Below are positions 1 through 64,000 of a DNA stretch of 64,000 bases, piece after piece. Both the position numbers and the translations under genes were made by a program. Source of the stretch: a virus; the IMG/VR virus record IMGVR_UViG_3300021962_000023, positions 1-64,000 of that record; one strand, 5' to 3'. The notes beneath the pieces were generated by a model, which saw nothing but the letters and a program-made list of their open reading frames with translations, ran no database searches and was not told where the DNA came from. How positions within the stretch are numbered: position 1 is the stretch's first letter; the number at the start of each line of letters is the position of its first letter.

Positions 1-47
1 CCCTAAATGCACCAAAAACATTTGTGCTACCGCTACACCATCGGGCA
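1..47 (-). tRNA. tRNA-Gln(TTG), 3' part cut by window edge
   Basis: The acceptor 5' strand (TGCCCGA), a D arm with AGCGGTA, and an anticodon arm AATGT/GCATT around loop TTTTGGT are present on the minus strand. The T arm and 3' end lie left of the window. It is the last visible tRNA of the leftward array. Confidence 0.85.
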
Positions 48-128
48 ATAATCTCAAGCATTCTACTCCCCGCAGTACGGAATTGTATCTTACTTAGCCC
101 ATCGTTAGCGGTATGGGTACTTGAGTTG

Positions 129-200
129 AGCAGATGATAGGAATCGAACCTACGTCTCCTACTTGGAAGGAAGGAGTAATGACCATTATACGACATCTGC
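129..200 (-). tRNA. tRNA-Gly(TCC)
   Basis: Acceptor GCAGATG pairs with CATCTGC. The T loop is TTCGATT and the anticodon loop CTTCCAA. The anticodon stem has one T-T mismatch. No CCA is encoded. Confidence 0.9.
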
Positions 201-256
201 ATTTAGTGGATGAACAACATCTATCGTTCTTTTGGCTTCCCACTAAAGCCCATTGG

Positions 257-329
257 AGCGGAAGACCAGATTCGAACTGGCGACCTATTGCTTGGCAAGC
301 AATCGCTCTACCAACTGAGCTACTTCCGC
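257..329 (-). tRNA. tRNA-Gly(GCC)
   Basis: Acceptor GCGGAAG pairs with CTTCCGC, the anticodon loop is TTGCCAA with stem ATTGC/GCAAT, and the T loop is TTCGAAT. CCA is encoded just downstream (254-256), unlike most tRNAs here. A GTGTAGG/CCTACAC hairpin (335-341 with 351-357) lies just upstream of it. Confidence 0.93.
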
Positions 330-468
330 AATTTGTGTAGGATACGCCCACCTACACCACACTTTTAGTAGTATGTTACCACACTACCACGTTTCGAGTT
401 GTTTAACGACCTACTCTAAATGTCATCCGCCAGGGTGTGCTTCACGTTAAACCCGGAGACGCTTATGG

Positions 469-542
469 TGGACCAAACAGGGCTCGAACCTGTGACCTTG
501 TCGTTATGAGCGACCTGCTCTAACCATCTGAGCTATAAGTCC
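469..542 (-). tRNA. tRNA with CAT anticodon, probably tRNA-Ile2 (lysidine type)
   Basis: Acceptor GGACTTA pairs with TTGGTCC, the discriminator is A and CCA is encoded (466-468). The anticodon loop is CTCATAA. The body (GGAC start, TAGCTCAGATGGTTAGAGCA, AAGGTC variable region) resembles bacterial tRNA-Ile2 more than elongator Met, so after C34-to-lysidine change it would read AUA codons. The Ile2 assignment is inference. The CAT anticodon is certain. Confidence 0.85.
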
Positions 543-671
543 AAATTATAGAAAGGATTCGGGTCTTTCAGGGTTACTGATGATGAATGCGGGCTTAAAG
601 TCGTACTACTAACCCTTTTTCAAACCTATACCCCATAAGTTCATCATTACAGCTTCACTACCTTTCTATTG

Positions 672-744
672 TGGAGGTACAGAGATTCGAACTCTGGATT
701 CCTGCGTGCAAGGCAAGTGTGTTAGCCAACTATACCATACCCCC
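672..744 (-). tRNA. tRNA-Ala(TGC)
   Basis: Acceptor GGGGGTA pairs with TACCTCC, anticodon stem CTTGC/GCAGG encloses loop CTTGCAC, and the T loop is TTCGAAT. No CCA is encoded. Confidence 0.9.
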
Positions 745-749
745 AATCG

Positions 750-834
750 TACTCGGGGCCGGACTCGAACCGGCACGGACCTTTCGGTCCAAAGGATTTT
801 AAGTCCTTCGTGGCTACCATTACACCACCCGAGC
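750..834 (-). tRNA. tRNA-Leu(TAA)
   Basis: It has a class II variable arm (GGACC-GAAA-GGTCC). The anticodon stem AGGA/TCCT encloses a loop with TAA, and acceptor GCTCGGG pairs with CCCGAGT (G-T end pair). The Ala tRNA 3' to it is only 5 bases away. Confidence 0.92.
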
Positions 835-836
835 AT

Positions 837-1079
837 TTAATATCCTATTTCATCTTTAATCTTCCATTGGGTATCGTGTGGAATTCGTTCAATTCTTTCA
901 ACTGGAACAAACCCATCAAACCCACTTTCTTTAACATCTTCAAAATGTTCAATGGTGTCCAAATAGAAACCAAATGAATATCTGATGTATTGGAATTTAT
1001 CACCATCCCAATATGCCACATGGTTGTTTCTACTAAACCCGTTATACCAGCCTTCCTTTATTTCACTTTTTGGTATCAT
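837..1079 (-). CDS. small hypothetical protein within tRNA array
   Basis: An 80-residue soluble protein starting MIPKSEIKEG, rich in aromatic and acidic residues, with no signal peptide or membrane segment. The tRNA-Leu gene starts 3 bases past its stop and tRNA-Arg(TCT) ends about 20 bases upstream. It therefore fills the gap between tRNAs exactly, as inserted phage genes often do. The amphipathic sequence and full use of the gap support coding. I recognise no family. Confidence 0.6.
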   Translation of the reverse strand: MIPKSEIKEGWYNGFSRNNHVAYWDGDKFQYIRYSFGFYLDTIEHFEDVKESGFDGFVPVERIERIPHDTQWKIKDEIGY

Positions 1080-1099
1080 AATAACTTTTTTAATTTACG

Positions 1100-1173
<74 letters not shown>

Positions 1174-1178
1174 ATATG

Positions 1179-1252
1179 CGGTGTATACGAGATTCGAACT
1201 CGTGGTCTCTTCCGTGACAGGGAAGCATGTTAGGCCTCTACACCAATACACC
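1179..1252 (-). tRNA. tRNA-Asp(GTC)
   Basis: Acceptor GGTGTAT pairs with ATACACC, the discriminator is G as expected for Asp, and anticodon stem TTCC/GGAA encloses CTGTCAC. Confidence 0.93.
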
Positions 1253-1370
1253 AAATTTTCGGAACTTATGGATTTTCACCACCGAAATCTCTTCTCCCAA
1301 CTAGCCTCATTGAGTGAGTGTTATCGCGTAATTCGTCATTCCTAATCTAAAGTAATTAATTTTAGATTTG

Positions 1371-1443
1371 AGCCTCCAGTCGGAATCGAACCAACGACCT
1401 ACTGATTACAAATCAGTTGCTCTACCTGCTGAGCTATGGAGGC
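1371..1443 (-). tRNA. tRNA-Thr(TGT)
   Basis: Acceptor GCCTCCA pairs with TGGAGGC, anticodon stem CTGAT/ATCAG encloses TTTGTAA, and the T loop is TTCGATT. An AATCTAAA/TTTAGATT hairpin lies just 3' of it. Confidence 0.93.
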
Positions 1444-1451
1444 AATTTGTA

Positions 1452-1487
1452 GTAAGAGAGATGTCACAGCCACCTCATCTCTCTTAC
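1452..1487 (-). ncRNA. 12-bp hairpin in tRNA spacer
   Basis: GTAAGAGAGATG (1452-1463) is perfectly complementary to CATCTCTCTTAC (1476-1487) with a 12-base loop. No U-run follows on either strand, so it is not a plain terminator. A second weaker repeat (TCACATA at 1492-1498, TATGTGA at 1539-1545) fills the rest of the spacer. It is probably a processing signal or a small stable RNA between tRNAs. Confidence 0.5.
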
Positions 1488-1549
1488 CTATTCACATACT
1501 AACGGCTCAATGTGGCTTGACCGAATTAAAGTGGCTGATATGTGAGTTG

Positions 1550-1623
1550 TACTCCGTACGGGGTTCGAACCCGTAAGCTCTCCCGTGAAAGGGGAGTGTC
1601 CTAACCAATTAGACGAACGGAGC
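1550..1623 (-). tRNA. tRNA-Glu(TTC)
   Basis: Acceptor GCTCCGT pairs with ACGGAGT, anticodon stem CTCCC/GGGAG encloses CTTTCAC, and the T loop is TTCGAAC. It is the first tRNA after the promoter at 1658-1689. Confidence 0.93.
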
Positions 1624-1657
1624 GTTACTTATTAAACCATTATTTCAAAGAACATTA

Positions 1658-1689
1658 CAAATATACGAAAAGTTTTTTATAATGTCAAG
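1658..1689 (-). promoter_or_regulatory. Bacteroidetes-type promoter for the distal tRNA block
   Basis: On the minus strand the -33 TTGAC is followed after about 20 bases by CG and the -7 element TATATTTG. Transcription would start near 1651 and run into tRNA-Glu. Confidence 0.7.
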
Positions 1690-1709
1690 TACTTTTATAT
1701 ATTTATTTT

Positions 1710-2165
1710 TTACATTTTTACTAAATGGTCCGCACAATATGTTGCGATTGGACCTAAAGTTTTGTATCGTACATTATAACCCATACCTTCAACCATACCT
1801 ACCGCTTGTCTGAACACTTCATTAGATTTGTATTTAGGGTCTGGATTTAAATCCACATCAATCCAAGTTGCTTTTTGAACTCCGGCATTTCGTAATTCTT
1901 CTGCTACTTCAACTGAAAACCAAACTTCATTTAATAATCTTACTGAACGAGTGTACTCTCTCGGTGCATTCCACCGATTGTATAATACATGCGCTCCTCT
2001 ACCTGGCGTATATAATGCTACAACAATTGCATAGATAGTTTTATCTCTGAAGTTTTGTGAATCACATCCAATTAGTATTTCAACTCCTTCATGTTCATTC
2101 ATATATTCAGCGATATATGTTTCTAATTCAACTTTCGTTCCATCATGTAGTTTTCTATAAACCAT
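1710..2165 (-). CDS. DUF458/YkuK-like RNase H-fold protein
   Basis: The protein shows the DUF458 (YkuK) signature: IGCDSQNF near the N-terminus, a PGRGAHVLYNRW segment, WIDVDLNPDPKYKS, and VGMVEGMGYNVRYKTLGP near the end. This family has an RNase H-like fold with conserved Asp residues. Its substrate is not settled. I chose the ATG at 2165 (MVYRKLHD, 151 residues). An in-frame ATG at 2189 would place the first codons inside the adjacent tRNA-Leu(TAG) gene. It sits alone between tRNA blocks, which suggests a role linked to RNA metabolism, but that is inference. Confidence 0.8.
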   Translation of the reverse strand: MVYRKLHDGTKVELETYIAEYMNEHEGVEILIGCDSQNFRDKTIYAIVVALYTPGRGAHVLYNRWNAPREYTRSVRLLNEVWFSVEVAEELRNAGVQKATWIDVDLNPDPKYKSNEVFRQAVGMVEGMGYNVRYKTLGPIATYCADHLVKM

Positions 2166-2182
2166 ATCATTATTATTTATTG

Positions 2183-2257
2183 TACCCATAGAAGGACTCG
2201 AACCTTCAATTGTGTGGTGTCTAAAGCCACTGCGTATTCCAATTCCGCCATACGGGT
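2183..2257 (-). tRNA. tRNA-Leu(TAG)
   Basis: Acceptor ACCCGTA pairs with TATGGGT, and the Leu-like D arm has GCGGAATTGG. The anticodon arm GTGGC/ACCAC encloses TTTAGAC, with a C-A mismatch at the loop end. The variable region is only about six bases, short for Leu. Confidence 0.78.
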
Positions 2258-2266
2258 GTGTTTCCG

Positions 2267-2352
2267 TAGAGAGTAAGGGGTTCGAACCCTTGCGACTTTT
2301 ACATCCTACCTGTTTAGCAAACAGGCCCCTTCACCAACTTGGGTAACTCTCT
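2267..2352 (-). tRNA. tRNA-Ser(GCT)
   Basis: Acceptor AGAGAGT pairs with ACTCTCT, anticodon stem CCTGT/ACAGG encloses TTGCTAA, and there is a long class II variable arm. It is the only Ser tRNA in the window. Others may lie to the left. Confidence 0.92.
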
Positions 2353-2356
2353 ATTG

Positions 2357-2431
2357 GGGTGATTAATGGGATTCGAACCCATGCTATCAGTACCACAAAC
2401 TGACGTGCTAACCGCTAACACTATAAACACC
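2357..2431 (-). tRNA. tRNA-His(GTG)
   Basis: Anticodon stem TCAGT/ACTGA encloses TTGTGGT, acceptor GGTGTTT pairs with AATCACC with one T-T mismatch, and the T loop is TTCGAAT. Confidence 0.88.
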
Positions 2432-2499
2432 ATATTTTGTATAATATATTATTCATTTACCCCTAAATACCAGGGGTTTGTATCATATATTATACATCG

Positions 2500-2569
2500 T
2501 TGCATGTATGAGGTTCGAACTCATTTGGTCATCCTTATGAGAGATAACTCTTTTCCTCTAAGCCATGCA
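2500..2569 (-). tRNA. tRNA-Met(CAT), probably elongator
   Basis: Anticodon loop CTCATAA lies in a weak TATCT/GGATG stem. Acceptor TGCATGG pairs with ACATGCA except for a G7-A66 mismatch, and the T loop is TTCGAAC. With the initiator (5713-5783) and Ile2-like (469-542) copies assigned, this is most simply elongator Met. Confidence 0.8.
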
Positions 2570-2574
2570 GTTTG

Positions 2575-2646
2575 AGTCAAGTATTGGATTCGAACCAATG
2601 TAAAAGGTTTTGCAGACCTCCACCTAACCAACTCGGTCAACCTGAC
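2575..2646 (-). tRNA. tRNA-Cys(GCA)
   Basis: Acceptor GTCAGGT pairs with ACTTGAC, the discriminator is T as expected for Cys, D stem is ACC/GGT and anticodon stem GAGGT/ACCTT encloses CTGCAAA. Confidence 0.9.
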
Positions 2647-2653
2647 ATTATGT

Positions 2654-2723
2654 AGTCCTATTAGGATTCGAACCCAAACTTCTTCATCCGTAGTGAAGGG
2701 TGCTATCCGTTACACCATAGAAC
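2654..2723 (-). tRNA. tRNA-Arg(ACG)
   Basis: Acceptor GTTCTAT pairs with ATAGGAC, anticodon stem CTTCA/TGAAG encloses CTACGGA. A34 would need host TadA to become inosine. Confidence 0.9.
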
Positions 2724-2728
2724 CATTA

Positions 2729-2926
2729 TTACTTCCATTGAGTTTTTCGGTTGTGTTTCCAACTTTTATACTCTCTGAACTTATGTGAATAAATTGGTTT
2801 ACCATTTCCATGTCTACCCCAAATCTTTGATGGTGCACAATCATAATACCAACTACCACATCTTTTAGAACAAATGAAACAATAGTTCCATTCCATTCTC
2901 ATTCGTTTTACTCTTTCTTCTTTCAT
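2729..2926 (-). CDS. small Cys-rich, probably zinc-binding protein
   Basis: A 65-residue, strongly basic protein with a CFICSKRC motif near residue 16 followed by a single later Cys (YYDCAPSK), Trp- and Lys-rich towards the end. The CxxC pair suggests a small zinc knuckle. It exactly fills the gap between tRNA-Arg(ACG) and the tRNA-Trp block. The start could also be Met9 or Met11. Family not recognised. Confidence 0.5.
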   Translation of the reverse strand: MKEERVKRMRMEWNYCFICSKRCGSWYYDCAPSKIWGRHGNGKPIYSHKFREYKSWKHNRKTQWK

Positions 2927-2988
2927 TTTACATTAGGTTTGTTTACCTAATGCTTGTCAAATAATTGTTTCATAGTTTTACATTTTTG

Positions 2989-3059
2989 CACCCCCTAAAG
3001 GATTCGAACCTTTATCTGCGGTTTTGGAGACCGATATGCTACCATTGCACCAAAGAGAT
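2989..3059 (-). tRNA. tRNA-Trp(CCA)
   Basis: Anticodon stem CGGT/ACCG encloses CTCCAAA. Acceptor ATCTCTT pairs with AGGGGGT through several G-T wobbles, and the discriminator is G as expected for Trp. Confidence 0.9.
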
Positions 3060-3063
3060 ATTT

Positions 3064-3136
3064 AATACGAACATTGACCGGGTTGTGGGTATTCTCCACT
3101 ACTAGTCAGGTTTCAGCCACCCGGTTGATTCGTATT
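3064..3136 (-). ncRNA. structured spacer between tRNA-Ile and tRNA-Trp
   Basis: An outer stem AATACGAA/TTCGTATT (3064-3071 with 3129-3136) encloses an inner stem ACCGGGT/ACCCGGT (3077-3083 with 3119-3125). The spacer can therefore fold as one closed unit the size of a tRNA, but it is not a tRNA. It may be a small stable RNA or a processing signal. Confidence 0.5.
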
Positions 3137-3137
3137 G

Positions 3138-3211
3138 TTGGTAGTGCGGGATTCGAACCTGCCACCTTCTCGGTATCAGCGAGATGCTCTAACCAAATGA
3201 GCTAACTACCA
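3138..3211 (-). tRNA. tRNA-Ile(GAT)
   Basis: Acceptor TGGTAGT pairs fully with ACTACCA, anticodon stem TCTCG/CGAGA encloses CTGATAC. Confidence 0.93.
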
Positions 3212-3217
3212 GTGTTG

Positions 3218-3294
3218 TCGGAATGGCTGGATTCGAACCAACGAGTTCTCCACGTCCCAAACGTGGCGGGGTAACCTGACTCCCCAACATTCCG
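3218..3294 (-). tRNA. tRNA-Pro(TGG)
   Basis: Acceptor CGGAATG pairs with CATTCCG, anticodon stem CCACG/CGTGG encloses TTTGGGA. Confidence 0.93.
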
Positions 3295-3343
3295 TTATTG
3301 TACTTCCTATGTGCAGAGTTGTCTAGTACTAACCATTCTCCAG

Positions 3344-3417
3344 TGAACCCGAATGGACTCGAACCATTGACTCCCTCATTAAAAGTGAGGTGCTCTAACC
3401 GACTGAGCTACGGATTC
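3344..3417 (-). tRNA. tRNA-Lys(TTT)
   Basis: Acceptor GAATCCG pairs with CGGGTTC, anticodon stem CCTCA/TGAGG encloses CTTTTAA. Confidence 0.93.
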
Positions 3418-3480
3418 ATAATAAAGTTATTTCTGTCTAATAAAGATAATCACTTTATTGTTCAAATATCACTTTAGTTG

Positions 3481-3553
3481 TGGAGCCTCAAGGAATCGAA
3501 CCTTGTCCTCTAGTTCTTCAGACTAGCGTACGCACCAGCTATACCAAAGCTCC
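3481..3553 (-). tRNA. tRNA-Phe(GAA)
   Basis: Acceptor GGAGCTT pairs with AGGCTCC, anticodon stem CTAGT/ACTAG encloses CTGAAGA. Confidence 0.93.
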
Positions 3554-3559
3554 ATTTTG

Positions 3560-3641
3560 TGCCGCCGGTAGGACTCGAACCTACGAACTCCGAAGAGGAG
3601 GGATTTACAGTCCCTTGCAATTGCCACTATGCGACGTCGGC
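3560..3641 (-). tRNA. tRNA-Tyr(GTA)
   Basis: Anticodon stem AGGGA/TCCCT encloses CTGTAAA, with a class II variable arm (CTCC-TCTTC-GGAG). Acceptor GCCGACG pairs with CGGCGGC with one A-G mismatch. Confidence 0.92.
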
Positions 3642-3650
3642 GTTAAATGG

Positions 3651-3724
3651 TAGAAGATATAGGATTCGAACCTATGACCCTTTGGATGTAAACCAAATGC
3701 TCTAACCGACTGAGCTAATCTTCT
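3651..3724 (-). tRNA. tRNA-Val(TAC)
   Basis: Acceptor AGAAGAT pairs with ATCTTCT, anticodon stem TTTGG/CCAAA encloses TTTACAT. Confidence 0.93.
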
Positions 3725-3730
3725 ATTTTG

Positions 3731-3802
3731 AGGGAAGGGAGAATTTCGAAATCTCGACCTGATGATTAACAGTCATCCGCTCTGCCTCTGAGCTACCAAC
3801 CC
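3731..3802 (-). tRNA. tRNA-Asn(GTT), with stem mismatches
   Basis: Anticodon stem GATGA/TCATC encloses CTGTTAA. Acceptor GGGTTGG pairs with CCTTCCC only through its G-C ends, with two T-T mismatches in the middle. The T stem has T-T where G53-C61 is nearly universal. It may be decaying or need RNA repair or editing. Confidence 0.75.
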
Positions 3803-3803
3803 A

Positions 3804-3843
3804 AAACAAAAAACCCCTTAACTTTGTTATCAGTTAAGGGGTT
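3804..3843 (-). terminator. intrinsic terminator of the structured noncoding unit
   Basis: AACCCCTTAAC (3812-3822) pairs with GTTAAGGGGTT (3833-3843), an 11-bp stem. On the minus strand it is followed by TTTTGTTTT. It separates the upstream noncoding transcript from the tRNA-Asn block. Confidence 0.75.
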
Positions 3844-3875
3844 CTTCAAATATTTTCTATTTAAATCTTACATCA

Positions 3876-4034
3876 TTATCCTTTGTTGATGTCCCTTAAC
3901 TTTGTACTAATATAATCCACCTTGCCTAAATTCAAGACTGCCGGATTTGCTATCGTACTAAACATACCAATCCCTTGCCACTCATTTCTTTGAGTTGCCA
4001 GTGAACAAATTGTATGTAAGTTAAGAGTTTTCAT
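3876..4034 (-). CDS. possible small protein at the 3' end of the noncoding unit
   Basis: A 52-residue frame beginning MKTLNLHTIC, ending ISTKLRDINKG, lies between the structured RNA and the terminator. Its start follows an A/T-rich leader (ATATTAACA before ATG) like those of other genes here. A longer in-frame start at 4118 gives an improbable Phe/Tyr-rich N-terminus, so I use 4034. No family recognised. It may be noncoding. Confidence 0.4.
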   Translation of the reverse strand: MKTLNLHTICSLATQRNEWQGIGMFSTIANPAVLNLGKVDYISTKLRDINKG

Positions 4035-4119
4035 TGTTAATATATATCTAAAAAAATAATAATCGTTTGTTTTTATAAAAAAAAGTAATTCAATTTCAAA
4101 ATACGCCAACCAAGTCATG

Positions 4120-5415
4120 CTCTGGTTAATATCAGCCTCATTAAATTACTTTTACTAATTAGCTAAAAGAGGAAAGTTTTGTAGGGTGGTACTTTCCAAA
4201 GGCCTAGCTACAGCCGTTGATTACCATCAACATAATTCGTATTGTTGAGATTGTTTAAGGTAAAAATCCCCTACGGAAAACCATACTATTCTATATTTGT
4301 CATTTTTTATTTAAGTGGAACTTTTAGTTATGGAAAGTACATCCAGCTATCTACATTAAACCACTACGAAGAGCGGTGCGAAGGTTTTGCTCCCCCTCCT
4401 CCTATCTGGAATGATAGGCGTGCTACTATTACACCAATACCGCTTATATAAGGATGAGAATACTCCTTTTTGTGAACCAGCTTTCGAAAGATTATTGTTT
4501 CCTTTCTTTTCCACTTCCTTTTGAGAAGTACCAATTCAATGTGGGTTGGTAATGCCAACCAATCATAGAGTTTCAGATTACTCTCTCCCTACTTATTTTC
4601 TTCAACCCTGCCGAGCTGATTCACACTTGCGATGTTAGAAACCTTTCAAAAGAATCACAGACCTCTTGCGGAGGTATCGTGGCAGGGAACAACTCCCTAC
4701 TATGTACACACCTTTCATCTGAAACTGGTAAACACTTTTGCTCTTTTAGTTTTATAGTTTGCACCTAAAGCAAATTTGAGTTTTGGTTTGTAGATGGATT
4801 CGAGTAGTGGTTTACCACCAGCTCCGTTATCTTTTGAACAACAGAATACTTTACTACTCAATGTGATATCCCTATCACCATACTTCAAGTCATCTTCAAT
4901 AGAAGGGATTGGTGTCCCAGTCTAAAGGATAATAACAACACCACTTGTACATTATCTTATCTTGCGTCCTTTCGGATAGCTTGATTCTCAAGACCACTTT
5001 AGTATTGAATCACGCAATGATAAGGAGAGATTAAGTCCTTACTTCTCACAATAATTCTATGAGTTATTCTTATTGATGTTCCCATCTCAACTGAACAATC
5101 TACATTTGCCCAGTCATTCCGGCTCTTCGATGATAGTGTTACCCCCACCTACAAAGTCAGAATGATATCTCACTTGCCTACTTGAGCTTGCTCTCTTTTG
5201 GAGAGTAGCCGCAAACCGTCTAACCAAACGATTCACTTTATCCTACTTTCGTAGTTTATTTCACGACCATAGGCGGCCGTTGTTACACTATGTAGAACGA
5301 ATCTACTATGTGTAATCTTTTTACGAATAATTGAAATGTTGTACATTTAATGGGCGTCTTATTTACGATTAGTCTACTATCCCACAATTATTATATGTTA
5401 AAGAACTTTTGTTTT
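4120..5415 (-). ncRNA. giant structured noncoding RNA (GOLLD/ROOL-like candidate)
   Basis: About 1.3 kb has no plausible gene but many perfect inverted repeats. Examples: GTTTCAG/CTGAAAC (4570-4576 with 4719-4725) enclosing CCCTGCC/GGCAGGG (4606-4612 with 4681-4687) enclosing ACCTC/GAGGT (4661-4675); GTGATA-TCCC-TATCAC (4863-4878); CTTATC-TTGCGT with ACGCAA-GATAAG (4956-4967 with 5012-5024); GGTTGG/CCAACC (4544-4560); TTACAC/GTGTAA (5283-5315). Tandem promoters lie upstream (5423-5686) and an intrinsic terminator downstream (3804-3843). Giant ornate RNAs of the GOLLD and ROOL classes are known from phages, often beside tRNAs and sometimes containing one. Here a tRNA-like element sits at 4372-4443. 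Assignment to a known class is inference. Confidence 0.6.
4372..4443 (-). tRNA. tRNA-like element, Gly(TCC)-like, noncanonical D and T loops
   Basis: A 72-base cloverleaf can be drawn: acceptor GCGGTAT/GCACCGC, D stem GTGT/GCAC, anticodon stem CCTAT/ATAGG, T stem GGGGG/CCTTC. The D loop AATAGTA lacks the G18-G19 pair and the T loop is AGCAAAA instead of TTCRANN, so the elbow contact is lost. The anticodon loop CATTCCAG has eight bases (or six if its ends pair) and contains TTCC. It is not a normal tRNA: either a decayed tRNA-Gly or a tRNA mimic inside the structured RNA. Confidence 0.5.
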
Positions 5416-5422
5416 GTTTTAA

Positions 5423-5453
5423 CAAATATACGAAAACTTTTTCAAACTTCCTA
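5423..5453 (-). promoter_or_regulatory. promoter P-a of the structured RNA unit
   Basis: The minus strand carries -7 TATATTTG (5430-5423) preceded by CG and AGTTTT, and a weak -33 TTAGGAAG. The predicted start near 5416 opens straight into the noncoding region. Confidence 0.65.
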
Positions 5454-5529
5454 ATATTTTTAAAACTTTTTTTTTATAAATTTGAATACCGAGTATCTTT
5501 CATCACCTATAAGTTTCTCATTTACTATG

Positions 5530-5561
5530 TAAAGATAATACTTTTTTTTCAGATTTCCAAA
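5530..5561 (-). promoter_or_regulatory. promoter P-b upstream of the structured RNA unit
   Basis: On the minus strand -33 TTTGG is followed after 19-20 bases by -7 TATCTTTA. It is one of three tandem promoters within 265 bases. Confidence 0.6.
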
Positions 5562-5654
5562 TAAACTTTCAAATTTATTTTAATTTTTTTTGTTGAACAT
5601 TTTCAGCTATGTTTACTTACACCATATATGCTTCTTACTTCTGAATCAACAATA

Positions 5655-5686
5655 CAAATATACGAAACTTTTTTCATATATCCAAA
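5655..5686 (-). promoter_or_regulatory. promoter P-c, 3' of the initiator tRNA
   Basis: -33 TTTGG and -7 TATATTTG on the minus strand, 20 bases apart. The short RNA it starts can fold through GTTGA-TTCAG pairing with CTGAA-TTCAAC before the next promoter. Confidence 0.7.
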
Positions 5687-5712
5687 TAATTTTTCAATTA
5701 TTTTTTCTTTAG

Positions 5713-5783
5713 TTGCGCAGGAAGGAATCGAACCTCCATCTCTGGGTTATGAGCCCTGTATGCTACCTTTACACCACCGCACG
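5713..5783 (-). tRNA. initiator tRNA-fMet(CAT)
   Basis: The anticodon loop is CTCATAA. The acceptor CGTGCGG faces CTGCGCA, so position 1 is C and 72 is A and they cannot pair. The anticodon stem ends in three G-C pairs (GGG/CCC). The C1xA72 mismatch and the three G-C pairs are the two hallmarks of bacterial initiator tRNA, used by formyltransferase and for P-site entry. It stands apart from the main array with its own promoter. Confidence 0.88.
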
Positions 5784-5914
5784 ATATAATTTATAAGAAC
5801 TTTTACAAAATGGTAAGTGATATCCGGCTTTATTAACCCCCTACATATAGAGGAAGTAGTCACTCATTCGGTTTTATTAGATGATGGCTTCAACCACTCT
5901 CTCATTTTGTTATA

Positions 5915-5946
5915 CAAATATACGAAAGTTTTTTTTAACTTCCAAA
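5915..5946 (-). promoter_or_regulatory. promoter for initiator tRNA
   Basis: -33 TTTGG and -7 TATATTTG on the minus strand. The transcript leader (about 5908-5784) has a possible closing stem (ACAAAATG with CATTTTGT) and two tiny overlapping frames of 13 and 8 codons, which may be chance. Confidence 0.7.
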
Positions 5947-5951
5947 TATAT

Positions 5952-7184
5952 TTATATATATTTTTTATTTTTTTTAAAAATATTTTGAAAATCTTTTATA
6001 AAGTATTCTTCAACAATATTTTTTTTATGCTCTATACTTTTAAAAATAGTTTTATTATACTCAATAATTTCCAATACTTCTTTTGTATTGTATTTATTTT
6101 TCAATTCAATTGCTGATGTTATTAATTTATCCAATTTAACATCTATGTCATCTTCAAAATCATAACTTTCATCTATTATAGTATCAAATGTTTTAAATCC
6201 AAACTTATGCAAAGTTTCAATATGTCCATTTGTAGCACTAATAATGAAAGGGACTCCTATATATATTGCTTTCCAAGTTTTTTCGGTAATATGTATAGTA
6301 TCATTAAATCTATCATCTAACCTATAATCCAAAAATGTTTCGGATATAATATTAACTTTTGTTTTAAAAAATACATCCGTATTCAATTTATACAAATATG
6401 CATCATCCTTTATTACATCTTCAACATTAGCAATATCATTATCTAAACTAATTGGTAATCTATTTAATCCTATACGATTACCCACCTCATTTAGTTCCGA
6501 ATATTTAGTTAAATTATAAGTAGTATCCGATAAAACTGATAATATTGTATATAGACATTCACCCAATAATCTTTTATCCGAAATTGCTTTTAATAATTTA
6601 AACTTATTGAATCCTAATCTTCTATTTAATATCAGAAAATCTTTTTCTTTTTCAAATTCAGTTTCAATTGGTTCTGGCAATTCAAATAATGTAGATATAA
6701 AAAAATGTGGAAAATGAAATGTATTTAGATTATAATCTCTAATTTTAACAGATGAGAACCCCATAGTTATACTATTGTTATAAACCATAGCTAACCGATT
6801 GGATTCGATTTTCATTTGTTTAAATTTTTCTAAAAAATAAACCATTTCAGCCGTTATATATACATCAGCTTCCATTACATTATCTATCAAAAAATTAAAT
6901 CCTTTTTCAGATAATATAGCAATTATTTCAAAAAACTTTTTAGTAAATATAAATCCTTGCTTACTATATTCCCCCTTATCAACGGGTTCGTTATAGTAGT
7001 CTGGTAAATATCTACTCCAATTAAAAATTAAGAAATTGGTTTTTTCAATATCGATTGAATCATAGTTAAACGATTCATCTATCAAATATTGCGTAATATT
7101 ATAATCTAATTTTTCTAAATCAGATAATACATTACTTCCTTGAAATGTGTAAAAAACACATTTATCTAAATAACCAATTTTCAC
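5952..7184 (-). CDS. GT10/fucosyltransferase-like glycosyltransferase
   Basis: A 410-residue protein with an N-terminal half of mixed alpha/beta pattern. The C-terminal block FLILNRRLGFNKF, then ITEKTWKAIYIGVPFIISAT and LHKFGFKTF, is typical of the alpha-1,3-fucosyltransferase-like (GT10) acceptor/donor domain found in large phages. It would transfer a sugar from a nucleotide donor in the cytoplasm. The stop lies 30 bases left of the 5946 promoter end. The upstream DUF3293 gene ends 4 bases before its ATG, so the two are probably one operon. The sugar and acceptor cannot be read from sequence. Confidence 0.65.
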   Translation of the reverse strand: MKIGYLDKCVFYTFQGSNVLSDLEKLDYNITQYLIDESFNYDSIDIEKTNFLIFNWSRYLPDYYNEPVDKGEYSKQGFIFTKKFFEIIAILSEKGFNFLIDNVMEADVYITAEMVYFLEKFKQMKIESNRLAMVYNNSITMGFSSVKIRDYNLNTFHFPHFFISTLFELPEPIETEFEKEKDFLILNRRLGFNKFKLLKAISDKRLLGECLYTILSVLSDTTYNLTKYSELNEVGNRIGLNRLPISLDNDIANVEDVIKDDAYLYKLNTDVFFKTKVNIISETFLDYRLDDRFNDTIHITEKTWKAIYIGVPFIISATNGHIETLHKFGFKTFDTIIDESYDFEDDIDVKLDKLITSAIELKNKYNTKEVLEIIEYNKTIFKSIEHKKNIVEEYFIKDFQNIFKKNKKYI

Positions 7185-7188
7185 AAAA

Positions 7189-7890
7189 CTATCGTTTCAA
7201 TGCCGTTTTAATCATAGCTTTAGCAGCTTGTTTTGCTTTTGAGGTATCATCATACTTCAATGCAGATTTAACCTTAATCATTTTACCCGTATCTGGATTC
7301 TTAACAGTCTTATCCAATATTCCCTTTGGTATTAAGGATTTCAACTTCATATCATCTTTAGGTTCTTCTTTAGGTTCTTCCTGTGGTTCAAATGTGAATA
7401 CTTTACCACCTTTCATTTTAGAATAACCTTGTGCTATTTTGCCAGGTGCAAACTTACCAATATTAAATGCTTCACCTGATTTTGAATCAATGAATGTTGC
7501 TTCACCTTTAGCTTTAGTTGCTTCATCTGCAAATAGTACACTATCTTGTTGATACTTTTTACCTAATGCCTGAATGTGTTCTTGCGATATATTAGGTACA
7601 AACAATGATTTCTCTTCGGTTGGTACTTTCATATCTTCGGGACAATCTTTATATTCAGTATTTGGTTGTCTACATTCCTGCCACATACCATCTACATGTA
7701 CAAATCCATATCCCAATTTACGCAAATCGTTTTCTAATTCTTTGTTTCTTTGTTTGTTTTCAGCAGGTGTTAATTCACCTCTACTCGCGGTTACAACTCC
7801 CCAATTTTTCATTTTTGGATTTGAAACTACATGTTGATATATTCTACCTAAAGATGCTTCATTTAAATCGTATCTACCTGCCTTTATCAT
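7189..7890 (-). CDS. DUF3293-like protein with NPxTGKMIK C-terminal tag
   Basis: Residues 1-135 match the DUF3293 pattern: VVTASRGELTPAENKQRNKELE, LRKLGYGFVHVDG, a Glu-rich central segment, SLFVPNISQEHI and YQQDSVLFAD. After a charged linker (EPKEEPKDD) comes a C-terminal block with SLIPKGILD and KNPDTGKMIKVKSALKY. The HAD protein at 37379-38224 carries a very similar block, as if it were a portable adaptor. The gene overlaps the upstream P-loop gene by 4 bases. DUF3293 has no established function; the protein lacks membrane segments. Confidence 0.65.
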   Translation of the reverse strand: MIKAGRYDLNEASLGRIYQHVVSNPKMKNWGVVTASRGELTPAENKQRNKELENDLRKLGYGFVHVDGMWQECRQPNTEYKDCPEDMKVPTEEKSLFVPNISQEHIQALGKKYQQDSVLFADEATKAKGEATFIDSKSGEAFNIGKFAPGKIAQGYSKMKGGKVFTFEPQEEPKEEPKDDMKLKSLIPKGILDKTVKNPDTGKMIKVKSALKYDDTSKAKQAAKAMIKTALKR

Positions 7891-8639
7891 TTTTTAATTA
7901 TATTTGCGTTTTTTAAAATTCTTGCATTCGTTATCCACTTTTTACCAACTGCGTTTCTTAATGGTTCTCTTATGAATCCATCAACTGCTTTTTGAATGCT
8001 TGATGTTATATTGTTACCATCTTTTGTGTTATCTATGATACGGAAATTACCACTAAATAGAGTTTGAAATGCTCCTAAATTGTGCTGACATTCTTTCCAT
8101 ATTTCATTAACCAAACTTTCTGGCAAACTTCTACTTCTTTTAGCGTTACGAGCTTGAGCTACTTCCAATGATGTATTCACAAATACCATATATGTATCAT
8201 ATCCCAACTCTTCTGCTCTTGCTTTTTGCTTTCTGATTTTAGCCACATCATCGCCCGTACCATCTATAATCATACCCAATCTACCTTCCTCATAGAATGA
8301 TTTGGTTTTTTGAGTAATCCCTTTACCTGTTTCTCTCGGACCTTCTTTTGATTTAGTAATGTAATCCCATAACGCAGGGTCTTCTTTTTCAATCTTACCT
8401 AAATCTTTTGGGTCAATACCACTCTTTTTTAATTGAGCCTCAAATGCAATATCAGAGTTTACCATTTTCAATCCACTTGCTGAAAATGTTGCTATACCTT
8501 GTACACCAAACAAATCTGCGGCTACTTTGGATTTACCACTACCAGGTCCTCCTGCTAAAAATACACATTTAAGAATACCCGGGTCATCTACACCCTCATT
8601 TAATATGTTTGAATTTAATAAATCTTTTAACTTAATCAT
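7887..8639 (-). CDS. P-loop (zeta-toxin/AAA_33-like) kinase with capsid-targeting-like leader
   Basis: The N-terminus MIKLKDLLNSNILNEG matches a leader shared by several genes here and ends in an (L/I)-x-E site. Walker A GGPGSGKS is at residues 30-37. Later motifs include IIDGTGDD and an Arg-rich lid (RNAKRSRSLPE), as in zeta-toxin-type and polynucleotide-type small-molecule kinases. The likely reaction is ATP-dependent phosphorylation of an unknown substrate. It overlaps the next upstream gene by 1 base. If the leader is a true capsid-targeting sequence, the mature enzyme would be packaged and injected with the DNA; that is inference. Confidence 0.65.
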   Translation of the reverse strand: MIKLKDLLNSNILNEGVDDPGILKCVFLAGGPGSGKSKVAADLFGVQGIATFSASGLKMVNSDIAFEAQLKKSGIDPKDLGKIEKEDPALWDYITKSKEGPRETGKGITQKTKSFYEEGRLGMIIDGTGDDVAKIRKQKARAEELGYDTYMVFVNTSLEVAQARNAKRSRSLPESLVNEIWKECQHNLGAFQTLFSGNFRIIDNTKDGNNITSSIQKAVDGFIREPLRNAVGKKWITNARILKNANIIKK

Positions 8640-8944
8640 TATATTTTTTTTATAAGTTCATCCATATCCACCTCATAACCGTATCCTGCACCTTGATATT
8701 TTGTATCTGGAATAAATTTTACACCTGTTGCTTTTTGTAAACGGATTATCACTAATTGATTAAATATTTTATCCTTATTACCACTACCGATATTTGATTT
8801 AATCTTATCAATAATATCCAATCCTTTACTATCTGGAATTAATATTAAAGTAGAACCTTTCGATGTTATGGTAAAGTTTATACTATCAGTATCGAATTTA
8901 ATAGTAGTTTTATCTTCGTTTAATAATCCCTTTAACTTAATCAT
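8639..8944 (-). CDS. hypothetical protein with MIKLK-type leader
   Basis: 101 residues. The start MIKLKGLLNED carries the shared leader with a possible cleavage after LNE. The rest alternates beta-strand-like segments (INFTITSKGSTLILIPDS) and ends with EVDMDELIKKI. No membrane segment or catalytic motif seen. It overlaps the neighbouring frames by 1 and 4 bases, so the four leader-bearing genes are translationally coupled. Confidence 0.6.
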   Translation of the reverse strand: MIKLKGLLNEDKTTIKFDTDSINFTITSKGSTLILIPDSKGLDIIDKIKSNIGSGNKDKIFNQLVIIRLQKATGVKFIPDTKYQGAGYGYEVDMDELIKKI

Positions 8945-9123
8945 CGTACTTCAAATTTTTCTATGATTGCAATAGCTGCTTCACAATGTTTAACTACTTC
9001 CTTACTATAAGGTTTAATATTATGAATTACATCTTTAAGATTATCCAATGCCGTTTCTCTTGTCATATTATGCATTGTTGCTTCTTTGAGAGGTTGCTTC
9101 TTTAGGAGTTCTTTTAATTTCAT
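8941..9123 (-). CDS. small helical protein with leader
   Basis: 60 residues from the ATG at 9123 (MKLKELLKKQ), which lies just after the upstream stop. The in-frame ATG at 9141 would break the leader pattern shared with neighbours. PLKEA fits the (L/I)-x-E cleavage rule. The remainder is helical (HNMTRETALDNLKDVIHNI) with a positively charged end. No family recognised. Confidence 0.55.
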   Translation of the reverse strand: MKLKELLKKQPLKEATMHNMTRETALDNLKDVIHNIKPYSKEVVKHCEAAIAIIEKFEVR

Positions 9124-9127
9124 TATA

Positions 9128-9382
9128 TTATCGTTTTTCATTCCAAACTACTTGTCCGCCACCATCTTCGATGTGAATTTTAGCTTTTGGATTTTCTCTT
9201 CTCATTGCTTCAAAGTGAGCAGGTAAAAGATTCTTATCTTTAATGTTATTTTTTTGAGCAACAACTTTATTGTACTCAATAGCAACTAACGACCAAGGGC
9301 CTGAACCACCTGCTCTAACACCTTGCATCATTTTAGACCAAGATGTAGTTGCTTCACTTATTAAATCAGTTAGTTTTATCAT
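9128..9382 (-). CDS. small hypothetical protein with leader
   Basis: 84 residues beginning MIKLTDLISEA, with ISE then Ala as the possible cleavage point. The body has a Gly-rich segment (VRAGGSGPWSLV) and ends VVWNEKR. It is first of the four-gene leader cluster. The tmRNA gene ends 27 bases upstream, so both may share a transcript. Function unknown. Confidence 0.55.
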   Translation of the reverse strand: MIKLTDLISEATTSWSKMMQGVRAGGSGPWSLVAIEYNKVVAQKNNIKDKNLLPAHFEAMRRENPKAKIHIEDGGGQVVWNEKR

Positions 9383-9409
9383 ACTAATAAGTATAAATTT
9401 TTTTCAAAA

Positions 9410-9780
9410 TGGTGGAGATGGACGGAGTCGAACCGTCGTCCAAAATATGGTTTAATAAACCTCATTCACAAGCTTAGTCAGTTTTTCTTAACTGACAAAA
9501 TAGATAAAGATTTATACATTCGTTATCATTAATGTTTCCAATTCGATTTTGGGTTCAATTGGTATCCACCTGGATTCACATTCTATTTCAAGTCCCATGA
9601 TGTGTACGGGAGTGACTATGCAGCTACTGCTAAATCAGCACCAACGAATGCCATAGCATCTTCGAAGGTCATTGTAGATAATTCTACTGCGTTTATTGTT
9701 CGATAGGTGTTTAAGGATTTCCATCTAATCCTGCTTGCAATTATACTAACACTTCATACCTGTCAAAACCGGGCATCCCC
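9410..9780 (-). ncRNA. ssrA: transfer-messenger RNA (tmRNA)
   Basis: The 5' end GGGGATGCCCGG and 3' end GGACGACGGTTCGACTCC-GTCCATCTCCACCA form the tRNA-Ala-like half, with acceptor GGGGATG facing CATCTCC and CCA encoded. The resume codon GCA follows AATAAAC at 9690. The tag frame runs to a TAG at 9616-9618 and encodes 24 residues: AVELSTMTFEDA then MAFVGADLAVAA. Most tags are about 8-15 residues and end ALAA. This one is long and ends AVAA. The mRNA-like part is followed by several hairpins, as expected for tmRNA pseudoknots. No smpB gene is visible in the window. Confidence 0.9.
9616..9690 (-). other. tmRNA tag reading frame
   Basis: 24 codons plus TAG, from resume codon GCA to GCA-TAG. The last residues (LAVAA) are small and hydrophobic, as needed for ClpXP-type recognition. 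Confidence 0.75.
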
Positions 9781-9807
9781 ATTGTTGTTATATATATTAT
9801 ATTTTAA

Positions 9808-10188
9808 TTATAAACCAACAGATTCAAAATCAATTTGATTAAACCCACCATCTCTAGCAACTGGCACTCCAAATGCTCGATTTCGTTGTGGGTCTTTTGA
9901 AGAGTTGTTATTGATTAAAATTCGTTCCTCTCTACCGATACCCATTACTAACTGATGGTAACGAATCCCTGCTACTGCCATTTGATGGATAGTAACCTCT
10001 CTTAAATGTTCTGGTCTCGCAGTTGTTAGAACGATGTAATGACCGGCATTGTACCATTCATTCATTTTCTCTTTAACACCTGGTAAAACATTTACCACAT
10101 TTGGGTCTAACTCTTCGAAACTAACTTGCTCAATTAGAGTCCCATCGATATCACTAAAAATTGTTTTGTATCCTTGTTCTTTTTTCAT
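9808..10188 (-). CDS. HAD-superfamily phosphatase, small
   Basis: 126 residues. Motif I FSDIDGTL has the nucleophile Asp13 and Asp15. Motif II is LTTARPEH. The motif III and IV region is reduced (GREERILINNNSSKD). It resembles short HAD proteins of capsule or sugar biosynthesis loci and would hydrolyse a small phosphomonoester in the cytoplasm. It has its own promoter (10212-10243), and the tmRNA lies 28 bases downstream, so the two could be co-transcribed. Confidence 0.75.
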   Translation of the reverse strand: MKKEQGYKTIFSDIDGTLIEQVSFEELDPNVVNVLPGVKEKMNEWYNAGHYIVLTTARPEHLREVTIHQMAVAGIRYHQLVMGIGREERILINNNSSKDPQRNRAFGVPVARDGGFNQIDFESVGL

Positions 10189-10211
10189 AATGTTTATCTC
10201 TTATTACTTAG

Positions 10212-10243
10212 TAAATGTACGAATTTTTGTTGGTATTGCCAAA
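10212..10243 (-). promoter_or_regulatory. promoter for HAD phosphatase and tmRNA
   Basis: -33 TTTGG and -7 TACATTTA on the minus strand, 20 bases apart, 24 bases upstream of the ATG. Confidence 0.6.
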
Positions 10244-10259
10244 CTTTTTATCAATTATT

Positions 10260-10469
10260 TTAAAAGAAAAATGCGTTCCAAGCCCAACTAATTGGTACTA
10301 AATATCTTTCGCCAATTCTACTTTCATCGCCTGAACGATATGGTGATTTTACTACCTCAAAAGTACAAGTCTTTTTATTTACTTTTAACAACTTACCACA
10401 TAATGTTGGTGATTGATTTTGAGAAATCTCTTTACCAATTACCGATTTTAATTCCTCTATCTTATTCAT
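10260..10469 (-). CDS. small hypothetical protein
   Basis: 69 residues, MNKIEELKSVIGKEISQNQS at the start, a beta-rich centre (KTCTFEVVKSPY) and a hydrophobic aromatic end (WAWNAFFF). The leader before the ATG contains AAAATCTAAAA, shared with the next two upstream genes. No family recognised. Confidence 0.5.
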   Translation of the reverse strand: MNKIEELKSVIGKEISQNQSPTLCGKLLKVNKKTCTFEVVKSPYRSGDESRIGERYLVPISWAWNAFFF

Positions 10470-10480
10470 ATTTTTAGATT

Positions 10481-10696
10481 TTAAAGTTCATTAATCTCAT
10501 CTAACTCACCATTGTAGTAACATATGTTCAAGCCGTACTTTGGTAAATCCACATTGTAGTATTCATCGTTGTAATTGGTTAAGGTTACATCTAACCAAGT
10601 CACATCGATGTTGTTATCTTCACAAAATCTATCAAACCCAACTGCATCTTTAACAGCCGCTATAGCTTTAATCTCTTCTTTAGTGTATTTGTTCAT
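10481..10696 (-). CDS. small acidic hypothetical protein
   Basis: 71 residues, acidic, beginning MNKYTKEEIKAIAAVKDAVG, with a Tyr/Asn-rich middle (NYNDEYYNVDLPKYG). The gene is preceded by the same AAAATCTAAAA leader as its neighbours. No domain recognised; small size and tight spacing suggest an early host-takeover type gene. Confidence 0.5.
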   Translation of the reverse strand: MNKYTKEEIKAIAAVKDAVGFDRFCEDNNIDVTWLDVTLTNYNDEYYNVDLPKYGLNICYYNGELDEINEL

Positions 10697-10723
10697 ATCT
10701 TTTAGATTTTAAAGTTTAAGGAA

Positions 10724-11302
10724 TTAAATATATTGTAACGCCTTCTGAATATCAGAATCTTTGGCTTTGTAACCCTTAACTTTTTCAATTGCTTTTTCCA
10801 ATGATAACGGGCCCCACACATACTTACCCTCTTGCATATCGATTAACATTCTCTTTACATCAGGCCAAGAAGCGAAAGGAGCTTTAGGTTGGAAATGAAC
10901 ATATTTAGAATTGAACTCTAAAGTAGTTCCGTTATCGGTTTTACCACTATCAGAGTATTCGTAGATATCTTCCATACCATTGTAACGACCTCCTTGCATC
11001 ATACTAGCAAAAGAGTTTAAATCGTTGTACTCTTTAGAACTATAATCAAGTTCATCACCATTGGCTTTACACACATATAAGTCTGAAGAAGAACCATTAG
11101 CGAAAGTGGATGACTTACCCCACACTAAAAAGTCAGGATATTTAGCTTTTACATATTGTTTGAACAACAAAGGAACTTCTTTACGGCCGATACTGATGTA
11201 GGGATTCTCTAACTTCTTACCCCAATAATCGGTAGTTCTCAAACACTCTGATGGTAATTCAAAATTAACACCTAACCAAGTAAATTTCATTTTAGATTTC
11301 AT
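10724..11302 (-). CDS. hypothetical protein, LPD29-like region
   Basis: 192 residues. The segment YVKAKYPDFLVWGKSSTFAN followed by GSSSDLYV resembles the LPD29-type large polyvalent-protein-associated domain found in phage and mobile-element proteins. The rest includes a C-terminal helix (LSLEKAIEKVKGYKAKD). No catalytic motif is seen. It heads a three-gene set sharing the AAAATCTAAAA leader and lies downstream of the promoter at 11354-11385. The domain call is tentative. Confidence 0.5.
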   Translation of the reverse strand: MKSKMKFTWLGVNFELPSECLRTTDYWGKKLENPYISIGRKEVPLLFKQYVKAKYPDFLVWGKSSTFANGSSSDLYVCKANGDELDYSSKEYNDLNSFASMMQGGRYNGMEDIYEYSDSGKTDNGTTLEFNSKYVHFQPKAPFASWPDVKRMLIDMQEGKYVWGPLSLEKAIEKVKGYKAKDSDIQKALQYI

Positions 11303-11353
11303 ATTTTTAAATTTTAGATTTTAACAATTTTAACTCTCACTCTCAATTACCTT

Positions 11354-11385
11354 ACAATATACAAAAAATATCAATACAAGTCAAG
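11354..11385 (-). promoter_or_regulatory. promoter of the 10.3-11.3 kb small-gene set
   Basis: -33 CTTGACTTG and -7 TATATTG on the minus strand. A near-identical element occurs at 11646-11676, so the two are duplicated promoters. Confidence 0.6.
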
Positions 11386-11389
11386 CCTT

Positions 11390-11608
11390 TTACGAAATAA
11401 TTTTTAAACATTTTATCAAATGTTTTTCAGTTCGTTTATAGATTGCTTTGGAAATATAATCGTTATGGTACATCAGGTCATTTTTGATAATCAAATCAAC
11501 AATGTCACTTTTAGATGAAATTGGTTTGAAACCTGAAATCTGACTTACATCACCAAATAGATAATTAAAGTAAAAATCGTAGGAGGTACACATTTTAGAA
11601 AAAGTCAT
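11390..11608 (-). CDS. small hypothetical protein
   Basis: 72 residues, MTFSKMCTSYDFYFNYLFGD at the start and a helical, basic C-terminal half (KRTEKHLIKCLKIIS). No known domain. It lies between two copies of the same promoter, so it is probably transcribed as a single gene. Confidence 0.5.
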   Translation of the reverse strand: MTFSKMCTSYDFYFNYLFGDVSQISGFKPISSKSDIVDLIIKNDLMYHNDYISKAIYKRTEKHLIKCLKIIS

Positions 11609-11645
11609 ATTTTAGGGGTTTAAGGTTTAACTCTCAATTACTTTA

Positions 11646-11676
11646 CAATATACAAAAAAACTGAATACAAGTCAAG
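11646..11676 (-). promoter_or_regulatory. promoter of the 11.4 kb small gene
   Basis: -33 CTTGACTTG and -7 TATATTG, sharing more than 20 of 30 positions with the element at 11354-11385. Confidence 0.6.
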
Positions 11677-11694
11677 CTTTTTCTCAATTATTTT

Positions 11695-11922
11695 TTAATA
11701 TTTTAACCATTCTTCGTAAATGTAATCATAGGTATGACCGGATAATTCTGAAAGTTTCTCAAACACCCTTTCTCTAATTACGGAATCAAACACACCAATG
11801 TATTCGTAAACAATACCACCACGAATTGCGGTCCATAAACCACCAAATGTAGCTTGTGAATTAATCTCAACGCCCAATTCATCAGTTGGGTAACTTTCCA
11901 AATAAAATTGCTTAATATTCAT
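11695..11922 (-). CDS. small acidic hypothetical protein
   Basis: 75 residues beginning MNIKQFYLESYPTDELGVEI. A central AIRGGIVYEYIGVFDSVI segment and a helical end (YDYIYEEWLKY) suggest a compact alpha/beta fold. It follows its own promoter at 11945-11975. Not recognised. Confidence 0.5.
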   Translation of the reverse strand: MNIKQFYLESYPTDELGVEINSQATFGGLWTAIRGGIVYEYIGVFDSVIRERVFEKLSELSGHTYDYIYEEWLKY

Positions 11923-11944
11923 ATCTTTATCATTTATTACATAG

Positions 11945-11975
11945 TAAATATACGAAAAAAAATCGATATTGCCAA
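11945..11975 (-). promoter_or_regulatory. promoter of the 11.7 kb small gene
   Basis: -33 TTGG and -7 TATATTTA with CG before it, on the minus strand. The terminator of the upstream gene partly overlaps its -33. Confidence 0.6.
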
Positions 11976-12010
11976 CAAAAAACCCAACTATTTTTTAGAT
12001 AATTGGGTTT
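11976..12010 (-). terminator. intrinsic terminator
   Basis: AAACCCAA pairs with TTGGGTTT (11980-11987 with 12003-12010) and is followed on the minus strand by TTTTG. It ends the transcript of the gene at 12043-12237. Confidence 0.65.
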
Positions 12011-12042
12011 CAACGAGTTATGTATTATATTTTTTTACTATA

Positions 12043-12237
12043 TTAGTTATGGTTTGCATCCAACACAATATACTTCTTTAAATCACCACATTCAGCCGGT
12101 TCTTCTAAAGTTTCATTGTTTGTTCCTAACCACTCTAATACTTCTTCCATTGTCATAGATTCACATCCTTCAACTGGTGTAGATGTACAAGCCAAACAAA
12201 TTTTAAATGGCCCCTTATCTAATTCTTTTTCTTCCAT
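12043..12237 (-). CDS. small Cys-containing acidic protein
   Basis: 64 residues. Cys residues occur as ICLAC and EGCES and EECGDL-like positions, in a very acidic protein (MEEKELDKGP start). A metal site is possible but the spacing matches no family I know. An intrinsic terminator follows its stop. Confidence 0.5.
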   Translation of the reverse strand: MEEKELDKGPFKICLACTSTPVEGCESMTMEEVLEWLGTNNETLEEPAECGDLKKYIVLDANHN

Positions 12238-12279
12238 TGTTTTATTATTTTAGTTTCTATAATAAATATATAATTTTTT

Positions 12280-12792
12280 TCATTTCCAATGATTATTATC
12301 TCTTTCCCACCAAAAAGTTAAATCCTGAACCGAATCATCGTAGTATTGGGCAACAAAATCGGATTTAAATTTACTTCCTACATTTTCAAACATAGATATG
12401 GTGATGATGGGTAGACCCGAACCAAAATGTTTTTTCATCCATGTCGTTAAAAAATCGTAATTTCCACCTCTAATTACCCCAGCTTCCACCAATATAGGAG
12501 TTTTTCTTTGTAAAAGATATCCGTATATTTGGAACACACGGGAAAGTTCATCCACATATCTCTTATTCCACACCTCATCCGGATATGGAACATCGACTCC
12601 AAACCCATCACATATTTCTCCCTCATAAGAAAGATGATGTCGTAGGATTTGACCGGCAATGGATGAATAATCCGTACTAACCGTTATGATAACCGAATTA
12701 GATGAATTATACCCCACCTCCAATAGCTTGTTACCCAATTTATGGATAACCTCTAATTCCTCTATATGTGATACGAATCTTACCTCTCTCAT
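12280..12792 (-). CDS. hypothetical alpha/beta protein, possibly PRTase-like
   Basis: 170 residues. The pattern SVIITVSTDYSSIAGQIL, a central helical part, and PILVEAGVIRGGNYD followed by LPIITISMFENV resembles the beta-alpha-beta core and loop order of phosphoribosyltransferase-fold proteins, but the classic PRPP motif is not clear. It starts 2 bases after the stop of a 29-codon zinc-ribbon gene, so they are coupled. Function unknown. Confidence 0.5.
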   Translation of the reverse strand: MREVRFVSHIEELEVIHKLGNKLLEVGYNSSNSVIITVSTDYSSIAGQILRHHLSYEGEICDGFGVDVPYPDEVWNKRYVDELSRVFQIYGYLLQRKTPILVEAGVIRGGNYDFLTTWMKKHFGSGLPIITISMFENVGSKFKSDFVAQYYDDSVQDLTFWWERDNNHWK

Positions 12793-12793
12793 A

Positions 12794-12883
12794 TTATTGG
12801 TTTCTTTCTATCATACATTTCCAACATACCCCATCCGAACCGATTACCGAAGAGCATTTTGGACAAATATCGTTTTGTTGCAT
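12794..12883 (-). CDS. 29-residue zinc-ribbon miniprotein
   Basis: The frame starts MQQNDICPKCSS and ends VCWKCMIERNQ. Two CxxC pairs (CPKC and CWKC) 10 residues apart make a textbook zinc ribbon. Its stop is 2 bases before the ATG of the next gene. Coding is supported by the motif and by the tight fit between neighbours. Confidence 0.7.
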   Translation of the reverse strand: MQQNDICPKCSSVIGSDGVCWKCMIERNQ

Positions 12884-12936
12884 ACTATCAAAAATTTTTG
12901 GGTTTACGACTTGGTCTCCCCAGCCCCTCTCCGTTT

Positions 12937-13527
12937 TTAGTGTTTATGTTTAACTTCGTGCTCTTGCCAAGGTTTAGTTGGTTTACTATTAGGAAAACTG
13001 AAACATCTCCATTTATCCGATTTATCAAAATGAATATGTTTTACCATAGTAGTCGGAACAGTAGCCCCCGTTGGTAATTTAATTGAATTTGCTCCGAATA
13101 TCAATTCCACTTTAATTGTAAGTGGTTCATCATCATCCCATTTTCTTTCTTGCTCTTCCAATAATCTCCACTCACCTCTATTCATATACTGGTCTTGCAA
13201 TGCACAATTTAGATATGAGAATGTTTGTTTAAGGTTTTCCATATTATCAGAAAATGTTGCAGCCGGTGCCAAATGTCCTTTATCATATACATTTGTTTTG
13301 TAATCAGCGCCATCCGATGTAATGATTCCTTTTTCAGTATAGAAATCCATTGTACCTCTATTTACATTGGTAGGTCTATTAGTTGATTTGTATACTAATT
13401 CAATTGGTTGTTGTAATTGTTGTGAATAAATTACTTGAAATACTTGATTTGTAATTTGCACATTTTGTTGTGCTTTTAGAGTTGTTGCTATAACCAATAG
13501 CATAACAATAGATAAAATTTTCTTCAT
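12937..13527 (-). CDS. secreted DNA/RNA non-specific endonuclease
   Basis: Residues 1-19 are a Sec signal peptide (MKKILSIVML, hydrophobic core, LKA then QQ). Residues 82-88 hold DKGHLAP, matching the DRGH active-site motif of the NUC1/Serratia-nuclease family, with the catalytic His84-type position and a later Asn in FSYLNCALQDQYMNRGEW as the metal ligand. The family cuts DNA and RNA without sequence preference. With a signal peptide the enzyme would act in the periplasm or outside, perhaps destroying incoming phage or plasmid DNA. It heads the exported-protein cluster reading from the left. Confidence 0.85.
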   Translation of the reverse strand: MKKILSIVMLLVIATTLKAQQNVQITNQVFQVIYSQQLQQPIELVYKSTNRPTNVNRGTMDFYTEKGIITSDGADYKTNVYDKGHLAPAATFSDNMENLKQTFSYLNCALQDQYMNRGEWRLLEEQERKWDDDEPLTIKVELIFGANSIKLPTGATVPTTMVKHIHFDKSDKWRCFSFPNSKPTKPWQEHEVKHKH

Positions 13528-13659
13528 TTACTTATGTTTAATTTTCAATAAATATATAATTGTACAATTTAAGGAACTTTCATCAACTTATTAGGAAAAT
13601 CCTATTTTTCTTACTTTTTTACTATTTAGGCCAATATATATATTAAAATAATATAATAT

Positions 13660-13785
13660 ATGATAAACTTACTTATAGCAATTGTACTAATGTGTGGCTC
13701 ATTTGGAGTTACTATTTCAAAAACAACAAAGGATTACGGATTCCGTAAACAAAGAGAACATACTGAACCTTTAAAATTAGATTAA
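13660..13785 (+). CDS. 41-residue membrane miniprotein, plus strand
   Basis: MINLLIAIVLMCGSFGVTIS forms a hydrophobic N-terminus, followed by a charged tail (DYGFRKQREHTEPLKLD). It is the only credible plus-strand gene. Its TAA overlaps the minus-strand stop of the neighbouring gene tail to tail (13782-13785). A/T-rich leader with no clear promoter. The hydrophobic-then-charged order looks real but short frames can arise by chance. Confidence 0.5.
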   Translation: MINLLIAIVLMCGSFGVTISKTTKDYGFRKQREHTEPLKLD

Positions 13786-15248
13786 AGCATCATTCTCGTT
13801 CCAATCAAAAAGTTACTTGTGAATCGTTGTGTAGGGTCTGTATTAACATTCAGTTTGTAATTGAATGAGAACCCAAATCTTCTACTGATTTTATAATCAA
13901 CAGACGAACCTACCAAAAATCCAAAGTGTCTACCTACTAATGTATTTCCGGTGAATGTATTATATCCTATTGGAGAATACATAGCAAATACTTGCGGTGA
14001 AAGAGTCAGTTTCTTACTATACTGAAATGGTCTAGTCCAAAATGCTACTGCTGATGTAGAAAGGGATACATCCCAATCTTGTTCAGTGCCTTTAGTCATT
14101 AAATTCACTACACCAATATTGTATCCATACACACCAAATTTAGGATGTGGTTTAATCCAAGTGTATCCAACTAATGCCATATAGTTTCCTTTCAAATATG
14201 CGGTTGTTAGAGAATAAGAATTGATTGCTTTTAATGTACCACCTTCAAAGTCCATTTTGGTTATACCACCACTTAATGCGAATTGGTCTAATGTACTCCA
14301 TGTCATTGATGTTAGGGAGTATGTTACATCTCCTGCCATAGAACTTCTACTAATACCCACATTGGCTATTGCACTAAATGTACCATCTTGATTTTCAGCA
14401 GTTGTTAAATCCGATGAAATCAATAATGGATTAAGGTTTTGAGATTTCTTTTGCTCTTTTTTCTCTTCTTTCTTTTCTTCCTTTTTTTCTTCTTTAGACT
14501 CTTCCTTCTTCTCTTCTTTCTTTGATTCTGATTTAGATTCTTCTTTCTTTTCCTCACTCTTACTTTCAGATTTTGATTCTGATTTAGATTCACTCTTTGT
14601 TTCCGATTTAGTTTCAGTCTTTGTTTCGGTTTTACTTTCAGATGAACTACCCGAACTTTGTGAAGAAGATGATGAAGAACTACCCGAACTTTGTGATGAA
14701 CCACCACTTGCTGGCGATGGGGTACTACTTCCGCTTGATGGTGGAGGTGGAGTTGATGTAGTTGGTGGCGGTGTAGTTGGTGGCGGTGCTACCGGTGGTG
14801 GAGGAATTGCCGCAGATGCCGCTGAACTTGCAGCTGATGATGCCGCTGAACTTGCTGCTCCACTTGCAGCTGTTGATGCCGCTGAACTTGCTGCTTGTGA
14901 GGCGGCTTGCGATGCCGCCTGATTTGCTGCTTGTGAGGCGGCTTGTTGTACTGCGGCCTGTACTGTTTGCTGTACTACTACATTAGTAGGACACCCCATA
15001 GCGTTATATGTAGTGTATGTTGCAGTTATCCACATTTGTACTGCCCCACTTTGCACTTCCAATGGAGTGAATACTCTGACCTGATTATAAAATGAAACAG
15101 TTGCGTATCCGTTTACCATTGTGGTAGTAGCTACTTTAATTTCACCACTACACTTATCTTTATATGTTTGGGTATAGGTTTGTCCGTTCGCTTGTGGAGC
15201 AAATAATGAAATAACAATTATCGTTAAAATTAATAGACATTTTTTCAT
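13782..15248 (-). CDS. exported repeat-rich protein with possible outer-membrane beta domain
   Basis: 488 residues. Signal peptide 1-22; small folded part 23-97; Ala/Ser/Gln repeats 98-147; Pro-rich 149-170; Ser-rich 171-203; Lys/Glu/Ser tract 204-268; then 270-488 with alternating amphipathic beta strands (AIANVGISRSS, YLKGNYMALVGYTW, FGFLVGSSVDYKISRRFGFS) ending FLIGTRMML, like an outer-membrane barrel. The middle looks like a long flexible spacer that could cross the cell wall or extend from the surface. It sits 3 bases after the CsgG-like gene, so they are probably co-expressed. No family name can be given. Confidence 0.6.
   Translation of the reverse strand: MKKCLLILTIIVISLFAPQANGQTYTQTYKDKCSGEIKVATTTMVNGYATVSFYNQVRVFTPLEVQSGAVQMWITATYTTYNAMGCPTNVVVQQTVQAAVQQAASQAANQAASQAASQAASSAASTAASGAASSAASSAASSAASAAIPPPPVAPPPTTPPPTTSTPPPPSSGSSTPSPASGGSSQSSGSSSSSSSQSSGSSSESKTETKTETKSETKSESKSESKSESKSEEKKEESKSESKKEEKKEESKEEKKEEKKEEKKEQKKSQNLNPLLISSDLTTAENQDGTFSAIANVGISRSSMAGDVTYSLTSMTWSTLDQFALSGGITKMDFEGGTLKAINSYSLTTAYLKGNYMALVGYTWIKPHPKFGVYGYNIGVVNLMTKGTEQDWDVSLSTSAVAFWTRPFQYSKKLTLSPQVFAMYSPIGYNTFTGNTLVGRHFGFLVGSSVDYKISRRFGFSFNYKLNVNTDPTQRFTSNFLIGTRMML
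14445..14639 (-). repeat. in-frame Lys/Glu/Ser-coding low-complexity tract
   Basis: Repeats of SESK, KKEE and KEE codons within the exported protein. On the DNA it reads as TTCTTT/TTTCTC purine-pyrimidine-biased sequence, prone to length change. Confidence 0.8.
14808..14957 (-). repeat. in-frame Ala-Ala-Ser/Gln repeats
   Basis: Some fifteen copies of a three- to four-residue unit (AAS, AASQ, AAN) in the exported protein, likely helical or collagen-like spacer. Repeat DNA such as GCTTGTGAGGCGGCTTG recurs. Confidence 0.75.
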
Positions 15249-15251
15249 TTA

Positions 15252-15974
15252 TTACTTTTCAAATACACCCTTCTTAACCATCTTACCCAATATGTTTGCA
15301 CAAGCTATATCCAATGCTTTCTTTGTTGCAATACTAATAGTTGATTGGTTGAATTTGATTGGGTCTATCGTTGCATCCGATAATAGAGTTAATTCTCTTT
15401 TAGTAGTTGCTTCACCTAAACCAGATGCCGCTATAATTGTACCATTCTCTGCATTTGTGAATCTAACCTGTAAACCTAAACGAGTTACCATATTATCTTT
15501 GATACCATCTTTTAAATTAATGGTTTCATCTTCTGATACTGAATAATCATATACTTCGATTTCAACAAAATAATGGGCTAAACGAATTTTACCCATGCCA
15601 TCTAACTTATCCTCCGAAATACCTTTTGCAGATGCCTGAAATTGTTTAACCATTCGGTTTTTAATTTCTGTCTTATCTTCCGTAAATGTAAATCTGTTAA
15701 GATTATCCAAATATTCAAGCGTGATATTAGCCACACCCAAACCAACTCTCTTTTCCTTGAGTTCCGGATATTGGTCATAAACTTCATCACCAATACCACA
15801 TTTAAGGATTTGAATCGGAATTTGTTTTCCCTCATAATTTAAAAATTGGCTAATGTCCGATTTTGTTTCGAAGGATGCTTTGTATTGCTCTGTTTTAGTG
15901 CTTCCTATTGTTTGAGCAACAACCGCAACACTGCTTAACAAAAAGAAACTTAATAATACTAATAAATTTTTCAT
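15252..15974 (-). CDS. CsgG-like exported protein
   Basis: 240 residues with a signal peptide (MKNLLVLLSFFLLSSVAVVA then Q; no lipobox Cys). The order GLGVANITLEYLDNLNRFTF, HYFVEIEVYDY, GLQVRFTNAENGTIIAASGL and ATKKALDIACANIL follows CsgG-type proteins (variable strand, then TGxxVAS-like turn, then helix). CsgG forms the outer-membrane pore of curli secretion. The lipobox Cys is absent, so pore formation is not assured. It lies directly upstream of the repeat-rich possible barrel protein. A 9-bp inverted repeat (ATACATAAA/TTTATGTAT) surrounds its start. Confidence 0.6.
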   Translation of the reverse strand: MKNLLVLLSFFLLSSVAVVAQTIGSTKTEQYKASFETKSDISQFLNYEGKQIPIQILKCGIGDEVYDQYPELKEKRVGLGVANITLEYLDNLNRFTFTEDKTEIKNRMVKQFQASAKGISEDKLDGMGKIRLAHYFVEIEVYDYSVSEDETINLKDGIKDNMVTRLGLQVRFTNAENGTIIAASGLGEATTKRELTLLSDATIDPIKFNQSTISIATKKALDIACANILGKMVKKGVFEK

Positions 15975-16003
15975 ACATAAATGGTTTTTCGTTTATGTAT
16001 AAG

Positions 16004-16036
16004 TATAAAAAAAGGGAGAAACTATGTTCTCCCTTT
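16004..16036 (-). terminator. intrinsic terminator
   Basis: AAAGGGAGAA (16011-16020) pairs with TTCTCCCTTT (16027-16036), followed on the minus strand by TTTTTATA. It ends the transcript of the holin-like gene. Confidence 0.8.
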
Positions 16037-16042
16037 AATTAA

Positions 16043-16300
16043 TTATCCTAATTCTTCTTCTTTAGGTTCTCCCTTTTTATGAGTAAACTTATCTAATGTA
16101 TCAGCTCCCATTCCAATTGCTGTTATTACCATTACTGCGTTTACCAATTCTGCCGATGGTTTGATATCACCATGTGAGAAAGAGTTTACTAACATTGTTC
16201 CACATAGGAATAATGCTCCGAAGAATGCAATTACAGGTTTTACTGATATTGCTCCTCTTTCATCTTTGAATAAATCAATTACCCATTCTTTAAAAGTCAT
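16043..16300 (-). CDS. holin-like two-TM protein
   Basis: 85 residues. Two hydrophobic segments, about 21-40 (KPVIAFFGALFLCGTMLVNS) and 52-68 (LVNAVMVITAIGMGADT), are joined by a short polar loop, with a charged tail KKGEPKEEELG. Such small two-TM proteins near the end of phage genomes are commonly holins, which permeabilise the inner membrane. An intrinsic terminator follows. The endolysin (24414-25271) is 8 kb away, so the pairing is inference. Confidence 0.6.
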   Translation of the reverse strand: MTFKEWVIDLFKDERGAISVKPVIAFFGALFLCGTMLVNSFSHGDIKPSAELVNAVMVITAIGMGADTLDKFTHKKGEPKEEELG

Positions 16301-16339
16301 AGTTTTACATTTAAATTGTTAATACTATGTAACCTATTA

Positions 16340-16948
16340 TTATCCTGCCATTTCGGCATCTTCATCTTTAATCTTTCCACACTTTAAACACTCTTCTTCA
16401 CCATCACCATCTAAATCACCCCAAACGTGTTCACATTGTCTATGTGCAAAGTATTCATCAATTTTACCATCACCATCGAAATCTAAACCATCCATTGTAC
16501 CATCTCCATCTTCATCGATTTCAACACCTTTCTTTTCGGTTTGTTTTTCTTCAGTTTTTGGTAGTGATACTACTGATTCTCCAGTTTTTGGTAACACTAA
16601 CGGTTCTATACTCATTGGTACTATTGGAGTATCAGTCATATCTGCTGTATTACTTAAAGATACACCATCTTCTTCATCCATCTTCTGAACTAACATCTTA
16701 TCCTTATCAGTATCACTAAACCAATAATCGATAATCTTACCATAAGAACCAATGAAAGCACCTAACATCAATAATAGAAGTTCTTTCCATTCTGCCGATG
16801 CCGATGTGTTCGATGTAATTGCACCAAAGATACCTCCGATGATTAATATAAATGAACCCAATACTAAAGCGGTGATATACCATCTACGCTTCATCATTGC
16901 GTTTAATAATTCTTTAAAACCGCTTGGCGGTTGGTTATTTTCTGCCAT
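16340..16948 (-). CDS. membrane protein with DxDxDG calcium repeats and Cys/His tail
   Basis: 202 residues from the ATG at 16948 (MAENNQPPSG). An upstream ATG at 16993 would run through the overlapping 34-residue gene. Two TM segments lie near residues 21-43 and 55-75. The C-terminal third carries three acidic loops (DEDGDGTMDG, DFDGDGKIDE, DLDGDGEEEC) like EF-hand or thrombospondin-type Ca-binding repeats, and a C-H-C-C set (CEHVW, ECLKC) that could bind zinc. Function unknown; perhaps part of the lysis or envelope module with its neighbours. Confidence 0.6.
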   Translation of the reverse strand: MAENNQPPSGFKELLNAMMKRRWYITALVLGSFILIIGGIFGAITSNTSASAEWKELLLLMLGAFIGSYGKIIDYWFSDTDKDKMLVQKMDEEDGVSLSNTADMTDTPIVPMSIEPLVLPKTGESVVSLPKTEEKQTEKKGVEIDEDGDGTMDGLDFDGDGKIDEYFAHRQCEHVWGDLDGDGEEECLKCGKIKDEDAEMAG

Positions 16949-17039
16949 ATCTTTGTTTACTTTGTTGTGTTGCATGGTATATTGCCCATGCAAAAAATAT
17001 TATAAAAAATCCCGTAACTCCTATTTTATACCAATCCAT
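16935..17039 (-). CDS. 34-residue single-TM miniprotein
   Basis: MDWYKIGVTGFFIIFFAWAI is a hydrophobic helix, followed by YHATQQSKQRYGRK. The stop overlaps the next gene's start by 14 bases, and the start is 4 bases after the stop of the upstream gene, so it tiles exactly. Could be a holin, antiholin or spanin partner. Confidence 0.6.
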   Translation of the reverse strand: MDWYKIGVTGFFIIFFAWAIYHATQQSKQRYGRK

Positions 17040-17042
17040 TTA

Positions 17043-17369
17043 TTACCAAGCCGATTCTTTCTCTTTGAATTCATCACCATCCTTTTTAGGTTTTGGTTTT
17101 TCAGCCGGCGCAGGTTGTGCATTTCCACCACCAACTGCTTTCTCTTTGATGATTACCGTCTTACCACCACCCGCAGATTGTTGTTGAGTTTGGTTGTTTT
17201 GGATATTGATAACCGGAGCCGCTTGTTGTACTGGCGCTGCTGTTTCTTCTCCACCTGTTAATTTAGTTGTAAACCAACCACCCACACCTAATGTGATAGT
17301 TGATACAAGTCCTAATAGGATATTCTTCAATGAACTTCCTGTACTCTCTGATTTTTCTTCTTCTGCCAT
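17043..17369 (-). CDS. membrane-anchored disordered protein
   Basis: 108 residues. One hydrophobic segment near 15-36 (LKNILLGLVSTITLGVGGWF), then a long disordered Gln/Ala/Pro/Lys region. The family is not recognised. It lies directly upstream of the 34-residue TM gene and downstream of lipoprotein genes, so it is probably part of the envelope module. Confidence 0.55.
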   Translation of the reverse strand: MAEEEKSESTGSSLKNILLGLVSTITLGVGGWFTTKLTGGEETAAPVQQAAPVINIQNNQTQQQSAGGGKTVIIKEKAVGGGNAQPAPAEKPKPKKDGDEFKEKESAW

Positions 17370-17382
17370 AATTGTTTAGTTG

Positions 17383-17754
17383 TTATAATTTATTAAAATC
17401 CGTTATTCCTAATTGTTTACCACTTGCATCGAATAATCCAATTCTATATCCAGATGATGGTAGTGCTGATGTATATACTTTCAATAAGTTATCACCTGCT
17501 TTTACATTCATAGTTTCTTTCGATACTACTTTATTTGCAATATCAAATATCTTAACAGTCACCGAACCTGCGGTTTCCATTTTTATATTCATAGAAACTT
17601 CTGATGTTACAAATGGAGTTTCTAATTTGATACCAACTGAATTTTGAATTTGTAATTCAGGTTTTACTTGTTGAGTTGGTTCAATAAATACCTCCTCTTT
17701 TGTACACCCCACAAATCCAATAGTTAATAATGCTACTATAAGTATTTTTTTCAT
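17383..17754 (-). CDS. lipoprotein with T9SS-CTD-like domain
   Basis: 123 residues with a lipoprotein signal (MKKILIVALLTIGFVGC, lipobox VGC at 15-17). The C-terminal part (VTVKIFDIANKVVSKETMNV, then GYRIGLFDASGKQLGITDF) has the beta-sandwich pattern of type IX secretion sorting domains, which are specific to Bacteroidetes. The next gene to the right is a similar lipoprotein, 1 base away, so they look like a duplicated pair. Confidence 0.65.
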   Translation of the reverse strand: MKKILIVALLTIGFVGCTKEEVFIEPTQQVKPELQIQNSVGIKLETPFVTSEVSMNIKMETAGSVTVKIFDIANKVVSKETMNVKAGDNLLKVYTSALPSSGYRIGLFDASGKQLGITDFNKL

Positions 17755-17755
17755 T

Positions 17756-18097
17756 TTATTTTATTATTATTGTTGTTTTTGCTATTTCTTTTTTAGTAAC
17801 ATCTTCTAATAACAAATATAAATATTGATATTGTATCGAATTCGTATAAATCTTTTTTACATTTTCACCATTTTGACCAATAAACCTCTCTCTACTAATT
17901 ACTTGCCCACTTTCTTTATCAATTAAAGTCAATGTATATGTTCCAGCCGATGGTAAATCAAAATGTATAGATTGCCCGTTTACCACTTTACTTTCACCTA
18001 CATTGAATATTTTTTCAACAGGCATAGTAGGTGTTGGTAAATCGGGTTTAGTACACCCTACTAACAAAATTAACGATATTAATATTATCTTCTTCAT
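17756..18097 (-). CDS. lipoprotein, paralogue of the 17.4 kb gene
   Basis: 113 residues with signal MKKIILISLILLVGC and a similar C-terminal strand pattern (GTYTLTLIDKESGQVISRE, then YLYLLLEDVTKKEIAKT). The start ATG overlaps the stop of the large lectin-like protein. The pair may anchor partner proteins at the outer membrane or stabilise the large secreted proteins; this is inference. Confidence 0.6.
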   Translation of the reverse strand: MKKIILISLILLVGCTKPDLPTPTMPVEKIFNVGESKVVNGQSIHFDLPSAGTYTLTLIDKESGQVISRERFIGQNGENVKKIYTNSIQYQYLYLLLEDVTKKEIAKTTIIIK

Positions 18098-20391
18098 TAG
18101 TTTACCTTTACTTTTAATTGTGTTCCACTCTTACTAACCGCATCCGTATTTGAAATTGAAGTCAATCCCAATGTACTACTTAATCCTTGTAATGGTAAGA
18201 ATGTTATTTTATATTCAGTTGTCTTATCCAATGTAGTTGAACCATCCGTTATCAATGAACCCAATGTTACATATGTACCTCTATCAGTTCCAAAATTCGT
18301 AGGTGTTCCTTTTGTAGTGAATTCTACCTTTTCAAAACTTAATGCGGTATTATCATAGTTTAAATTGAATTGAGTACCTACTAACTCTTGTTGTAATGGG
18401 TCTATTGAAATTGTTACTATCAATTTACCACCAACATTTTCACCCATTAGATATGCATTGATTTGATTGGAAACTGATTGAGTTGATAAACTCATTGTTT
18501 TCATCGAATTACTTGCAACACTACTTGTGGTTTGTTTTGCAGAATGGGATAGGTTTACATCGCCCACCCATGTTACATTTAGATTGTAAGTATTGTTTAA
18601 GGTACCAGTATTTAAACTAAATGGATATAAACTTCTTGTTGAATTAAATTGTGTATTCCAATTAGATTTTGTTATAGCATCATATTCGGTTTTACTATAT
18701 AGTTTCATCAAATAAGTTAGTGCCGAATATTGTGTTAATGGTGCAACTCCTGTTAAATGTTGTAATAGTTTATAGGTATCCGCTTCATTGAATACACCAT
18801 TACCATCTACATCTGCGTTCATATATTGTAAACCTGATGTAAATTCCAATCCACTTTCATTTCCAAATATTCCACCATTTGATAATTCTTTAAACGCCAA
18901 ATAGACATCTGTTACACTCACAATACTATTGTATAATGTATTTAGTTCGGTTTGTGAATTTGCTACTATATTAATTCCATGTTGTTTATATATGGAATTT
19001 GGTGTAAACGAATATTCTGCTTTGAATGCATACCAACCATCTTGCAATCTTATATTACTCTGAAATGAACTTACTGCCACTTTACTAGCTAAATCTATAT
19101 TTCCAGGTACTACCCATTGTTTCCACCATCCGTTGAAATCCATTGGTACAATAGGTCCTTCGTATATATCAAATAACTTTACCGATTTTATATCATTCAA
19201 ATTTAAACCCAACCCATAAAATTCTCTCTCATCAATTTGTAATCTATGTCCATTTCTTGATGCTTCATATGGATTTATAAGTGACCATTCTACTTGTCCC
19301 GGTGTTATCGTTGCTTTATATCCATCGGTTAATTTGGTCGTATCTAAATCGTTTGTGATATCTACTTTACCCAATCCACTTAATGCTCTTGTAGTATTAT
19401 TAGTTACACCCCATACATTGTTTACATAAGTGTTTGCTTTTGCTGAAAATTTAGTTTCATCTACATTACCACCGAAATCAAAATTGAATCTTGCAGTTAA
19501 AACTTCCCCATTTGAGTGTGTTACTGAATTTGTATAAAACTCCGTAAATGTTGCATCATCCGGATTAGACCAAGTTCCATATTCAATTACATATGGACAA
19601 TTAAACTGATTCGGTAAATCGTTCCATTGAGAACCACCACCCCATTTAGTTACTGCATAATCTTCATTACCACTATTGTTTGGTTCACCACCTGCCCAGT
19701 TGTTATACTGACCAACTATGTTACCATTCAGTTGTCCATTTGATGTTTTGATTAAAGTTCCCTTTTCAGGTCCTGCATCAATTCTCCATTGCCCTTCAAC
19801 TACTTCATCGGTTAATGCAAACCAAATGCTAGTTTGAGGCACATTATTAAAAATAAATACATCTTCATCGGATGATGTAATTGTTACTAAATAACCTTTT
19901 TGTCCTTTAAATGTTGTTGCTTCCGATGCAGTTCTTGCACCTGTGTATGTATTTCCGTTTGCTATTGGTCTATAAAAGTGTCCGTTTACACCATTGTAGT
20001 AATATCCACTTGGATTGATTGTTGCTGCAACTGATAATTTCACATTACCTTTTGTTGCTCCGGTGTTTATTTTTAACGATGCTAATGCGGTATTGATATT
20101 TGCCATTGAACCCGTTACAACTAAACGAGTCTTATTTCCCGTTAATGTAAATCCACTTGCAGCAGTTAAACCTGTTGTTGTATTAAGATAAAATGTTGTA
20201 CCTGTTGGATATTCTACTAAACTGATTGATGCTAATACTACATCGGTTGTTGCGAATCCATTTAATACAAATCCACTTGCATCTTGCCCCGTTGTAGATG
20301 GTATAAATGATTTAGAGTCCGGAGCAGATACACTCTGTCCGAACCCTAAAAATGATATTAGTAAAAATAATGTAACTAATAGATGTTTCAT
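18097..20391 (-). CDS. secreted C-type-lectin/dockerin/cohesin-like protein
   Basis: 764 residues from the ATG at 20391 (MKHLLVTLF), just after the upstream stop. Signal peptide about 1-19. A C-type lectin-like region spans about 137-272: it has FKGQKGYLVTITSSDED, the sugar-binding WAGGEPNN (EPN at 236-238) and QWND at 255-258. A beta-rich region follows. Near 526 a dockerin-like loop DVDGNGVFNEAD appears, and the last ~140 residues are cohesin-like (QQELVGTQFNLNYDNTALSF then LGLTSISNTD). No membrane anchor seen. It is likely to bind sugar on the host or virion surface. All domain calls are from pattern. Confidence 0.65.
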   Translation of the reverse strand: MKHLLVTLFLLISFLGFGQSVSAPDSKSFIPSTTGQDASGFVLNGFATTDVVLASISLVEYPTGTTFYLNTTTGLTAASGFTLTGNKTRLVVTGSMANINTALASLKINTGATKGNVKLSVAATINPSGYYYNGVNGHFYRPIANGNTYTGARTASEATTFKGQKGYLVTITSSDEDVFIFNNVPQTSIWFALTDEVVEGQWRIDAGPEKGTLIKTSNGQLNGNIVGQYNNWAGGEPNNSGNEDYAVTKWGGGSQWNDLPNQFNCPYVIEYGTWSNPDDATFTEFYTNSVTHSNGEVLTARFNFDFGGNVDETKFSAKANTYVNNVWGVTNNTTRALSGLGKVDITNDLDTTKLTDGYKATITPGQVEWSLINPYEASRNGHRLQIDEREFYGLGLNLNDIKSVKLFDIYEGPIVPMDFNGWWKQWVVPGNIDLASKVAVSSFQSNIRLQDGWYAFKAEYSFTPNSIYKQHGINIVANSQTELNTLYNSIVSVTDVYLAFKELSNGGIFGNESGLEFTSGLQYMNADVDGNGVFNEADTYKLLQHLTGVAPLTQYSALTYLMKLYSKTEYDAITKSNWNTQFNSTRSLYPFSLNTGTLNNTYNLNVTWVGDVNLSHSAKQTTSSVASNSMKTMSLSTQSVSNQINAYLMGENVGGKLIVTISIDPLQQELVGTQFNLNYDNTALSFEKVEFTTKGTPTNFGTDRGTYVTLGSLITDGSTTLDKTTEYKITFLPLQGLSSTLGLTSISNTDAVSKSGTQLKVKVN

Positions 20392-20392
20392 A

Positions 20393-22045
20393 TTATTCAA
20401 CTATTAAGTCAATTTTATTACCTTTTGCATCTACTGCATCTGAAAGAACAAAGTAGAATAAACCTGCTGTGTTTGTTAATTGAACTTTAGGAGTGAATAT
20501 TAATTTGTATGGAGTACCTGTTTTGATTCTTGCTATCTTTGTTTGGTCAATAGAACCAAATGTTAATCTACCATTATCATGTGTAGAAAAATTTGTAATT
20601 GTACTTCCTGCATCAAATATTACATTATCCAAAGTTAATTTAGATTCATCATAGTTCATTATTACTTGCAATCCAGCTAATTCAGCTCTTGTCAATGTAG
20701 TAGTTAATACAACCTTACCACCTTCCAATGTAGATGTAATACCCAATGTTGCTTTTTCAGCTGCCAATGTTTGGTATGCCATTGGAGCATTAGTCATACT
20801 CATAGATTTGATTGAATTTGTTTGAATATTAGCTACTGAATTTGTAAATTGACCTGCTACTATTTTAGTTGCTATTACCGCAGGGTCTGATGAATGTGAC
20901 CAGTTTAAATCTCCACCCCATGCAAATACTGCGTATACTTCTTTTATAGGAGTATCGATTAATACTTTACTTGTAGGTGTACCATCTAACCAACTTTGAT
21001 TCAACAAACCACTTTGCCATCTAATTGATGTTGATGTTGGAGTTGGAATCATTGATACAGATGTCATATCTTGTCCCATCACATGAGCGAATAATGCGTA
21101 TGAATCGGCTTCTCCAAATGGATTTGAATTATTAGTAACTTTACCAACTCTTTTTTCCAATGTAGGATATGTAAAGAAATTAGCAGTTCCACTAATATCT
21201 GTTTGTGAGTGTCCTAAAAATGCTTTATAAGCATCTGATACAGTTATGATGTTACTCATCCAACTTTTTTGAAATGCAGGTCCAACGAATACACCAACCG
21301 AATCACCAACTTTTACTTGTGTTGTGAAAAGTGCTTCACCACTAGCATCTAATGGTAATTGTGCAATAGGTTGTTGTGCCCAATCAATTGTACCATCTGT
21401 TTTTAATCTCATCAACTGAACACTATGGTCCGTAATTGTATATCCTTGTGGATAAAGAACTTTTACTTTAAATTGAGAAGTATTGCCTGTTACACCTGCA
21501 ATAGAAGTCCATCCTCCACCATAAATAGTTCCAACATTAGAACCATCAGTATCAGTACCAGTTGCCAAATCTATTTTGAAAATATTATTATAAGCGTTTT
21601 GGTCTTTTAGGATATACTTTTGAGTAGCAATTAAACCACTAATAGATGCATCGGCTCTTTGAACTGTCAATTGTCCAACATTCCAATCTGCATTTACTGC
21701 ATAATTCCACGGAGTTAATCCATACTGAACATCCAAATCATTATCACTTGCTCCACCATTGAAAGTAAACTTATAGTTACTCCAACCTGTATAGAATGTT
21801 TGTGCAGATGTCCCTTGATTAAATGTAGTAGATACATACGCCAATGCTTTGTTGTTGTATTGATATCTGAACCAAAGATAACGAGGGTTTTTGATTACCT
21901 GTCCCTTTGTTAGATTGTATTTTACAGTGATAGTATCACCTACCTTTAGTCCGGTTGTTGGTGATAGAGATTGACTGATTGTCAATTGTCCATAAGATGT
22001 TAAGGATACCAATAATATCCCTAAAAACATAATTAATTTTTTCAT
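20393..22045 (-). CDS. secreted cohesin/dockerin-like protein
   Basis: 550 residues with signal peptide MKKLIMFLGILLVSLTSYG. Two beta-rich regions follow. Near residues 300-320 is a short EADSYALFAHVMGQD dockerin-like helix, and the last ~110 residues (VLTTTLTRAELAGLQVIMNY then FYFVLSDAVDAKG) resemble cohesin. The C-terminal domain is similar to that of the 18.1 kb gene, so the pair are relatives with different N-terminal halves. A cohesin/dockerin pair suggests that the two proteins could assemble. Function unknown. Confidence 0.6.
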   Translation of the reverse strand: MKKLIMFLGILLVSLTSYGQLTISQSLSPTTGLKVGDTITVKYNLTKGQVIKNPRYLWFRYQYNNKALAYVSTTFNQGTSAQTFYTGWSNYKFTFNGGASDNDLDVQYGLTPWNYAVNADWNVGQLTVQRADASISGLIATQKYILKDQNAYNNIFKIDLATGTDTDGSNVGTIYGGGWTSIAGVTGNTSQFKVKVLYPQGYTITDHSVQLMRLKTDGTIDWAQQPIAQLPLDASGEALFTTQVKVGDSVGVFVGPAFQKSWMSNIITVSDAYKAFLGHSQTDISGTANFFTYPTLEKRVGKVTNNSNPFGEADSYALFAHVMGQDMTSVSMIPTPTSTSIRWQSGLLNQSWLDGTPTSKVLIDTPIKEVYAVFAWGGDLNWSHSSDPAVIATKIVAGQFTNSVANIQTNSIKSMSMTNAPMAYQTLAAEKATLGITSTLEGGKVVLTTTLTRAELAGLQVIMNYDESKLTLDNVIFDAGSTITNFSTHDNGRLTFGSIDQTKIARIKTGTPYKLIFTPKVQLTNTAGLFYFVLSDAVDAKGNKIDLIVE

Positions 22046-22046
22046 T

Positions 22047-22697
22047 TTACTTTCCTAGTAGTTTGGTGATAAGTTTATCGCAACCTTTTTTCAATGCATT
22101 TGACAATGATGTTTGGTTGAACTTACCACCTTCATCTACTATGAGAGTCGACATTGAGATTTCAGATGAACTTTCTTCAACCATAACCTCTTTGTCTTTT
22201 TTGCCATCCTTATATAAAGTTCCCTTTAAACGGATAACAACTTCCTCCTCATTAGAGTGGAATACTGATATATTCTTTTTTGTAGTCAGAACATCTAAAT
22301 AAATGATGTCCACTTTTAATCTTTGAGTTGCAGATGGAGCTAAATCCAATCCCTTCTCTTGTAAAAATTCTTCTAATATATTTTTTAAACCGAATTCTAA
22401 ATTTCTATTTCCGGCTAACTTACCAATTTTAACTTGATTAGTCACCGATTCAACCCATATATGGTCTTCGGCATTATACATAATGTTGTTAGGATTATTT
22501 TTGTATCTACCATCCAAATGCGTATCAAACCAATTTACAACGGCATTTGTCATTTCTTCCTTTCCAGCGAAATGAAAATAAACCATTGTTAATTGAAAGC
22601 ATAATGCGAATACTACCCATATGCATACAAAATAAACAAAACCTTGTAGAAGTAAATCTCCTATATACGAACTCAATTGAATAGCTCTATTTCTCAT
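22047..22697 (-). CDS. membrane-anchored periplasmic protein, family unclear
   Basis: 216 residues. One long hydrophobic N-terminal helix (FVYFVCIWVVFALCFQLTMV, about 20-39) anchors a mainly beta C-terminal domain ending GCDKLITKLLGK. The order (KVDIIYLDVL, EEVVIRLKGTLYKDGKKDKE) recalls YajG/CsgG-like assembly proteins but is not decisive. It lies 1 base from the 550-residue secreted protein gene, so is probably co-expressed. Confidence 0.5.
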   Translation of the reverse strand: MRNRAIQLSSYIGDLLLQGFVYFVCIWVVFALCFQLTMVYFHFAGKEEMTNAVVNWFDTHLDGRYKNNPNNIMYNAEDHIWVESVTNQVKIGKLAGNRNLEFGLKNILEEFLQEKGLDLAPSATQRLKVDIIYLDVLTTKKNISVFHSNEEEVVIRLKGTLYKDGKKDKEVMVEESSSEISMSTLIVDEGGKFNQTSLSNALKKGCDKLITKLLGK

Positions 22698-22754
22698 ACC
22701 TATAAATTATTACATTTATAAATATAGGAAATAATTCAAATCGAAATTAATTTT

Positions 22755-23375
22755 TTATAATTTAAATGCTTCGATTGTATGTTGGAACGGGTTACCCTCA
22801 ATTCCCTTCACTAAATCTAACATTTGCTGAGCTAATTCTCTTACTTCGACTTGTGCATGTTCACTATTTCTTAATCTTTGAAAATGTACAAATGACCTGA
22901 AATTAAACATCAAATCCATATCGATTTGCGAATTAAATGTTTTAAAAAATCTCGCACTTTCCTTAGCTCGTTTTCTACCTAACAATGGTGTCAGTTCTTC
23001 TAATGCTGCGTGATAAAATCCATTTGCCGCTCTTGTATACACATCCAATTTATCTTGCCAATCTTTAGGCCAATCAGTTGGAATAAATGTTTTATCCTCT
23101 TTTAATTCTTTGTATCTTGCACTTTCTCCATTGATACTAACACCAATACGATGTTTCAATAAATGAATGTGTGTGGCTTGGTCAACTGTTACTAAAAAGT
23201 GAAACGAACTCTTTTCAAAAGGAGTTTCATGTCCTTCGCTTGCTAACATTGTTAATAATTTTGGAATACGGGCTTTTTTTTCTTCCGTAATATCTCTACT
23301 TGTCGAAGTCCATGCCGATTGAGCATGTGTTAAATCACTTCCATAGTAACCTAGTAATTCTACTTTATTATTCAT
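22755..23375 (-). CDS. thyX: flavin-dependent thymidylate synthase
   Basis: 206 residues. The ThyX signature KHRIGVSINGESARY at 74-88 carries the RHR-type motif with Arg76, Ser80, Asn82, Ser85, Arg87. Early residues (HETPFEKSSFHFLV) also match. It makes dTMP from dUMP using FAD and methylenetetrahydrofolate. Phage copies raise dTMP for replication. Downstream of a small TM gene that overlaps its start, with the promoter at 23585-23616. Confidence 0.93.
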   Translation of the reverse strand: MNNKVELLGYYGSDLTHAQSAWTSTSRDITEEKKARIPKLLTMLASEGHETPFEKSSFHFLVTVDQATHIHLLKHRIGVSINGESARYKELKEDKTFIPTDWPKDWQDKLDVYTRAANGFYHAALEELTPLLGRKRAKESARFFKTFNSQIDMDLMFNFRSFVHFQRLRNSEHAQVEVRELAQQMLDLVKGIEGNPFQHTIEAFKL

Positions 23376-23562
23376 TTGGTGTTGATATTGATTTTAAAAA
23401 CTCATTAATTGGTATTAGCATACAGTATAATCCTACTGATTCTAAAAAGTTTAAATCTGGTAAATTTGGTAATAAAATTGTTACATAAGATATTGCTAAT
23501 CCTATAACGGATGTTACAACAAATACATTAAGAGCAATTTTAAATTTGTCTAAATTAGTCAT
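23368..23562 (-). CDS. small TM protein coupled to thyX
   Basis: 64 residues with two hydrophobic segments (FVVTSVIGLAISYVTILLP at 14-32 and SVGLYCMLIPI at 42-52). It overlaps the thyX start by 8 bases. Holin/antiholin is possible, but the position beside thyX is odd for that. Confidence 0.55.
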   Translation of the reverse strand: MTNLDKFKIALNVFVVTSVIGLAISYVTILLPNLPDLNFLESVGLYCMLIPINEFLKSISTPNE

Positions 23563-23584
23563 AATATTTTTATTTGAATATAAA

Positions 23585-23616
23585 CAAAGATAATAAAAAT
23601 ATTTGATTAAACCAAA
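23585..23616 (-). promoter_or_regulatory. promoter for small TM gene and thyX
   Basis: -33 TTTGG and -7 TATCTTTG on the minus strand, 20 bases apart. It lies inside the 3' end of the upstream SGNH gene. Confidence 0.65.
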
Positions 23617-24410
23617 TTATTTTTAATAATATATTCATAAACATAGTTTGCCAATGTATTATATCCTAAATCACTTAAATGACCGGCTATATCTGTTGTA
23701 TATTTATTGGCATTTTCTAATTCAGAAATACTATCTATATTATGTGTATTTTTTAAAATAGATACGCTCTTATCATTCATAAATTGGTTTCCACCCAAAT
23801 TTAAAAAATACTCAACAAATGAAAATTTCATTTTTTCTAAAATAGTATCATTATCATTTAATGATAAATAATTTTTAGGGTCTATAAATTGTATCCAACT
23901 TTCTCTTGCCCAAAGAACATTTGAATCCAATTTGCCCATATTTAAAAAAAGATGTGGAATACCTTTTTGCTTAAAAAAGTTATGAAGGGATAAAGTATAC
24001 ATGATAGTATCATCAGTTCCTTTTGGTTCTAATTTTAGAATTTCAGCAAAATCTTTATTATGATACGGAATTTGATGTTTATATCCGTACATAGATTCAT
24101 TCCATTTTGTTCGAAAAAATTTCCTATCACTATCCTCTTTTAACTTTTCATAATCCAAATCATTGTATATATCTGTTACGAAAAATCTTTCAGGGTGAGA
24201 CCAAGAAATTAAAGCAAAATCAAAATGATTTTTTGAGATATCAATTAATGTTCTTCTGAAAATGGATTCATTACTACTTCCGCCAACAGAAGCTCTATGG
24301 CTTCCATTGGCTTCGGTATTAAATATTTTATATAATGAATTATTTTGATTTATAAATCCATCATTATCCAAAAAAGAACAGCTGTTCCAATATAACTTTT
24401 TTTTATTCAC
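23607..24410 (-). CDS. SGNH-like hydrolase 1
   Basis: 267 residues. Ser in WNSCSF and a C-terminal DIAGHLSDLGYNTLANYVYEYI, with Asp and His placed as in SGNH/GDSL hydrolase blocks I and V, support an esterase or acyltransferase of the SGNH fold. Between them are SWSHPER and NMGKLDSN. Probable substrates are acetyl or other ester groups on sugars. It lies between the endolysin and the TM/thyX genes. Similar proteins occur at 36192, 39882 and 57340. Confidence 0.6.
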   Translation of the reverse strand: MNKKKLYWNSCSFLDNDGFINQNNSLYKIFNTEANGSHRASVGGSSNESIFRRTLIDISKNHFDFALISWSHPERFFVTDIYNDLDYEKLKEDSDRKFFRTKWNESMYGYKHQIPYHNKDFAEILKLEPKGTDDTIMYTLSLHNFFKQKGIPHLFLNMGKLDSNVLWARESWIQFIDPKNYLSLNDNDTILEKMKFSFVEYFLNLGGNQFMNDKSVSILKNTHNIDSISELENANKYTTDIAGHLSDLGYNTLANYVYEYIIKNNLV

Positions 24411-24413
24411 AAA

Positions 24414-25271
24414 TTATGCTAATAAGTGGTAATATTCCTTAAAGTGTTTAATTCTATCTGGTAAACCAATAGTTCCACCATTTACTCTTTTGGTGATTGA
24501 TGTTACTACAACATCACTTGCTCCGTTATCTGCTAATTTGTTCAATCCGTTTTTAGACCAGAACCAAGCTGCCGATGCTAATGCGTATTTAGATGATACT
24601 AAATCTGGGTTAGATGGAATATCTACTCCAATTGCTTTACCAAATTGAGTGTAGTTATCTCTGCCCGTTAATTGGATATATCCTCTTCCTCTGAATTTGT
24701 AGCCATCCCCACTTGCTTCTGAACCATTTGCCATACGATTTGCATACACTTTGTTTGCAATCTTTTGTGGGTTTCTAGCGTAAGCTGCTGCTACCGCTTC
24801 AGTTGGGAAATATTTTCTAAAGATACCATTCAAACCTTTTGCTGAATAGTTTAAGTTCTCTTGCGTTACTCTGAATCCACCACTCTCATGTCCACATTGT
24901 GCTAAGAAGTGTGCAACTCTTAATGGGGTATTGATTCCAAATTTAGAAGCAACTTCTGGTATTGAATCAATTACAACTTGAGGAACATGTCCTTTAAGTT
25001 TATCTAATTTTAATCCTGCAACTTGCGGTGCCGGTGTAGATACTACGGGTGGAGTTGGTGTAGATAATGCTACTTGAGCTTGGATTGATTCGCCCATTAT
25101 CTTTGCCCAAGTTGCTGGTCCTACGATTCCATCTGGAGTTAATCCATTAGCCGATTGCCATTTCTTTACAGCCTCTTCAGTTTTTGGTCCGAAATTACCC
25201 ATAGGTTCTACACCCAATTTTGCTTGTAATTTCTTTACATCTTCGTTATTATCACCTTTTCTTAACAACAT
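24414..25271 (-). CDS. endolysin: peptidoglycan-binding domain plus GH19
   Basis: 285 residues. Residues 3-60 form a PG-binding domain (LRKGDNNEDVKKLQ, TEEAVKKWQSANGLTPDGIVGP). A Pro/Thr linker follows at 68-85. Residues 95-285 are GH19: AHFLAQCGHESGGF with catalytic Glu129, and GYKFRGRGYIQLTGRDNY. GH19 endolysins cut the glycan strand of peptidoglycan. No signal peptide, so a holin would be needed for release. Spacing to the SGNH gene is 3 bases. Confidence 0.92.
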   Translation of the reverse strand: MLLRKGDNNEDVKKLQAKLGVEPMGNFGPKTEEAVKKWQSANGLTPDGIVGPATWAKIMGESIQAQVALSTPTPPVVSTPAPQVAGLKLDKLKGHVPQVVIDSIPEVASKFGINTPLRVAHFLAQCGHESGGFRVTQENLNYSAKGLNGIFRKYFPTEAVAAAYARNPQKIANKVYANRMANGSEASGDGYKFRGRGYIQLTGRDNYTQFGKAIGVDIPSNPDLVSSKYALASAAWFWSKNGLNKLADNGASDVVVTSITKRVNGGTIGLPDRIKHFKEYYHLLA

Positions 25272-25283
25272 AGTAATTTAAGT

Positions 25284-26054
25284 TTAGTATTTTTCTACTT
25301 TTTTATAATCTAATATAGATATTGGTTTAACAACTATTTCGTTCCAAAGATATGTTTTATCATTTTTACATTTCTCCCAATTCCTACAAAGATTGTTTTC
25401 ATTATCTGGGTAGGAAAAACGAAATAAGTTTGCGGCTCTATTGCCACGGTCTGTAACCAAAGTCTTCGCATCAGATTGAAAAGCTGCTACTAACTTACCT
25501 TTTACTTTAACTAACACATTACTTTCGGGTCTGAAAAACTCTTTTGCCTGTGTAGTGAATGTTGAAATGGAATACTGAAATCCTTCTTCAATTCCATCTA
25601 TAATATTTTTTAATCCTTGTTCTGATGCCCAGTGTAGTGTTTCTACTTCGATATCAGTACTACCATATGTTTCTTGTGTAAATTCCTTATCTAATAACAC
25701 ATAAGGTTCTAATGCTCCTCTTGAATAGAAGAATGCAATTTTATCATTGTCGATATTTGCAATATATTTTCCAAATTCAGTTTTCAATCCCCATGCTCTA
25801 TGGTTCACAAAATCTTCAATGAAATCTAATACTTGCTTTTTAGTATATTCATCATATAATTCAGTTTCAACATATAGCTGATAACCAAAGTATTTATTAA
25901 TCAATCCTACTAATGTAGCGTTATCATCAATAACACCACCTCTTGTATCGTACCCTTGCTTTTCCAATGCCAAAAACTCATCAGCTATCTTTTCCCATTG
26001 GGCGATAGTGAAGAATAGATTTTCTGGTTTGTAATATCCTCTAACTGGGTACAT
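25284..26054 (-). CDS. hypothetical protein, 256 residues
   Basis: Soluble, acidic protein with a mixed pattern (MYPVRGYYKPENLFFTIAQW at the start, CRNWEKCKNDK near the end). No known motif or membrane segment. Located between the endolysin and the ParB-like gene, with 2-base spacing to the latter, so same operon. Could be a virion component. Confidence 0.5.
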   Translation of the reverse strand: MYPVRGYYKPENLFFTIAQWEKIADEFLALEKQGYDTRGGVIDDNATLVGLINKYFGYQLYVETELYDEYTKKQVLDFIEDFVNHRAWGLKTEFGKYIANIDNDKIAFFYSRGALEPYVLLDKEFTQETYGSTDIEVETLHWASEQGLKNIIDGIEEGFQYSISTFTTQAKEFFRPESNVLVKVKGKLVAAFQSDAKTLVTDRGNRAANLFRFSYPDNENNLCRNWEKCKNDKTYLWNEIVVKPISILDYKKVEKY

Positions 26055-26056
26055 AA

Positions 26057-27016
26057 TTATCCTTTAGTGCCGGTATCAGCGGCTTTTGCTTTAATACCAA
26101 TTGCTTCCGCAAATTTATTTGAACGATGTACTAATGGTACAATTGGTTCATCGATAACTCTTACATTCATTGGAATTTGCTTATCAGGATGTGATGCATT
26201 ATATGCTACAACTGCCGCCCATCTATGATGTCCATCTAATACATACCCATCATTGGATACATATATGGGTGCAGTGATTGCAGGATGTTGTGGATTTTCT
26301 TCCAATGCCTTACTCATACCTGCTACTTTTACACCAACTAATTCTGATTGAGTTGCTTTTAATCTATCAGGTGGAACTGCTACCGGATTGGATACATTAA
26401 TACCTTGTTTCTCCAACATTTGTTTAAAGAATTCTTCTGTATCGGCTTCTCCATTTTTATCTTTTGGCAACTTATCCGCCGGAGAACCTGGTTCAGGCGT
26501 TCCTTTAAATTGTGGCATATCCTCTCTCGGAATACCTTTGTTACCATCACAATATAAGTTAGTACCTGGAATTGAAACCTGGCATAAATTAAAGTTTGGT
26601 GCTTTTTCACCACTTGCTTTAGCCTGATTACCTAATTCTGCTAACTTATCAATGATAGTAGAAATTTGTTGTCTTTCTACGGGAGTTACTTGAGATAAAG
26701 GTTTGTTTGAAAAATCTCCACCTGGCATTAAATCTTTCAATTTTGGAATACCATTACCTTTTTCAGCAGATGTTTTCAAATCACTACCACTTACTTTTTG
26801 ACCTGAGTTTGTTTGTGTAGTATTTTGTGGAGTTTGAGTTGGCTGTGGTTCTCCTTTTGGTAATTGTCCGTTATTAGCTGCTTTAGCTTTTTGAATTTCC
26901 GCAGGACTTGGTTTATCGTGTTTATTTGGGTCAAAAGTTTGAACCACATAAACATTACCAGTTTTTTTGTTTTTTACAACTTCCTCTTCCTTTAATAAGG
27001 ATTTTAATCTAATCAT
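26057..27016 (-). CDS. ParB/sulfiredoxin-like nuclease-fold protein with MIRLK leader
   Basis: 319 residues. The N-terminus MIRLKSLLKEE carries the leader type seen at 7.9-9.4 kb. A Pro/Gln-rich linker covers about 40-90. Near the C-terminus IYVSNDGYVLDGHHRWAAVV is the DGHHR signature of ParB/Srx-like nucleotide-hydrolase or nuclease domains. A cleavable leader on such a protein suggests it is packaged in the head. Upstream is a 46-residue basic protein ending 2 bases before the ATG. Confidence 0.7.
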   Translation of the reverse strand: MIRLKSLLKEEEVVKNKKTGNVYVVQTFDPNKHDKPSPAEIQKAKAANNGQLPKGEPQPTQTPQNTTQTNSGQKVSGSDLKTSAEKGNGIPKLKDLMPGGDFSNKPLSQVTPVERQQISTIIDKLAELGNQAKASGEKAPNFNLCQVSIPGTNLYCDGNKGIPREDMPQFKGTPEPGSPADKLPKDKNGEADTEEFFKQMLEKQGINVSNPVAVPPDRLKATQSELVGVKVAGMSKALEENPQHPAITAPIYVSNDGYVLDGHHRWAAVVAYNASHPDKQIPMNVRVIDEPIVPLVHRSNKFAEAIGIKAKAADTGTKG

Positions 27017-27017
27017 T

Positions 27018-27158
27018 TTAGTTTATCTTTCCTTGTCCTCTGTATTTCTTTGGCTTTTGTGCTTTTGGGCCATAACTCTTTGTACCGGAACCTGGGCCTG
27101 TTCTTCTTTTACCAAACGAAACTTTCTGCGATGCCGCAGATGATTTTGCTTTTGCCAT
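27018..27158 (-). CDS. 46-residue very basic protein
   Basis: MAKAKSSAASQKVSFGKRRT with KSYGPKAQKPKKYRGQGKIN; 16 Lys/Arg in 46 residues. Proteins of this composition are common small phage proteins, with DNA- or RNA-binding character. The stop is 2 bases before the ParB-like ATG. The neighbour on the other side is the Ala/Lys-rich gene at 27193. Confidence 0.65.
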   Translation of the reverse strand: MAKAKSSAASQKVSFGKRRTGPGSGTKSYGPKAQKPKKYRGQGKIN

Positions 27159-27192
27159 TTTGTTATTCTCTGATTTTTACTTTACTGATTTA

Positions 27193-27423
27193 TTACTTTG
27201 TTGCCTTAGCTTTCTTAGCTCTTACTTTAGCAACCGATGCTTCTACTTGTGCTACCGTAGCTTCAACTTCAGCTTTTACTTTCTTAGCTTTTGCAGTAGT
27301 TTTTTTAACTTCCTTAATTACTTCAGGAGCTTTTTCCGCTACTTCCTCTACGAAAGATTCAACTTGCTTTTCAATAGTATCTGCTTTTTTGAAAAGACTT
27401 TTTAAGAATGAAAATAATCCCAT
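27193..27423 (-). CDS. Ala/Lys/Glu-rich helical protein
   Basis: 76 residues. Starts MGLFSFLKSLFKKADTIEKQ, then KKTTAKAKKVKAEVEATVAQ: a long amphipathic, possibly coiled-coil helix rich in Ala, Lys and Val. No known family. Small DNA-binding or structural role likely. It precedes the 46-residue basic gene by 34 bases. Confidence 0.55.
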   Translation of the reverse strand: MGLFSFLKSLFKKADTIEKQVESFVEEVAEKAPEVIKEVKKTTAKAKKVKAEVEATVAQVEASVAKVRAKKAKATK

Positions 27424-27465
27424 TGTTTTTTGGTTTTAGTGAACAATTTATTTTAAATATAAATA

Positions 27466-27783
27466 TTAATTTTTTTTGGAAAATACTTGTCCGTAAAATT
27501 CGTAATTTTTATGTACTGATTCTTCATCATCTAAATCGATTGCTTCCTTTTCATCTCTGTAAATGGCATCAACAGGACATTCGGGAATACAAGCGCCACA
27601 TAAAATACACATTGACGGGTCTATATAAAGTTGTTTATCAAAAAGTTCGTCTTTTGACATTGATTTTACTTCAGCTCCCATCCTATCAATGTGAATAGGT
27701 CCGTTTATACAATCAACAGGACACGCATCAACGCACGATGTATCCACACATCCAACACAATTTTTTCCAATTATAAAACTCAT
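27466..27783 (-). CDS. ferredoxin, 7Fe/8Fe type
   Basis: 105 residues with two [Fe-S] motifs: C9xxC12xxxxC17xxxC21P and C59xxC62xxC65xxxC69P. The spacing in the first motif fits a 3Fe-4S or 4Fe-4S seven-iron-type ferredoxin. Low-potential electron carrier, cytosolic. The next gene upstream overlaps by 4 bases. Possible partners are ThyX or the radical SAM protein at 52174; the partner is inference. Confidence 0.88.
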   Translation of the reverse strand: MSFIIGKNCVGCVDTSCVDACPVDCINGPIHIDRMGAEVKSMSKDELFDKQLYIDPSMCILCGACIPECPVDAIYRDEKEAIDLDDEESVHKNYEFYGQVFSKKN

Positions 27784-28142
27784 AGAGTATCTCCTTTATA
27801 TATTCTATAACTATCATAATCAAAATGTTCTGTTGAAACTTCAAATACAATTGATTCAGGTTCCAATGCAATTAGTTGATGCGGCTTTCCTCTTTCGATA
27901 TATACCGAATCACCGACATTAAGTATATCTTTATGCAATGTTGCGGTTTTGGTATCAATCCAATGAAATTCAAATGCACCTTTTTGAATATACCAAGTTT
28001 CATTTTTAATCATATGGTAATGCATTGAAAATCTACTACCTTCGTTTGTGAATACTAATAGTTTTCCACAATATTGAGAATCATTATGTATCCATAATTC
28101 ATATCCCCATCCTTTTTCTACTTTTGTAGGTTTCATTTTCAT
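27780..28142 (-). CDS. cupin, mannose-6-phosphate isomerase type II-like
   Basis: 120 residues of the double-stranded beta-helix type: KVEKGWGYELWIHNDSQYCG at the start, FSMHYHMIKNETWYI (His-x-His metal motif), LNVGDSVYIERGKPHQL. It resembles the isolated C-terminal cupin of ManC/M6P isomerase II, which acts on mannose phosphates. It overlaps the nucleotidyltransferase gene by 4 bases, so the pair probably make a sugar nucleotide. Confidence 0.75.
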   Translation of the reverse strand: MKMKPTKVEKGWGYELWIHNDSQYCGKLLVFTNEGSRFSMHYHMIKNETWYIQKGAFEFHWIDTKTATLHKDILNVGDSVYIERGKPHQLIALEPESIVFEVSTEHFDYDSYRIYKGDTL

Positions 28143-28567
28143 AATTGATTTTTTAAATGCGATGATGATTGAATTTTATCACCCAACCCATCCACTAATT
28201 CAATACCTAATCTATTGCATAATTCTTTTTCTAAAATACTATCTCCAAACTGGTCTCCACCATTAGTAAACAAGTATTTATCTGCTTTAAGAAATTTATG
28301 AATGAATTCTATACTACGATTTACACTTCTGTCATCATCTATTGATACTAAAGTATAATCGACAGACTTTAATTCATCTATGATTGCTTTTCGTTCTAAT
28401 TCATTCTGAAATACTTTAGAGCCTTTTAATCCGACTTGTATATCGTTATTAATTATAACCATAAGCGAGTCTCCCAATTCTTTACTTCTTTTAAGATATT
28501 CGATATGTCCTCTATGTAGAGGGTTAAAATATCCACTTGCGATAACTAATGTTTTAATCTTCGCCAT
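28139..28567 (-). CDS. cytidylyltransferase-like, HldE-C/GCT type
   Basis: 142 residues. ASGYFNPLHRGHIEYLKRSK holds the HxGH-type nucleotidyltransferase motif (HRGH), and DRSVNRSIEFI supports the HldE-C or GCT family. It would couple a nucleotide to a sugar or glycerol phosphate. With the cupin and the heptose-kinase-like protein at 34577, it could help to build an activated heptose; the substrate is not certain. Confidence 0.75.
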   Translation of the reverse strand: MAKIKTLVIASGYFNPLHRGHIEYLKRSKELGDSLMVIINNDIQVGLKGSKVFQNELERKAIIDELKSVDYTLVSIDDDRSVNRSIEFIHKFLKADKYLFTNGGDQFGDSILEKELCNRLGIELVDGLGDKIQSSSHLKNQL

Positions 28568-28802
28568 ATAATGAGAATCGTTTTACTACTTTTTCTACTT
28601 CTGCTTGCTTTACTATTTCTACCGTTCCTTTTCTTGCTTCAATATAAAAGTTGGTATCTCCATTGATTTGAAACCAACCTTCTAAAGCATCAGTAAGAGA
28701 TGGATAAATGCCTTTTTGACTACCATCGGCAAATATCCATCTATCTCCTGGTGGAACTCGTTTAAGAACTAGTATTTTTTCTTCTTTGAGTTCTTTTTCC
28801 AT
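28554..28802 (-). CDS. small hypothetical protein
   Basis: 82 residues from MEKELKEEKI. A start at 28817 (MKYSNMEKE) is possible, but Met6 begins 2 bases after the upstream stop. Overlaps the downstream cytidylyltransferase by 14 bases. Beta-rich with charged turns; no motif recognised. Confidence 0.55.
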   Translation of the reverse strand: MEKELKEEKILVLKRVPPGDRWIFADGSQKGIYPSLTDALEGWFQINGDTNFYIEARKGTVEIVKQAEVEKVVKRFSLYGED

Positions 28803-28803
28803 A

Positions 28804-29010
28804 TTAGAATACTTCAATAATGTTTGTTTCTGATACTTTTACTACTTCGTACTCCAAGTTTACACCTTCTGATACGAACTTCTTAACTAACTTAGCTTCT
28901 GCTTCCGTTACAGACATTGCATCTACTAAATAGTTTTCCTTTTGTTTTTTGATTTTACCTTTAGCATCTTCAACTTCGATTGCTACTTGTACTGAATAAA
29001 ACTTTGCCAT
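28804..29010 (-). CDS. DUF4494-like protein
   Basis: 68 residues (MAKFYSVQVAIEVEDAKGKI, then KENYLVDAMSVTEAEAKLV). The E-x-YLVDA-x-SVTEAEA block is the DUF4494 pattern, known mainly from Bacteroidetes and their phages. Function not known. It is 34 bases from groEL and starts the operon after it. Confidence 0.7.
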   Translation of the reverse strand: MAKFYSVQVAIEVEDAKGKIKKQKENYLVDAMSVTEAEAKLVKKFVSEGVNLEYEVVKVSETNIIEVF

Positions 29011-29044
29011 AATTGTTTGTTTTTGTTTATAATTGATTTAAATT

Positions 29045-30725
<1,681 letters not shown>

Positions 30726-30755
30726 TAAAAATGGGGAGAATTTCTTCCCCCCATT
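30726..30755 (-). terminator. intrinsic terminator after TonB receptor
   Basis: AATGGGG (30730-30736) pairs with CCCCATT (30749-30755) around a purine-rich loop, with TTTTATTT following on the minus strand. It separates the TonB receptor from groEL. Confidence 0.75.
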
Positions 30756-30777
30756 AAAATTTAGTTTATATTTGAAA

Positions 30778-33700
30778 TTATTTTCCAAAGATATAACGAA
30801 TACCTAATTGAGCACTCCACACATCAAATACTGATGAATTGTACTGATAAGTATCTCTAGCTAAGATAGTAGAACCATCTGCTAATTTTTGAGTTGCCAT
30901 CTTATAAACTGGTTCACCATTTGTCACAGTTGAGTAGTTTAAGATAGTTGGGATAGTTGCTCTTTGAGAAACACCCCACTCATTATTCAATAAGTTACCA
31001 AAGTTTAAGATATCTGCTCTGATTTGGATAGTGTTCTTTTTACCTTTAACATTCACATAGATATCTTGTACAACCGATAAGTCGAATCTATGTAACATTG
31101 GTAAGAATGAACCATTTCTTTCAGCGTATTGTCCTCTACGGGTAGATAAATACTCATCTTGTCCGATGTAAGAATCAAATGCTGCTTGTTGTTCAGCTTC
31201 AGTATAAGTTCTTGTACCTACTACCAATGGTGCGAATTTGATATCAGAACCTTTGTTTGGTACAAAGATTAACTCATTATTAGAGATTCTATCTCCGTTC
31301 ATATCTCCACCGATTGTGTAAGAGAAAGGAGAACCCTGATTTCCTACATAACCTAATGTGAATGAAGTTGCTCCACCCATACCTTTACCATATTCTAATC
31401 TATATCCTAACAAACCAACTAAACGATTTGGAGATAAGAAATCCGAATTGGATAAAGATAAATCATTATTACCATTGATACTTCTAGCACCTGTCCAAGA
31501 ACCACTAGCGATTGAACCTGCACTCATAAAGTCTTTAGCATCTGAAACTGTCCATGCGAATGAACCGAAAATACCTTTTTGATATGGATATTCTAATTTC
31601 AATGTCAATGAATTGAAACGAGTATTATCTGAATTAGTTAATACGATTGCGTTTGAAACATTACCATTTACTCTAACACCAGCATCAGTTCCTGCATACT
31701 TTGCTCTCTTATCAACTCCTGCGAATACACCAGTTGGAACGCCAAAGTTTGCGTTGTAATAATGAACTGCATTTAAGTTTACATTTTGGATATATTCAGC
31801 CGTACCGATGAAACCAAATGGTAATTTTTGGTCAACTGCGATATTTGATTTCCAAACTTGTGGGAACTTATAGTTCTCTTCAGTAAATGCTAAATCAAAT
31901 GTGGATGGTAAAGTTGGAGTTGATGGAATAAAGTATTTGTTAGGGTCAGCGGTGAAACCATATTTAGCTGCTGCTGAACCACTCACATCGATATATCCTG
32001 TCAATACACCATTGTTACCAACTTGGTTTGAAATGAATACATATGGAGGTCTACCAGTGAAGATACCCGTACCACCTCTAACTTGCGTTTTTCTATCACC
32101 AAATACATCGTGATTAAATCCGAAACGAGGTTCAAAAAGTGTTTGTGTTTTTGGTAACACACCTGTATTAAATCTCAATCCACCTGCGAATGTCATTGCT
32201 GATACCGCTGGATTTTCTAATGCAGTTTGTTCGAATGAAATAACTGCCGCTCTTAAACCAAAAGTAAACTTTAAGTTTTCAGTTGCTTGGAATTCATCTT
32301 GTCCGTAAACATCCAATCTATCAGTTTTCAATGTTTGCATTGGGTCAACTGCTCCTGGTAATGCCGAATAACGGAATTGGAAACGAGCTGGAACTAATGT
32401 AGAAGGTGCTCCACCATTTGCTAATGATTGATTAGCTGCTGTGTAGAAATCATTTAAACTATTGAAGATATAAACACCATTAGATGCTGGGAAGAATAAG
32501 TTATTAGATTGATACTTCTCATAGTTGAAACCAAATGTTAAAGTGTGTTTGTCTGCATACTTTGTTAAGTTGTTTGTAATATGGAAAGTATTGTAATCTA
32601 ACTTATTTCCTGGAGTGAATGGGTCAAAACCCACTGATGTAAGAGTTGTTGCACCATCTTTAATATCAATCGTTGGGAACATTTGAGAACGATACGCTCT
32701 ATCCTCAATCTGCTTGTCATATCCAACGATTAAGTTATTATGTAATGTGTTTGATAATTTAGAGTTCAATTCCAATACATAAGAACGAGTGTTATCCATA
32801 ATAATGTAACCACTATTTTGGAAACTCATTGCTAATGCCGAAGTTGTTCTATTACCAAATCCTGCAGATGTAGAGTTTGAAATATTAATCTCTGCATCAG
32901 AATCATGTTGTACATAACGAGCCGTTAATTTATGCTTATCATTGATGTTCCAATCCATACGAATCAAAAACTTCTTTGATGTATTTGCGTTGGAATATCC
33001 TTCAAACGGACCCGTTGTGTAGTTAAACTTATCTTGCATAAATTTAGATAAGTCCGATAATTGTGTATAAGTTGGTCTACTAACTTGCGAACCTGTCAAT
33101 GGAGAACCTGTTGAAATCCAAGTTGTACCTGGTTCAGTTTTCTCAATTTGTTCGTAGTTACCAAAGATGAATAATTTGTTCTTAATGATTGGTGCACCTA
33201 AACGGAAACCTTGTACCTTCTCATCAAATTTGGATGCCGTTACTTTAGTTCCTCTAGCGTTATCACCTACATATGTAGAACTATTATTTCTTTGTGTTTG
33301 ATATACAGAACCTTCAATTTCGTTTGTACCACTTCGTGTTACTGCATTGATACCTGCGCCAGTAAACCCACTCTGACGAATATCAAAAGGTGCAATATTA
33401 ACCTGAAGTTGCTCAATCGCATCTAAAGAGATTGCCGATGCTCCCGTTCTACCACCTGCCTGTGCAGATGAACCTAAACCGAATCCATTATTGAATTGAG
33501 AACCATCAATTGTAAAATTGTTCAAACGAGAATCTTGTGCTCCGAAAGAGTTTCCGTTTCCGTTTGGATTGTATTTAGTAATACCATCGATTGTTCTTGC
33601 TCCCGTAATTGGAATGTTTTGTAAATCTCTACGAGTAAATTGTTGAGATGCACCTGTTCTTTCTCTCGATATAATATTGTTTCGAGTAGAAACTACAACA

Positions 33701-34047
33701 ACCTCTTTTAAGGTTTTGTTCTCATCAACTAATAAGAAATTCACATTTGATGTAATACCTAATTGAGTATTAACATCTGTAACTTCCTCTTTCTTCGTAC
33801 CAACAAATGTTGCTTGAATTGTGTAAGGTCCTCCTACTCTAACAGCAGGTAACACATAACTACCCAACTTATTGGTAGATGTAGAATACTTCGTACCAGT
33901 TGGAGTGTGTACTGCTTGGATTGTTGCTCCAACCAACACTTCGTTTTTCTCATTCTTTACAACACCTGAAATTGAGGAAGTGGTTACTTGTCCAAATCCT
34001 ACAAAAGCAGATACTGAAAGGAGAAGCGATAAAATCACTTTTTTCAT
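30778..34047 (-). CDS. TonB-dependent outer-membrane receptor, Oar-like
   Basis: 1089 residues, complete. Signal peptide 1-19; carboxypeptidase-regulatory-like beta domain about 21-105; Ton-box-like LKEVVVVST near 113; plug with TGAGINAVTRSGTNEIEGSV and PFDIRQSGF; then a 22-strand-type barrel with aromatic turns, ending QLGIRYIFGK. This arrangement is that of Oar/SusC-type transporters. Promoter is not clear upstream; a terminator (34087-34118) precedes it, so read-through or a weak promoter is likely. A phage-encoded TonB receptor is very unusual. Confidence 0.9.
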   Translation of the reverse strand: MKKVILSLLLSVSAFVGFGQVTTSSISGVVKNEKNEVLVGATIQAVHTPTGTKYSTSTNKLGSYVLPAVRVGGPYTIQATFVGTKKEEVTDVNTQLGITSNVNFLLVDENKTLKEVVVVSTRNNIISRERTGASQQFTRRDLQNIPITGARTIDGITKYNPNGNGNSFGAQDSRLNNFTIDGSQFNNGFGLGSSAQAGGRTGASAISLDAIEQLQVNIAPFDIRQSGFTGAGINAVTRSGTNEIEGSVYQTQRNNSSTYVGDNARGTKVTASKFDEKVQGFRLGAPIIKNKLFIFGNYEQIEKTEPGTTWISTGSPLTGSQVSRPTYTQLSDLSKFMQDKFNYTTGPFEGYSNANTSKKFLIRMDWNINDKHKLTARYVQHDSDAEINISNSTSAGFGNRTTSALAMSFQNSGYIIMDNTRSYVLELNSKLSNTLHNNLIVGYDKQIEDRAYRSQMFPTIDIKDGATTLTSVGFDPFTPGNKLDYNTFHITNNLTKYADKHTLTFGFNYEKYQSNNLFFPASNGVYIFNSLNDFYTAANQSLANGGAPSTLVPARFQFRYSALPGAVDPMQTLKTDRLDVYGQDEFQATENLKFTFGLRAAVISFEQTALENPAVSAMTFAGGLRFNTGVLPKTQTLFEPRFGFNHDVFGDRKTQVRGGTGIFTGRPPYVFISNQVGNNGVLTGYIDVSGSAAAKYGFTADPNKYFIPSTPTLPSTFDLAFTEENYKFPQVWKSNIAVDQKLPFGFIGTAEYIQNVNLNAVHYYNANFGVPTGVFAGVDKRAKYAGTDAGVRVNGNVSNAIVLTNSDNTRFNSLTLKLEYPYQKGIFGSFAWTVSDAKDFMSAGSIASGSWTGARSINGNNDLSLSNSDFLSPNRLVGLLGYRLEYGKGMGGATSFTLGYVGNQGSPFSYTIGGDMNGDRISNNELIFVPNKGSDIKFAPLVVGTRTYTEAEQQAAFDSYIGQDEYLSTRRGQYAERNGSFLPMLHRFDLSVVQDIYVNVKGKKNTIQIRADILNFGNLLNNEWGVSQRATIPTILNYSTVTNGEPVYKMATQKLADGSTILARDTYQYNSSVFDVWSAQLGIRYIFGK

Positions 34048-34086
34048 ACTTGTTTTGTTTTTGTTAAAAAATTGTTTTAATTGTTA

Positions 34087-34118
34087 AAATAAAAAAGGGG
34101 TACACTTTCATGTACCCC
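34087..34118 (-). terminator. intrinsic terminator
   Basis: GGGGTACA and TGTACCCC form an 8-bp stem (34097-34104 with 34111-34118) with TTTTTTATTTT on the minus strand. It ends the histone-like gene. Confidence 0.85.
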
Positions 34119-34128
34119 ACTGGGTTTA

Positions 34129-34299
34129 CTACTTCGATTCCTCAACAGATGCCTGTCTATAATCCGTAACTAATTTTTTTAAGTCACCGATTGCCGTTCG
34201 AGCGTTCTTTTGAGATACTTTTGTTGTCTTGTTGTGTTCTTCCACAAATGTGTTCCATAATTTACTCATCTGTTCGAACAATTCTTGCTTTTTAGCCAT
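34129..34299 (-). CDS. histone-H1-like (Hc1-like) small protein
   Basis: 56 residues: MAKKQELFEQMSKLWNTFVE, then VSQKNARTAIGDLKKLVTDY. The pattern of a helical pair with the RxxIxxLKKL-type region resembles the Bacteroidetes Hc1-like nucleoid proteins. It could coat phage or host DNA. Own promoter (34320-34351) and terminator, so a monocistronic unit. Confidence 0.65.
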   Translation of the reverse strand: MAKKQELFEQMSKLWNTFVEEHNKTTKVSQKNARTAIGDLKKLVTDYRQASVEESK

Positions 34300-34319
34300 A
34301 ATTTAAAATTTTAATTAAA

Positions 34320-34351
34320 CAAATATAAGGAAACTTTTTTACATTTCCAAA
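34320..34351 (-). promoter_or_regulatory. promoter of histone-like gene
   Basis: -33 TTTGG and -7 TATATTTG on the minus strand, 20 bases apart. It abuts the stop of the upstream gene. Confidence 0.7.
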
Positions 34352-34552
34352 TTATCTTCCTCTTCTTCTACGAAGTTCCATTTCTTTTAGATAGTGAGCC
34401 TTCCAATGGTATTCAACTGAAATAGGTCCATTTTGAAACTTATTCAAATCGTATTTCCATACACATCTTGAATCTTCATCTTCGAATACATATTCAAATT
34501 TTTTCCGATTTTCCGGTTTACTATTGTTTTCTTTAGTTACTTTTAGTGCCAT
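34352..34552 (-). CDS. small basic hypothetical protein
   Basis: 66 residues ending ELRRRRGR, beginning MALKVTKENN. It has one acidic segment (FEYVFEDEDSRCVWKYDLN) and a basic end, suggesting nucleic-acid contact. No family recognised. The promoter at 34559-34589 lies directly upstream. Confidence 0.5.
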   Translation of the reverse strand: MALKVTKENNSKPENRKKFEYVFEDEDSRCVWKYDLNKFQNGPISVEYHWKAHYLKEMELRRRRGR

Positions 34553-34558
34553 ATTTTA

Positions 34559-34589
34559 CAAATATACAAAAAATATTTATATTTGCCAA
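34559..34589 (-). promoter_or_regulatory. promoter of the 66-residue gene
   Basis: -33 TTGG and -7 TATATTTG on the minus strand, overlapping the 3' end of the GHMP kinase gene. Confidence 0.65.
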
Positions 34590-35605
34590 GTCCTTAACCC
34601 AAATTTATTAAAAGTAAATGGCTGATTGTATCCAATTTTTAATTTATCCAATTCTTTTATTACTTCATATTTTGTATTATTCGGGCAATAAAAGAAAATA
34701 AACCCACCACCACCTGCTCCACTTATTTTACCACCGGTAGCCCCATGTTTAAGTGCGGTATTGTATAATTTTTGAATTTCTGATGTTGTTATTCCACTAG
34801 CTAATTGAGTTTTTTGTTTGAATCCGTAATCCAATACCTCACCCAACTCTTCTATCTTTCCTCTAATTAAACAATCCTTTATAAGTTTTGCTTGTTCTAC
34901 CAATCCATGCAGAGATAGTAACGATGTCTTATTATCCTCTTCGATTTTCTTAACTTGTTCTTCCAATACATCCGAGCTCTTTCGGGTGAAATTTGTAAAA
35001 TAAAGAACGATATTGTTTTCCAATTCATCTTGTACTTTATCTTTTATACGAAGTGGATTAACTATCACATCATCTCCCTTAAACTCCATATAATTCCATC
35101 CACCAAATGCGGCAGCATATTGGTCTTGCTTTCCACCATTCTCTTTCAATTCATTTCTTTCGATTTGAACTGCCATATCAGCAATATCATATTCTCCTAA
35201 AGGTAAATTGAATAATTCCATATAAACACCTATAATCGAAACTATAAGAGTTGATGATGTTCCCAGTCCACTACCCGTTGGTACATCTTGATATGAAACT
35301 ATATCACAACCAAATGGTTCTATTTTAAATCGTTTACAAATGTGATTATGAGTTGCTTTAAAGAGTTTTAATCCATATGAACAATCTAACTCACTACTGA
35401 AATCGTGCTCTTCAAATTCATCCTTATTTACCCACTTAAATGTAATTTTAGTATCATCTCTTAATTCTAAAGATGTGTGTGTAAATAAACGAATAGTTGT
35501 ATTGATTACTGCTCCAGTATGATTTTTTGTATAAGATGGCATATCAGTACCACCACCACCAAAACTAATCCTGAACGGAACTTTGCTCCTGTAAATTTTC
35601 TTCAT
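34577..35605 (-). CDS. GHMP kinase, heptose-7-phosphate kinase-like
   Basis: 342 residues from MKKIYRSKVPFRIS (35605); upstream starts at 35620 and 35629 are possible but deeper in the neighbouring gene. The RISFGGGGTD loop, the ATP loop PTGSGLGTSSTLIVS and the C-terminal GGKISGAGGGGFIFF define a GHMP kinase, closest in pattern to HddA (D-glycero-D-manno-heptose-7-phosphate 1-kinase). With the cytidylyltransferase and HAD genes it could supply an activated heptose for glycan transfer. Confidence 0.8.
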   Translation of the reverse strand: MKKIYRSKVPFRISFGGGGTDMPSYTKNHTGAVINTTIRLFTHTSLELRDDTKITFKWVNKDEFEEHDFSSELDCSYGLKLFKATHNHICKRFKIEPFGCDIVSYQDVPTGSGLGTSSTLIVSIIGVYMELFNLPLGEYDIADMAVQIERNELKENGGKQDQYAAAFGGWNYMEFKGDDVIVNPLRIKDKVQDELENNIVLYFTNFTRKSSDVLEEQVKKIEEDNKTSLLSLHGLVEQAKLIKDCLIRGKIEELGEVLDYGFKQKTQLASGITTSEIQKLYNTALKHGATGGKISGAGGGGFIFFYCPNNTKYEVIKELDKLKIGYNQPFTFNKFGLRTWQI

Positions 35606-36158
35606 CCTCTGGGTTTCCATTTTCTGCATACCAATTTTTTACATTTCGTTCTCCAACTAATAAGAAGAAGCAATTATAACACAATGCTCTAATGTTTTCT
35701 AATTTTCTATTATTAAGATTACCATCTAAAAAATCAATCAATAGTGGCATTTTTCCATCAGTAACTCTTTCTTCGCTGAATCCACAACTTGAACATACTT
35801 TTGGTAGGTATCCACTATCAAACAATTTGTTTTTGAATTTGAATAGAGGATATTTTAAATGCTTTCCTGCAATTAAATCATCGATGTGATATTTTTTGTT
35901 TTTGATTTTTTTGGCTCTCTCAATACCAATACCATATGGATTTTTTAAATCTTCAAAAATACCATAAAGTTTAGCATATTTCTTATAAGTGTTATAAGAG
36001 ATACCCAATGTTCGGGCTGCTTCGAATGCTGAACGTGATTTTTCTTGTGCCGCTTTTATTTGTGATTCTAATATAGGTTTGGCACCCAACCCTCTTTTTG
36101 TAATTCTACTTGTTTCTTCAATGTTTGGGAAGAATCCTTCCACTTCTTCGTTTTCCAT
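35565..36158 (-). CDS. HNH-like zinc protein with helix-turn-helix
   Basis: 197 residues. An N-terminal HTH-like region has AARTLGISYNTYKKYAKLYG. The C-terminal part has VCSSCGF and LENIRALCYNCFFL, two CxxC pairs around LLIDFLDGN, in the layout of HNH endonucleases but without a clear His-Asn-His core. It may be a degenerate homing nuclease or a DNA-binding protein. It overlaps the GHMP kinase start. Confidence 0.6.
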   Translation of the reverse strand: MENEEVEGFFPNIEETSRITKRGLGAKPILESQIKAAQEKSRSAFEAARTLGISYNTYKKYAKLYGIFEDLKNPYGIGIERAKKIKNKKYHIDDLIAGKHLKYPLFKFKNKLFDSGYLPKVCSSCGFSEERVTDGKMPLLIDFLDGNLNNRKLENIRALCYNCFFLLVGERNVKNWYAENGNPEDEENLQEQSSVQD

Positions 36159-36191
36159 ACTAATAACTATTTGATTATACTAATAAGTATA

Positions 36192-36989
36192 TCAAATTAT
36201 TTTTATAGAACCATTTTTGGAAATAAATTTATTTGAAATTAGATATTTTAAAACAATATTTGCTATTTGTATATTACCATTTATACCGGCATGCCCATCT
36301 ATTTTAATCTTTAATTCATCGTTAATTGTCAAATTATTAATAGTGAACCATCTAGCCATCTGAACATTATCAAAATTAACAAAATTAAAATCGTGTTTCA
36401 AATTATTTGTTTGTAAAAATTCTTCAAAAAAAGTATTATCGATTAATATTACATTTGCATTTTTATATTTTAAAAAATACATCAATCCTAAAAAATTATT
36501 CATACTTTTTTTATATTCAAAATCAGTATTTATAAAATTATAAAAATACGATTCTAATTCTTTGTGAATTTTTTTTAAATCACCAATATCATATCCGGCT
36601 GCCACATCTGTCATATCGGTAGTGGGTTCTTTTATAGTTCCCCAAGTAACATTCATCAACCTATCCAATTGATTACAATATACTTCTTCTCTCCACATTG
36701 GTGGTAATTCTAATATAAAAAGAGTTTCGGAAATTGTTGATTGGTTATCATAGACATATTGATATGTTTTTCTAATTAATCTATTCATAGAGCCGCCCGA
36801 TGTGGCTTCATTATGAACACTCATTGATAATTCTTTACCTAATATATTTGGATATGCATATTGAATATAATCATCATCCAATTTGATTCCCAATATTTCT
36901 GAATATTTTTTTCTGATATATTCAAAATTAAGTCCACCTGCTCCGGTAAAACTACATCCATTTGCATATATTTTTCTAAAATAATTCAT
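36192..36989 (-). CDS. SGNH-like hydrolase 2
   Basis: 265 residues. NGCSFTGAGG near the start carries the Ser of block I, and KIDGHAGINGNIQIANIVLKYL near the end has the Asp-x-x-His of block V. Middle segment ELPPMWREE. Similar to the 23607 and 57340 proteins. Likely sugar O-acyl esterase or transferase. It overlaps the APS-kinase-like gene by 1 base. Confidence 0.6.
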   Translation of the reverse strand: MNYFRKIYANGCSFTGAGGLNFEYIRKKYSEILGIKLDDDYIQYAYPNILGKELSMSVHNEATSGGSMNRLIRKTYQYVYDNQSTISETLFILELPPMWREEVYCNQLDRLMNVTWGTIKEPTTDMTDVAAGYDIGDLKKIHKELESYFYNFINTDFEYKKSMNNFLGLMYFLKYKNANVILIDNTFFEEFLQTNNLKHDFNFVNFDNVQMARWFTINNLTINDELKIKIDGHAGINGNIQIANIVLKYLISNKFISKNGSIKII

Positions 36990-37375
36990 TAAATTAAAAC
37001 TTTGATTAATTTAGAAAAAGTAGAATCAATATTATCGGATGTATCCAAGTCTATAAAAAATTCAGTAGGTGGTTCGTAATCAGTTACGACTCTATCGGTT
37101 CTCATTTTTTTAGTATGACAATATATTTCCTGAACTTTACATTCCGATTTAAATTTTTCTCTAAAAGTTCTATTTGGAAAAATATAAGTAATGACCACAT
37201 CGATACCACAACTATCTAAATACCGTGCAACATCTAATGGATTATCGGTTTGTCCCTCATCTATGTGAAACACCGATTTTCTCCAATTTTTTTTATCAGT
37301 TTGTAACCAAAATTGTAATTTTTTACCCAAAGTGGTTTTACCACTACCCGGCTGACCTGTAAAAAGGTATATCAT
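36989..37375 (-). CDS. APS-kinase-like P-loop kinase
   Basis: 128 residues. Walker A GQPGSGKTTLGKKL at 7-20 and HIDEGQTDNPLDVARYLDSC resemble adenylylsulfate kinase (APS kinase) but it is short, and no sulfurylase is present. It could phosphorylate a sugar or nucleotide. Sits between the SGNH and HAD genes. Confidence 0.7.
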   Translation of the reverse strand: MIYLFTGQPGSGKTTLGKKLQFWLQTDKKNWRKSVFHIDEGQTDNPLDVARYLDSCGIDVVITYIFPNRTFREKFKSECKVQEIYCHTKKMRTDRVVTDYEPPTEFFIDLDTSDNIDSTFSKLIKVLI

Positions 37376-37378
37376 AAC

Positions 37379-38224
37379 TTATTTGTTTTTTAATGCAAAT
37401 TGTGCTGCTTTAAATGCTGGTTTATCTTTTTCGTATCCTAATGCTGTTTTTATTTTAATCATTTTACCCGTTTCTGGGTTTTTAATTTTCTTATCCAAAT
37501 CCTTTGGTAATAGAGATTTTAAACTCATATCATTACCTTTTACCGATTTTGGTTTAGTTACTTCCTTATCTTTTTGTTTAGAGGTTGTATCATTTTTTTG
37601 TTTAGGTGGATTTGGTATACCATGCTGAACATGTCTTACTTTCAATGATACTTCTGGATATTTTTTAGAAAGAGCTTTTACTGCTGAAATGTTTTTGTGA
37701 GAATCATCTATAAAAAACACATCGTTTACTCCACTTTTGATTTTACTTTCAATCCAATCAGCTTTCTTTTGTGGGTCAGAATCAGCTAATGCTACTACAT
37801 ATAATTTATCTAATCCTATATCAGATAAATAATCTTTGATTGGTTTATATGCGGCTCTAGCTGTTAATATTACGATTTCCGAACCACCTACTCTTACTAT
37901 ATTTTTAAGTAATCTTGTAACACCCTTAATCTCTTGTGGTTGTTTTACTTTTTCAAAATCAGAAAAATCAAATTGGTCACCTTCTTTTGGTTCATATATT
38001 GCATATTCGCCAGGTGTTAATGTTGATTTCTTACCATCTTTATGAGTAATGTATATGTTTGATTTTGTTTTAACTAATGTATCATCAAAATCAAATATTC
38101 TTAATTTCTTTTCACCAGCTTCTTGCAATGAGTTGAATGCAAAAGCGTTCATATTGGAATATACTTTTCCAAATTCTACTTTCATTCCATTCCACATTCC
38201 TGATGTTGCTGATTTTGAAAACAT
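37379..38224 (-). CDS. HAD phosphatase with NPxTGKMIK C-terminal tag
   Basis: 281 residues. RIFDFDDTLVKT has the nucleophile Asp45; LTARAAYKP and FIDDSHKNI are motifs II and IV. NSLQEAG near 31-37 also offers an L-x-E-A site. The tail (KNPETGKMIKIKTALGY) matches the C-terminal block of the DUF3293 gene at 7189. It overlaps the Ntn-type gene by 1 base. Substrate unknown. Confidence 0.75.
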   Translation of the reverse strand: MFSKSATSGMWNGMKVEFGKVYSNMNAFAFNSLQEAGEKKLRIFDFDDTLVKTKSNIYITHKDGKKSTLTPGEYAIYEPKEGDQFDFSDFEKVKQPQEIKGVTRLLKNIVRVGGSEIVILTARAAYKPIKDYLSDIGLDKLYVVALADSDPQKKADWIESKIKSGVNDVFFIDDSHKNISAVKALSKKYPEVSLKVRHVQHGIPNPPKQKNDTTSKQKDKEVTKPKSVKGNDMSLKSLLPKDLDKKIKNPETGKMIKIKTALGYEKDKPAFKAAQFALKNK

Positions 38225-39045
38225 TATTCTTCTATTATTTCTATTTTAATTTTAGGAACATATCCATCTGGTAATTGTGAATTTATTCCTTTAAATTCTT
38301 TAACCTTATCTTTAAAGTAAGTAATTTGTAATATTTTATCAGTCAAATTCATTACTGTTTGAGATGATGTGGACATTTCAGCCGTATCTCTTTTCATATT
38401 CAGTTGTGGTCTTTTTGGAAAAAACTCTTTTCTCATAGCTTGTGCTATTTCTTTCCAATCCTCCACTTTATCAACTGATTTTTCTGCTGATATTTTTCTC
38501 ATTTGAGATGAAAGGTATTTCTCGCCATGCGTATATCCTGCATCGGTAAACATATGTCCGTGATTTGTTCTAACTACTGCTGATTCGGTATTTTGTATTT
38601 GGATATCCGGTTTGTGCTTTGATGTAGTTTCAATACTAACCATATGTTTCGGAGATGATATAAATGTATGTCCTTTTAAAGATAATCCACTTTTCCCCTT
38701 ATATGTTATTGCCGCTTTTATTGCTTGTTTTAATGTTGGTTGTTTGATGATGTTTCTCATTTTATCACCATCTGGTCCGGGCTTACCACCTTTTTTTACA
38801 ATTTTATGTTCTGCCTCATCGTGTCCTACTAATAGAGCGGAATTCACAACACCAATACCATTTTCATTTAACCCCTCACTCCAATCGGTTATAGTATCGT
38901 GTAAATATGCTACTTCAATTCCATCCATTACAGTATGTATAATTTCTAAAGTTGGTTGATATGCCCTATCTCTATTTTTTGCTAAGATAAATTTATCATT
39001 AATTTCTTTAGATACAATAATACATTCTTGTAGAATCTTAGCCAT
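38224..39045 (-). CDS. Ntn-hydrolase/NRDE-like protein
   Basis: 273 residues. LAKNRDRAY near 22-30 and later VVRTNHGHMFTDAGYTHGEK are reminiscent of the NRDE (Tango2) or C45-type Ntn-hydrolase family. No classical N-terminal Cys/Ser nucleophile is obvious, although Cys8 is close. It overlaps by 8 bases the TM/coiled-coil gene upstream. Function unknown. Confidence 0.6.
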   Translation of the reverse strand: MAKILQECIIVSKEINDKFILAKNRDRAYQPTLEIIHTVMDGIEVAYLHDTITDWSEGLNENGIGVVNSALLVGHDEAEHKIVKKGGKPGPDGDKMRNIIKQPTLKQAIKAAITYKGKSGLSLKGHTFISSPKHMVSIETTSKHKPDIQIQNTESAVVRTNHGHMFTDAGYTHGEKYLSSQMRKISAEKSVDKVEDWKEIAQAMRKEFFPKRPQLNMKRDTAEMSTSSQTVMNLTDKILQITYFKDKVKEFKGINSQLPDGYVPKIKIEIIEE

Positions 39046-39355
39046 TTAATGTTTGTTTCTTTGATACTTTCGTTTTCTTATTAAGTTCTTCGTTTTCTCT
39101 GGTAAGATATTCTACTTTAACAGTTAATGCGGCTACTTCCTTTGTTAAGGATAATACCATATTACGAAGTTCATCCTTTTCTTTTGCGGCGGATTCTAAT
39201 AATGCTTCTAATTTTGCAATTCTATCTTTACAATCATGCCTAATGAAATCTTCATCTCTCTCTTTAGCCATTGCTCTCTTTTCGTAATATCTCCAAGCAC
39301 CAGTTCCGCCTAATACTGTTACTAGCGTTATTAAAACTGTATACAAATTATCCAT
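39038..39355 (-). CDS. TM plus coiled-coil protein
   Basis: 105 residues. One TM helix (LYTVLITLVTVLGGTGAWRY) followed by a long heptad-type helix (KERDEDFIRHDC, KDELRNMVLSLTKEVAALTV). This layout is typical of inner-membrane spanins or virion-associated proteins. Could be a spanin-like lysis protein. Confidence 0.55.
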   Translation of the reverse strand: MDNLYTVLITLVTVLGGTGAWRYYEKRAMAKERDEDFIRHDCKDRIAKLEALLESAAKEKDELRNMVLSLTKEVAALTVKVEYLTRENEELNKKTKVSKKQTLNG

Positions 39356-39360
39356 TGATT

Positions 39361-39885
39361 TTATTTTTTATTTATTTCTTTACCAGCTTTAACTGCATCT
39401 TTATATGCTTGAGAATTTTTAGGTGAAGGTTTTTCACCTCTAGCTCTCTTAGCTCTGATATTTGCCCACAATCCAGGTCCTTCCTCTTTTACAGGTTCCT
39501 TTTCACCATCATCGCCATCCATTGCATCATGTACCGAATTTAATTGGTCTACTGCTAATGTGATTTGTGAATACATCCAAGAGTCTAAAGTTTGTCCTTC
39601 TTGCATTCTTTTTGCAATCATACCAGCGTAATCTCCAATTCTTTCGAGTTGTCCCATTGTCATTTCGTTCAAACCTGATAGAGTTTCTTCTGGTGAAGAT
39701 TCATCACCTTCTTGCATTTTATGCTTCAACAATTCTGTCATTTTGTTGAATATTTGCTCTCCTCCATTTTTCCCTAAACGATACGCACCGCCTAACTTCT
39801 CATACACCTTAATCTTATTGGACATTGGCATATTTTTTTCATTTACTGCTTTCCAAGCTTTAGGATTGGTTACTTCAAATTTCAT
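39361..39885 (-). CDS. hypothetical phage protein with GLWANIRAKRARGE motif
   Basis: 174 residues, helical, acidic centre (HDAMDGDDGEKEP), then GPGLWANIRAKRARGEKPSP. Proteins with a similar GLWANI-x-x-KR motif at the end occur in other phages, in unknown roles, perhaps virion. No signal peptide. It overlaps the SGNH gene upstream by 4 bases. Confidence 0.55.
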   Translation of the reverse strand: MKFEVTNPKAWKAVNEKNMPMSNKIKVYEKLGGAYRLGKNGGEQIFNKMTELLKHKMQEGDESSPEETLSGLNEMTMGQLERIGDYAGMIAKRMQEGQTLDSWMYSQITLAVDQLNSVHDAMDGDDGEKEPVKEEGPGLWANIRAKRARGEKPSPKNSQAYKDAVKAGKEINKK

Positions 39886-40562
39886 ATTATTTTTTTAATT
39901 TCTTTGTATTCATTTAATACTATTACATCATATAAATATTGAAAAAAAAATAGATGGCCAGTTTTATTTAAATGCTTATCATAATTATTTACCCAATATT
40001 CTGGAGTTTTTTCTATAATGTTAGCCATTAAACTATAATTGTTTCTGAATTTGATTATATTTTTATCAAATTTCAATACCAATGATTGTTGAAATTCTGC
40101 AAAAGCATTTGGTTCTGTTTTATAGGATAGTTCGGTATCCAAAGACCATATATAAAATTTTATATTTCGTTGTTTTAAATATTCACATATAAATGAATAT
40201 TTTATAATATCCTGTCTTATATACTCATCCATATCCAATACCTTTCTACTGAAGAATTGAAAATCCAATTCATCAAATCTTTCATCGTATTCTAAATGTA
40301 TAGTTGTATTTTTAAAATGGTCTAGCAATCTATTATAAAATCCAATTTCCAATATAACAATATCATCCGATTGAATACATTCGTACTCTTTAAAAAATTT
40401 GTTGATTATTTCACCATTACATGCTCCTACCAATGAATGATTTATCAACCCCATTCCTAATTTTTTAGAAAGTAATTGAGGCCAACTATCTTCTATTTTA
40501 ACCGAATCATTTGTTGTGAAATGAGTTGAAAATGAATCACCAAAAACAATCAAATTATTCAT
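39882..40562 (-). CDS. SGNH-like hydrolase 3
   Basis: 226 residues. FGDSFSTHF is a canonical GDS block I, LVGACNGEII matches block II and DKHLNKTGHLFFFQYLYDVI provides the C-terminal Asp-x-x-His-like block V. Likely esterase or O-acyltransferase for glycan ends. Next to a block of glycosyltransferases, 1 base from the first of them. Confidence 0.75.
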   Translation of the reverse strand: MNNLIVFGDSFSTHFTTNDSVKIEDSWPQLLSKKLGMGLINHSLVGACNGEIINKFFKEYECIQSDDIVILEIGFYNRLLDHFKNTTIHLEYDERFDELDFQFFSRKVLDMDEYIRQDIIKYSFICEYLKQRNIKFYIWSLDTELSYKTEPNAFAEFQQSLVLKFDKNIIKFRNNYSLMANIIEKTPEYWVNNYDKHLNKTGHLFFFQYLYDVIVLNEYKEIKKII

Positions 40563-40563
40563 T

Positions 40564-41463
40564 TTAATTTATCTTATTTAATTCTTCTTGAAAGTGTGAA
40601 TAAGCAATTTGTTTAAATTCCTCTTTTCTATCAATTCTTTTTACCAAAGAATCGTAGTGTTTTCTATTTCTATAAATATAATTCTCACAAACTACATGAT
40701 TTTTTAATTTAAATTGATAAATTGCTTCACCCTTTTCATTTAGTTTTTGAATACCCCACATCAAAAATGTATCATCTGGTCCATATGCTCCCATAGATTC
40801 TGGTAGAGGAATTCTATCTAATAGAGATTTAGATAATAATGTAAACCAACCTGCTCCAAATTTTGTAGTAGGTTGACCTGGTACCATATTAAATACACTT
40901 TCTATACCAACTTCACCATATTCACCCGCATCTACAAATGGATTATTTGTTTTACAATAATCTAATGGTTTATCTAAAAATTTTTCATTAACTAAGCAAT
41001 CCCAAGTTGTATCCCAATATTTAACAATTTCAGGTGTTATAAAATATTTATCCGATATCTTTTCTTCTTCAATTGCATGAATTGCGTTTTCCATATAAAA
41101 CAAAATTCTTTCATCAAAACAAATATCAGTATCCAACCAAATAAAATGAGTTGCATCGGCACATTCTAAATGTGCATATCGTTTACATTGAAATGCTCCA
41201 ATAATCTCATCTCTAATTTGAAATGTAGATTTACCAGCCCATTCTGTTAATGATTTTAAAGAATTAAATCTATCAATAAAGAATTGTTTATCCACTTTAG
41301 AATTTTCCCAATCAAATAAATAATCCGATACTGAAAAAGAAATATAAAATTCATAATTGGCCCCATCTACATATTTTGATGTTTTATTTAAATCAACCAA
41401 TACTCTTTCCAAATCATCCAGCTCATGTGGCATTACGAATGATGTAATAACTATTTTTTTCAT
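40564..41463 (-). CDS. glycosyltransferase, GT-A type
   Basis: 299 residues. IVITSFVMPHELDDLERVLV, THFIWLDTDICFDERIL (DxD motif near 134) and FGAGWFTLLSKSLLDRIP support a GT-A fold (family 2-like). It probably transfers a sugar to the phage's or host's surface glycan. It overlaps the next by 4 bases and lies first in the coupled block. Confidence 0.7.
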   Translation of the reverse strand: MKKIVITSFVMPHELDDLERVLVDLNKTSKYVDGANYEFYISFSVSDYLFDWENSKVDKQFFIDRFNSLKSLTEWAGKSTFQIRDEIIGAFQCKRYAHLECADATHFIWLDTDICFDERILFYMENAIHAIEEEKISDKYFITPEIVKYWDTTWDCLVNEKFLDKPLDYCKTNNPFVDAGEYGEVGIESVFNMVPGQPTTKFGAGWFTLLSKSLLDRIPLPESMGAYGPDDTFLMWGIQKLNEKGEAIYQFKLKNHVVCENYIYRNRKHYDSLVKRIDRKEEFKQIAYSHFQEELNKIN

Positions 41464-42251
41464 TTGTATTTATTTTCTATTAACTTTTTAAGTTCTTCAT
41501 TTCTATCATATTGATGAACTAATGTGTACAATTCTCCAATATCCGTTTTAACATCATTTCCTTCTATCGTTGGTAATTTTTCAGTATATGGCAATGTATC
41601 ACCATTTTTTAATGTTAAATGCAATTGAGCAGCAAACCCCTCTTGTTGTTTTACAAATTGAACCTTATCTTTAAATTGATTCAAATGAATAAGAATATTA
41701 TATGCCGCCTGGTCTGCTAATTGTTCTGGATTAGAAGTAGTCAAACTCCATCTATAAATGTCAATAAATAAATCTCTTATAGCATCTCTCTTACCAACAA
41801 TGGTTCCAGCGCAATGTATTTCTTCATGTTGTAACCACTCCCATTCCATAGGAAATGATGTACCTGCATTTAATCTTGCCCAAGCCTCATCTCCAAATTT
41901 TAAAGATTCACTAAATGCAAGAATATCTTTATTCATATGGTTATTCAACCATTCAGTTGGGTCTTTTTGAAATACAATATCTTTTACATCTACCCAAATA
42001 ACTACATCAGTTTCATATTGATGTAGGACCTGATACATATCTCTAAATCTTTGTAAAATGATATGTTGTTGTGGTTCTGATTGTATTAATAACCATCCTT
42101 TATTCGTAAGATAATCGATTGTATCTTGTGTAATCTCATACACCAACATCAATTTATCTCCACTAAACCCACTTTGCTCTATTGATTCAACAAATGGTTT
42201 AATTTGTTCTACTCCATATTTGGTTATACAACCTACTATCGTATATTTCAT
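41460..42251 (-). CDS. glycosyltransferase, GT-A-like
   Basis: 263 residues from the ATG at 42251, which overlaps the upstream stop as ATGA. The frame's earlier ATG (42272) gives MAKIRKT, less likely. VVIWVDVKDIVFQKDPTEW has the DxxD-like metal site, and FAAQLHLTLKNGDTLPY follows. Similar to TOD1/PLOD-type sugar transferases. Located in the glycan block. Confidence 0.6.
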   Translation of the reverse strand: MKYTIVGCITKYGVEQIKPFVESIEQSGFSGDKLMLVYEITQDTIDYLTNKGWLLIQSEPQQHIILQRFRDMYQVLHQYETDVVIWVDVKDIVFQKDPTEWLNNHMNKDILAFSESLKFGDEAWARLNAGTSFPMEWEWLQHEEIHCAGTIVGKRDAIRDLFIDIYRWSLTTSNPEQLADQAAYNILIHLNQFKDKVQFVKQQEGFAAQLHLTLKNGDTLPYTEKLPTIEGNDVKTDIGELYTLVHQYDRNEELKKLIENKYK

Positions 42252-42991
42252 CGTTTTCCGTATTTTTGCCAATCATTATGCATAAACAAACCTTCACCAT
42301 GTGCTACTCCGTAGTTTTGTTGAACCCACCATTTACCAATGTTTCCTTCCAATGCAATACCATCTCCTGCAAATTGATTCACAATATCTAAATAAAATTG
42401 TTTTTTATATAAACAAGGGTTGTTTGTCCAATTACCATATCGAGAATTAGTCAAAAAGTATTCTCCAAATTGTCCAATATGTTCTGGAAAAGATTCTTTA
42501 GGATTACACCAATGAACTGAATCTAAAAGATGTGGCGATGTTGCTCCTATTTCCTCATCGTAATAAGTTAATTCATTTCCTTGATGTCTGAATGAGAAAT
42601 GTGGAAACCCTGGATTCTTTCTATGTCTATATCTAACCACATCTACACTACCATCTAATAATTCTAATCCAGATGATAATCTATCATATGCAGTTTCTTT
42701 ATTTTCAATTAAATTCCAATCGTGTTCTAAAACTAATACATTATCGGTTTGTGAATTTTCAGTTAATTTGATAAATGCTTTACCAATACCAATGTTGCTA
42801 GTTTCGCCAATAAAATCTAATCCAAAGTGTTTAGCTATTTCATAATCTTGCATACTAAACTCCTGAAATAAAATGGTAACATCGTTTGTAATATCAAACA
42901 ATCCGTTTTCATAATAAGTTGTCAATGTATCTACCAATACTTGCCCACTATTCCAAGCTAATATTCCAATACTAATTGGTAATTTTTGCAT
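42248..42991 (-). CDS. glycosyltransferase, GT2-like
   Basis: 247 residues. ISIGILAWNSGQVLVDTLTT, VLVLEHDWNLIENKETAYDR and GNIGKWWVQQNYGV suggest a GT-A fold with acidic metal site in EHDW. Overlaps its neighbours by 4 and 20 bases, so translational coupling is likely. Confidence 0.65.
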   Translation of the reverse strand: MQKLPISIGILAWNSGQVLVDTLTTYYENGLFDITNDVTILFQEFSMQDYEIAKHFGLDFIGETSNIGIGKAFIKLTENSQTDNVLVLEHDWNLIENKETAYDRLSSGLELLDGSVDVVRYRHRKNPGFPHFSFRHQGNELTYYDEEIGATSPHLLDSVHWCNPKESFPEHIGQFGEYFLTNSRYGNWTNNPCLYKKQFYLDIVNQFAGDGIALEGNIGKWWVQQNYGVAHGEGLFMHNDWQKYGKR

Positions 42992-43619
42992 TTCTTAAAT
43001 AATTTATAAAGTTATTGTAATCTTCTTTCTTTATTTCATCCCAAATAGGTTCATCGGAAGTTGTACTCATTTCAGTATCAACTTTAAAATTACGCAATAC
43101 TGCTTTTGACGATGGGTTTACATCTTTTATAAAATTATCCCCATACCATATTTTTATATTGTTTGGAATTTCTATCCAATTCGTTCTATTCAACATAATA
43201 AAACAACCCCACCCCCAATCATTTACACCAGGCTGCCATACATCTAAATAAGGTCCTCTTTCTTCATCGATATTCCCCCTATAATTTCCTTCCCCCATTC
43301 CGATAATCCCATATTGATTTAATATATCATTTGTAATTAAACCAAAAATATTTGGGTCAAAATTTATATCATCGTTTAATAATGCTATGGATTCATTCTT
43401 AGCTAATTCAATTCCCAAATTCCATGCAGGATTTACATAAATGTTTTTACCAAATGAAACATGTCTAACTTTTTCTACTTTTCCATCCAATACATCTGTC
43501 AATTGATTATTTATTACAATAATCTCATCTACATATTCACACTCATTTAAATCTGAAAGTAGTTTTTTTGTTCTGTTTGATTTCCAAAGTGTTGGAATTA
43601 CTATTGAGAATTTGCCCAT
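42972..43619 (-). CDS. glycosyltransferase, GT2
   Basis: 215 residues from the ATG at 43619 (MGKFSIVIPTLWKSNRTK), which starts close to the upstream stop. LLSDLNECEYVDEIIVINNQ and ALLNDDINFDPNIF (DD metal site) are GT2 features. Upstream ATG at 43661 would add an unlikely 14 residues. Confidence 0.75.
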   Translation of the reverse strand: MGKFSIVIPTLWKSNRTKKLLSDLNECEYVDEIIVINNQLTDVLDGKVEKVRHVSFGKNIYVNPAWNLGIELAKNESIALLNDDINFDPNIFGLITNDILNQYGIIGMGEGNYRGNIDEERGPYLDVWQPGVNDWGWGCFIMLNRTNWIEIPNNIKIWYGDNFIKDVNPSSKAVLRNFKVDTEMSTTSDEPIWDEIKKEDYNNFINYLRNAKITN

Positions 43620-44194
43620 TGTAAGAATTGTTCTGGTGATATAATATTTAACATTCTCCACTTATTCATAGAATAGTGATAATATGATTTATAGTTATCG
43701 GTTGTTTCGTATGGGATATTTGTTCCCCTACGAATGATTCCACAGCCGTAATCAGTATCAACTACTTTAATATCTAAAACAATACTTTCAACTCTCAACT
43801 CCGCAATTGCTTTCCACACATCACCAGTCCATTCTCCACCATGGTCATCTCTTTCTTGCATCTTTTCAGTTGTTGGTAAACAATCGTGACAAACAATAGT
43901 TCCATTATCTGATAAATGGTTTAAGGAATTTTCAATATCCTTTAATACTTGGTCTGAATGATGTAATCCATCTATAAAGATTATATCAAATTTTGCATTT
44001 TCATCTATTGATTCAAAATATTCATCTGATGTTCCAACGAATGTAACCTCCCCTCGTGGAAATGGGTCAATCGATACTTTACATTCCGTATTTATTAAAT
44101 CAAAATTGGATGATGGGTCTTGCGTTCCAACTTCTAAATAAGATTTATATCCATATTTTTGGATTAAACTATTGATTATATCTGTTCTTTTCAT
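43601..44194 (-). CDS. SAM-dependent methyltransferase
   Basis: 197 residues. YLEVGTQDPSSNFDL is motif I, FDIIFIDGLHHSDQVLKDIE carries the DGLHH of the Methyltransf_24 group. It could methylate a sugar. Overlaps its neighbours in the glycan block. Confidence 0.75.
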   Translation of the reverse strand: MKRTDIINSLIQKYGYKSYLEVGTQDPSSNFDLINTECKVSIDPFPRGEVTFVGTSDEYFESIDENAKFDIIFIDGLHHSDQVLKDIENSLNHLSDNGTIVCHDCLPTTEKMQERDDHGGEWTGDVWKAIAELRVESIVLDIKVVDTDYGCGIIRRGTNIPYETTDNYKSYYHYSMNKWRMLNIISPEQFLQWANSQ

Positions 44195-44712
44195 TATATA
44201 TTATTTAATCTTTCTAAATCATTTGAACAAAGTATATCAGAAATTTCATCTATTTTACTTTCTTCCATATCCCACCATTTTAATTCTAAAAGTTTATTAA
44301 TAACTTCATCACTAAATCTTTTACGAATTTGTTTAGCAGGATTTCCACCTACTATTGTATATGGTGGAACATCTTTTGTTACCACACTATATGCAGCGAT
44401 AACTGCCCCATCACCAATTTTAACACCACTCATAATAACTGCATTTGTTGCAATCCATACATCATTACCAATTGTTACATCTCCCTTTGTTGCAGGATGT
44501 CCGTGGTCTCGTTTTACTTTTGGGAATAAAGATTCTTTTATATGGCCAAATGGATATGTAGTAAACCAATCTATTCTATGATTTGCTCCTAAAAATACAG
44601 TAACACCTTCTGCTATTGAGCAAAATTTACCAATTCGTAAAGTTTTACCTTCACCTCCATGTATAATTTTTATACCATCATGTCCGTAAGTATTACTTCC
44701 TACTTCTTTCAT
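44194..44712 (-). CDS. hexapeptide-repeat O-acetyltransferase, CatB-like
   Basis: 172 residues. LbetaH repeats (IGKFCSIAEGVTVFLGANH, VTIGNDVWIATNAVIMSGV, KIGDGAVIAAYSVVTKDVPP), the catalytic His in ANHRIDW and the C-terminal IVGGNPAKQIRKRF match CatB-type sugar O-acetyltransferases. It probably acetylates a phage-made glycan. Confidence 0.88.
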   Translation of the reverse strand: MKEVGSNTYGHDGIKIIHGGEGKTLRIGKFCSIAEGVTVFLGANHRIDWFTTYPFGHIKESLFPKVKRDHGHPATKGDVTIGNDVWIATNAVIMSGVKIGDGAVIAAYSVVTKDVPPYTIVGGNPAKQIRKRFSDEVINKLLELKWWDMEESKIDEISDILCSNDLERLNNI

Positions 44713-45565
44713 ATGCCGATATTAATTTATCTACTAACTGAATTTGTGTATAATTGTGCAACACTTTCATCATACCATTGTGTGCGATTCTTTCCCTCTC
44801 CTCTTCGTTTTCATTGTAGTAGTTCATCTTTTCTATACAATCAAACATTTCATCGTAGTACACAATATCCTCTCCATCTATGAACATTTCAGAAAGACCT
44901 GTTGATTCATCTAATCTATCGGTTAGAACCATCTTACCGCAAGCCATTCCTTCAAATATTCTACGAGTGATTTCTTTCCATCTACTATTCTGAATAACCA
45001 TTAAACCGGTATTCAAAAACTCCGTATGTTCTTTAGCTCCTAATCCATTGCGATTGCCAACTGCTCCTTCTGCCCAATGTGTTAAGTAATCTAAAAATGA
45101 AGAATTACCAATACCTCTCGTTGTAACTGCTACATGCTTTGGTTCTAAATTCATAGGAAATTGAACTTGTGTATCTGCGAAGTGATTTATCCACTCAGCA
45201 TTTATACCCATACTTTTGTATGCTTCCGCACATTGTTTATCCGGTGTAATTGTGAAATGAAATCTATTTGCTTTTGGTGAATTTCTTTCAAAGTTTTGTG
45301 GGTCATCTCCACTTTCTTGTATCCAAAATGAATTTGGTTTTAAATCTTTATTTAGATAAGGAGAATCAAATCTACCCCAATCTAAAAACATAATAATTGT
45401 AGGTTCTTTAGGTCCTTCTACGAATTGTTTAAGTAATCCATCACCATCTGCAATAGAAACTATATCAGTTTCCCAACCTCTTTCTTTGAATTCATTGAGA
45501 ATAGCTAATGGCATACACCATTCTTCTCCTTTGTAATCAAATATAAATGTTATACTATTTTGCAT
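44693..45565 (-). CDS. glycosyltransferase, GT-B/CgeB-like
   Basis: 290 residues. YKGEEWCMPLAILNEFKERG and RIFEGMACGKMVLTDRLDES (GT-B C-terminal E-x7-E region) support a glycosyltransferase of family 1/4 or CgeB type. Overlaps its neighbours by 20 and 11 bases. Confidence 0.7.
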   Translation of the reverse strand: MQNSITFIFDYKGEEWCMPLAILNEFKERGWETDIVSIADGDGLLKQFVEGPKEPTIIMFLDWGRFDSPYLNKDLKPNSFWIQESGDDPQNFERNSPKANRFHFTITPDKQCAEAYKSMGINAEWINHFADTQVQFPMNLEPKHVAVTTRGIGNSSFLDYLTHWAEGAVGNRNGLGAKEHTEFLNTGLMVIQNSRWKEITRRIFEGMACGKMVLTDRLDESTGLSEMFIDGEDIVYYDEMFDCIEKMNYYNENEEERERIAHNGMMKVLHNYTQIQLVDKLISAYERSRK

Positions 45566-46187
45566 AATCTTCTCTTTTAAAATTTATAGAATAATTATCC
45601 TGCGGTTCTACATCATATGGAGAATATGGTTTCCAATTTTTACCAGATTGAACAAATTTTATTTCAGCATTAAATCTATTCTTCTTCATACCGATTGTAT
45701 CAATTGTTCTGGCATAATCACCTCTCATCCACCAAAAATTACCTGAATAAAAGAATCCATAGAAAAGTATTCCATATGTATTAAATTCGGTTTTTTCAAA
45801 TAATCTAAATACATCATATACTTTTTCAATATTAAAATAATTCATAACATGTCTCCATGTTATTATATTTTGATATTTTTCATCATTTTGTTTAGATGCG
45901 CCTTTAGTATGAAGATACAAAATATAATCGGAATCTCCAAATTTTTCTTTATCTTTTTCTAATAAATCCAATGTAACAAATTCATGCCCCATTGCCCTAA
46001 TATCTCTTATCAATCGTTTGTCTAAGATATCCAATACATTGGAAATAGATTTATTTTCATCGGCTATTGAAATTCCAATATTCAATCTATATGGAAAATC
46101 AAAATGCGTTTTGATAAGATTTAATTGCTCATCTATTATAGATTCAACACCATCCACTGCGTATATGTGATAATATATGTGAACCAT
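45555..46187 (-). CDS. hypothetical protein, RgpF-like motif
   Basis: 210 residues. SDYILYLHTKGASKQNDEKY includes the LHTKG motif of rhamnan-synthesis RgpF-like proteins, and GFFYSGNFWWMRGDYARTI is also typical of glycan enzymes. Likely glycosyltransferase of the block. Overlaps both neighbours. Confidence 0.6.
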   Translation of the reverse strand: MVHIYYHIYAVDGVESIIDEQLNLIKTHFDFPYRLNIGISIADENKSISNVLDILDKRLIRDIRAMGHEFVTLDLLEKDKEKFGDSDYILYLHTKGASKQNDEKYQNIITWRHVMNYFNIEKVYDVFRLFEKTEFNTYGILFYGFFYSGNFWWMRGDYARTIDTIGMKKNRFNAEIKFVQSGKNWKPYSPYDVEPQDNYSINFKREDYAK

Positions 46188-46810
46188 TATAAAGTATCGT
46201 AGTAGTTATTCTGACGCTCTTGTCTTTCGATTGTTTTTGGATGTATAATACAATATATTTCATCCATAGGAAAATTAGTATATGATTCAAATCCTACGAT
46301 TCTTTCATGTACTTTACCACTCCATCCTATTTTATCAGAATTTTTATAGATACGAGTTTGAACATCAGGAAAGTTTACCCATCCTTTTTCATTCACATTC
46401 CAACCCCATTTTTGAATATGTGATTGTGTTAATCCTTCAACGGTATTAATACGAGGAACTACAATCATATCTTTATCGATATTTGCATCTAATAAAGCTT
46501 CCATATTTACAATCAAATCCGGTGTTAAATATTCATCAGCATCTAACTGAAATATCCACTCACCTTTACATTGTGAGTTTAATAAGTTCTTCCATTGTGC
46601 AAAATCATTATCGAATTCAGATTCAATTAATGTAATGTGGTCTGCGTTCGCTTGTAATTCTAAATACTCTAATAATTCGATAGGTGCTTTGGGTGTATCC
46701 AATAGAACTACGATTTCAGAATTTTCTTCTTTGTAGTTTAATAACTGATTAACCAAACGAATGGTTTCATCGACTTCATTACAAGCCGTTATTGCGTAAC
46801 TTAATTTCAT
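46187..46810 (-). CDS. glycosyltransferase, GT2 (WaaE/SunS-like)
   Basis: 207 residues. SYAITACNEVDETIRLVNQL, GEWIFQLDADEYLTPDL (DAD metal site) and KVHERIVGF are typical of short GT2 enzymes. It overlaps the epimerase gene by 32 bases. Confidence 0.8.
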   Translation of the reverse strand: MKLSYAITACNEVDETIRLVNQLLNYKEENSEIVVLLDTPKAPIELLEYLELQANADHITLIESEFDNDFAQWKNLLNSQCKGEWIFQLDADEYLTPDLIVNMEALLDANIDKDMIVVPRINTVEGLTQSHIQKWGWNVNEKGWVNFPDVQTRIYKNSDKIGWSGKVHERIVGFESYTNFPMDEIYCIIHPKTIERQERQNNYYDTL

Positions 46811-47642
46811 TTAAATATTCTTTTAATTGGTCTTTTGGTTGCCATCCCAATCTATTTAAGGCATCATCATTAATTCTAATAGTTTCTCTATAATTACCTT
46901 TTACATCATCTACATATCTAATTGGATGCGGTGCGAACCAACTAGCTACTTCATTTAAAGAGTAATTGTGACCCGTTCCTAATTCCCAAGCATCTTCATG
47001 CTTTTCATTACTTTCTGCGATTCTGATTAATCCATCTACAATATCATCAATATGTGTAAAATCTCTCCTTTGCTTACCATCTCCGTGAATTAGAATAGGA
47101 GTACCATTTTTTACAGCTGCCCTCCATAATCCAATTACAGCCGCCATATGAGAGTCTACCAACTCACCGGGCCCATAAACATTATAAAACCTAACTATCT
47201 CCGCATTTAACCCATATACCCCTTTAAACATCTTTATCCACTCCTCTCCCATATGTTTACTCATTGCATAGGGTGATAACATTGGATTGTGATGACGAGA
47301 TGATGAACCTGCGTAAATTAATTTAGATTTATTGTGGTATGCGTATTCAACAACCTGTTTTGTACCATCCACATTTACTGAAAATGTTAGCGTTGGATTT
47401 TTAAATGATGGTTGAATTCTACTTAATGCTCCCAAATGAAAAATATAATCATATGGTGTATTTTTAATATTATCCATTGCTCTAATATCTCCACCCAAAA
47501 ATTTTACATATGGGGAAACTTTAGCTTCAGAACCAATTGATAAATTATCAATTACATGAACTTCATAACCTCTTTTAAGTAATTCAGCTGAAAGAGCATA
47601 TCCAACAAATCCAGCTCCACCCGTAACCAATACTTTTTTCAT
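46779..47642 (-). CDS. NAD-dependent sugar epimerase/dehydratase
   Basis: 287 residues. VTGGAGFVGYALSAELLKRG is the NAD-binding Rossmann motif; YAGSSSRHHNPMLSPYAMSK includes the Ser and YxxxK pair; DFTHIDDIVDGLIR follows. Extended SDR family, likely UDP- or GDP-sugar 4-epimerase or dehydratase. It overlaps the next gene and supplies donors to the block. Confidence 0.85.
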   Translation of the reverse strand: MKKVLVTGGAGFVGYALSAELLKRGYEVHVIDNLSIGSEAKVSPYVKFLGGDIRAMDNIKNTPYDYIFHLGALSRIQPSFKNPTLTFSVNVDGTKQVVEYAYHNKSKLIYAGSSSRHHNPMLSPYAMSKHMGEEWIKMFKGVYGLNAEIVRFYNVYGPGELVDSHMAAVIGLWRAAVKNGTPILIHGDGKQRRDFTHIDDIVDGLIRIAESNEKHEDAWELGTGHNYSLNEVASWFAPHPIRYVDDVKGNYRETIRINDDALNRLGWQPKDQLKEYLNEIKLRNNGL

Positions 47643-47878
47643 TAATCTTCTTTTTCCTTTTTTATAACTTCATCAGCACCACCGGTTGTATATGGTGGTC
47701 TATATGTTGAATTAGTATAATTCCAATTAGAAGTAATTGGTGATTCGAGAATTAATGTTTTATCCTCTACTTCTGCTAATTTATCTTTTAGTATATCCCA
47801 TTGCTTTGGGGTAATATTGAATTCATGCACTCCTTCTGAAAATCCTCTTAACCAAAGGACAAATTCTTTTGATGTCAT
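47642..47878 (-). CDS. small hypothetical protein
   Basis: 78 residues, MTSKEFVLWLRGFSEGVHEF with NITPKQWDILKDKLAEV, a helical N-terminal half common in phages, then disordered. It abuts the epimerase start by 1 base and the next gene by 3. Function not known. Confidence 0.6.
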   Translation of the reverse strand: MTSKEFVLWLRGFSEGVHEFNITPKQWDILKDKLAEVEDKTLILESPITSNWNYTNSTYRPPYTTGGADEVIKKEKED

Positions 47879-47880
47879 AA

Positions 47881-48354
47881 CTATTTATTTTTTAATTGTG
47901 ATTTCACATCTATATTATGTATAATTACTTTTTTTGGAGTAAGTTCATTTACATCCATATTTAATTCTACAACATTTCCCAATCCACTTAACTTATATGT
48001 TCTATATGAATCATTTGTTATAATTGGTACTTTACTAACTACTTTTTCATAAAATGCCTTAGCTCCACCTTTCATTTGCAATGATTCTTCTTCTTCATTT
48101 ACAAATTTACCAAAAAACTTTTTTATTAAATCAGGTCTAACATTTGATACTTTTACAGCATGTACTACATCTTTTATTTTAGATACAAATAGTGTGAATA
48201 TAATGGGAGCATCTGATTCTGTATATTTACCCTTAGTACCATCCACATATTCATACTCTTTGATTAAATAAAATCGGCTTCTAACCATATTAGTAGGAAC
48301 AATTTTATTTTTACCATCGATGTATCTACGATATATGGGATTATAGCTGCTCAT
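47881..48354 (-). CDS. hypothetical phage protein
   Basis: 157 residues, MSSYNPIYRRYIDGKNKIVP. Segments APIIFTLFVSKIKDVVHAVK and ELTPKKVIIHNIDVKSQL suggest a beta-rich fold. Close to the glycan block, but no glycan motif. Not recognised. Confidence 0.55.
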   Translation of the reverse strand: MSSYNPIYRRYIDGKNKIVPTNMVRSRFYLIKEYEYVDGTKGKYTESDAPIIFTLFVSKIKDVVHAVKVSNVRPDLIKKFFGKFVNEEEESLQMKGGAKAFYEKVVSKVPIITNDSYRTYKLSGLGNVVELNMDVNELTPKKVIIHNIDVKSQLKNK

Positions 48355-49622
48355 TATTTATTTAACATTTTCAATTTAGGTAACTGAAGTTGTTGAAACT
48401 TTGGTTGTACTTTAGTATAAATACCATACTGATTTAAAATAATATTAAATCCTTCGGTCATTTTTTCTAAACTAAAATTCTGTCTATTGTGTTTTGCTAA
48501 TTTAGTTGAATCAGGCAAATACTTACTATAATTTTTATAAACATCTTTGATTATCGGCAATGCTTTTGAAACATTTACATTAAACCATTGTGATTCTTTT
48601 AGTAAGAATTGGTCAGCTGCCGATTCGTGTACATTTTTCAATTCACCTTCCAACAACACTGCTCCACTTTTTAAGAAATCCAAATGCCCACTCCAATTAG
48701 ATACAATTACAGGCTTACCTGTCAAACTGAATTCCAATAGTGGTCTACCAAATCCTTCACCTTTTGTAAAGTTTAACATAGCTTTTACTTTTGGATGTTC
48801 GTATAATCCGTTCATTTGAGATGGAGTTAAATCACCATGCAATAAATAAACCGGAACTTGTCCATAATCTTTACCCAATACCTCTCTAATTTTCTTAATA
48901 GTGTTTTCTCTATCAATTACACTAAATCCTGCTGAAGATGTTTTTAAAATTAATGCGGGTTTAACCTTTTCTTTTTTGAATGCAGTTGCAAATGTTTTAA
49001 TCATCATTCCCACATTCTTTCTATCTTCACCCAAATCACCTCTCAACCAGTGTCCTACAAATAGAAATGCGAAATCTTCTTTAATTGTATCCAATTCAGA
49101 AATACTTGCAACTACTTCAGTTCCAAAATCATTTTCATCAAATCCTTCAAAAAGAACTTCAACTGGTTTTTGTATTTTATGTTGTCCAATTAATTGACCT
49201 GTTTTTTTATCTTGCTCATTATAAACAGTTTTAACTAAACTATCTTTTGAATGCTCGGATGGAACAATAATTAAATCCATTCTATTACATCCGTGAATCC
49301 AATCTAATGCGCAATGTGTAGTTTCAATTGCGGCTGTTATACCAATGTTATAGAATCCCAATGGCTGAAATTCGTTTGGTACAGTAACCTGAATATAGAT
49401 ATCCGGCTTAGTTTCTATTTTTGGAATAATATTATCCACTACCCATTTATGAAATTCGTTATCATAATTCAATGCATCCATTGGAGTCATACCCCATCGT
49501 GTACTGATAACTTTAATATCAAATTTATCTAATTTATAAAGAGAATGTAATAAATCTCTCGCGTGGTCACCATATCCACTTCTTGTTGCTACCGGTGCCT
49601 GAAATACTAATGTTGGTTTCAT
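48354..49622 (-). CDS. glycosyltransferase, GT-B family 1/4
   Basis: 422 residues. APVATRSGYGDHARDLLHSL near the start, FAFLFVGHWLRGDLGEDRKN, VKAMLNFTKGEGFGRPLLEF and KPVIVSNWSGHLDFL match the GT4-type nucleotide-sugar binding domain (E-x7-E-like GEGFGRPLLE). Overlaps the previous gene by 1 base. Confidence 0.8.
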   Translation of the reverse strand: MKPTLVFQAPVATRSGYGDHARDLLHSLYKLDKFDIKVISTRWGMTPMDALNYDNEFHKWVVDNIIPKIETKPDIYIQVTVPNEFQPLGFYNIGITAAIETTHCALDWIHGCNRMDLIIVPSEHSKDSLVKTVYNEQDKKTGQLIGQHKIQKPVEVLFEGFDENDFGTEVVASISELDTIKEDFAFLFVGHWLRGDLGEDRKNVGMMIKTFATAFKKEKVKPALILKTSSAGFSVIDRENTIKKIREVLGKDYGQVPVYLLHGDLTPSQMNGLYEHPKVKAMLNFTKGEGFGRPLLEFSLTGKPVIVSNWSGHLDFLKSGAVLLEGELKNVHESAADQFLLKESQWFNVNVSKALPIIKDVYKNYSKYLPDSTKLAKHNRQNFSLEKMTEGFNIILNQYGIYTKVQPKFQQLQLPKLKMLNK

Positions 49623-49623
49623 A

Positions 49624-51006
49624 CTATAACTCTATTAACTTAAATTTTTGTTTTGGTTTCCAATTTGTAAATGCCCCTTCCATTCCCTCAACTAATGCCT
49701 CACACATCGCTTCTTTACTCAATCCTCCTTCTGCTAAGAAATGATTTCTACCTTTTAATCCTGCAGATTTTCGTTCTTCTCTTCCAACTCTATACCAATC
49801 CATAATCAATGGTGATACATCTTCAAAATCAACTCTATCATCAAAGATATATGGAGTAGGAACTGAACCCGTTGTTGAACGAACTGGCCAAATTGGTTTA
49901 ACCCAATCTCCCCAAACTACACCTGCTTTTTTATGTCTATCGTGTAATGACCCAATTTCCACATAATCTTCTGCGGTTAATAATTTACCCGTACCTTTAT
50001 CTCTGAATCCACATTGGTCTTGTAATCCACCAGTCACATTTACAATGATAGGTGTTCCCGCCATTACCGATTCTGCGGTTGCTAATCCAAACCCTTCATT
50101 GGAAGCAATATTAATTGTAACATCAGCTATATTATAGAAATAATTTAATTGTTCTTCTGTATATTTGTTTGGTGCAAATATCACATTTGTTTCTGGTAAA
50201 CAACATTCTGCAATAGTTCTCGGTAAATCTGTCCCATGCTCTTGAACCGGTTCGGTGTGCATCAATAAACATACTTTATCTCTATCTTCGGGAGCCAATG
50301 CTTCTACAAACTTATCAAATGCTAATATAACATCAATTGGTTGTTTTCTACGAATGTTTCTATTATTCCAATAAAGAACAAATTCATACTCTTTATCGCC
50401 AAATATAGATTGTTTAAATTCTTTTGGAACTTCTACTGGTTTATACAAATCCGAATTGATACCATGTGGTACATAGCTCACTTGCCAATCAGCCGGTTTA
50501 GTCCAATGTTTTTCTTTATCCCAACTCCAAACTCGTTTAGTAATACCATAAGTTTGTTTTGAAATAGTTCCAATCCAATCACAACTTTCGTAATAATCTC
50601 TATTGTATTTTGGGTCTGGCAAATCATCCCAAATATGATAAAAGAAAAGAGGAACTGATTGTCTAACTTCATGCTCCATTTCATATAACCAAATCCAATA
50701 TCTTGGGTCTGTAAAGTGTAAGATTGCATCCGGCTTTTCCATCATCAATAATTGACGAATGATATCGGCATTACCATACCCATCGGATGGATATATTTTT
50801 ACTTCAGCATCCTTTACCCCAGTTTGCTCTCTTACGCTATCATTCAAATCTAAAATTTTCCCAGCTTCAGGGTGTTTAATTGCTGCACCTAATTGTACCC
50901 AATCGTATCTATCAACAGTTCCCATAACTAATTGTTTGGAAACATTGGCAATACCACTTGTCATTCTTAGGTCATCGGAAAGTAAGAGAATTTTCTTTTT
51001 TGCCAT
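49624..51006 (-). CDS. glycosyltransferase, GT-B family 1/4
   Basis: 460 residues. ILLLSDDLRMTSGIANVSKQ at the start; VTINIASNEGFGLATAESVM and GTPIIVNVTGGLQDQCGFRD at the end are GT4 signatures. It is spaced 1 base from the next gene. Related in layout to the 48354 and 60663 genes. Confidence 0.82.
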   Translation of the reverse strand: MAKKKILLLSDDLRMTSGIANVSKQLVMGTVDRYDWVQLGAAIKHPEAGKILDLNDSVREQTGVKDAEVKIYPSDGYGNADIIRQLLMMEKPDAILHFTDPRYWIWLYEMEHEVRQSVPLFFYHIWDDLPDPKYNRDYYESCDWIGTISKQTYGITKRVWSWDKEKHWTKPADWQVSYVPHGINSDLYKPVEVPKEFKQSIFGDKEYEFVLYWNNRNIRRKQPIDVILAFDKFVEALAPEDRDKVCLLMHTEPVQEHGTDLPRTIAECCLPETNVIFAPNKYTEEQLNYFYNIADVTINIASNEGFGLATAESVMAGTPIIVNVTGGLQDQCGFRDKGTGKLLTAEDYVEIGSLHDRHKKAGVVWGDWVKPIWPVRSTTGSVPTPYIFDDRVDFEDVSPLIMDWYRVGREERKSAGLKGRNHFLAEGGLSKEAMCEALVEGMEGAFTNWKPKQKFKLIEL

Positions 51007-51021
51007 AACTTTTTTTGTTTC

Positions 51022-51219
51022 TTAAAATTGTGAACCACTTACTTGTAGTATAGTGTATTCGTTTAATTGTTTTCTAAATTTTTCATTTTTAGTGTAAAGG
51101 TCTAAACTTCTATTAACGAGTTTTTGAAAATTAATACCACCTTGTATTGCGGATATTTTAAAATCTTCATCGTATAACTTTTGTATAACCTTAACAGTTG
51201 TTAATTTTAAATCTGCCAT
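51022..51219 (-). CDS. ribbon-helix-helix-like small protein
   Basis: 65 residues from MADLKLTTVKVIQKLYDEDF (51219). LTTVKVIQKLYDEDFKISAI followed by GGINFQKLVNRSLDLYTKN fits an RHH DNA-binding fold: a short strand and two helices. It could be a transcription regulator of the adjoining genes. A start at 51246 is possible but adds only a Tyr/Lys-rich tail. Confidence 0.6.
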   Translation of the reverse strand: MADLKLTTVKVIQKLYDEDFKISAIQGGINFQKLVNRSLDLYTKNEKFRKQLNEYTILQVSGSQF

Positions 51220-51260
51220 AGTTAATTTGTATTTATATATATACATATATATAGATAAAA

Positions 51261-52124
51261 TTATTTTCCATCACAAATTCCTCGTTGCTTAAATTCACAC
51301 CAATCGCATAACTTTGATGGCTTCTTAGGATAATCAATATCCATTCTATAATTACCAGCTTCATCAAACACCGAATCAACAAATGCTAAAAATCCATTCC
51401 AAGCTTTATTAACCGATGGTTTGCCGCTTGCAGGTACATGTCTACTGATACGTGGGATTGTGTAATCTTCTACCTCAGCTACTTTTCGTTTTAAGATGAT
51501 AAATTCTACCTCAATCATATCTTGTGATATGTTTAACATTTCGGCATAAAACTTCTTATACAAAAGTATTTGTGAATTTTTAACGGGGTCTGATTTCTGA
51601 TATTTACTCCAACCTTTTGTAGATGTTTTGAAATCGGTAATACGATATCTACCTGTCTTTTTATTTCTGACAATGAAATCGATGAATCCTAAGAAGTTTA
51701 CATTCTCTGCAATCTTAGTATTAATTGGTTGTTCGATAGCAACTAACTCATCATCTTTTAATGAGAAAAAGTTATTGAAGTTTTTTGGCTTTTGAAAATA
51801 ATCTAATATAAGATTACCATCTTCCAAAAATTCTACCATCTCTTCTTTTGTGGAAATGTGTGTTTTGTATTCTTCGAATTCCTTTAGATAAATGTCTTTC
51901 ATTTTTACTTTCAACATATCTTTAAGATTCATCATCTTATCGGCTTGTGATTTCGAAATGCGAAGGCATTTATCCAAGTATTCTTGTAGTGTTTCGTGCA
52001 TTGCCGAACCAAATACTGAATGTATATTTGATGTTGATTCGGATAACTTATCAATATAACTTAATTTATATTGTTGTGGACAACTACTCCACATACTATA
52101 TTGAGAAAATGAAACTCTTGCCAT
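51261..52124 (-). CDS. PD-(D/E)XK nuclease, Cas4/RecB-like with Fe-S Cys
   Basis: 287 residues. Cys15 (SSCPQQY), the FLGFIDFIV and YRITDFKTSTKGW block (catalytic D-x-K), and C-terminal LCDWCEFKQRGICDGK give four Cys that could hold a 4Fe-4S cluster, as in Cas4/AddB-type exonucleases. It likely works with the phage's replication or recombination genes. It has its own promoter at 52142-52173. Confidence 0.85.
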   Translation of the reverse strand: MARVSFSQYSMWSSCPQQYKLSYIDKLSESTSNIHSVFGSAMHETLQEYLDKCLRISKSQADKMMNLKDMLKVKMKDIYLKEFEEYKTHISTKEEMVEFLEDGNLILDYFQKPKNFNNFFSLKDDELVAIEQPINTKIAENVNFLGFIDFIVRNKKTGRYRITDFKTSTKGWSKYQKSDPVKNSQILLYKKFYAEMLNISQDMIEVEFIILKRKVAEVEDYTIPRISRHVPASGKPSVNKAWNGFLAFVDSVFDEAGNYRMDIDYPKKPSKLCDWCEFKQRGICDGK

Positions 52125-52141
52125 ATTATTTGTTTATAATA

Positions 52142-52173
52142 CAAATATACAACTTTTATTTCATTATTCCAAA
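52142..52173 (-). promoter_or_regulatory. promoter of the PD-(D/E)XK nuclease gene
   Basis: -33 TTTGG and -7 TATATTTG on the minus strand, 20 bases apart. Confidence 0.7.
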
Positions 52174-53409
52174 TTAAATGATTGGATTTTTTCTGGTATC
52201 TTCATTAATAATATCATCTATAAATGAAAGTTTTTCAGGTAAAAATGTATCATTAAATATCATACCATGTGTAGTATGGGCTACTAAATATTTTTTAGAA
52301 TTAACTCTATCCCAACTTGTAACTTTAGCACTTTTAAGATAGTTGATGTATTTTTCTAAATATTCTTTTAGTTTAACAGACTGAATATTATTAATTTTAT
52401 CTTCATATAAACTTATTAACTTCGTTCTATGTTCATCAAAATTAACAGGGTTGTACCACCAAGGAAAACGAACATAGTGAAAATTAATTAACTCATGTGA
52501 TTCATTTAATTCTTCTAAAAAATCAAAAAAATCATAAGCGTTTAATAAAGAAGCAGTATATTGGAAATCATATGTGATATTTTTATATTGAGTCATAGCC
52601 CATTTTAGTACCATCATATTTTTCTTAAATACTTTTGTATCAAATCCGGTTCTAACATATTCACCAACTTCACCTAATCCATCTATTGATATTGAAAAAT
52701 GTACTTTTCTAAAATCTTTCAAATATTCAAATATAGTTTTTCCTTTATATTTTAAAATACTGAAGTTTGTATTATACATTAAGGATATATCTTTCTTATT
52801 CTTTAATGAATCTAATAATTTAAAATGCTCCTCCAATACAAAAGGCTCACCACCGGCAAAATATAATACTTCTATATTTTTCATAGATTCCTCATTTAAT
52901 TTGAAATCTACTTTACTTAAAGATTCTACTTTCTCTTCACCAAATGCAAGAACTCCCATATTTGTTTTATAGAAATCCTCTTTCTCTTCTTGCCATTTAG
53001 TTGAATAAGAGTCATTGCAAGTTCTACATTTAAAATTACAAATATTAGATGGTCTTAAATCCAATGATACAAATTCCGTAGCTACTGTACCATCGAATTT
53101 TTCATCACTAATATATTTTTTATCAATATCATTCAATCTCGCGCTATGATGTTCATTCCATCTAATTCTGGATGATTTAATATCTTGCTTTTCTAAATCG
53201 TAACAAGCACTACAATAATCGTTTTGTACACCATTTACCATATCCAATCGAAGTTTTTTATATTCTTCTGAATTGAATGCATCTTCTATCGAAGTTCCCT
53301 TTAAATTAATATCGGTAAATGCCTTTTGTGAATCACAACATGGTTTTGCTGTTCCATCCATATACCCATTTAGGTGTATAAAAGGTAATATACAAAAACT
53401 CTTATTCAT
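52174..53409 (-). CDS. radical SAM protein, twitch/SPASM-like
   Basis: 411 residues. NICNFKCRTC at 122-131 has the CxxxCxxC that binds 4Fe-4S and SAM. Additional Cys pairs occur at 24-25, 66 and 69, as in auxiliary-cluster (twitch/SPASM) enzymes. YFAGGEPFVLEEHF follows. It abuts the clamp-loader small-subunit gene by 1 base, a striking place for a radical enzyme; substrate unknown. The ferredoxin at 27466 may be its reductant. Confidence 0.85.
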   Translation of the reverse strand: MNKSFCILPFIHLNGYMDGTAKPCCDSQKAFTDINLKGTSIEDAFNSEEYKKLRLDMVNGVQNDYCSACYDLEKQDIKSSRIRWNEHHSARLNDIDKKYISDEKFDGTVATEFVSLDLRPSNICNFKCRTCNDSYSTKWQEEKEDFYKTNMGVLAFGEEKVESLSKVDFKLNEESMKNIEVLYFAGGEPFVLEEHFKLLDSLKNKKDISLMYNTNFSILKYKGKTIFEYLKDFRKVHFSISIDGLGEVGEYVRTGFDTKVFKKNMMVLKWAMTQYKNITYDFQYTASLLNAYDFFDFLEELNESHELINFHYVRFPWWYNPVNFDEHRTKLISLYEDKINNIQSVKLKEYLEKYINYLKSAKVTSWDRVNSKKYLVAHTTHGMIFNDTFLPEKLSFIDDIINEDTRKNPII

Positions 53410-53861
53410 TATATCTTTAATTTTAATTTTGTAATTTGCTTTTTATCAGTACCATACTTTTCAGAAATATATTTAATATTTTCTCTACCCTCTCTAGTAG
53501 AATACAATATATCTAAATATTCTATTGCTTGGGTTTCTGAACAATCATATTCTTTTTTAATAAGTTCTATTATAAACGATTCATACTTTTCAGCCGATTT
53601 TCCTTTCATATACTTTAGAAAGTATCTGCCTTTTGGAATTGCATTAATATATAACTTATACATATCCTTTGGCTCAAGTGTTTGAGTCAAAGGTAGTATA
53701 GTTGCAATCAATTCAACCCAATCTGGATTCATCGAAAGGAATCGATTAATCATAAAGTTGCTCCAAGACTTCTTATCCTCTTCTGATAGATTATCAAAAT
53801 ACTTTGGGTCTTGTTCGTTTGTAATAGCCTTAATGTGGTCAAATAAACTTTTACCAGCCAT
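53409..53861 (-). CDS. clamp-loader small subunit, gp62-like
   Basis: 150 residues, helical, in the right size and place: next to the gp44-like loader. ANPDWVELIATILP-like and GRYFLKYMKGKSAEKYESFI regions match gp62-type small subunits, though pairwise similarity is low. It would complete the gp44/62 complex that loads the clamp. Confidence 0.65.
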   Translation of the reverse strand: MAGKSLFDHIKAITNEQDPKYFDNLSEEDKKSWSNFMINRFLSMNPDWVELIATILPLTQTLEPKDMYKLYINAIPKGRYFLKYMKGKSAEKYESFIIELIKKEYDCSETQAIEYLDILYSTREGRENIKYISEKYGTDKKQITKLKLKI

Positions 53862-53862
53862 A

Positions 53863-54108
53863 TTAATTAATTAATGGGTTTGCTTTTTTTTGTAATTCGG
53901 GTGGTAACAATTCTTGCAAAGCTTCTCCACAAGCCGTACATAAATACATTTCAATTGGTATAATTGTATCTTGCGATTGTCCGGTCATTATTTTACTTAA
54001 TTTCTTAAATCTAACACCTGGCATAAATACTTTACCACCACATTCACATACCATATCTCTTGCATCATTTAGGTTAATACCTAATGGCAATCCGTTTTGT
54101 CCTTCCAT
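53863..54108 (-). CDS. small zinc-ribbon protein
   Basis: 81 residues. CECGGKVF and CTACGEALQ are two CxCG/CxxCG pairs about 35 residues apart. Zinc ribbons inserted between the two clamp-loader genes are known in other T4-like phages. It abuts both neighbours (1-2 bases). Confidence 0.6.
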   Translation of the reverse strand: MEGQNGLPLGINLNDARDMVCECGGKVFMPGVRFKKLSKIMTGQSQDTIIPIEMYLCTACGEALQELLPPELQKKANPLIN

Positions 54109-55055
54109 TATCGTATAATGTTTATAATTTGAATTAATAATGATGCGAATATAATTTCCTTATCGACAACCAATGCATCTTTGGATTGAGCTTCAGCAAT
54201 TGCTAAAATGATATTTGCTGTGTTGCCACCTGCGTAATCATCAACCTTATCATAAAGATATGTATACATTTCGGTATAATCGTTCATTTGATTATCCAAC
54301 ACCATTTGTCTTGTTTTTAAATATAGATTTCTTTTATCATCAGAACCTTTTAATGCATCGACCAATTTTGTTTTAAAATCGGATTCAATCATAATAGCTT
54401 TATCCACTTTCAATTCGCCTTTATTGGATTGAAGTTGGCAAGTATTTAATATTCTACGAATATCTGGGTAATAAGAACTTACAATTTCCGCAACATTCTT
54501 AATATCATATGTAATCTTTTCAGTATCTAATATCTTACTAACCTGAATTGCTACATCCTTTTTAGTTGGAGGTGTGATTGCAAATGATTGACATCTACTT
54601 TGAATCGGGTCAATAATCTTTTCAATGTAATTACAAGTCAAAATGAATCTACAATGTTTACTGAATGTTTCCATTAAGTTACGAAGAATTGCTTGTGCAT
54701 TTGGAGTCATATAATCAAACTCATCCAAAATCACAACTTTGAATCCTGCGAATCCAACCGATGATGCGAAGTTCTTTACTTTATTACGAACTGTATCCAC
54801 ATTGTTCTCATCCGATGCGTTGATAATCATATGGTCACATTTGATTGTGTTTACGATTAACTTTGCTAATGTGGTTTTACCCGTACCTGCTTTACCATAA
54901 AGTAGTAAGTGAGGAATATCGTTGTTATCCAAATATTGTTGGATAGTTTCTTTGATGGTTTCATTACCAACATAATCTGCAAGTGTTTGTGGGCGATATT
55001 TTTCTACCCATAAACTATGCTCTCTTTTATTAATATCGTTTGCGAAAAAACTCAT
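54108..55055 (-). CDS. clamp-loader AAA+ large subunit, gp44-like
   Basis: 315 residues. Walker A GKAGTGKTTLAK (54-65), Walker B VVILDEFD (107-114), sensor I TCNYIEK, and SRCQSF arginine finger define the RFC/gp44 family. It loads the sliding clamp at the replication fork. It overlaps the neighbouring genes by 1 and 4 bases. Confidence 0.92.
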   Translation of the reverse strand: MSFFANDINKREHSLWVEKYRPQTLADYVGNETIKETIQQYLDNNDIPHLLLYGKAGTGKTTLAKLIVNTIKCDHMIINASDENNVDTVRNKVKNFASSVGFAGFKVVILDEFDYMTPNAQAILRNLMETFSKHCRFILTCNYIEKIIDPIQSRCQSFAITPPTKKDVAIQVSKILDTEKITYDIKNVAEIVSSYYPDIRRILNTCQLQSNKGELKVDKAIMIESDFKTKLVDALKGSDDKRNLYLKTRQMVLDNQMNDYTEMYTYLYDKVDDYAGGNTANIILAIAEAQSKDALVVDKEIIFASLLIQIINIIR

Positions 55056-55999
55056 AACATTATTTTTTTTAATTCATTTAAAATGTGGCCGTTATGTATC
55101 ATATCTTCAAGCCTTTTTAAATTGTTTGATTTAATATTTCTTTCTTTTAATTCAATTGTATTCAAATCCGAAATTTCCTTAACAATTTTACTTTCATATG
55201 AAGTGTATCCAATTATATCAAATCCATCTTTTTCCAATTCGGATTTTATTCTATGCTGTAAAATATGAATGGTTGGTATACCCAATGATTCCATAATAAA
55301 TCCTTTCAATATTTTATCAGAACAAAAGAATGCAATAGCATCCGTATTAGATGATTCAAAACTTAAAAACATCTCACAATCCATAAAATTAAAAAATTGT
55401 ACAGACCATTGCTTATAACTATCAGTTATATTAGGTCCTATTAATAATTTAAATGTTTCTGAATTTTTTTGTTCTATAATTTTAAATATATCTACATAGT
55501 TTGATTTTCTAATTTCTTTTAATAAAAAATCTCTATCATTTCTATAACCCTCTCTATGCCATACTCCACATTTGTATTTTTTATCACAAACTATTTTTTG
55601 AAATTCAAAAAGTTCTACTGCAAATAATACATAATAATACATCAAAGATAATGATACATTTAAATATGTGTTGGGATAATCCAATATTTGTCCTTGAGTA
55701 CCACCATCAATTGCGCTTGTAATTATTTTAAAATTATCATATTTTAAAAATTCTTTTCTATTTTCCAAATGAAATCCATCACCATGAATACATAAAAGAA
55801 ATACTTTGTAATTATTTTCTAATAAAAATAAAGCATCATTTGGTTGAAATTGTTTGGTTGAATAGATAAATCCATCGTAGTTTTTATAATCTATTTTACG
55901 AGGGGATACTCCCATAGTTACATGAAATGTTGCTGGAAATTTTATATATTCCAGCAACTTCATTTCAGTTAAAGCATTTTCGTGTACCCAAATATTCAT
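55052..55999 (-). CDS. GT10-like glycosyltransferase, distant
   Basis: 315 residues. SDKILKGFIMESLGIPTIHI and KDGFDIIGYTSYE resemble the last block of the protein at 5952-7184 (EKTWKAIYIGVPF), so it may be a relative. Position between the replication genes is odd. Confidence in function is low. Confidence 0.45.
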   Translation of the reverse strand: MNIWVHENALTEMKLLEYIKFPATFHVTMGVSPRKIDYKNYDGFIYSTKQFQPNDALFLLENNYKVFLLCIHGDGFHLENRKEFLKYDNFKIITSAIDGGTQGQILDYPNTYLNVSLSLMYYYVLFAVELFEFQKIVCDKKYKCGVWHREGYRNDRDFLLKEIRKSNYVDIFKIIEQKNSETFKLLIGPNITDSYKQWSVQFFNFMDCEMFLSFESSNTDAIAFFCSDKILKGFIMESLGIPTIHILQHRIKSELEKDGFDIIGYTSYESKIVKEISDLNTIELKERNIKSNNLKRLEDMIHNGHILNELKKIML

Positions 56000-56002
56000 T
56001 AA

Positions 56003-56302
56003 TTAGTTTTTTACGAATACACCATTTACAGTCTTACCTGTTCTATCTTTGATTTCATTCCAAGCTGCTTCCAAACAATCAGCGGGTTCTAATCCCAATT
56101 GTTTAGCTAAAATGATAAGTGTTACAAATGAATCACCAATACCATCTTTGATTTCCTCATCTTTGGATTTCAATAATGCCCCAGCGGTTTCACCCACCTC
56201 TTCCAAAACTTTCAATAATTGTTTTGGTGCATTTTCTTTTTTTAGGATATCCTTATCCGATGCCCATTGGGACACATTTTCAATTAAATTATCAAATGTC
56301 AT
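56003..56302 (-). CDS. MazG-like NTP pyrophosphohydrolase
   Basis: 99 residues. LKVLEEVGETAGALLK (EExxE) and DGIGDSFVTLIILAKQL (ExxD-like) are MazG features. It would hydrolyse (d)NTPs or ppGpp. Next to the clamp-loader and GT genes. Confidence 0.85.
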   Translation of the reverse strand: MTFDNLIENVSQWASDKDILKKENAPKQLLKVLEEVGETAGALLKSKDEEIKDGIGDSFVTLIILAKQLGLEPADCLEAAWNEIKDRTGKTVNGVFVKN

Positions 56303-56303
56303 A

Positions 56304-56576
56304 TTATTTTTCTTTTACTCTTTCTAATTTTGTTTCTTCTGAAATTGGTCTTGGGAATATTTTAAATTCCATACCATTTTGTTTAAAGTGCAATGCACGT
56401 CCTTCTATTGATTCAATTTGTAAAACCAATGGAGCACTATTGCTATCTTCATTTGAAAATGCAAATACAACAGGCTCATTGTTAAAAAATTGAAAACACC
56501 ATTCAGCATCTACAATTGGAGTTTGTTCTGTTGGTTGAATTTCTTCGTTTGGTGCGAATCCGTTATCTTCTATCAT
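56304..56576 (-). CDS. small hypothetical protein
   Basis: 90 residues, MIEDNGFAPNEEIQPTEQTP; a beta-rich middle (WCFQFFNNEPVVFAFSNEDS) and charged tail. No family recognised. Between MazG and the clamp gene, with 1-base and 7-base spacing. Confidence 0.5.
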   Translation of the reverse strand: MIEDNGFAPNEEIQPTEQTPIVDAEWCFQFFNNEPVVFAFSNEDSNSAPLVLQIESIEGRALHFKQNGMEFKIFPRPISEETKLERVKEK

Positions 56577-56583
56577 AAGTTTA

Positions 56584-57297
56584 TTAGTTTGAAATTTCTA
56601 CTAAATAGTATTTACAAGTAAACTCATCAATTTTGAATTCAACATGGGCTAAACCATCAGTAGATACTTTTAATTTAGCAGTAGTTGCTTCTTTATTAGC
56701 CGTTAAGATTTCTTTTAAATATTTCGCTGAGAATGAAATTGGTTTTACATCACCATCATATCCTTTAACTGCGGTAAATGTAACTCTATTTGTAGAGATT
56801 GATGAATAACCGATTGCCATTTTTAAATCACCACCTTCGGTAAATACAGTGAATGTATCGATATCAGATAATGCACCTTTTGCTTTGATAAATTTATCAA
56901 TCATATTCGATGCCATTTCAATACCAATACCAAATTCTGGCATTTGCTTTAAATCAGGAACAGATGGAATAACACCCAAATCTGCTAATTGATATGATGT
57001 TTCGGTTTCATCCGAAGATAATTTCAATACAGTAGCTTTATCACCAACTGAATCTACTTTTAGATTAATATCACTATCCAAAATACCCACCAAATTCTTT
57101 AATAAAGAAGTTGTGTAAATACCAATGTTAAATGGCGTTGATGTAAATCCATCAAAATCCACTTCTCCTAACATCGTTTTGTCATCCGAAATGAAACGAA
57201 CTGATAATTTGTTACCTTCAGCGTTCCATGCTACTGATTCGATTACTCCACCTAATGAATACTTTTGGATAAATCGTAAAAGATTGTTTTTGTTCAT
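56584..57297 (-). CDS. sliding clamp, gp45-like
   Basis: 237 residues with two related domains; FIQKYSLGGVIESVAWNAEG, NIGIYTTSLLKNLVGILDSD, VTFTAVKGYDGDVKPISFSA and LKEILTANKEATTAKLKVST correspond to the beta-clamp-like fold of T4 gp45. It gives processivity to the polymerase. Own promoter at 57332-57362. Confidence 0.85.
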   Translation of the reverse strand: MNKNNLLRFIQKYSLGGVIESVAWNAEGNKLSVRFISDDKTMLGEVDFDGFTSTPFNIGIYTTSLLKNLVGILDSDINLKVDSVGDKATVLKLSSDETETSYQLADLGVIPSVPDLKQMPEFGIGIEMASNMIDKFIKAKGALSDIDTFTVFTEGGDLKMAIGYSSISTNRVTFTAVKGYDGDVKPISFSAKYLKEILTANKEATTAKLKVSTDGLAHVEFKIDEFTCKYYLVEISN

Positions 57298-57331
57298 AAC
57301 TTTTGTTTTTTAAATTTTAATTATTGTTCTA

Positions 57332-57362
57332 CAAATATACTACAAATTTTTGATAATACCAA
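57332..57362 (-). promoter_or_regulatory. sliding-clamp promoter
   Basis: -33 TTGG and -7 TATATTTG on the minus strand, 35 bases before the start codon. Confidence 0.7.
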
Positions 57363-58098
57363 GTCTTTTTATATGATTATATAAATTTTCTGCATAATTT
57401 TTATTTTCTTCAGAAGTGGCATGTTGATGGGAGTCTGTATATTGTTTATATTCGCCATCAAACCTATTATCATCTGAATATTCTGTGTTTAAAAATACTC
57501 CATTCCAAATAAATGGTATTTCTTTCGATTTTAAATAGTATGTTATTAGTTGATGGTTCTTATACCAGTTTATATAATCATCTTCTATATTTGATAATTT
57601 TTCTAACATTTGGAATTCATTTATACCATCCGGATGTTCTTTATAATATCCCCACGGATTTAAAGCAAATGGTTCAACCCCACCATCCGATTTGTAGTAT
57701 TCTCGGCGTGATGGATAACTATACATTACTAATACCAAATCAGGCTTTACTTTATCTACGAATGTTAATATAGTTCTTGCTATATAATCATTACTCCTAC
57801 CACTATGTCCAAAATTCAAATCAACACCATTATTTACTAATTTGGAAAAATAATGAGGCCAAGTTTCATCATCATTTACACCAATTCCTTCTGTATGTGA
57901 ACACCCTACACTCATAACTTTGTATCCTTGTTTTAAAAAGGAATCTCCTCTAAATCCAAGTTCATTGTAAGTGTATGTATTTTTATTTGAATTATCGGAG
58001 CCTGAGCCTTGGAATCTTCTTCCTTTTCGTTCACTCAATTTCCATCGAAATGATGTAACATCAAATGTTATTGATTTCCAAAATTTTAATCCTTTCAT
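57340..58098 (-). CDS. SGNH-like hydrolase 4
   Basis: 252 residues. MSVGCSHTEGIGVNDDETWP contains the block-I Ser, GHSGRSNDYIARTI has block II features, and TDSHQHATSEENKNYAENLY holds the C-terminal Asp-x-x-His. It sits between clamp and polymerase. Likely an ester hydrolase/transferase for glycans. Confidence 0.65.
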   Translation of the reverse strand: MKGLKFWKSITFDVTSFRWKLSERKGRRFQGSGSDNSNKNTYTYNELGFRGDSFLKQGYKVMSVGCSHTEGIGVNDDETWPHYFSKLVNNGVDLNFGHSGRSNDYIARTILTFVDKVKPDLVLVMYSYPSRREYYKSDGGVEPFALNPWGYYKEHPDGINEFQMLEKLSNIEDDYINWYKNHQLITYYLKSKEIPFIWNGVFLNTEYSDDNRFDGEYKQYTDSHQHATSEENKNYAENLYNHIKRLGIIKNL

Positions 58099-58099
58099 A

Positions 58100-60661
58100 T
58101 TAAAAACTAAAAAACTTTTTAGCGGTTTGAGCTTCTACCGATGCTTTTTCCCATTTTAAGGCGTTGTAAAAATCATCAACTTTGTTTTCTAACTCTGCTT
58201 TATAAATCATATCCCTATCAACATATTGTTCTACGAAGTCCATAATTTCTTTAGGGTCATTATAATCTTTAAATGCCACAGTATCCAATCCTAATGGGTT
58301 CGTTTTAAGATATACCCACTTAACTTTATCACCATCTCTAATTGGTTCATTCTTAAATGGACAATTGAAAAACTTTAATAATCGATTGTAAGTGATACCA
58401 GCTTTAACATGCGCCGGAGTTCCTTTTTCAAATGTCGCAATTGCTTCACCACCATCTTTTCTCCAAGTTCCATTATCATATTTACTCAACTCTTTGATTG
58501 CTCCACCTTTGGCTATTTTATTAACTGGCAGATTAACCATATTGTTTTTGAATTCTAATAATTTCTTATCAACATATTCGTTATCTTTACCCATAAGAAT
58601 ATCTTTCAACATACCACTCATTTGGTCCTGAAATGCTTTGGGAAACGATGAACGAACTACATCTAATCCTTTTACATCCAACTTATCACATTTGATACCA
58701 TTCTTTAATACCATCCATTGTGCATATCGTTTCTTTGCTACCCAAAATCCTGCTTTACTGATATATTCTTTCTTAATCTCAAAACGATGTTTCTCTTTTG
58801 GAATAAAAAAGAATCGCTCTGCTAACATATCATAGAATGTATTTAAAAATGATTGAGTTTCTTCAGCGATTGTGTTTACTTCCGAAGCCATTCGTTGTTC
58901 ATCAAATTCTTTGTATTCTGGGTATCTATGTTTTACTAAAGGTTCTGCCATCATATAGATTGAATCCGTATCGATGTACACATTATAATCTTCTTTTGTA
59001 CCCAACTCCTTCCAATATTTGATATTAGCCATTTCAGCTGTTTTCTTAATAACTACTTGTCCTGTCAATGTTACAGCTTCAGCGTTATCCACATCATAGA
59101 ATCTAAATGCCGGTAATCCTAACACACCATACATTGAGTTCAAAAGAATCTTTTGTACTAACTGACGTTTAGCATAGAATTCGTATTTTTCGGTATCACC
59201 TGCTTCACCATACTTTTTCTCTAACTTTCTGAATTCCACACGCTTATCAAACCAGTTGTTAAGAATATCTGCAATTAGACCGGGTTTATCTTGTGTATAA
59301 AGAACTCCATTTGCCGCAACACCCAAATTACTATCCTTAATAACTTCCTTCAGTTCCTGAGTCGTATATTCGTAAGTATCACCATCTTTACCAACTAATT
59401 TATAAGTGGTATCCAATCCTTTAATATTGGCTTCCGCATCCCAATTCTCAATCTTACCAATTTTTGTTTCGGGACTGATATTTAGGGTCATAATGATTGA
59501 TGGATATAGAGATGTTAAGTCCAAGTCATAAATCCAATCGTACTTACCAACAATAGGTTCTTTTACATATGCTCCAATGAATTTCTCCTGATTGTTATCT
59601 TTCAATGCTTGCATTCGTTCCTTTCTATCTTTTGGTTTATTGGTTGCTACCAATCCCTTCGTTTTGAGATATCCCAAACAAGCTCCCTCTAACCACTTAG
59701 AGGAATAGATGTAATCTTCATACGGAACAAATCCAGCGTGACAAACGGCTCTACATAATTCAATAAATTGTAATTTTTCATCCATTGCTACAACCAACTC
59801 CACATCGACAATATTATACTCAATGAATTTTTCTAAATCGGTTTCGAATAAATCATCCAAACTTCCTTCATACTCTACCTTACCTCTACCTAACTCTTTG
59901 GTAGCAATGTAGTTCAATGTATAAGATGCTTCTAATGTATAAGTGTAGGTTTTGTATAGATTGATATAATCCAAAATACTTACACCACCAAAACTAAACT
60001 TCTCTCTATATGGTGACCAGAATGCTTCTCCGATACGAGATAATCTTTTAGCATGTCCTTCACCACATACATTCTTAATACGATTATACAAATACGGAAT
60101 ATCAAAGAAATCAATATTCCATCCCGTTAGAATAGTCGGGTCAACTTGTTGATAATAATTAAGAAATGCAAGTAACAAATTTTTCTCATTATCGAAGATG
60201 TGTACTTTAACCTCACGGCCGTTTTTACTAAAATTACTAGCATTATTTTTAACTTTTCTTTCTTTATCCAATACAAACACTTCATATTCTTTTGTAATAG
60301 AATCGTGTGCTGCTATTGCTGTGATTTCGTTTTGAGCTTCTCTTGTATTTGGTAGACCTGATATCATTTCTACCTCAATATCAAATGTTAATACAGTATG
60401 TCCTTTTGATGGTAAATCATTATCATAAATATCTACTAACACTCTCGTTGTTTCCGGCACATCCGATTCAAATAAATCTTCAGCATCTTCTTTTTCCCAC
60501 TTCGAAATACGAGTTAATTTATCGCCATACATTGATAAATGTTGACCATATGGGTCTTTTTTATAAGCATATTTTCTATATGGAAATGTCTGATACCCAT
60601 TTGTATCATCCCATAAATGAATTAAATTTTTTGCTCTTTCGTAATAGATATTTTGATACAT
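58100..60661 (-). CDS. family B DNA polymerase, T4 gp43-like
   Basis: 853 residues. Exo motifs: FDIEVE (Asp94, Glu96), WNIDFFDIPY (Asn182, Asp186), YNIVDVELV (Asp286). Polymerase motifs: A DLTSLYPSII (381-390), B KILLNSMYG (504-512), C YIDTDSIY (Asp564, Asp566). All catalytic residues are intact, so both proofreading and synthesis should work. The C-terminal tail (AQTAKKFFSF) is a likely clamp-interaction peptide. This is the clearest phage hallmark in the window. Confidence 0.97.
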   Translation of the reverse strand: MYQNIYYERAKNLIHLWDDTNGYQTFPYRKYAYKKDPYGQHLSMYGDKLTRISKWEKEDAEDLFESDVPETTRVLVDIYDNDLPSKGHTVLTFDIEVEMISGLPNTREAQNEITAIAAHDSITKEYEVFVLDKERKVKNNASNFSKNGREVKVHIFDNEKNLLLAFLNYYQQVDPTILTGWNIDFFDIPYLYNRIKNVCGEGHAKRLSRIGEAFWSPYREKFSFGGVSILDYINLYKTYTYTLEASYTLNYIATKELGRGKVEYEGSLDDLFETDLEKFIEYNIVDVELVVAMDEKLQFIELCRAVCHAGFVPYEDYIYSSKWLEGACLGYLKTKGLVATNKPKDRKERMQALKDNNQEKFIGAYVKEPIVGKYDWIYDLDLTSLYPSIIMTLNISPETKIGKIENWDAEANIKGLDTTYKLVGKDGDTYEYTTQELKEVIKDSNLGVAANGVLYTQDKPGLIADILNNWFDKRVEFRKLEKKYGEAGDTEKYEFYAKRQLVQKILLNSMYGVLGLPAFRFYDVDNAEAVTLTGQVVIKKTAEMANIKYWKELGTKEDYNVYIDTDSIYMMAEPLVKHRYPEYKEFDEQRMASEVNTIAEETQSFLNTFYDMLAERFFFIPKEKHRFEIKKEYISKAGFWVAKKRYAQWMVLKNGIKCDKLDVKGLDVVRSSFPKAFQDQMSGMLKDILMGKDNEYVDKKLLEFKNNMVNLPVNKIAKGGAIKELSKYDNGTWRKDGGEAIATFEKGTPAHVKAGITYNRLLKFFNCPFKNEPIRDGDKVKWVYLKTNPLGLDTVAFKDYNDPKEIMDFVEQYVDRDMIYKAELENKVDDFYNALKWEKASVEAQTAKKFFSF

Positions 60662-60662
60662 A

Positions 60663-61775
60663 CTATGCTCTTAATTTTTCATTTAATAATTTAATCATCT
60701 TACCATCATTTAATGATAATTCTTTTGCTCTTTCTATACTCTTAATAGATTGCTCCAATCTGAATTCATTATTATCCAATAATTTATCCAATGTTTCAAA
60801 CAAATCTTTTTTGAATTTAAAGAACATCCCATCTGGCTCAATCTCTCTATAACAATCTGATTCCTGATATATCATAGGCGTTCCATTCATCATACAATCG
60901 GTTGCAGCAACACTCCATCCATAATTTGTTTGTCTCATTTGAACTCCAACGGTACAAGATTGTAACTTTTTATAGTAATCATGCTTAGTTACCTTCGTAT
61001 TATCAATCCAACTATGTTCCGGCTTACCATCCAATTGTGGCACCCATACAATAAAATCTTGTCGTTTTTCTCTATACTCTTCCATTAATTTAATAAAAGC
61101 AGGGTATCCTTTATATGCAGCTGCTCTATGATTAAATACAATGATGTTTTTCTTTGGTTGCGGAGTTTCTATTATTTTAGAATTATCTACTCCCAAATTC
61201 CACACTACAAAGATATCATTTAATTTTTGAATAAACAAATCATTGAACCATAATTTTGCTTCTTCCAATACTCTATTCTTTTGGTCTTGTGTATTTAAGA
61301 AACAAGTTTCCATTTGAGATACGCCCAATAATTCTATTGGCATCCATCTCCATTTATTTTTTCTATCTTCGGAGTTGCACGATTTCATTTCCCACCAATG
61401 CCCATACCCAATGATTTTAGTATCAAAATCATTTTTATATCTACCTACTTGCGGCCAATCTGGTAAATGTGAATAGATTACATCATAATTTAATGTTTCC
61501 ATTAATCTATTCATATCCGGTGGATATGTTCTCATTTTAATCATATCACCTGAAAATGGTATGATGTGTTGTTTCACATTTATCAAATTCAACTTTTTAA
61601 CTGGCTGCGGTAGTATGATATTCCAAAAGAATTCACCCTCCGATTCCAATCCTTTGATGTGATTGTATATAACATCTACAAAGGAATCTTTTTCAATATT
61701 ACCAGAGTTAGTGATATTTGGTATTACTAATACTTTTCTGGCTTTATTGTAATCTATTGTTTCCCAAAATGTCAT
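60663..61775 (-). CDS. glycosyltransferase, GT-B type
   Basis: 370 residues. VLVIPNITNSGNIEKDSFVD at the start, NIIVFNHRAAAYKGYPAFIK and NYGWSVAATDCMMNGTPMIY match the GT-B nucleotide-binding half. Directly before the polymerase gene by 1 base. Confidence 0.7.
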   Translation of the reverse strand: MTFWETIDYNKARKVLVIPNITNSGNIEKDSFVDVIYNHIKGLESEGEFFWNIILPQPVKKLNLINVKQHIIPFSGDMIKMRTYPPDMNRLMETLNYDVIYSHLPDWPQVGRYKNDFDTKIIGYGHWWEMKSCNSEDRKNKWRWMPIELLGVSQMETCFLNTQDQKNRVLEEAKLWFNDLFIQKLNDIFVVWNLGVDNSKIIETPQPKKNIIVFNHRAAAYKGYPAFIKLMEEYREKRQDFIVWVPQLDGKPEHSWIDNTKVTKHDYYKKLQSCTVGVQMRQTNYGWSVAATDCMMNGTPMIYQESDCYREIEPDGMFFKFKKDLFETLDKLLDNNEFRLEQSIKSIERAKELSLNDGKMIKLLNEKLRA

Positions 61776-61776
61776 A

Positions 61777-63003
61777 TTATCTCCCCACTTCTTTTAAGTA
61801 ACTTTCTTTCATTTGTTCCCAAGTCATTCCAATAGCATCTACATAAAATAGAACTTCCGGTTTGATTTTACCATCTTCAAACAATTTTTCATATCGTTTG
61901 ATTGCTTTATCTTTCCACCATTTTACAGTGTATTCATTTCCATCGGCAAATTTCTTTTTAAGAACTAAATCTTTTTCTTCGATTTTAGAACAAAGGAACT
62001 CATTACCATTCTCATACATTTGTGCAAAATATACACCTCTTTGGAATCCATGGTCATAAGCGTTACCTTTGATACCCAACTCTTTGAAAATCGCCTGAAT
62101 AATCTTTTGTTTGATTCCACTTACAGGTCCGTTTCTATCGTAACCCATATTAGCACCATTTCGTTCTCTCTCATCCATAATGTGCATTTTATACCATTCT
62201 GAACGATTTTCTTTTAACCATTGATGCCATGGGTCATATACCTTATCATCCGGCTTTGTAGAAATCTTACCTTTGGATTCTCCCAATGTTTTGAAATGAG
62301 GAATACCATTATATTGTGAGTGGATACCATATAAAGATGTTGTACCAACTCCAATCAATGGGTTATTGTATTTCTTTTGCCAGTAATCTCTAATTTCAGG
62401 TGCGGTTGCCAATGCTGCAATTAACTTACCACCCAAAAAATTGTAACCAAATGGTTGTGTTGATACAATAGTAGTTGCAATAGTGGTACAATTCAATTTA
62501 CCATTCTGAAACTTATCTTCCTTTTGCCATCCAATGTAATTATCTCTAACTCCTAATGATGTAATATCCGAACCTAAACAAATCTGCCCTAATATCTTAC
62601 CACTTGTTCTATCTTTTACATAGCACTTTACATTACGACCTGGGTTAGCTTGGAATTCCATTGTATGAATTAATCTACGGATTTCAGTCCATCTAGTAGA
62701 TTCTTTTGGATTATCATCTACAATATCGACATAAGGGTCTATTGATTGAATTTCCGCAATAGTTAATTCCTTATTCATTATGTCCGTAGGTTTCCACAAC
62801 GAATCGTAGTGAGATTGTAATACAGGTAATTTTTTCATATTACCAATTAAATCTTCATTCCACTCCATCCATTTTTTGTATAGAGTTTGTTCTTCAACTG
62901 ACATTTCTTTAAGATAATCTAAGTTCTCAATAAACTTCTTTTTCATCTCATCGTAGTCAAATACCTCTGTGTTGGTTTGTTCACCTGTATCCCAAAATTT
63001 CAT
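61777..63003 (-). CDS. DUF4338 (DruA-like) protein
   Basis: 408 residues. Residues about 105-225 follow the DUF4338 pattern: NPGRNVKCYVKDRTSGKILG, LGSDITSLGVRDNYIGW, CTTIATTIVSTQPFGYNFLG. Then VGTTSLYGIHSQYNGIPHF. DUF4338 includes DruA, part of the Druantia defence system, but the biochemical role is not established. It is a single gene with its own promoter and no other Druantia partners. Confidence 0.75.
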   Translation of the reverse strand: MKFWDTGEQTNTEVFDYDEMKKKFIENLDYLKEMSVEEQTLYKKWMEWNEDLIGNMKKLPVLQSHYDSLWKPTDIMNKELTIAEIQSIDPYVDIVDDNPKESTRWTEIRRLIHTMEFQANPGRNVKCYVKDRTSGKILGQICLGSDITSLGVRDNYIGWQKEDKFQNGKLNCTTIATTIVSTQPFGYNFLGGKLIAALATAPEIRDYWQKKYNNPLIGVGTTSLYGIHSQYNGIPHFKTLGESKGKISTKPDDKVYDPWHQWLKENRSEWYKMHIMDERERNGANMGYDRNGPVSGIKQKIIQAIFKELGIKGNAYDHGFQRGVYFAQMYENGNEFLCSKIEEKDLVLKKKFADGNEYTVKWWKDKAIKRYEKLFEDGKIKPEVLFYVDAIGMTWEQMKESYLKEVGR

Positions 63004-63029
63004 ATTTTAGATTTTATTATTATGTTTTA

Positions 63030-63061
63030 CAAATATACGAAAAATTATTAGTATTACCAAA
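63030..63061 (-). promoter_or_regulatory. promoter of DUF4338 gene and polymerase operon
   Basis: -33 TTTGG and -7 TATATTTG on the minus strand, 20 bases apart. It overlaps the stop of the Mom-like gene. Confidence 0.7.
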
Positions 63062-63857
63062 ATTTAACGGATATTTCTGAATCTGGTTCAATTGTAGTAT
63101 GGTGCTGAACACCTTTATTATATTCTCTAGCATTTTTAGGATAAGGCCTAACTTCGTGTTTTAACCTCTTAATCAAATCTTTCTTCTCCTTTTTATCTGC
63201 TCCTATGATTTGTATGTATCTATGCTTTGGTGGTTCTTCTCTTCTCCAAAATTCTTTGTAACCATCTTTACCGATTTCTCTACGAAGATGTTCTAAATTA
63301 CCACTACCCCATTTGGTAAACACAGTCCTACTATGAATCCATTTAAATGGGTCATTTGATAGAGAGATACCATAATTTGGCATTAGGGCAATATCAGTAT
63401 TTAACCCCTGATAAATCCAATTGGTTGCTTGATAAATTCCTCCCAAATGTTCTTGTCCGTTATCTGCATAGGAAATAAGTACTTTGATATTCTTATCATT
63501 TTCTCTGAACCATTTGAATGATTGTCCTAATGCATATGATTCTATATTTGAACCATATCCATCATCACAATATAAACGAGTCAATTCCAAAATATTATCT
63601 TTGGTCAATCCCTCACATACCGATGTAGATGCTCTCGCACCTACGGGAAATCCATAAACCATACATCCAATTAGAATCTCATCATCACCAATTACATTTT
63701 GATTATCAGTTTTGTAAAATATACCCAATGCATATCTACAAGCAGTCCAAGCGTGAGTATAGTGTTTTTTAACAATAATCTCTTTGGCTACATTACTATT
63801 GATTTCTCTTATGGATACTTTACTCGTATCACAATATAACTTATTAACTTCTTTCAA
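63054..63857 (-). CDS. Mom-like GNAT acyltransferase 1
   Basis: 267 residues; start codon TTG (63857), since the frame is closed just upstream. IIVKKHYTHAWTACRYALGI, GCMVYGFPVGARAS, LELTRLYCDDGYGSNIESYA and LISYADNGQEHLGGIYQATN then WIYQG form the Mom-type GNAT fold. Mu Mom adds a methylcarbamoyl group to adenine in DNA, blocking restriction. A C-terminal extension EPPKHRYIQIIG.KEKKDLIK follows. Overlaps the upstream paralogue by 14 bases. Confidence 0.7.
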   Translation of the reverse strand: MKEVNKLYCDTSKVSIREINSNVAKEIIVKKHYTHAWTACRYALGIFYKTDNQNVIGDDEILIGCMVYGFPVGARASTSVCEGLTKDNILELTRLYCDDGYGSNIESYALGQSFKWFRENDKNIKVLISYADNGQEHLGGIYQATNWIYQGLNTDIALMPNYGISLSNDPFKWIHSRTVFTKWGSGNLEHLRREIGKDGYKEFWRREEPPKHRYIQIIGADKKEKKDLIKRLKHEVRPYPKNAREYNKGVQHHTTIEPDSEISVKFW

Positions 63858-64000
63858 TTGGTTCTAATTTATGTATTTCTTCAATAAATTCCTCTTTTGC
63901 TTTTGGATATGGTAACGATGGATACTTTAAAGATTTTAATAACTTCTTTTTTTCCCTACCACTCAAAAGTATATAAACATATCGATGCTTTCTCGGTTCT
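63844..64000 (-). CDS. Mom-like acyltransferase 2, C-terminal part, cut by window edge
   Basis: Visible 51 residues read EPRKHRYVYILLSGREKKKL with LPYPKAKEEFIEEI, closely matching the C-terminal extension of the next gene (EPPKHRYIQIIG...). The rest lies to the right of the window. A tandem paralogue pair. Confidence 0.7.
   Translation of the reverse strand, partial: EPRKHRYVYILLSGREKKKLLKSLKYPSLPYPKAKEEFIEEIHKLEPIERS

Follow-up and report, generated by a model that had tools for sequence, protein, structure and literature searches.

A complete GOLLD RNA in a putative Bacteroidota phage, with a tRNA-like element as candidate release signal at its 3′ end

What is made from a 1.6-kb promoter-to-terminator unit that sits in a phage tRNA array and seems to hold no gene? 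This question was raised by a 64,000-nt stretch of viral DNA (hereafter, the window), which is part of a virus record of 198,534 bases. ARAGORN called 23 tRNAs within positions 1-5783 of the window, all on the minus strand, as is a tmRNA at 9410-9780 in the same region. The unit (3804-5686) is flanked by tRNA-Asn (3730-3802) and tRNA-Met (Table 1). From the letters alone, the original prediction had proposed a giant structured RNA in a Bacteroidetes phage, belonging to GOLLD, to ROOL or to a new class.

Identity and extent of the RNA

The RNA of the unit is a GOLLD RNA. A search with the Rfam models of both candidate classes, suggested at the outset as a check, matched RF02032 (GOLLD) at 4861-4451 on the minus strand with 297.9 bits against a gathering cut-off of 150 (E = 3.2e-84), covering model positions 1-416 of 416. 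The ROOL model, for an RNA that is likewise large, cage-forming, phage-borne and near tRNAs, had no match in the window, nor did it appear when 3700-5800 was scanned with Rfam at an E threshold of 5; other Rfam families were considered for the RNA and likewise gave no match. The 416-position model covers the GOLLD 3′ domain alone and equals the corresponding domain of GOLLD env-38 in size, the two env-38 domains being nt 1-420 (5′) and nt 421-833 (3′) (PMC12286853).

To delimit the whole RNA, we used a pattern scan of IMG/VR, which returned at least 119 GOLLD-like stretches, and an alignment of the 64 best-aligned dereplicated loci, comprising the window and 63 other phage loci (individual loci are given L numbers below). 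Conservation in this alignment was sharp from ~5286 to 4447, with little further upstream, and we therefore take the full RNA to be ~836 nt long: a two-domain RNA at ~5286-4451 (minus strand), its 5′ domain measuring 425 nt and its 3′ domain 411 nt. This agrees with the GOLLD class, whose members exceed 800 nt and have a 5′ domain that is less conserved. The length of 1.3-1.6 kb predicted originally was an overestimate, as the RNA proper (~0.84 kb) occupies about half of the 1.6-kb unit. The fold of 5418-4447 was better than that of shuffled sequences (z = -3.4). Several relatives (L021, L123 and L124) have a tmRNA in the same orientation, with 175-415 nt separating its end from the point downstream where the GOLLD alignment starts. 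Matches to the window GOLLD were also found by blastn in two unannotated huge-phage records of 630-640 kb, LR756502.1 (434648-435031) and LR745206.1 (420436-420663), one matching the 3′ domain and the other the 5′ domain.

Alignment columns were scanned for mutual information with no fold assumed. Of the 50 column pairs that covaried most strongly, 42 belonged to the consensus fold and 48 were complementary, compared with 14% of random pairs. Each of 36 listed helices had at least two pairs changed on both sides, and 21 of these helices were in the 5′ domain. Lack of covariation and a conserved long reading frame had been named in advance as signs against a structured RNA; over GOLLD, covariation was strong in both domains and no conserved long frame overlapping 5286-4451 was found. 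A protein-coding region that merely resembles a non-coding one could point to the conserved short ORF further downstream, but with sequence changes over 5286-4451 that track RNA pairing and no long frame there, it is the least credible reading that we considered. Size, promoter, terminator and tRNA neighbourhood, taken alone, would be compatible with ROOL or with a new class of large RNA. Given a full-length GOLLD match far above the cut-off, no ROOL match and a 5′ domain common to 63 other GOLLD loci, this alternative is very improbable, and it is refuted for the core (5286-4451). Of the classes first put forward, it is GOLLD that the Rfam match, the shared 5′ domain and the covariation in the 64-locus alignment bear out.

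The alignment also gave candidate kissing contacts. A long-range contact of 4741/4740 with 4669/4668 appeared as GC:GC, GG:CC or GA:UC across 63 of 64 loci and is probably intermolecular bridge B7 of PMC12286853, mapped by position rather than by alignment to env-38. The hairpin loop 4631-4626 switches from CGCAAG to GUCGAA, a GC/CG change, which fits the self-kissing bridge B8, again matched by position and not by env-38 alignment; a loop switch has been reported for this bridge in GOLLD (PMC12286853). Of the inverted repeats noted earlier, five pairs with arms of 10 nt or longer were present. One pair (4717-4726/4569-4578) is a true GOLLD helix, and another (4140-4153/4081-4094) closes a separate element, described below as element C.

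GOLLD env-38 was solved as a 14-mer cage with its linker inside the cage (PMC12286853). Compared by size and position, rather than by direct alignment of the 5′ domains, the window RNA is like env-38 in its full-length 3′ domain, a 5′ domain of 425 nt as against 420, an unpaired linker in the matching place, probable kissing-loop contacts of like kind, and a setting in a phage genome with a tRNA array. Unlike env-38, it has no tRNA in its linker, as judged by ARAGORN on the window, but a tRNA-like element directly behind its 3′ end, and its unit goes on to include two more structured elements and a short ORF. By analogy with the GOLLD family, the window RNA would be expected to form a cage.

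Table 1. Features of the GOLLD unit and its surroundings, in window coordinates except where a locus is named
Feature	Position	Strand	Basis or remarks
Promoter motif TTTCGTATATTTG copy, upstream of tRNA-Met	5915-5927	-	Motif scan
tRNA-Met (CAU), last tRNA before the unit on the upstream side	5712-5783	-	ARAGORN
Second promoter motif copy, between GOLLD and tRNA-Met	5655-5667	-	Motif scan
GOLLD-unit promoter motif, TA-N2-TTTG type	5423-5435	-	Motif scan
Variable 5′ leader, ~130 nt (inferred)	5287-5417	-	Many gaps and low conservation in 64-locus alignment
GOLLD 5′ domain (likened to the cap domain of env-38)	4862-5286	-	Conservation across 64 dereplicated loci; double changes in 21 helices
GOLLD 3′ domain (RF02032 positions 1-416)	4451-4861	-	Rfam match, covariation
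A-rich unpaired GOLLD linker	4737-4805	-	Between helix arms 4816-4806 and 4736-4727
Degenerate tRNA-like element, 73-nt four-arm cloverleaf	4372-4444	-	Predicted fold, covariation in relatives
Element B, conserved block	4171-4371	-	GTAGGG/CCCTAC closing helix, hairpin whose loop (UAGCUA) is a palindrome
Element C, small structured RNA, core AACCAGAGCATGACTTGGTTGG	4083-4151	-	12-bp closing helix then U run; covariation
Element C relatives	L017 1845-1910; L254 2350-2420; L260, L243, L279 and others		
52-aa ORF MKTLNLHTICSLATQRNEWQGIGMFSTIANPAVLNLGKVDYISTKLRDINKG, MKTLxLHT...W.G...F	3876-4034	-	Conserved in 20 distinct loci
Intrinsic terminator closing the GOLLD unit	3807-3848	-	17 pairs then U run

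Transcription unit, host and neighbouring elements

Three copies of the motif TTTCGTATATTTG occur around the start of the unit, all on the minus strand. When at most one mismatch was allowed, 7 matches were found in the window versus 0.35 expected. Exact copies numbered 6 in the whole 198.5-kb record, all on the same strand (window positions 1658, 5423, 5655, 5915 and 63030, and G000:C1:154034), with four of the six in the tRNA/GOLLD region, one of these four immediately upstream of tRNA-Glu. Three tandem promoters had been expected within 5423-5686; three near copies do exist, but the third lies outside that range, upstream of tRNA-Met. Transcription would start near 5417. Among the 64 loci, 59 carried a TANNTTTG box no more than 350 nt upstream of GOLLD, versus 10 in shuffles; this is the kind of promoter known from Bacteroidota. 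The upstream tRNA-Met was considered as a 5′-end processing site and rejected, since a promoter lies between tRNA-Met and GOLLD in most loci. At the other end of the unit, the anticipated terminator proved to be real (Table 1).

A host-like, full-length outer-membrane beta-barrel protein of 1089 aa is encoded at 30778-34047 (minus strand). Along its length it shares 74-76% identity with Sediminibacterium/Chitinophaga-type proteins, encoded in Sediminibacterium and related Chitinophagaceae metagenome-assembled genomes (MAGs). This protein and the promoter type support assignment of the phage to Bacteroidota, in agreement with the original prediction. Because of the 74-76% identity, the host is likely a freshwater relative of Sediminibacterium; a search for GOLLD in two Sediminibacterium genomes found none. 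The protein perhaps has a role in receptor change or superinfection exclusion. Elsewhere in the window, also on the minus strand, are a protein with an S-adenosylmethionine lyase-like domain (PF23780; 7189-7890), which is possibly anti-restriction, and a 539-aa ORF (29045-30664) that looks, from its sequence, like a GroEL-type chaperonin.

The part of the unit downstream of GOLLD holds further conserved features. Element B was kept in ~10 close relatives with a few double changes. It is no more than a candidate for a strongly structured RNA, as its own fold was no better than shuffles (z = -0.2) and the known relatives number 10. Element C matched its model with 73.4 bits in the window. Its closing helix contained 7 covarying pairs, its second inner helix covaried across all groups, and its hairpin core was nearly fixed; the flanks formed a helix at p ≤ 0.05 in 41 of 49 distinct copies. 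The core (AACCAGAGCATGACTTGGATGG within the covarying helices) was found in 48 IMG/VR stretches. Copies occur in phage tRNA arrays both where GOLLD is present and where it is absent: some are upstream of GOLLD, and many are in arrays with no GOLLD nearby. Rfam gave no match to the element in 14 loci that carry it, and blast against named phages yielded chance matches only. Element C could be a processing element, a riboswitch or a ribozyme.

Absence of any credible gene from the unit held for GOLLD itself, which is non-coding, but a conserved 52-aa ORF had been missed. Across 20 distinct loci, its indels were in frame and its dN/dS was ~0.5, below that of both other frames; no Pfam match was found for it. 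It belongs to a fast-evolving MK(T/A)LxLHT...W family of 22-53 aa that is encoded behind GOLLD and is also present in L213 (681-748).

A tRNA-derived element behind GOLLD

Seven nucleotides past the last GOLLD hairpin (4466-4452) begins a tRNA-like element, at 4444-4372. Its minimum free energy fold (-24.2 kcal/mol) is a four-arm cloverleaf with a paired acceptor, and it resembles tRNA-Gly(UCC). The anticodon loop has 6 nt, the T-loop reads AGCAAAA instead of TTCRANY, and T-loop and D-loop carry non-canonical residues (A18 and G55). ARAGORN did not call it as a tRNA, and the Rfam tRNA model (RF00005) gave no match even with the E threshold relaxed to 5. Within the degenerate group of elements, G18 and T55 change together (to A or C, and to G, respectively), an observation that leaves their contact possible.

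We scanned for the 3′ hairpin of the window's GOLLD clade, which gave 37 distinct downstream sequences, one of which (L209) was a false match and was left out. A tRNA-derived element lay directly behind GOLLD in 34 of the 36 distinct loci of the clade when the degenerate kind was included. It is not indispensable, because L003 and L108 are without it. Some of these elements are tRNA-Gly genes called by ARAGORN, others are tRNAs with 6-nt or 4-nt anticodon loops, and a third form comprises window-like cloverleaves (L086, L010, L210, L234, L208 and L226). The fourth form is a mini-tRNA of ~45 nt, which keeps an acceptor helix, AATGGTT as a remnant of the D-loop, and a T-arm of canonical type; it has no anticodon arm. 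Behind GOLLD in L109, L090 and L223, the tRNA-Gly(UCC) accepted by ARAGORN has G for U before the anticodon (loop CGTCCAG) and may be unable to decode.

In 13 mini-tRNAs, 100% of pair cells were standard and four of seven acceptor pairs had double changes, and pairing was destroyed when partners were slid. In 15 cloverleaves, 96.4% of cells paired and 11 pairs changed on both sides; the acceptor covaried, and the elbow pair 19-56 (G19-C56) was G-C in 14 and A-U in one (L231). Across relatives, the anticodon is lost, but covariation is seen in the acceptor and elbow pairs. When 6.2 Mb were searched strictly, mini-tRNAs were confined to GOLLD 3′ ends, bar two other matches: part of a tRNA-Pro gene (L213) and a nearly identical sequence in L267.

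Could the element instead be a relic, that is, an array tRNA-Gly in decay beside a GOLLD whose 3′ end is made by exonucleases or other endonucleases? The array has a canonical tRNA-Gly(UCC) elsewhere (128-200), which would leave the copy beside GOLLD free to decay, and intact, half-broken and mini forms coexist. However, decay should break helices, whereas acceptor, T-stem and elbow pairs were kept through double changes. The confinement of the mini form to GOLLD ends within the 6.2 Mb searched and the presence of tRNA-Met or tRNA-Thr at the same 3′ position in other GOLLD lineages also speak against decay, and we consider it unlikely.

Beyond the clade, we applied a strict descriptor requiring an acceptor and T-arm element that starts 4-20 nt downstream of GOLLD; a looser version was discarded because AT-rich shuffles passed it. 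The strict element was found in 23 of 67 dereplicated GOLLD 3′ ends from all lineages, versus 0.32 in shuffles, although one of the 23 (L036) looks spurious. At positions shifted by 150 nt it occurred in 0 of 66, and at 300 and 450 nt in 2 and 5 of ~65, respectively. Spacing of the 3′ element behind GOLLD varied from 7 to 18 nt. Other GOLLD lineages have either an intrinsic terminator or a tRNA 7-18 nt downstream, even when the locus has a single tRNA, and most have an intrinsic terminator within the first 100 nt after GOLLD. Part of the adjacency of GOLLD and tRNAs is context, since tandem tRNAs occur in such arrays anyway.

Proposed maturation and its implications

RNase P reads the acceptor helix, T-arm and elbow of precursor tRNA. 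Because these are the parts retained behind GOLLD, we propose that RNase P cuts there. RNA polymerase would start at the TA-N2-TTTG promoter near 5423 and read GOLLD, the tRNA-like element, the two structured blocks and the short ORF before stopping at the 3807 terminator. Host RNase P would then treat the tRNA-like element as a processing signal and cut where it begins (the predicted site is between 4445 and 4444), which would release GOLLD and define its 3′ end. Once free, the RNA would fold into its two domains and self-assemble into a cage like that of env-38. In terminator-bearing lineages the cut would be unnecessary; many other GOLLDs end by terminator alone, which counts against the proposal, as do the variable spacing of the element, its absence from L003 and L108 and the tRNA-rich context. 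The non-canonical A18 and G55 of the window element could also weaken recognition by RNase P. We still regard RNase P cleavage at the element as the simplest account and the probable source of the GOLLD 3′ end. To the account as a whole, a complete ~836-nt GOLLD in a Bacteroidota phage that forms a cage and is released by RNase P at a tRNA-like signal, we assign a probability of roughly 60%, and the same to the RNase P step by itself.

An element that remains attached to GOLLD as a working domain, where it might bait tRNA-binding factors or be cargo on a tether, would also account for an elbow kept without an anticodon. A pseudo-tRNA has been predicted inside the GOLLD gene of some mycobacteria, with no expression of it seen (PMC6582537), and linker tRNAs of GOLLD have been proposed as cage cargo (PMC12286853). 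The window shares with the mycobacterial case a large tRNA cluster and a link to a pseudo-tRNA, but its element lies just behind the 3′ end and has helices that covary across relatives. Its position outside the GOLLD fold, rather than in the linker, and the exchange of the element for tRNA-Met, tRNA-Thr or a terminator in other lineages make a working domain improbable.

For release by RNase P, the nearest precedent is MALAT1-mascRNA, offered here as an analogy. In MALAT1-mascRNA and NEAT1-menRNA, tRNA processing of a tRNA-like element makes the 3′ end of a long non-coding RNA (PMC12941219, PMC9777231). The arrangement is alike, with a long non-coding RNA followed immediately by a tRNA-like element whose role in 3′-end formation is known there and proposed in the phage. 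Unlike the phage RNA, MALAT1 and NEAT1 are animal nuclear RNAs, with no homology to it, and cutting in the phage is a proposal.

The GOLLD class itself was already known; what is new here is the conserved tRNA-derived element at its 3′ end. No account of GOLLD end formation was found in the open-access full texts that were searched, a body that leaves out the 2009 discovery paper and a mycobacterial survey (PMC7549688), so that an earlier mention of 3′-flanking tRNAs is possible. It may be, at slightly less than even odds in our judgement, that GOLLD is the first bacterial or phage long structured RNA with a 3′ end made by tRNA-processing enzymes. In that case phages would have pared the adjacent tRNA down to the minimum that makes an RNase P substrate (acceptor, elbow and T-arm, no anticodon), kept solely for release of the cage RNA, in a unit that also holds the undescribed element C, found in GOLLD-free phage tRNA arrays as well.

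To our knowledge, GOLLD, a class whose expression rises during lysis, has a solved cage structure and no known function. A 3′ element that is fixed in place, kept in shape and stripped of decoding allows a direct test of how GOLLD RNA matures, and it offers a reason why GOLLD genes adjoin tRNAs. Its position would also supply the exact 3′ end to use when the structures of other GOLLDs are studied. According to a study from 2025, MALAT1 and NEAT1 are the sole long non-coding RNAs matured through tRNA processing (PMC12941219). If the proposed release is true, the phage case would break that exclusive status.

Follow-up and report, generated by a model that had tools for sequence, protein, structure and literature searches.

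The window, a 64,000-nucleotide stretch of a 198,534-base virus contig (G000) that may itself be a fragment, carries a one-piece tmRNA gene whose 24-residue tag, AVELSTMTFEDAMAFVGADLAVAA, is not peculiar to one phage and recurs nearly unchanged in dozens of related viruses. Substitution patterns indicate that the tag core (residues 8–24) is held by purifying selection on the peptide and that residues 1–7 are freer to change. Most likely, the gene encodes an active tmRNA from a large tailed phage, probably one that infects Bacteroidota, and would rescue ribosomes with a phage-specific, degron-ended tag. The first-pass annotation had singled out the AVAA end of the tag; conservation across a phage clade is the stronger point.

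The tmRNA gene and its phage

A single tmRNA is present in the window, at a location on which ARAGORN and Rfam RF00023 agree. The covariance match covers the full length of the model (positions 1–374) and scores 92.1 bits (E = 1.6e-34), where the gathering score is 47. A wrong or chance call is ruled out by these two independent programs and by the relatives. The main features, all on the minus strand, are the following.

9410–9780, minus strand: one-piece tmRNA gene (ssrA); ARAGORN and RF00023 (92.1 bits)
9774–9780, minus strand: 5′ acceptor strand GGGGATG, holding G3 of the G3·U70 pair; from the sequence
9414–9420, minus strand: 3′ acceptor strand CATCTCC; from the sequence and the RF00023 match
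9413–9410, minus strand: discriminator and encoded CCA; from the sequence and the RF00023 match
9421–9437, minus strand: T-arm GACGG-TTCGACT-CCGTC
9616–9690, minus strand: tag frame, with GCA resume codon, 24 codons and TAG stop; from ARAGORN, relatives and the selection test
9619–9669, minus strand: conserved tag core, residues 8–24, TFEDAMAFVGADLAVAA; from pN/pS
128–5783, minus strand: array of 23 tRNA genes near the tmRNA gene; ARAGORN
29045–30664, minus strand: phage GroEL of full length, closest to the GroEL of Bacteroidota

The tRNA-Ala-like ends, the encoded CCA and the resume codon GCA, all reported in the first-pass annotation, can be seen directly in the sequence. GGGGATG of the 5′ acceptor strand pairs with CATCTCC of the 3′ strand, and the pairing includes G3·U70, a mark of alanine tRNAs; a G·U pair occupies 3:70 in 61/61 relatives in which an acceptor stem was found. 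The tag codons run from 9690 to 9619 and the TAG stop from 9618 to 9616, corresponding to bases 91–165 of the gene according to ARAGORN, which keeps the 24 codons and gives neither a displaced resume codon nor a shorter tag. A phage tmRNA whose 24-residue tag ends in LAVAA is thus borne out, as had been proposed. This end has the hydrophobic-A-A character of SsrA-type degradation tags, and the tag is acidic, as described earlier, with four acidic and no basic residues. Upstream, CAATAAAC directly precedes GCA and provides U at −5 and A at −4, which we take to correspond to U85 and A86 of Escherichia coli. A second UA sits 5–4 bases ahead of a TTA codon, so that by the UA rule alone a start giving a 21-residue tag could also be read. 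This alternative start is weakened by the AEEL, DNEL and GEEK relatives, which do not have the second UA yet keep the upstream one.

The phage is probably a large tailed phage with a Bacteroidota host, judging from its genes. The best bacterial matches of its GroEL are nearly all from Bacteroidota, at ≤74% identity. A Shine-Dalgarno motif is found at 2% of 51 gene starts versus 6% at internal ATGs, and the bases upstream of the starts are A-rich; A-rich upstream bases with scarce Shine-Dalgarno motifs are a trait of Bacteroidota. A Bacteroidota host is thus suggested by the GroEL matches together with the lack of Shine-Dalgarno sites. The assignment remains provisional since the DNA polymerase is nearest (49%) to that of Microcystis phage Mel-JY01, a phage filed under Microcystis elabens, in which no tmRNA was found above cut-off. 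The 23 tRNA genes cover all amino acids except glutamine. The array also encloses a GOLLD RNA (4451–4861, minus strand, 297.9 bits), likewise found in relatives L018, L035, L041 and L043, and a protein encoded at 7189–7890 (minus strand) matches the S-adenosylmethionine lyases, a family of anti-restriction enzymes.

Distribution of the tag and selection on its core

Relatives were collected in several ways. A search pattern built on the RNA's 3′ end retrieved one near relative (L018), with an identical tag, and the neighbouring HAD-like gene led to six loci; ARAGORN called the tmRNA in five of them and missed the sixth (L033/L042), which is nevertheless readable. A degenerate tag pattern matched in 72 viral contigs. 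As this pattern fixes core residues, selection was measured solely on a tag-blind set, obtained by scanning with a segment of the RNA scaffold lying wholly outside the tag. The scan returned 40 tmRNA stretches, and 40/40 carry a 24-codon FEDAM-type tag, with mostly conservative variants (including WEDAM, FEDVM, FEDAL and FIGAD). With a second scaffold pattern, 51 stretches were obtained, five of them truncated at the locus edge, with either the FEDAM tag or other long tags, such as GKTNVWEAINSFGAPVSQVEFAVAA and GENPFFVLAGLGSVETAEVALAA. The statement that every FEDAM tag has 24 codons would be too strong; tags of the TDNK and NDEK types have 23 and start one codon later by the UA rule. At loci of the TDNK type and some of the NDNK type (L062, L069, L070, L079, L084 and similar loci), ARAGORN finds the tmRNA but gives a wrong tag, and surveys trusting its tag calls would overlook part of the family.

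The tags of bacteria are of another kind. Bacteroidota tags called here have 9–10 residues, mostly with ALAA or AMAA ends, one evident miscall apart, and do not contain the FEDAM core. In the comparison with host tags proposed in the first-pass annotation, which put the length at about twice the usual, the phage tag is more than twice as long as those of its likely hosts. A host-derived tag is rejected, as a strict tag pattern had no match in the genomes of 84,980 species of bacteria and archaea. Among the named phages of INPHARED, tblastn with the FEDAM tag gave no match, a search of limited sensitivity with so short a query. The difference noted earlier between the LAVAA end and ALAA is mild: FEDAM tags of the tag-blind set end in AVAA, ALAA or AIAA, with AA as the last dipeptide in all, and ClpXP of Chlamydia degrades a tag ending in VAA (PMC9601184).

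Selection is uneven along the tag. Over the 26 distinct tag sequences of the tag-blind set, pN/pS is 0.18 for codons 8–24 and 0.97 for codons 1–7, ratios that are descriptive given that the sequences are related. This difference points to peptide-level selection on the core. It also bears on the idea that the RNA is a decayed or decoy tmRNA, which would bind SmpB and block host trans-translation, as suggested for the TLD-only RNA of mycobacteriophage DS6A. An RNA of this TLD-only type from a phage is discussed in PMC4131195, together with the inhibition exerted by a similar molecule. Here the RNA is full-length, with an open frame, a resume context, a stop codon and a selected core, and the frame is kept in 40/40 tag-blind relatives, making a decoy highly improbable.

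A helix over the tag end

The last codons of the tag and its stop codon lie within a helix that resembles helix 5 of known tmRNAs.

9613–9637, minus strand: H5-type helix that spans the stop and the codons just before it (outer stem UGAUU/AGUCA, inner stem GCAG/CUGC, UAG loop); from coupled synonymous changes

Third bases of alanine codons 21 and 23 are A and T in 43 of 68 distinct tmRNAs and T and A in the other 25, with no other mixture. In a tree built without the tag, the supported switches at these two codons occur together in 8/8 cases (p = 0.0078). The paired switches preserve a helix, either GCAG/CUGC or GCUG/CAGC, which is formed in the relatives. In the outer stem, the aspartate codon pairs with the stop codon and the bases 3′ of it: the GAC codons observed are accompanied by TAG, and GAT occurs with TAA or, through a wobble pair, with TAG. 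Conservation of codons 19–24 is partly due to the RNA helix instead of the peptide, and the coupled states of codons 21 and 23 could have spread by recombination of a tag cassette.

Extended to the whole tag, this would mean that RNA structure or cassette recombination mainly maintains it and that, apart from AVAA, the peptide has no particular function. The compensatory changes within the helix formed by the 3′ codons fit such an explanation, as does the lower variation of tag DNA than of scaffold in the alignments. Against it, in the part of the core outside the helix, synonymous sites vary and residues stay or change conservatively (pN/pS of 0.21 for codons 9–20 in the tag-blind set). A mainly structural or recombinational origin of the conservation is unlikely, and selection on the core peptide is retained as the better account.

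Proposed role and comparison with known systems

In the proposed scenario, the host AlaRS would charge the phage tmRNA with alanine and the charged RNA would bind host SmpB. It would enter ribosomes that stalled on reaching the 3′ end of a broken mRNA, and translation would move to the 24-codon frame, so that stalled ribosomes are freed and recycled while mRNA is being cut during infection. Together with the 23 phage tRNAs, the tmRNA may render the phage less reliant on host RNAs. The added peptide would be phage-specific, made of a variable N-terminal part of seven residues and a conserved core of 17 residues that ends in AVAA. This end hints at degradation of the tagged proteins by Clp and most likely still passes the product to the host Clp protease. 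As a best guess, the conserved core adds contacts, with an adaptor or an unfoldase, that short host tags do not offer. Precedents exist for parts of this scheme: ClpXP of Chlamydia degrades GFP tagged with VAA and not with VDD (PMC9601184), and phage Wildcat is a known case of a highly expressed phage tmRNA (PMC7474061). The two roles named in the first-pass annotation, relief of stalled phage ribosomes and a changed fate of the tagged proteins, both remain inferences.

The first-pass annotation had proposed looking for smpB elsewhere in the genome; none was found in the 198,534-base record, nor in the FEDAM-type records examined, up to 289 kb. Since no SmpB was found in the FEDAM clade, its tmRNA probably uses that of the host. 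Neither ClpP nor a Clp unfoldase was found in G000; because this 198.5-kb record may be a fragment, SmpB or Clp genes could sit outside it. Phages with other long tags are equipped differently. SmpB scores 146–167 bits in G001 and ten further records; among the SmpB-bearing phages examined, 5/5 have ClpP (184–197 bits) and 4/5 a ClpC/ClpB-like unfoldase. Loci L305–L315 and L318–L321 belong to such huge phages (154–434 kb), with other long-tag tmRNAs and SmpB. In the FEDAM clade, G459 has a ClpC-like unfoldase (L317), and an IGF motif can be read from the translations at the position of the ClpP-binding loop in this protein and in the unfoldase L319 of G001. Three other FEDAM-type phages (G457, G458 and G460) encode a weaker ClpP-like protein, which scores near head-maturation proteases too and could be one of them; the ClpP-like frame of G460 (G460:C1:52203-52700) contains one internal TAA. 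The label ‘ClpX’ for AAA_2 matches of 46–48 bits in FEDAM phages was discarded, as the one checked (L322) better fits a GvpN-like AAA ATPase.

These partners lend some weight to the possibility, appreciable though not favoured, that the long tag diverts proteins from ordinary degradation (by a phage protease or adaptor, by sequestration or by stabilization) and separates rescue from host proteolysis. Conservation of the core extends well past the customary C-terminal degron, and no bacterial genome searched contains it, which agrees with another fate. So do the SmpB of huge phages whose long tags are of other types, the ClpP and, usually, the ClpC-like unfoldase with its IGF loop in those examined, and the unfoldase or ClpP-like proteins of the four FEDAM-type phages. 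On the other hand, the C-terminal AA kept in all tag-blind FEDAM tags is like that of host degrons, G000 yielded no Clp gene and the FEDAM ClpP-like protein is ambiguous. More speculatively, the long tags of large phages may constitute a separate class of targeting signals, with a core recognized by Clp machinery that the phages encode or retune, in a tmRNA/SmpB/ClpC-like/ClpP pathway of their own, from which the lineage of the window would have kept the tmRNA and taken the rest from the host; this is a doubtful extension. Rescue with a degron-ended tag remains the preferred reading. A tag that is conserved in a clade, selected and unlike that of the likely host suggests that the added peptide, beyond ribosome release, matters to the phage. 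This bears on why phages carry tmRNAs, a question amenable to simple tag-swap constructs, and the SmpB, ClpP and ClpC-like unfoldase of the other long-tag phages point to phage-owned protein quality control.

Phage tmRNAs are already known, with ten phages listed in PMC4131195. The tmRNA of Bxz1-group mycobacteriophages (ET08, GQ303260) is, as here, phage-encoded, one-piece, located in a tRNA array and provided with a long acidic tag. The ET08 tag, ATDTDATVTDAEIEAFFAEEAAALV, has 25 residues, is unrelated by eye to AVELSTMTFEDAMAFVGADLAVAA and ends in ALV, not AA; moreover, ET08 has an actinobacterial host and a GC-rich genome, unlike the present phage. Bacillus phage G also has a tmRNA beside tRNA genes, but its tag, AKLNITNNELQVA, is short. 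Chromosomal tmRNAs of Bacteroidota (GENNYALAA, GESNYAMAA and ADDYSYAMAA tags) share the one-piece organization, the AA tag end and a similar 3′ tRNA-like end (74–94% identity over short stretches), and differ by their short tags. The huge phages of Al-Shayeb et al. 2020 (PMC7162821) are large, some are assigned to Bacteroidetes, and tRNA arrays, tmRNA and SmpB have already been reported for them; no description of the tags and no mention of Clp proteins was found in the main text. The FEDAM clade differs from these phages in having no SmpB in any record examined. No description was found in the open full-text literature of what appears to be new here, namely the clade-wide conserved long tag, its pattern of selection, and the association in phages between long tags and the pair of ClpP and a ClpC-like unfoldase.
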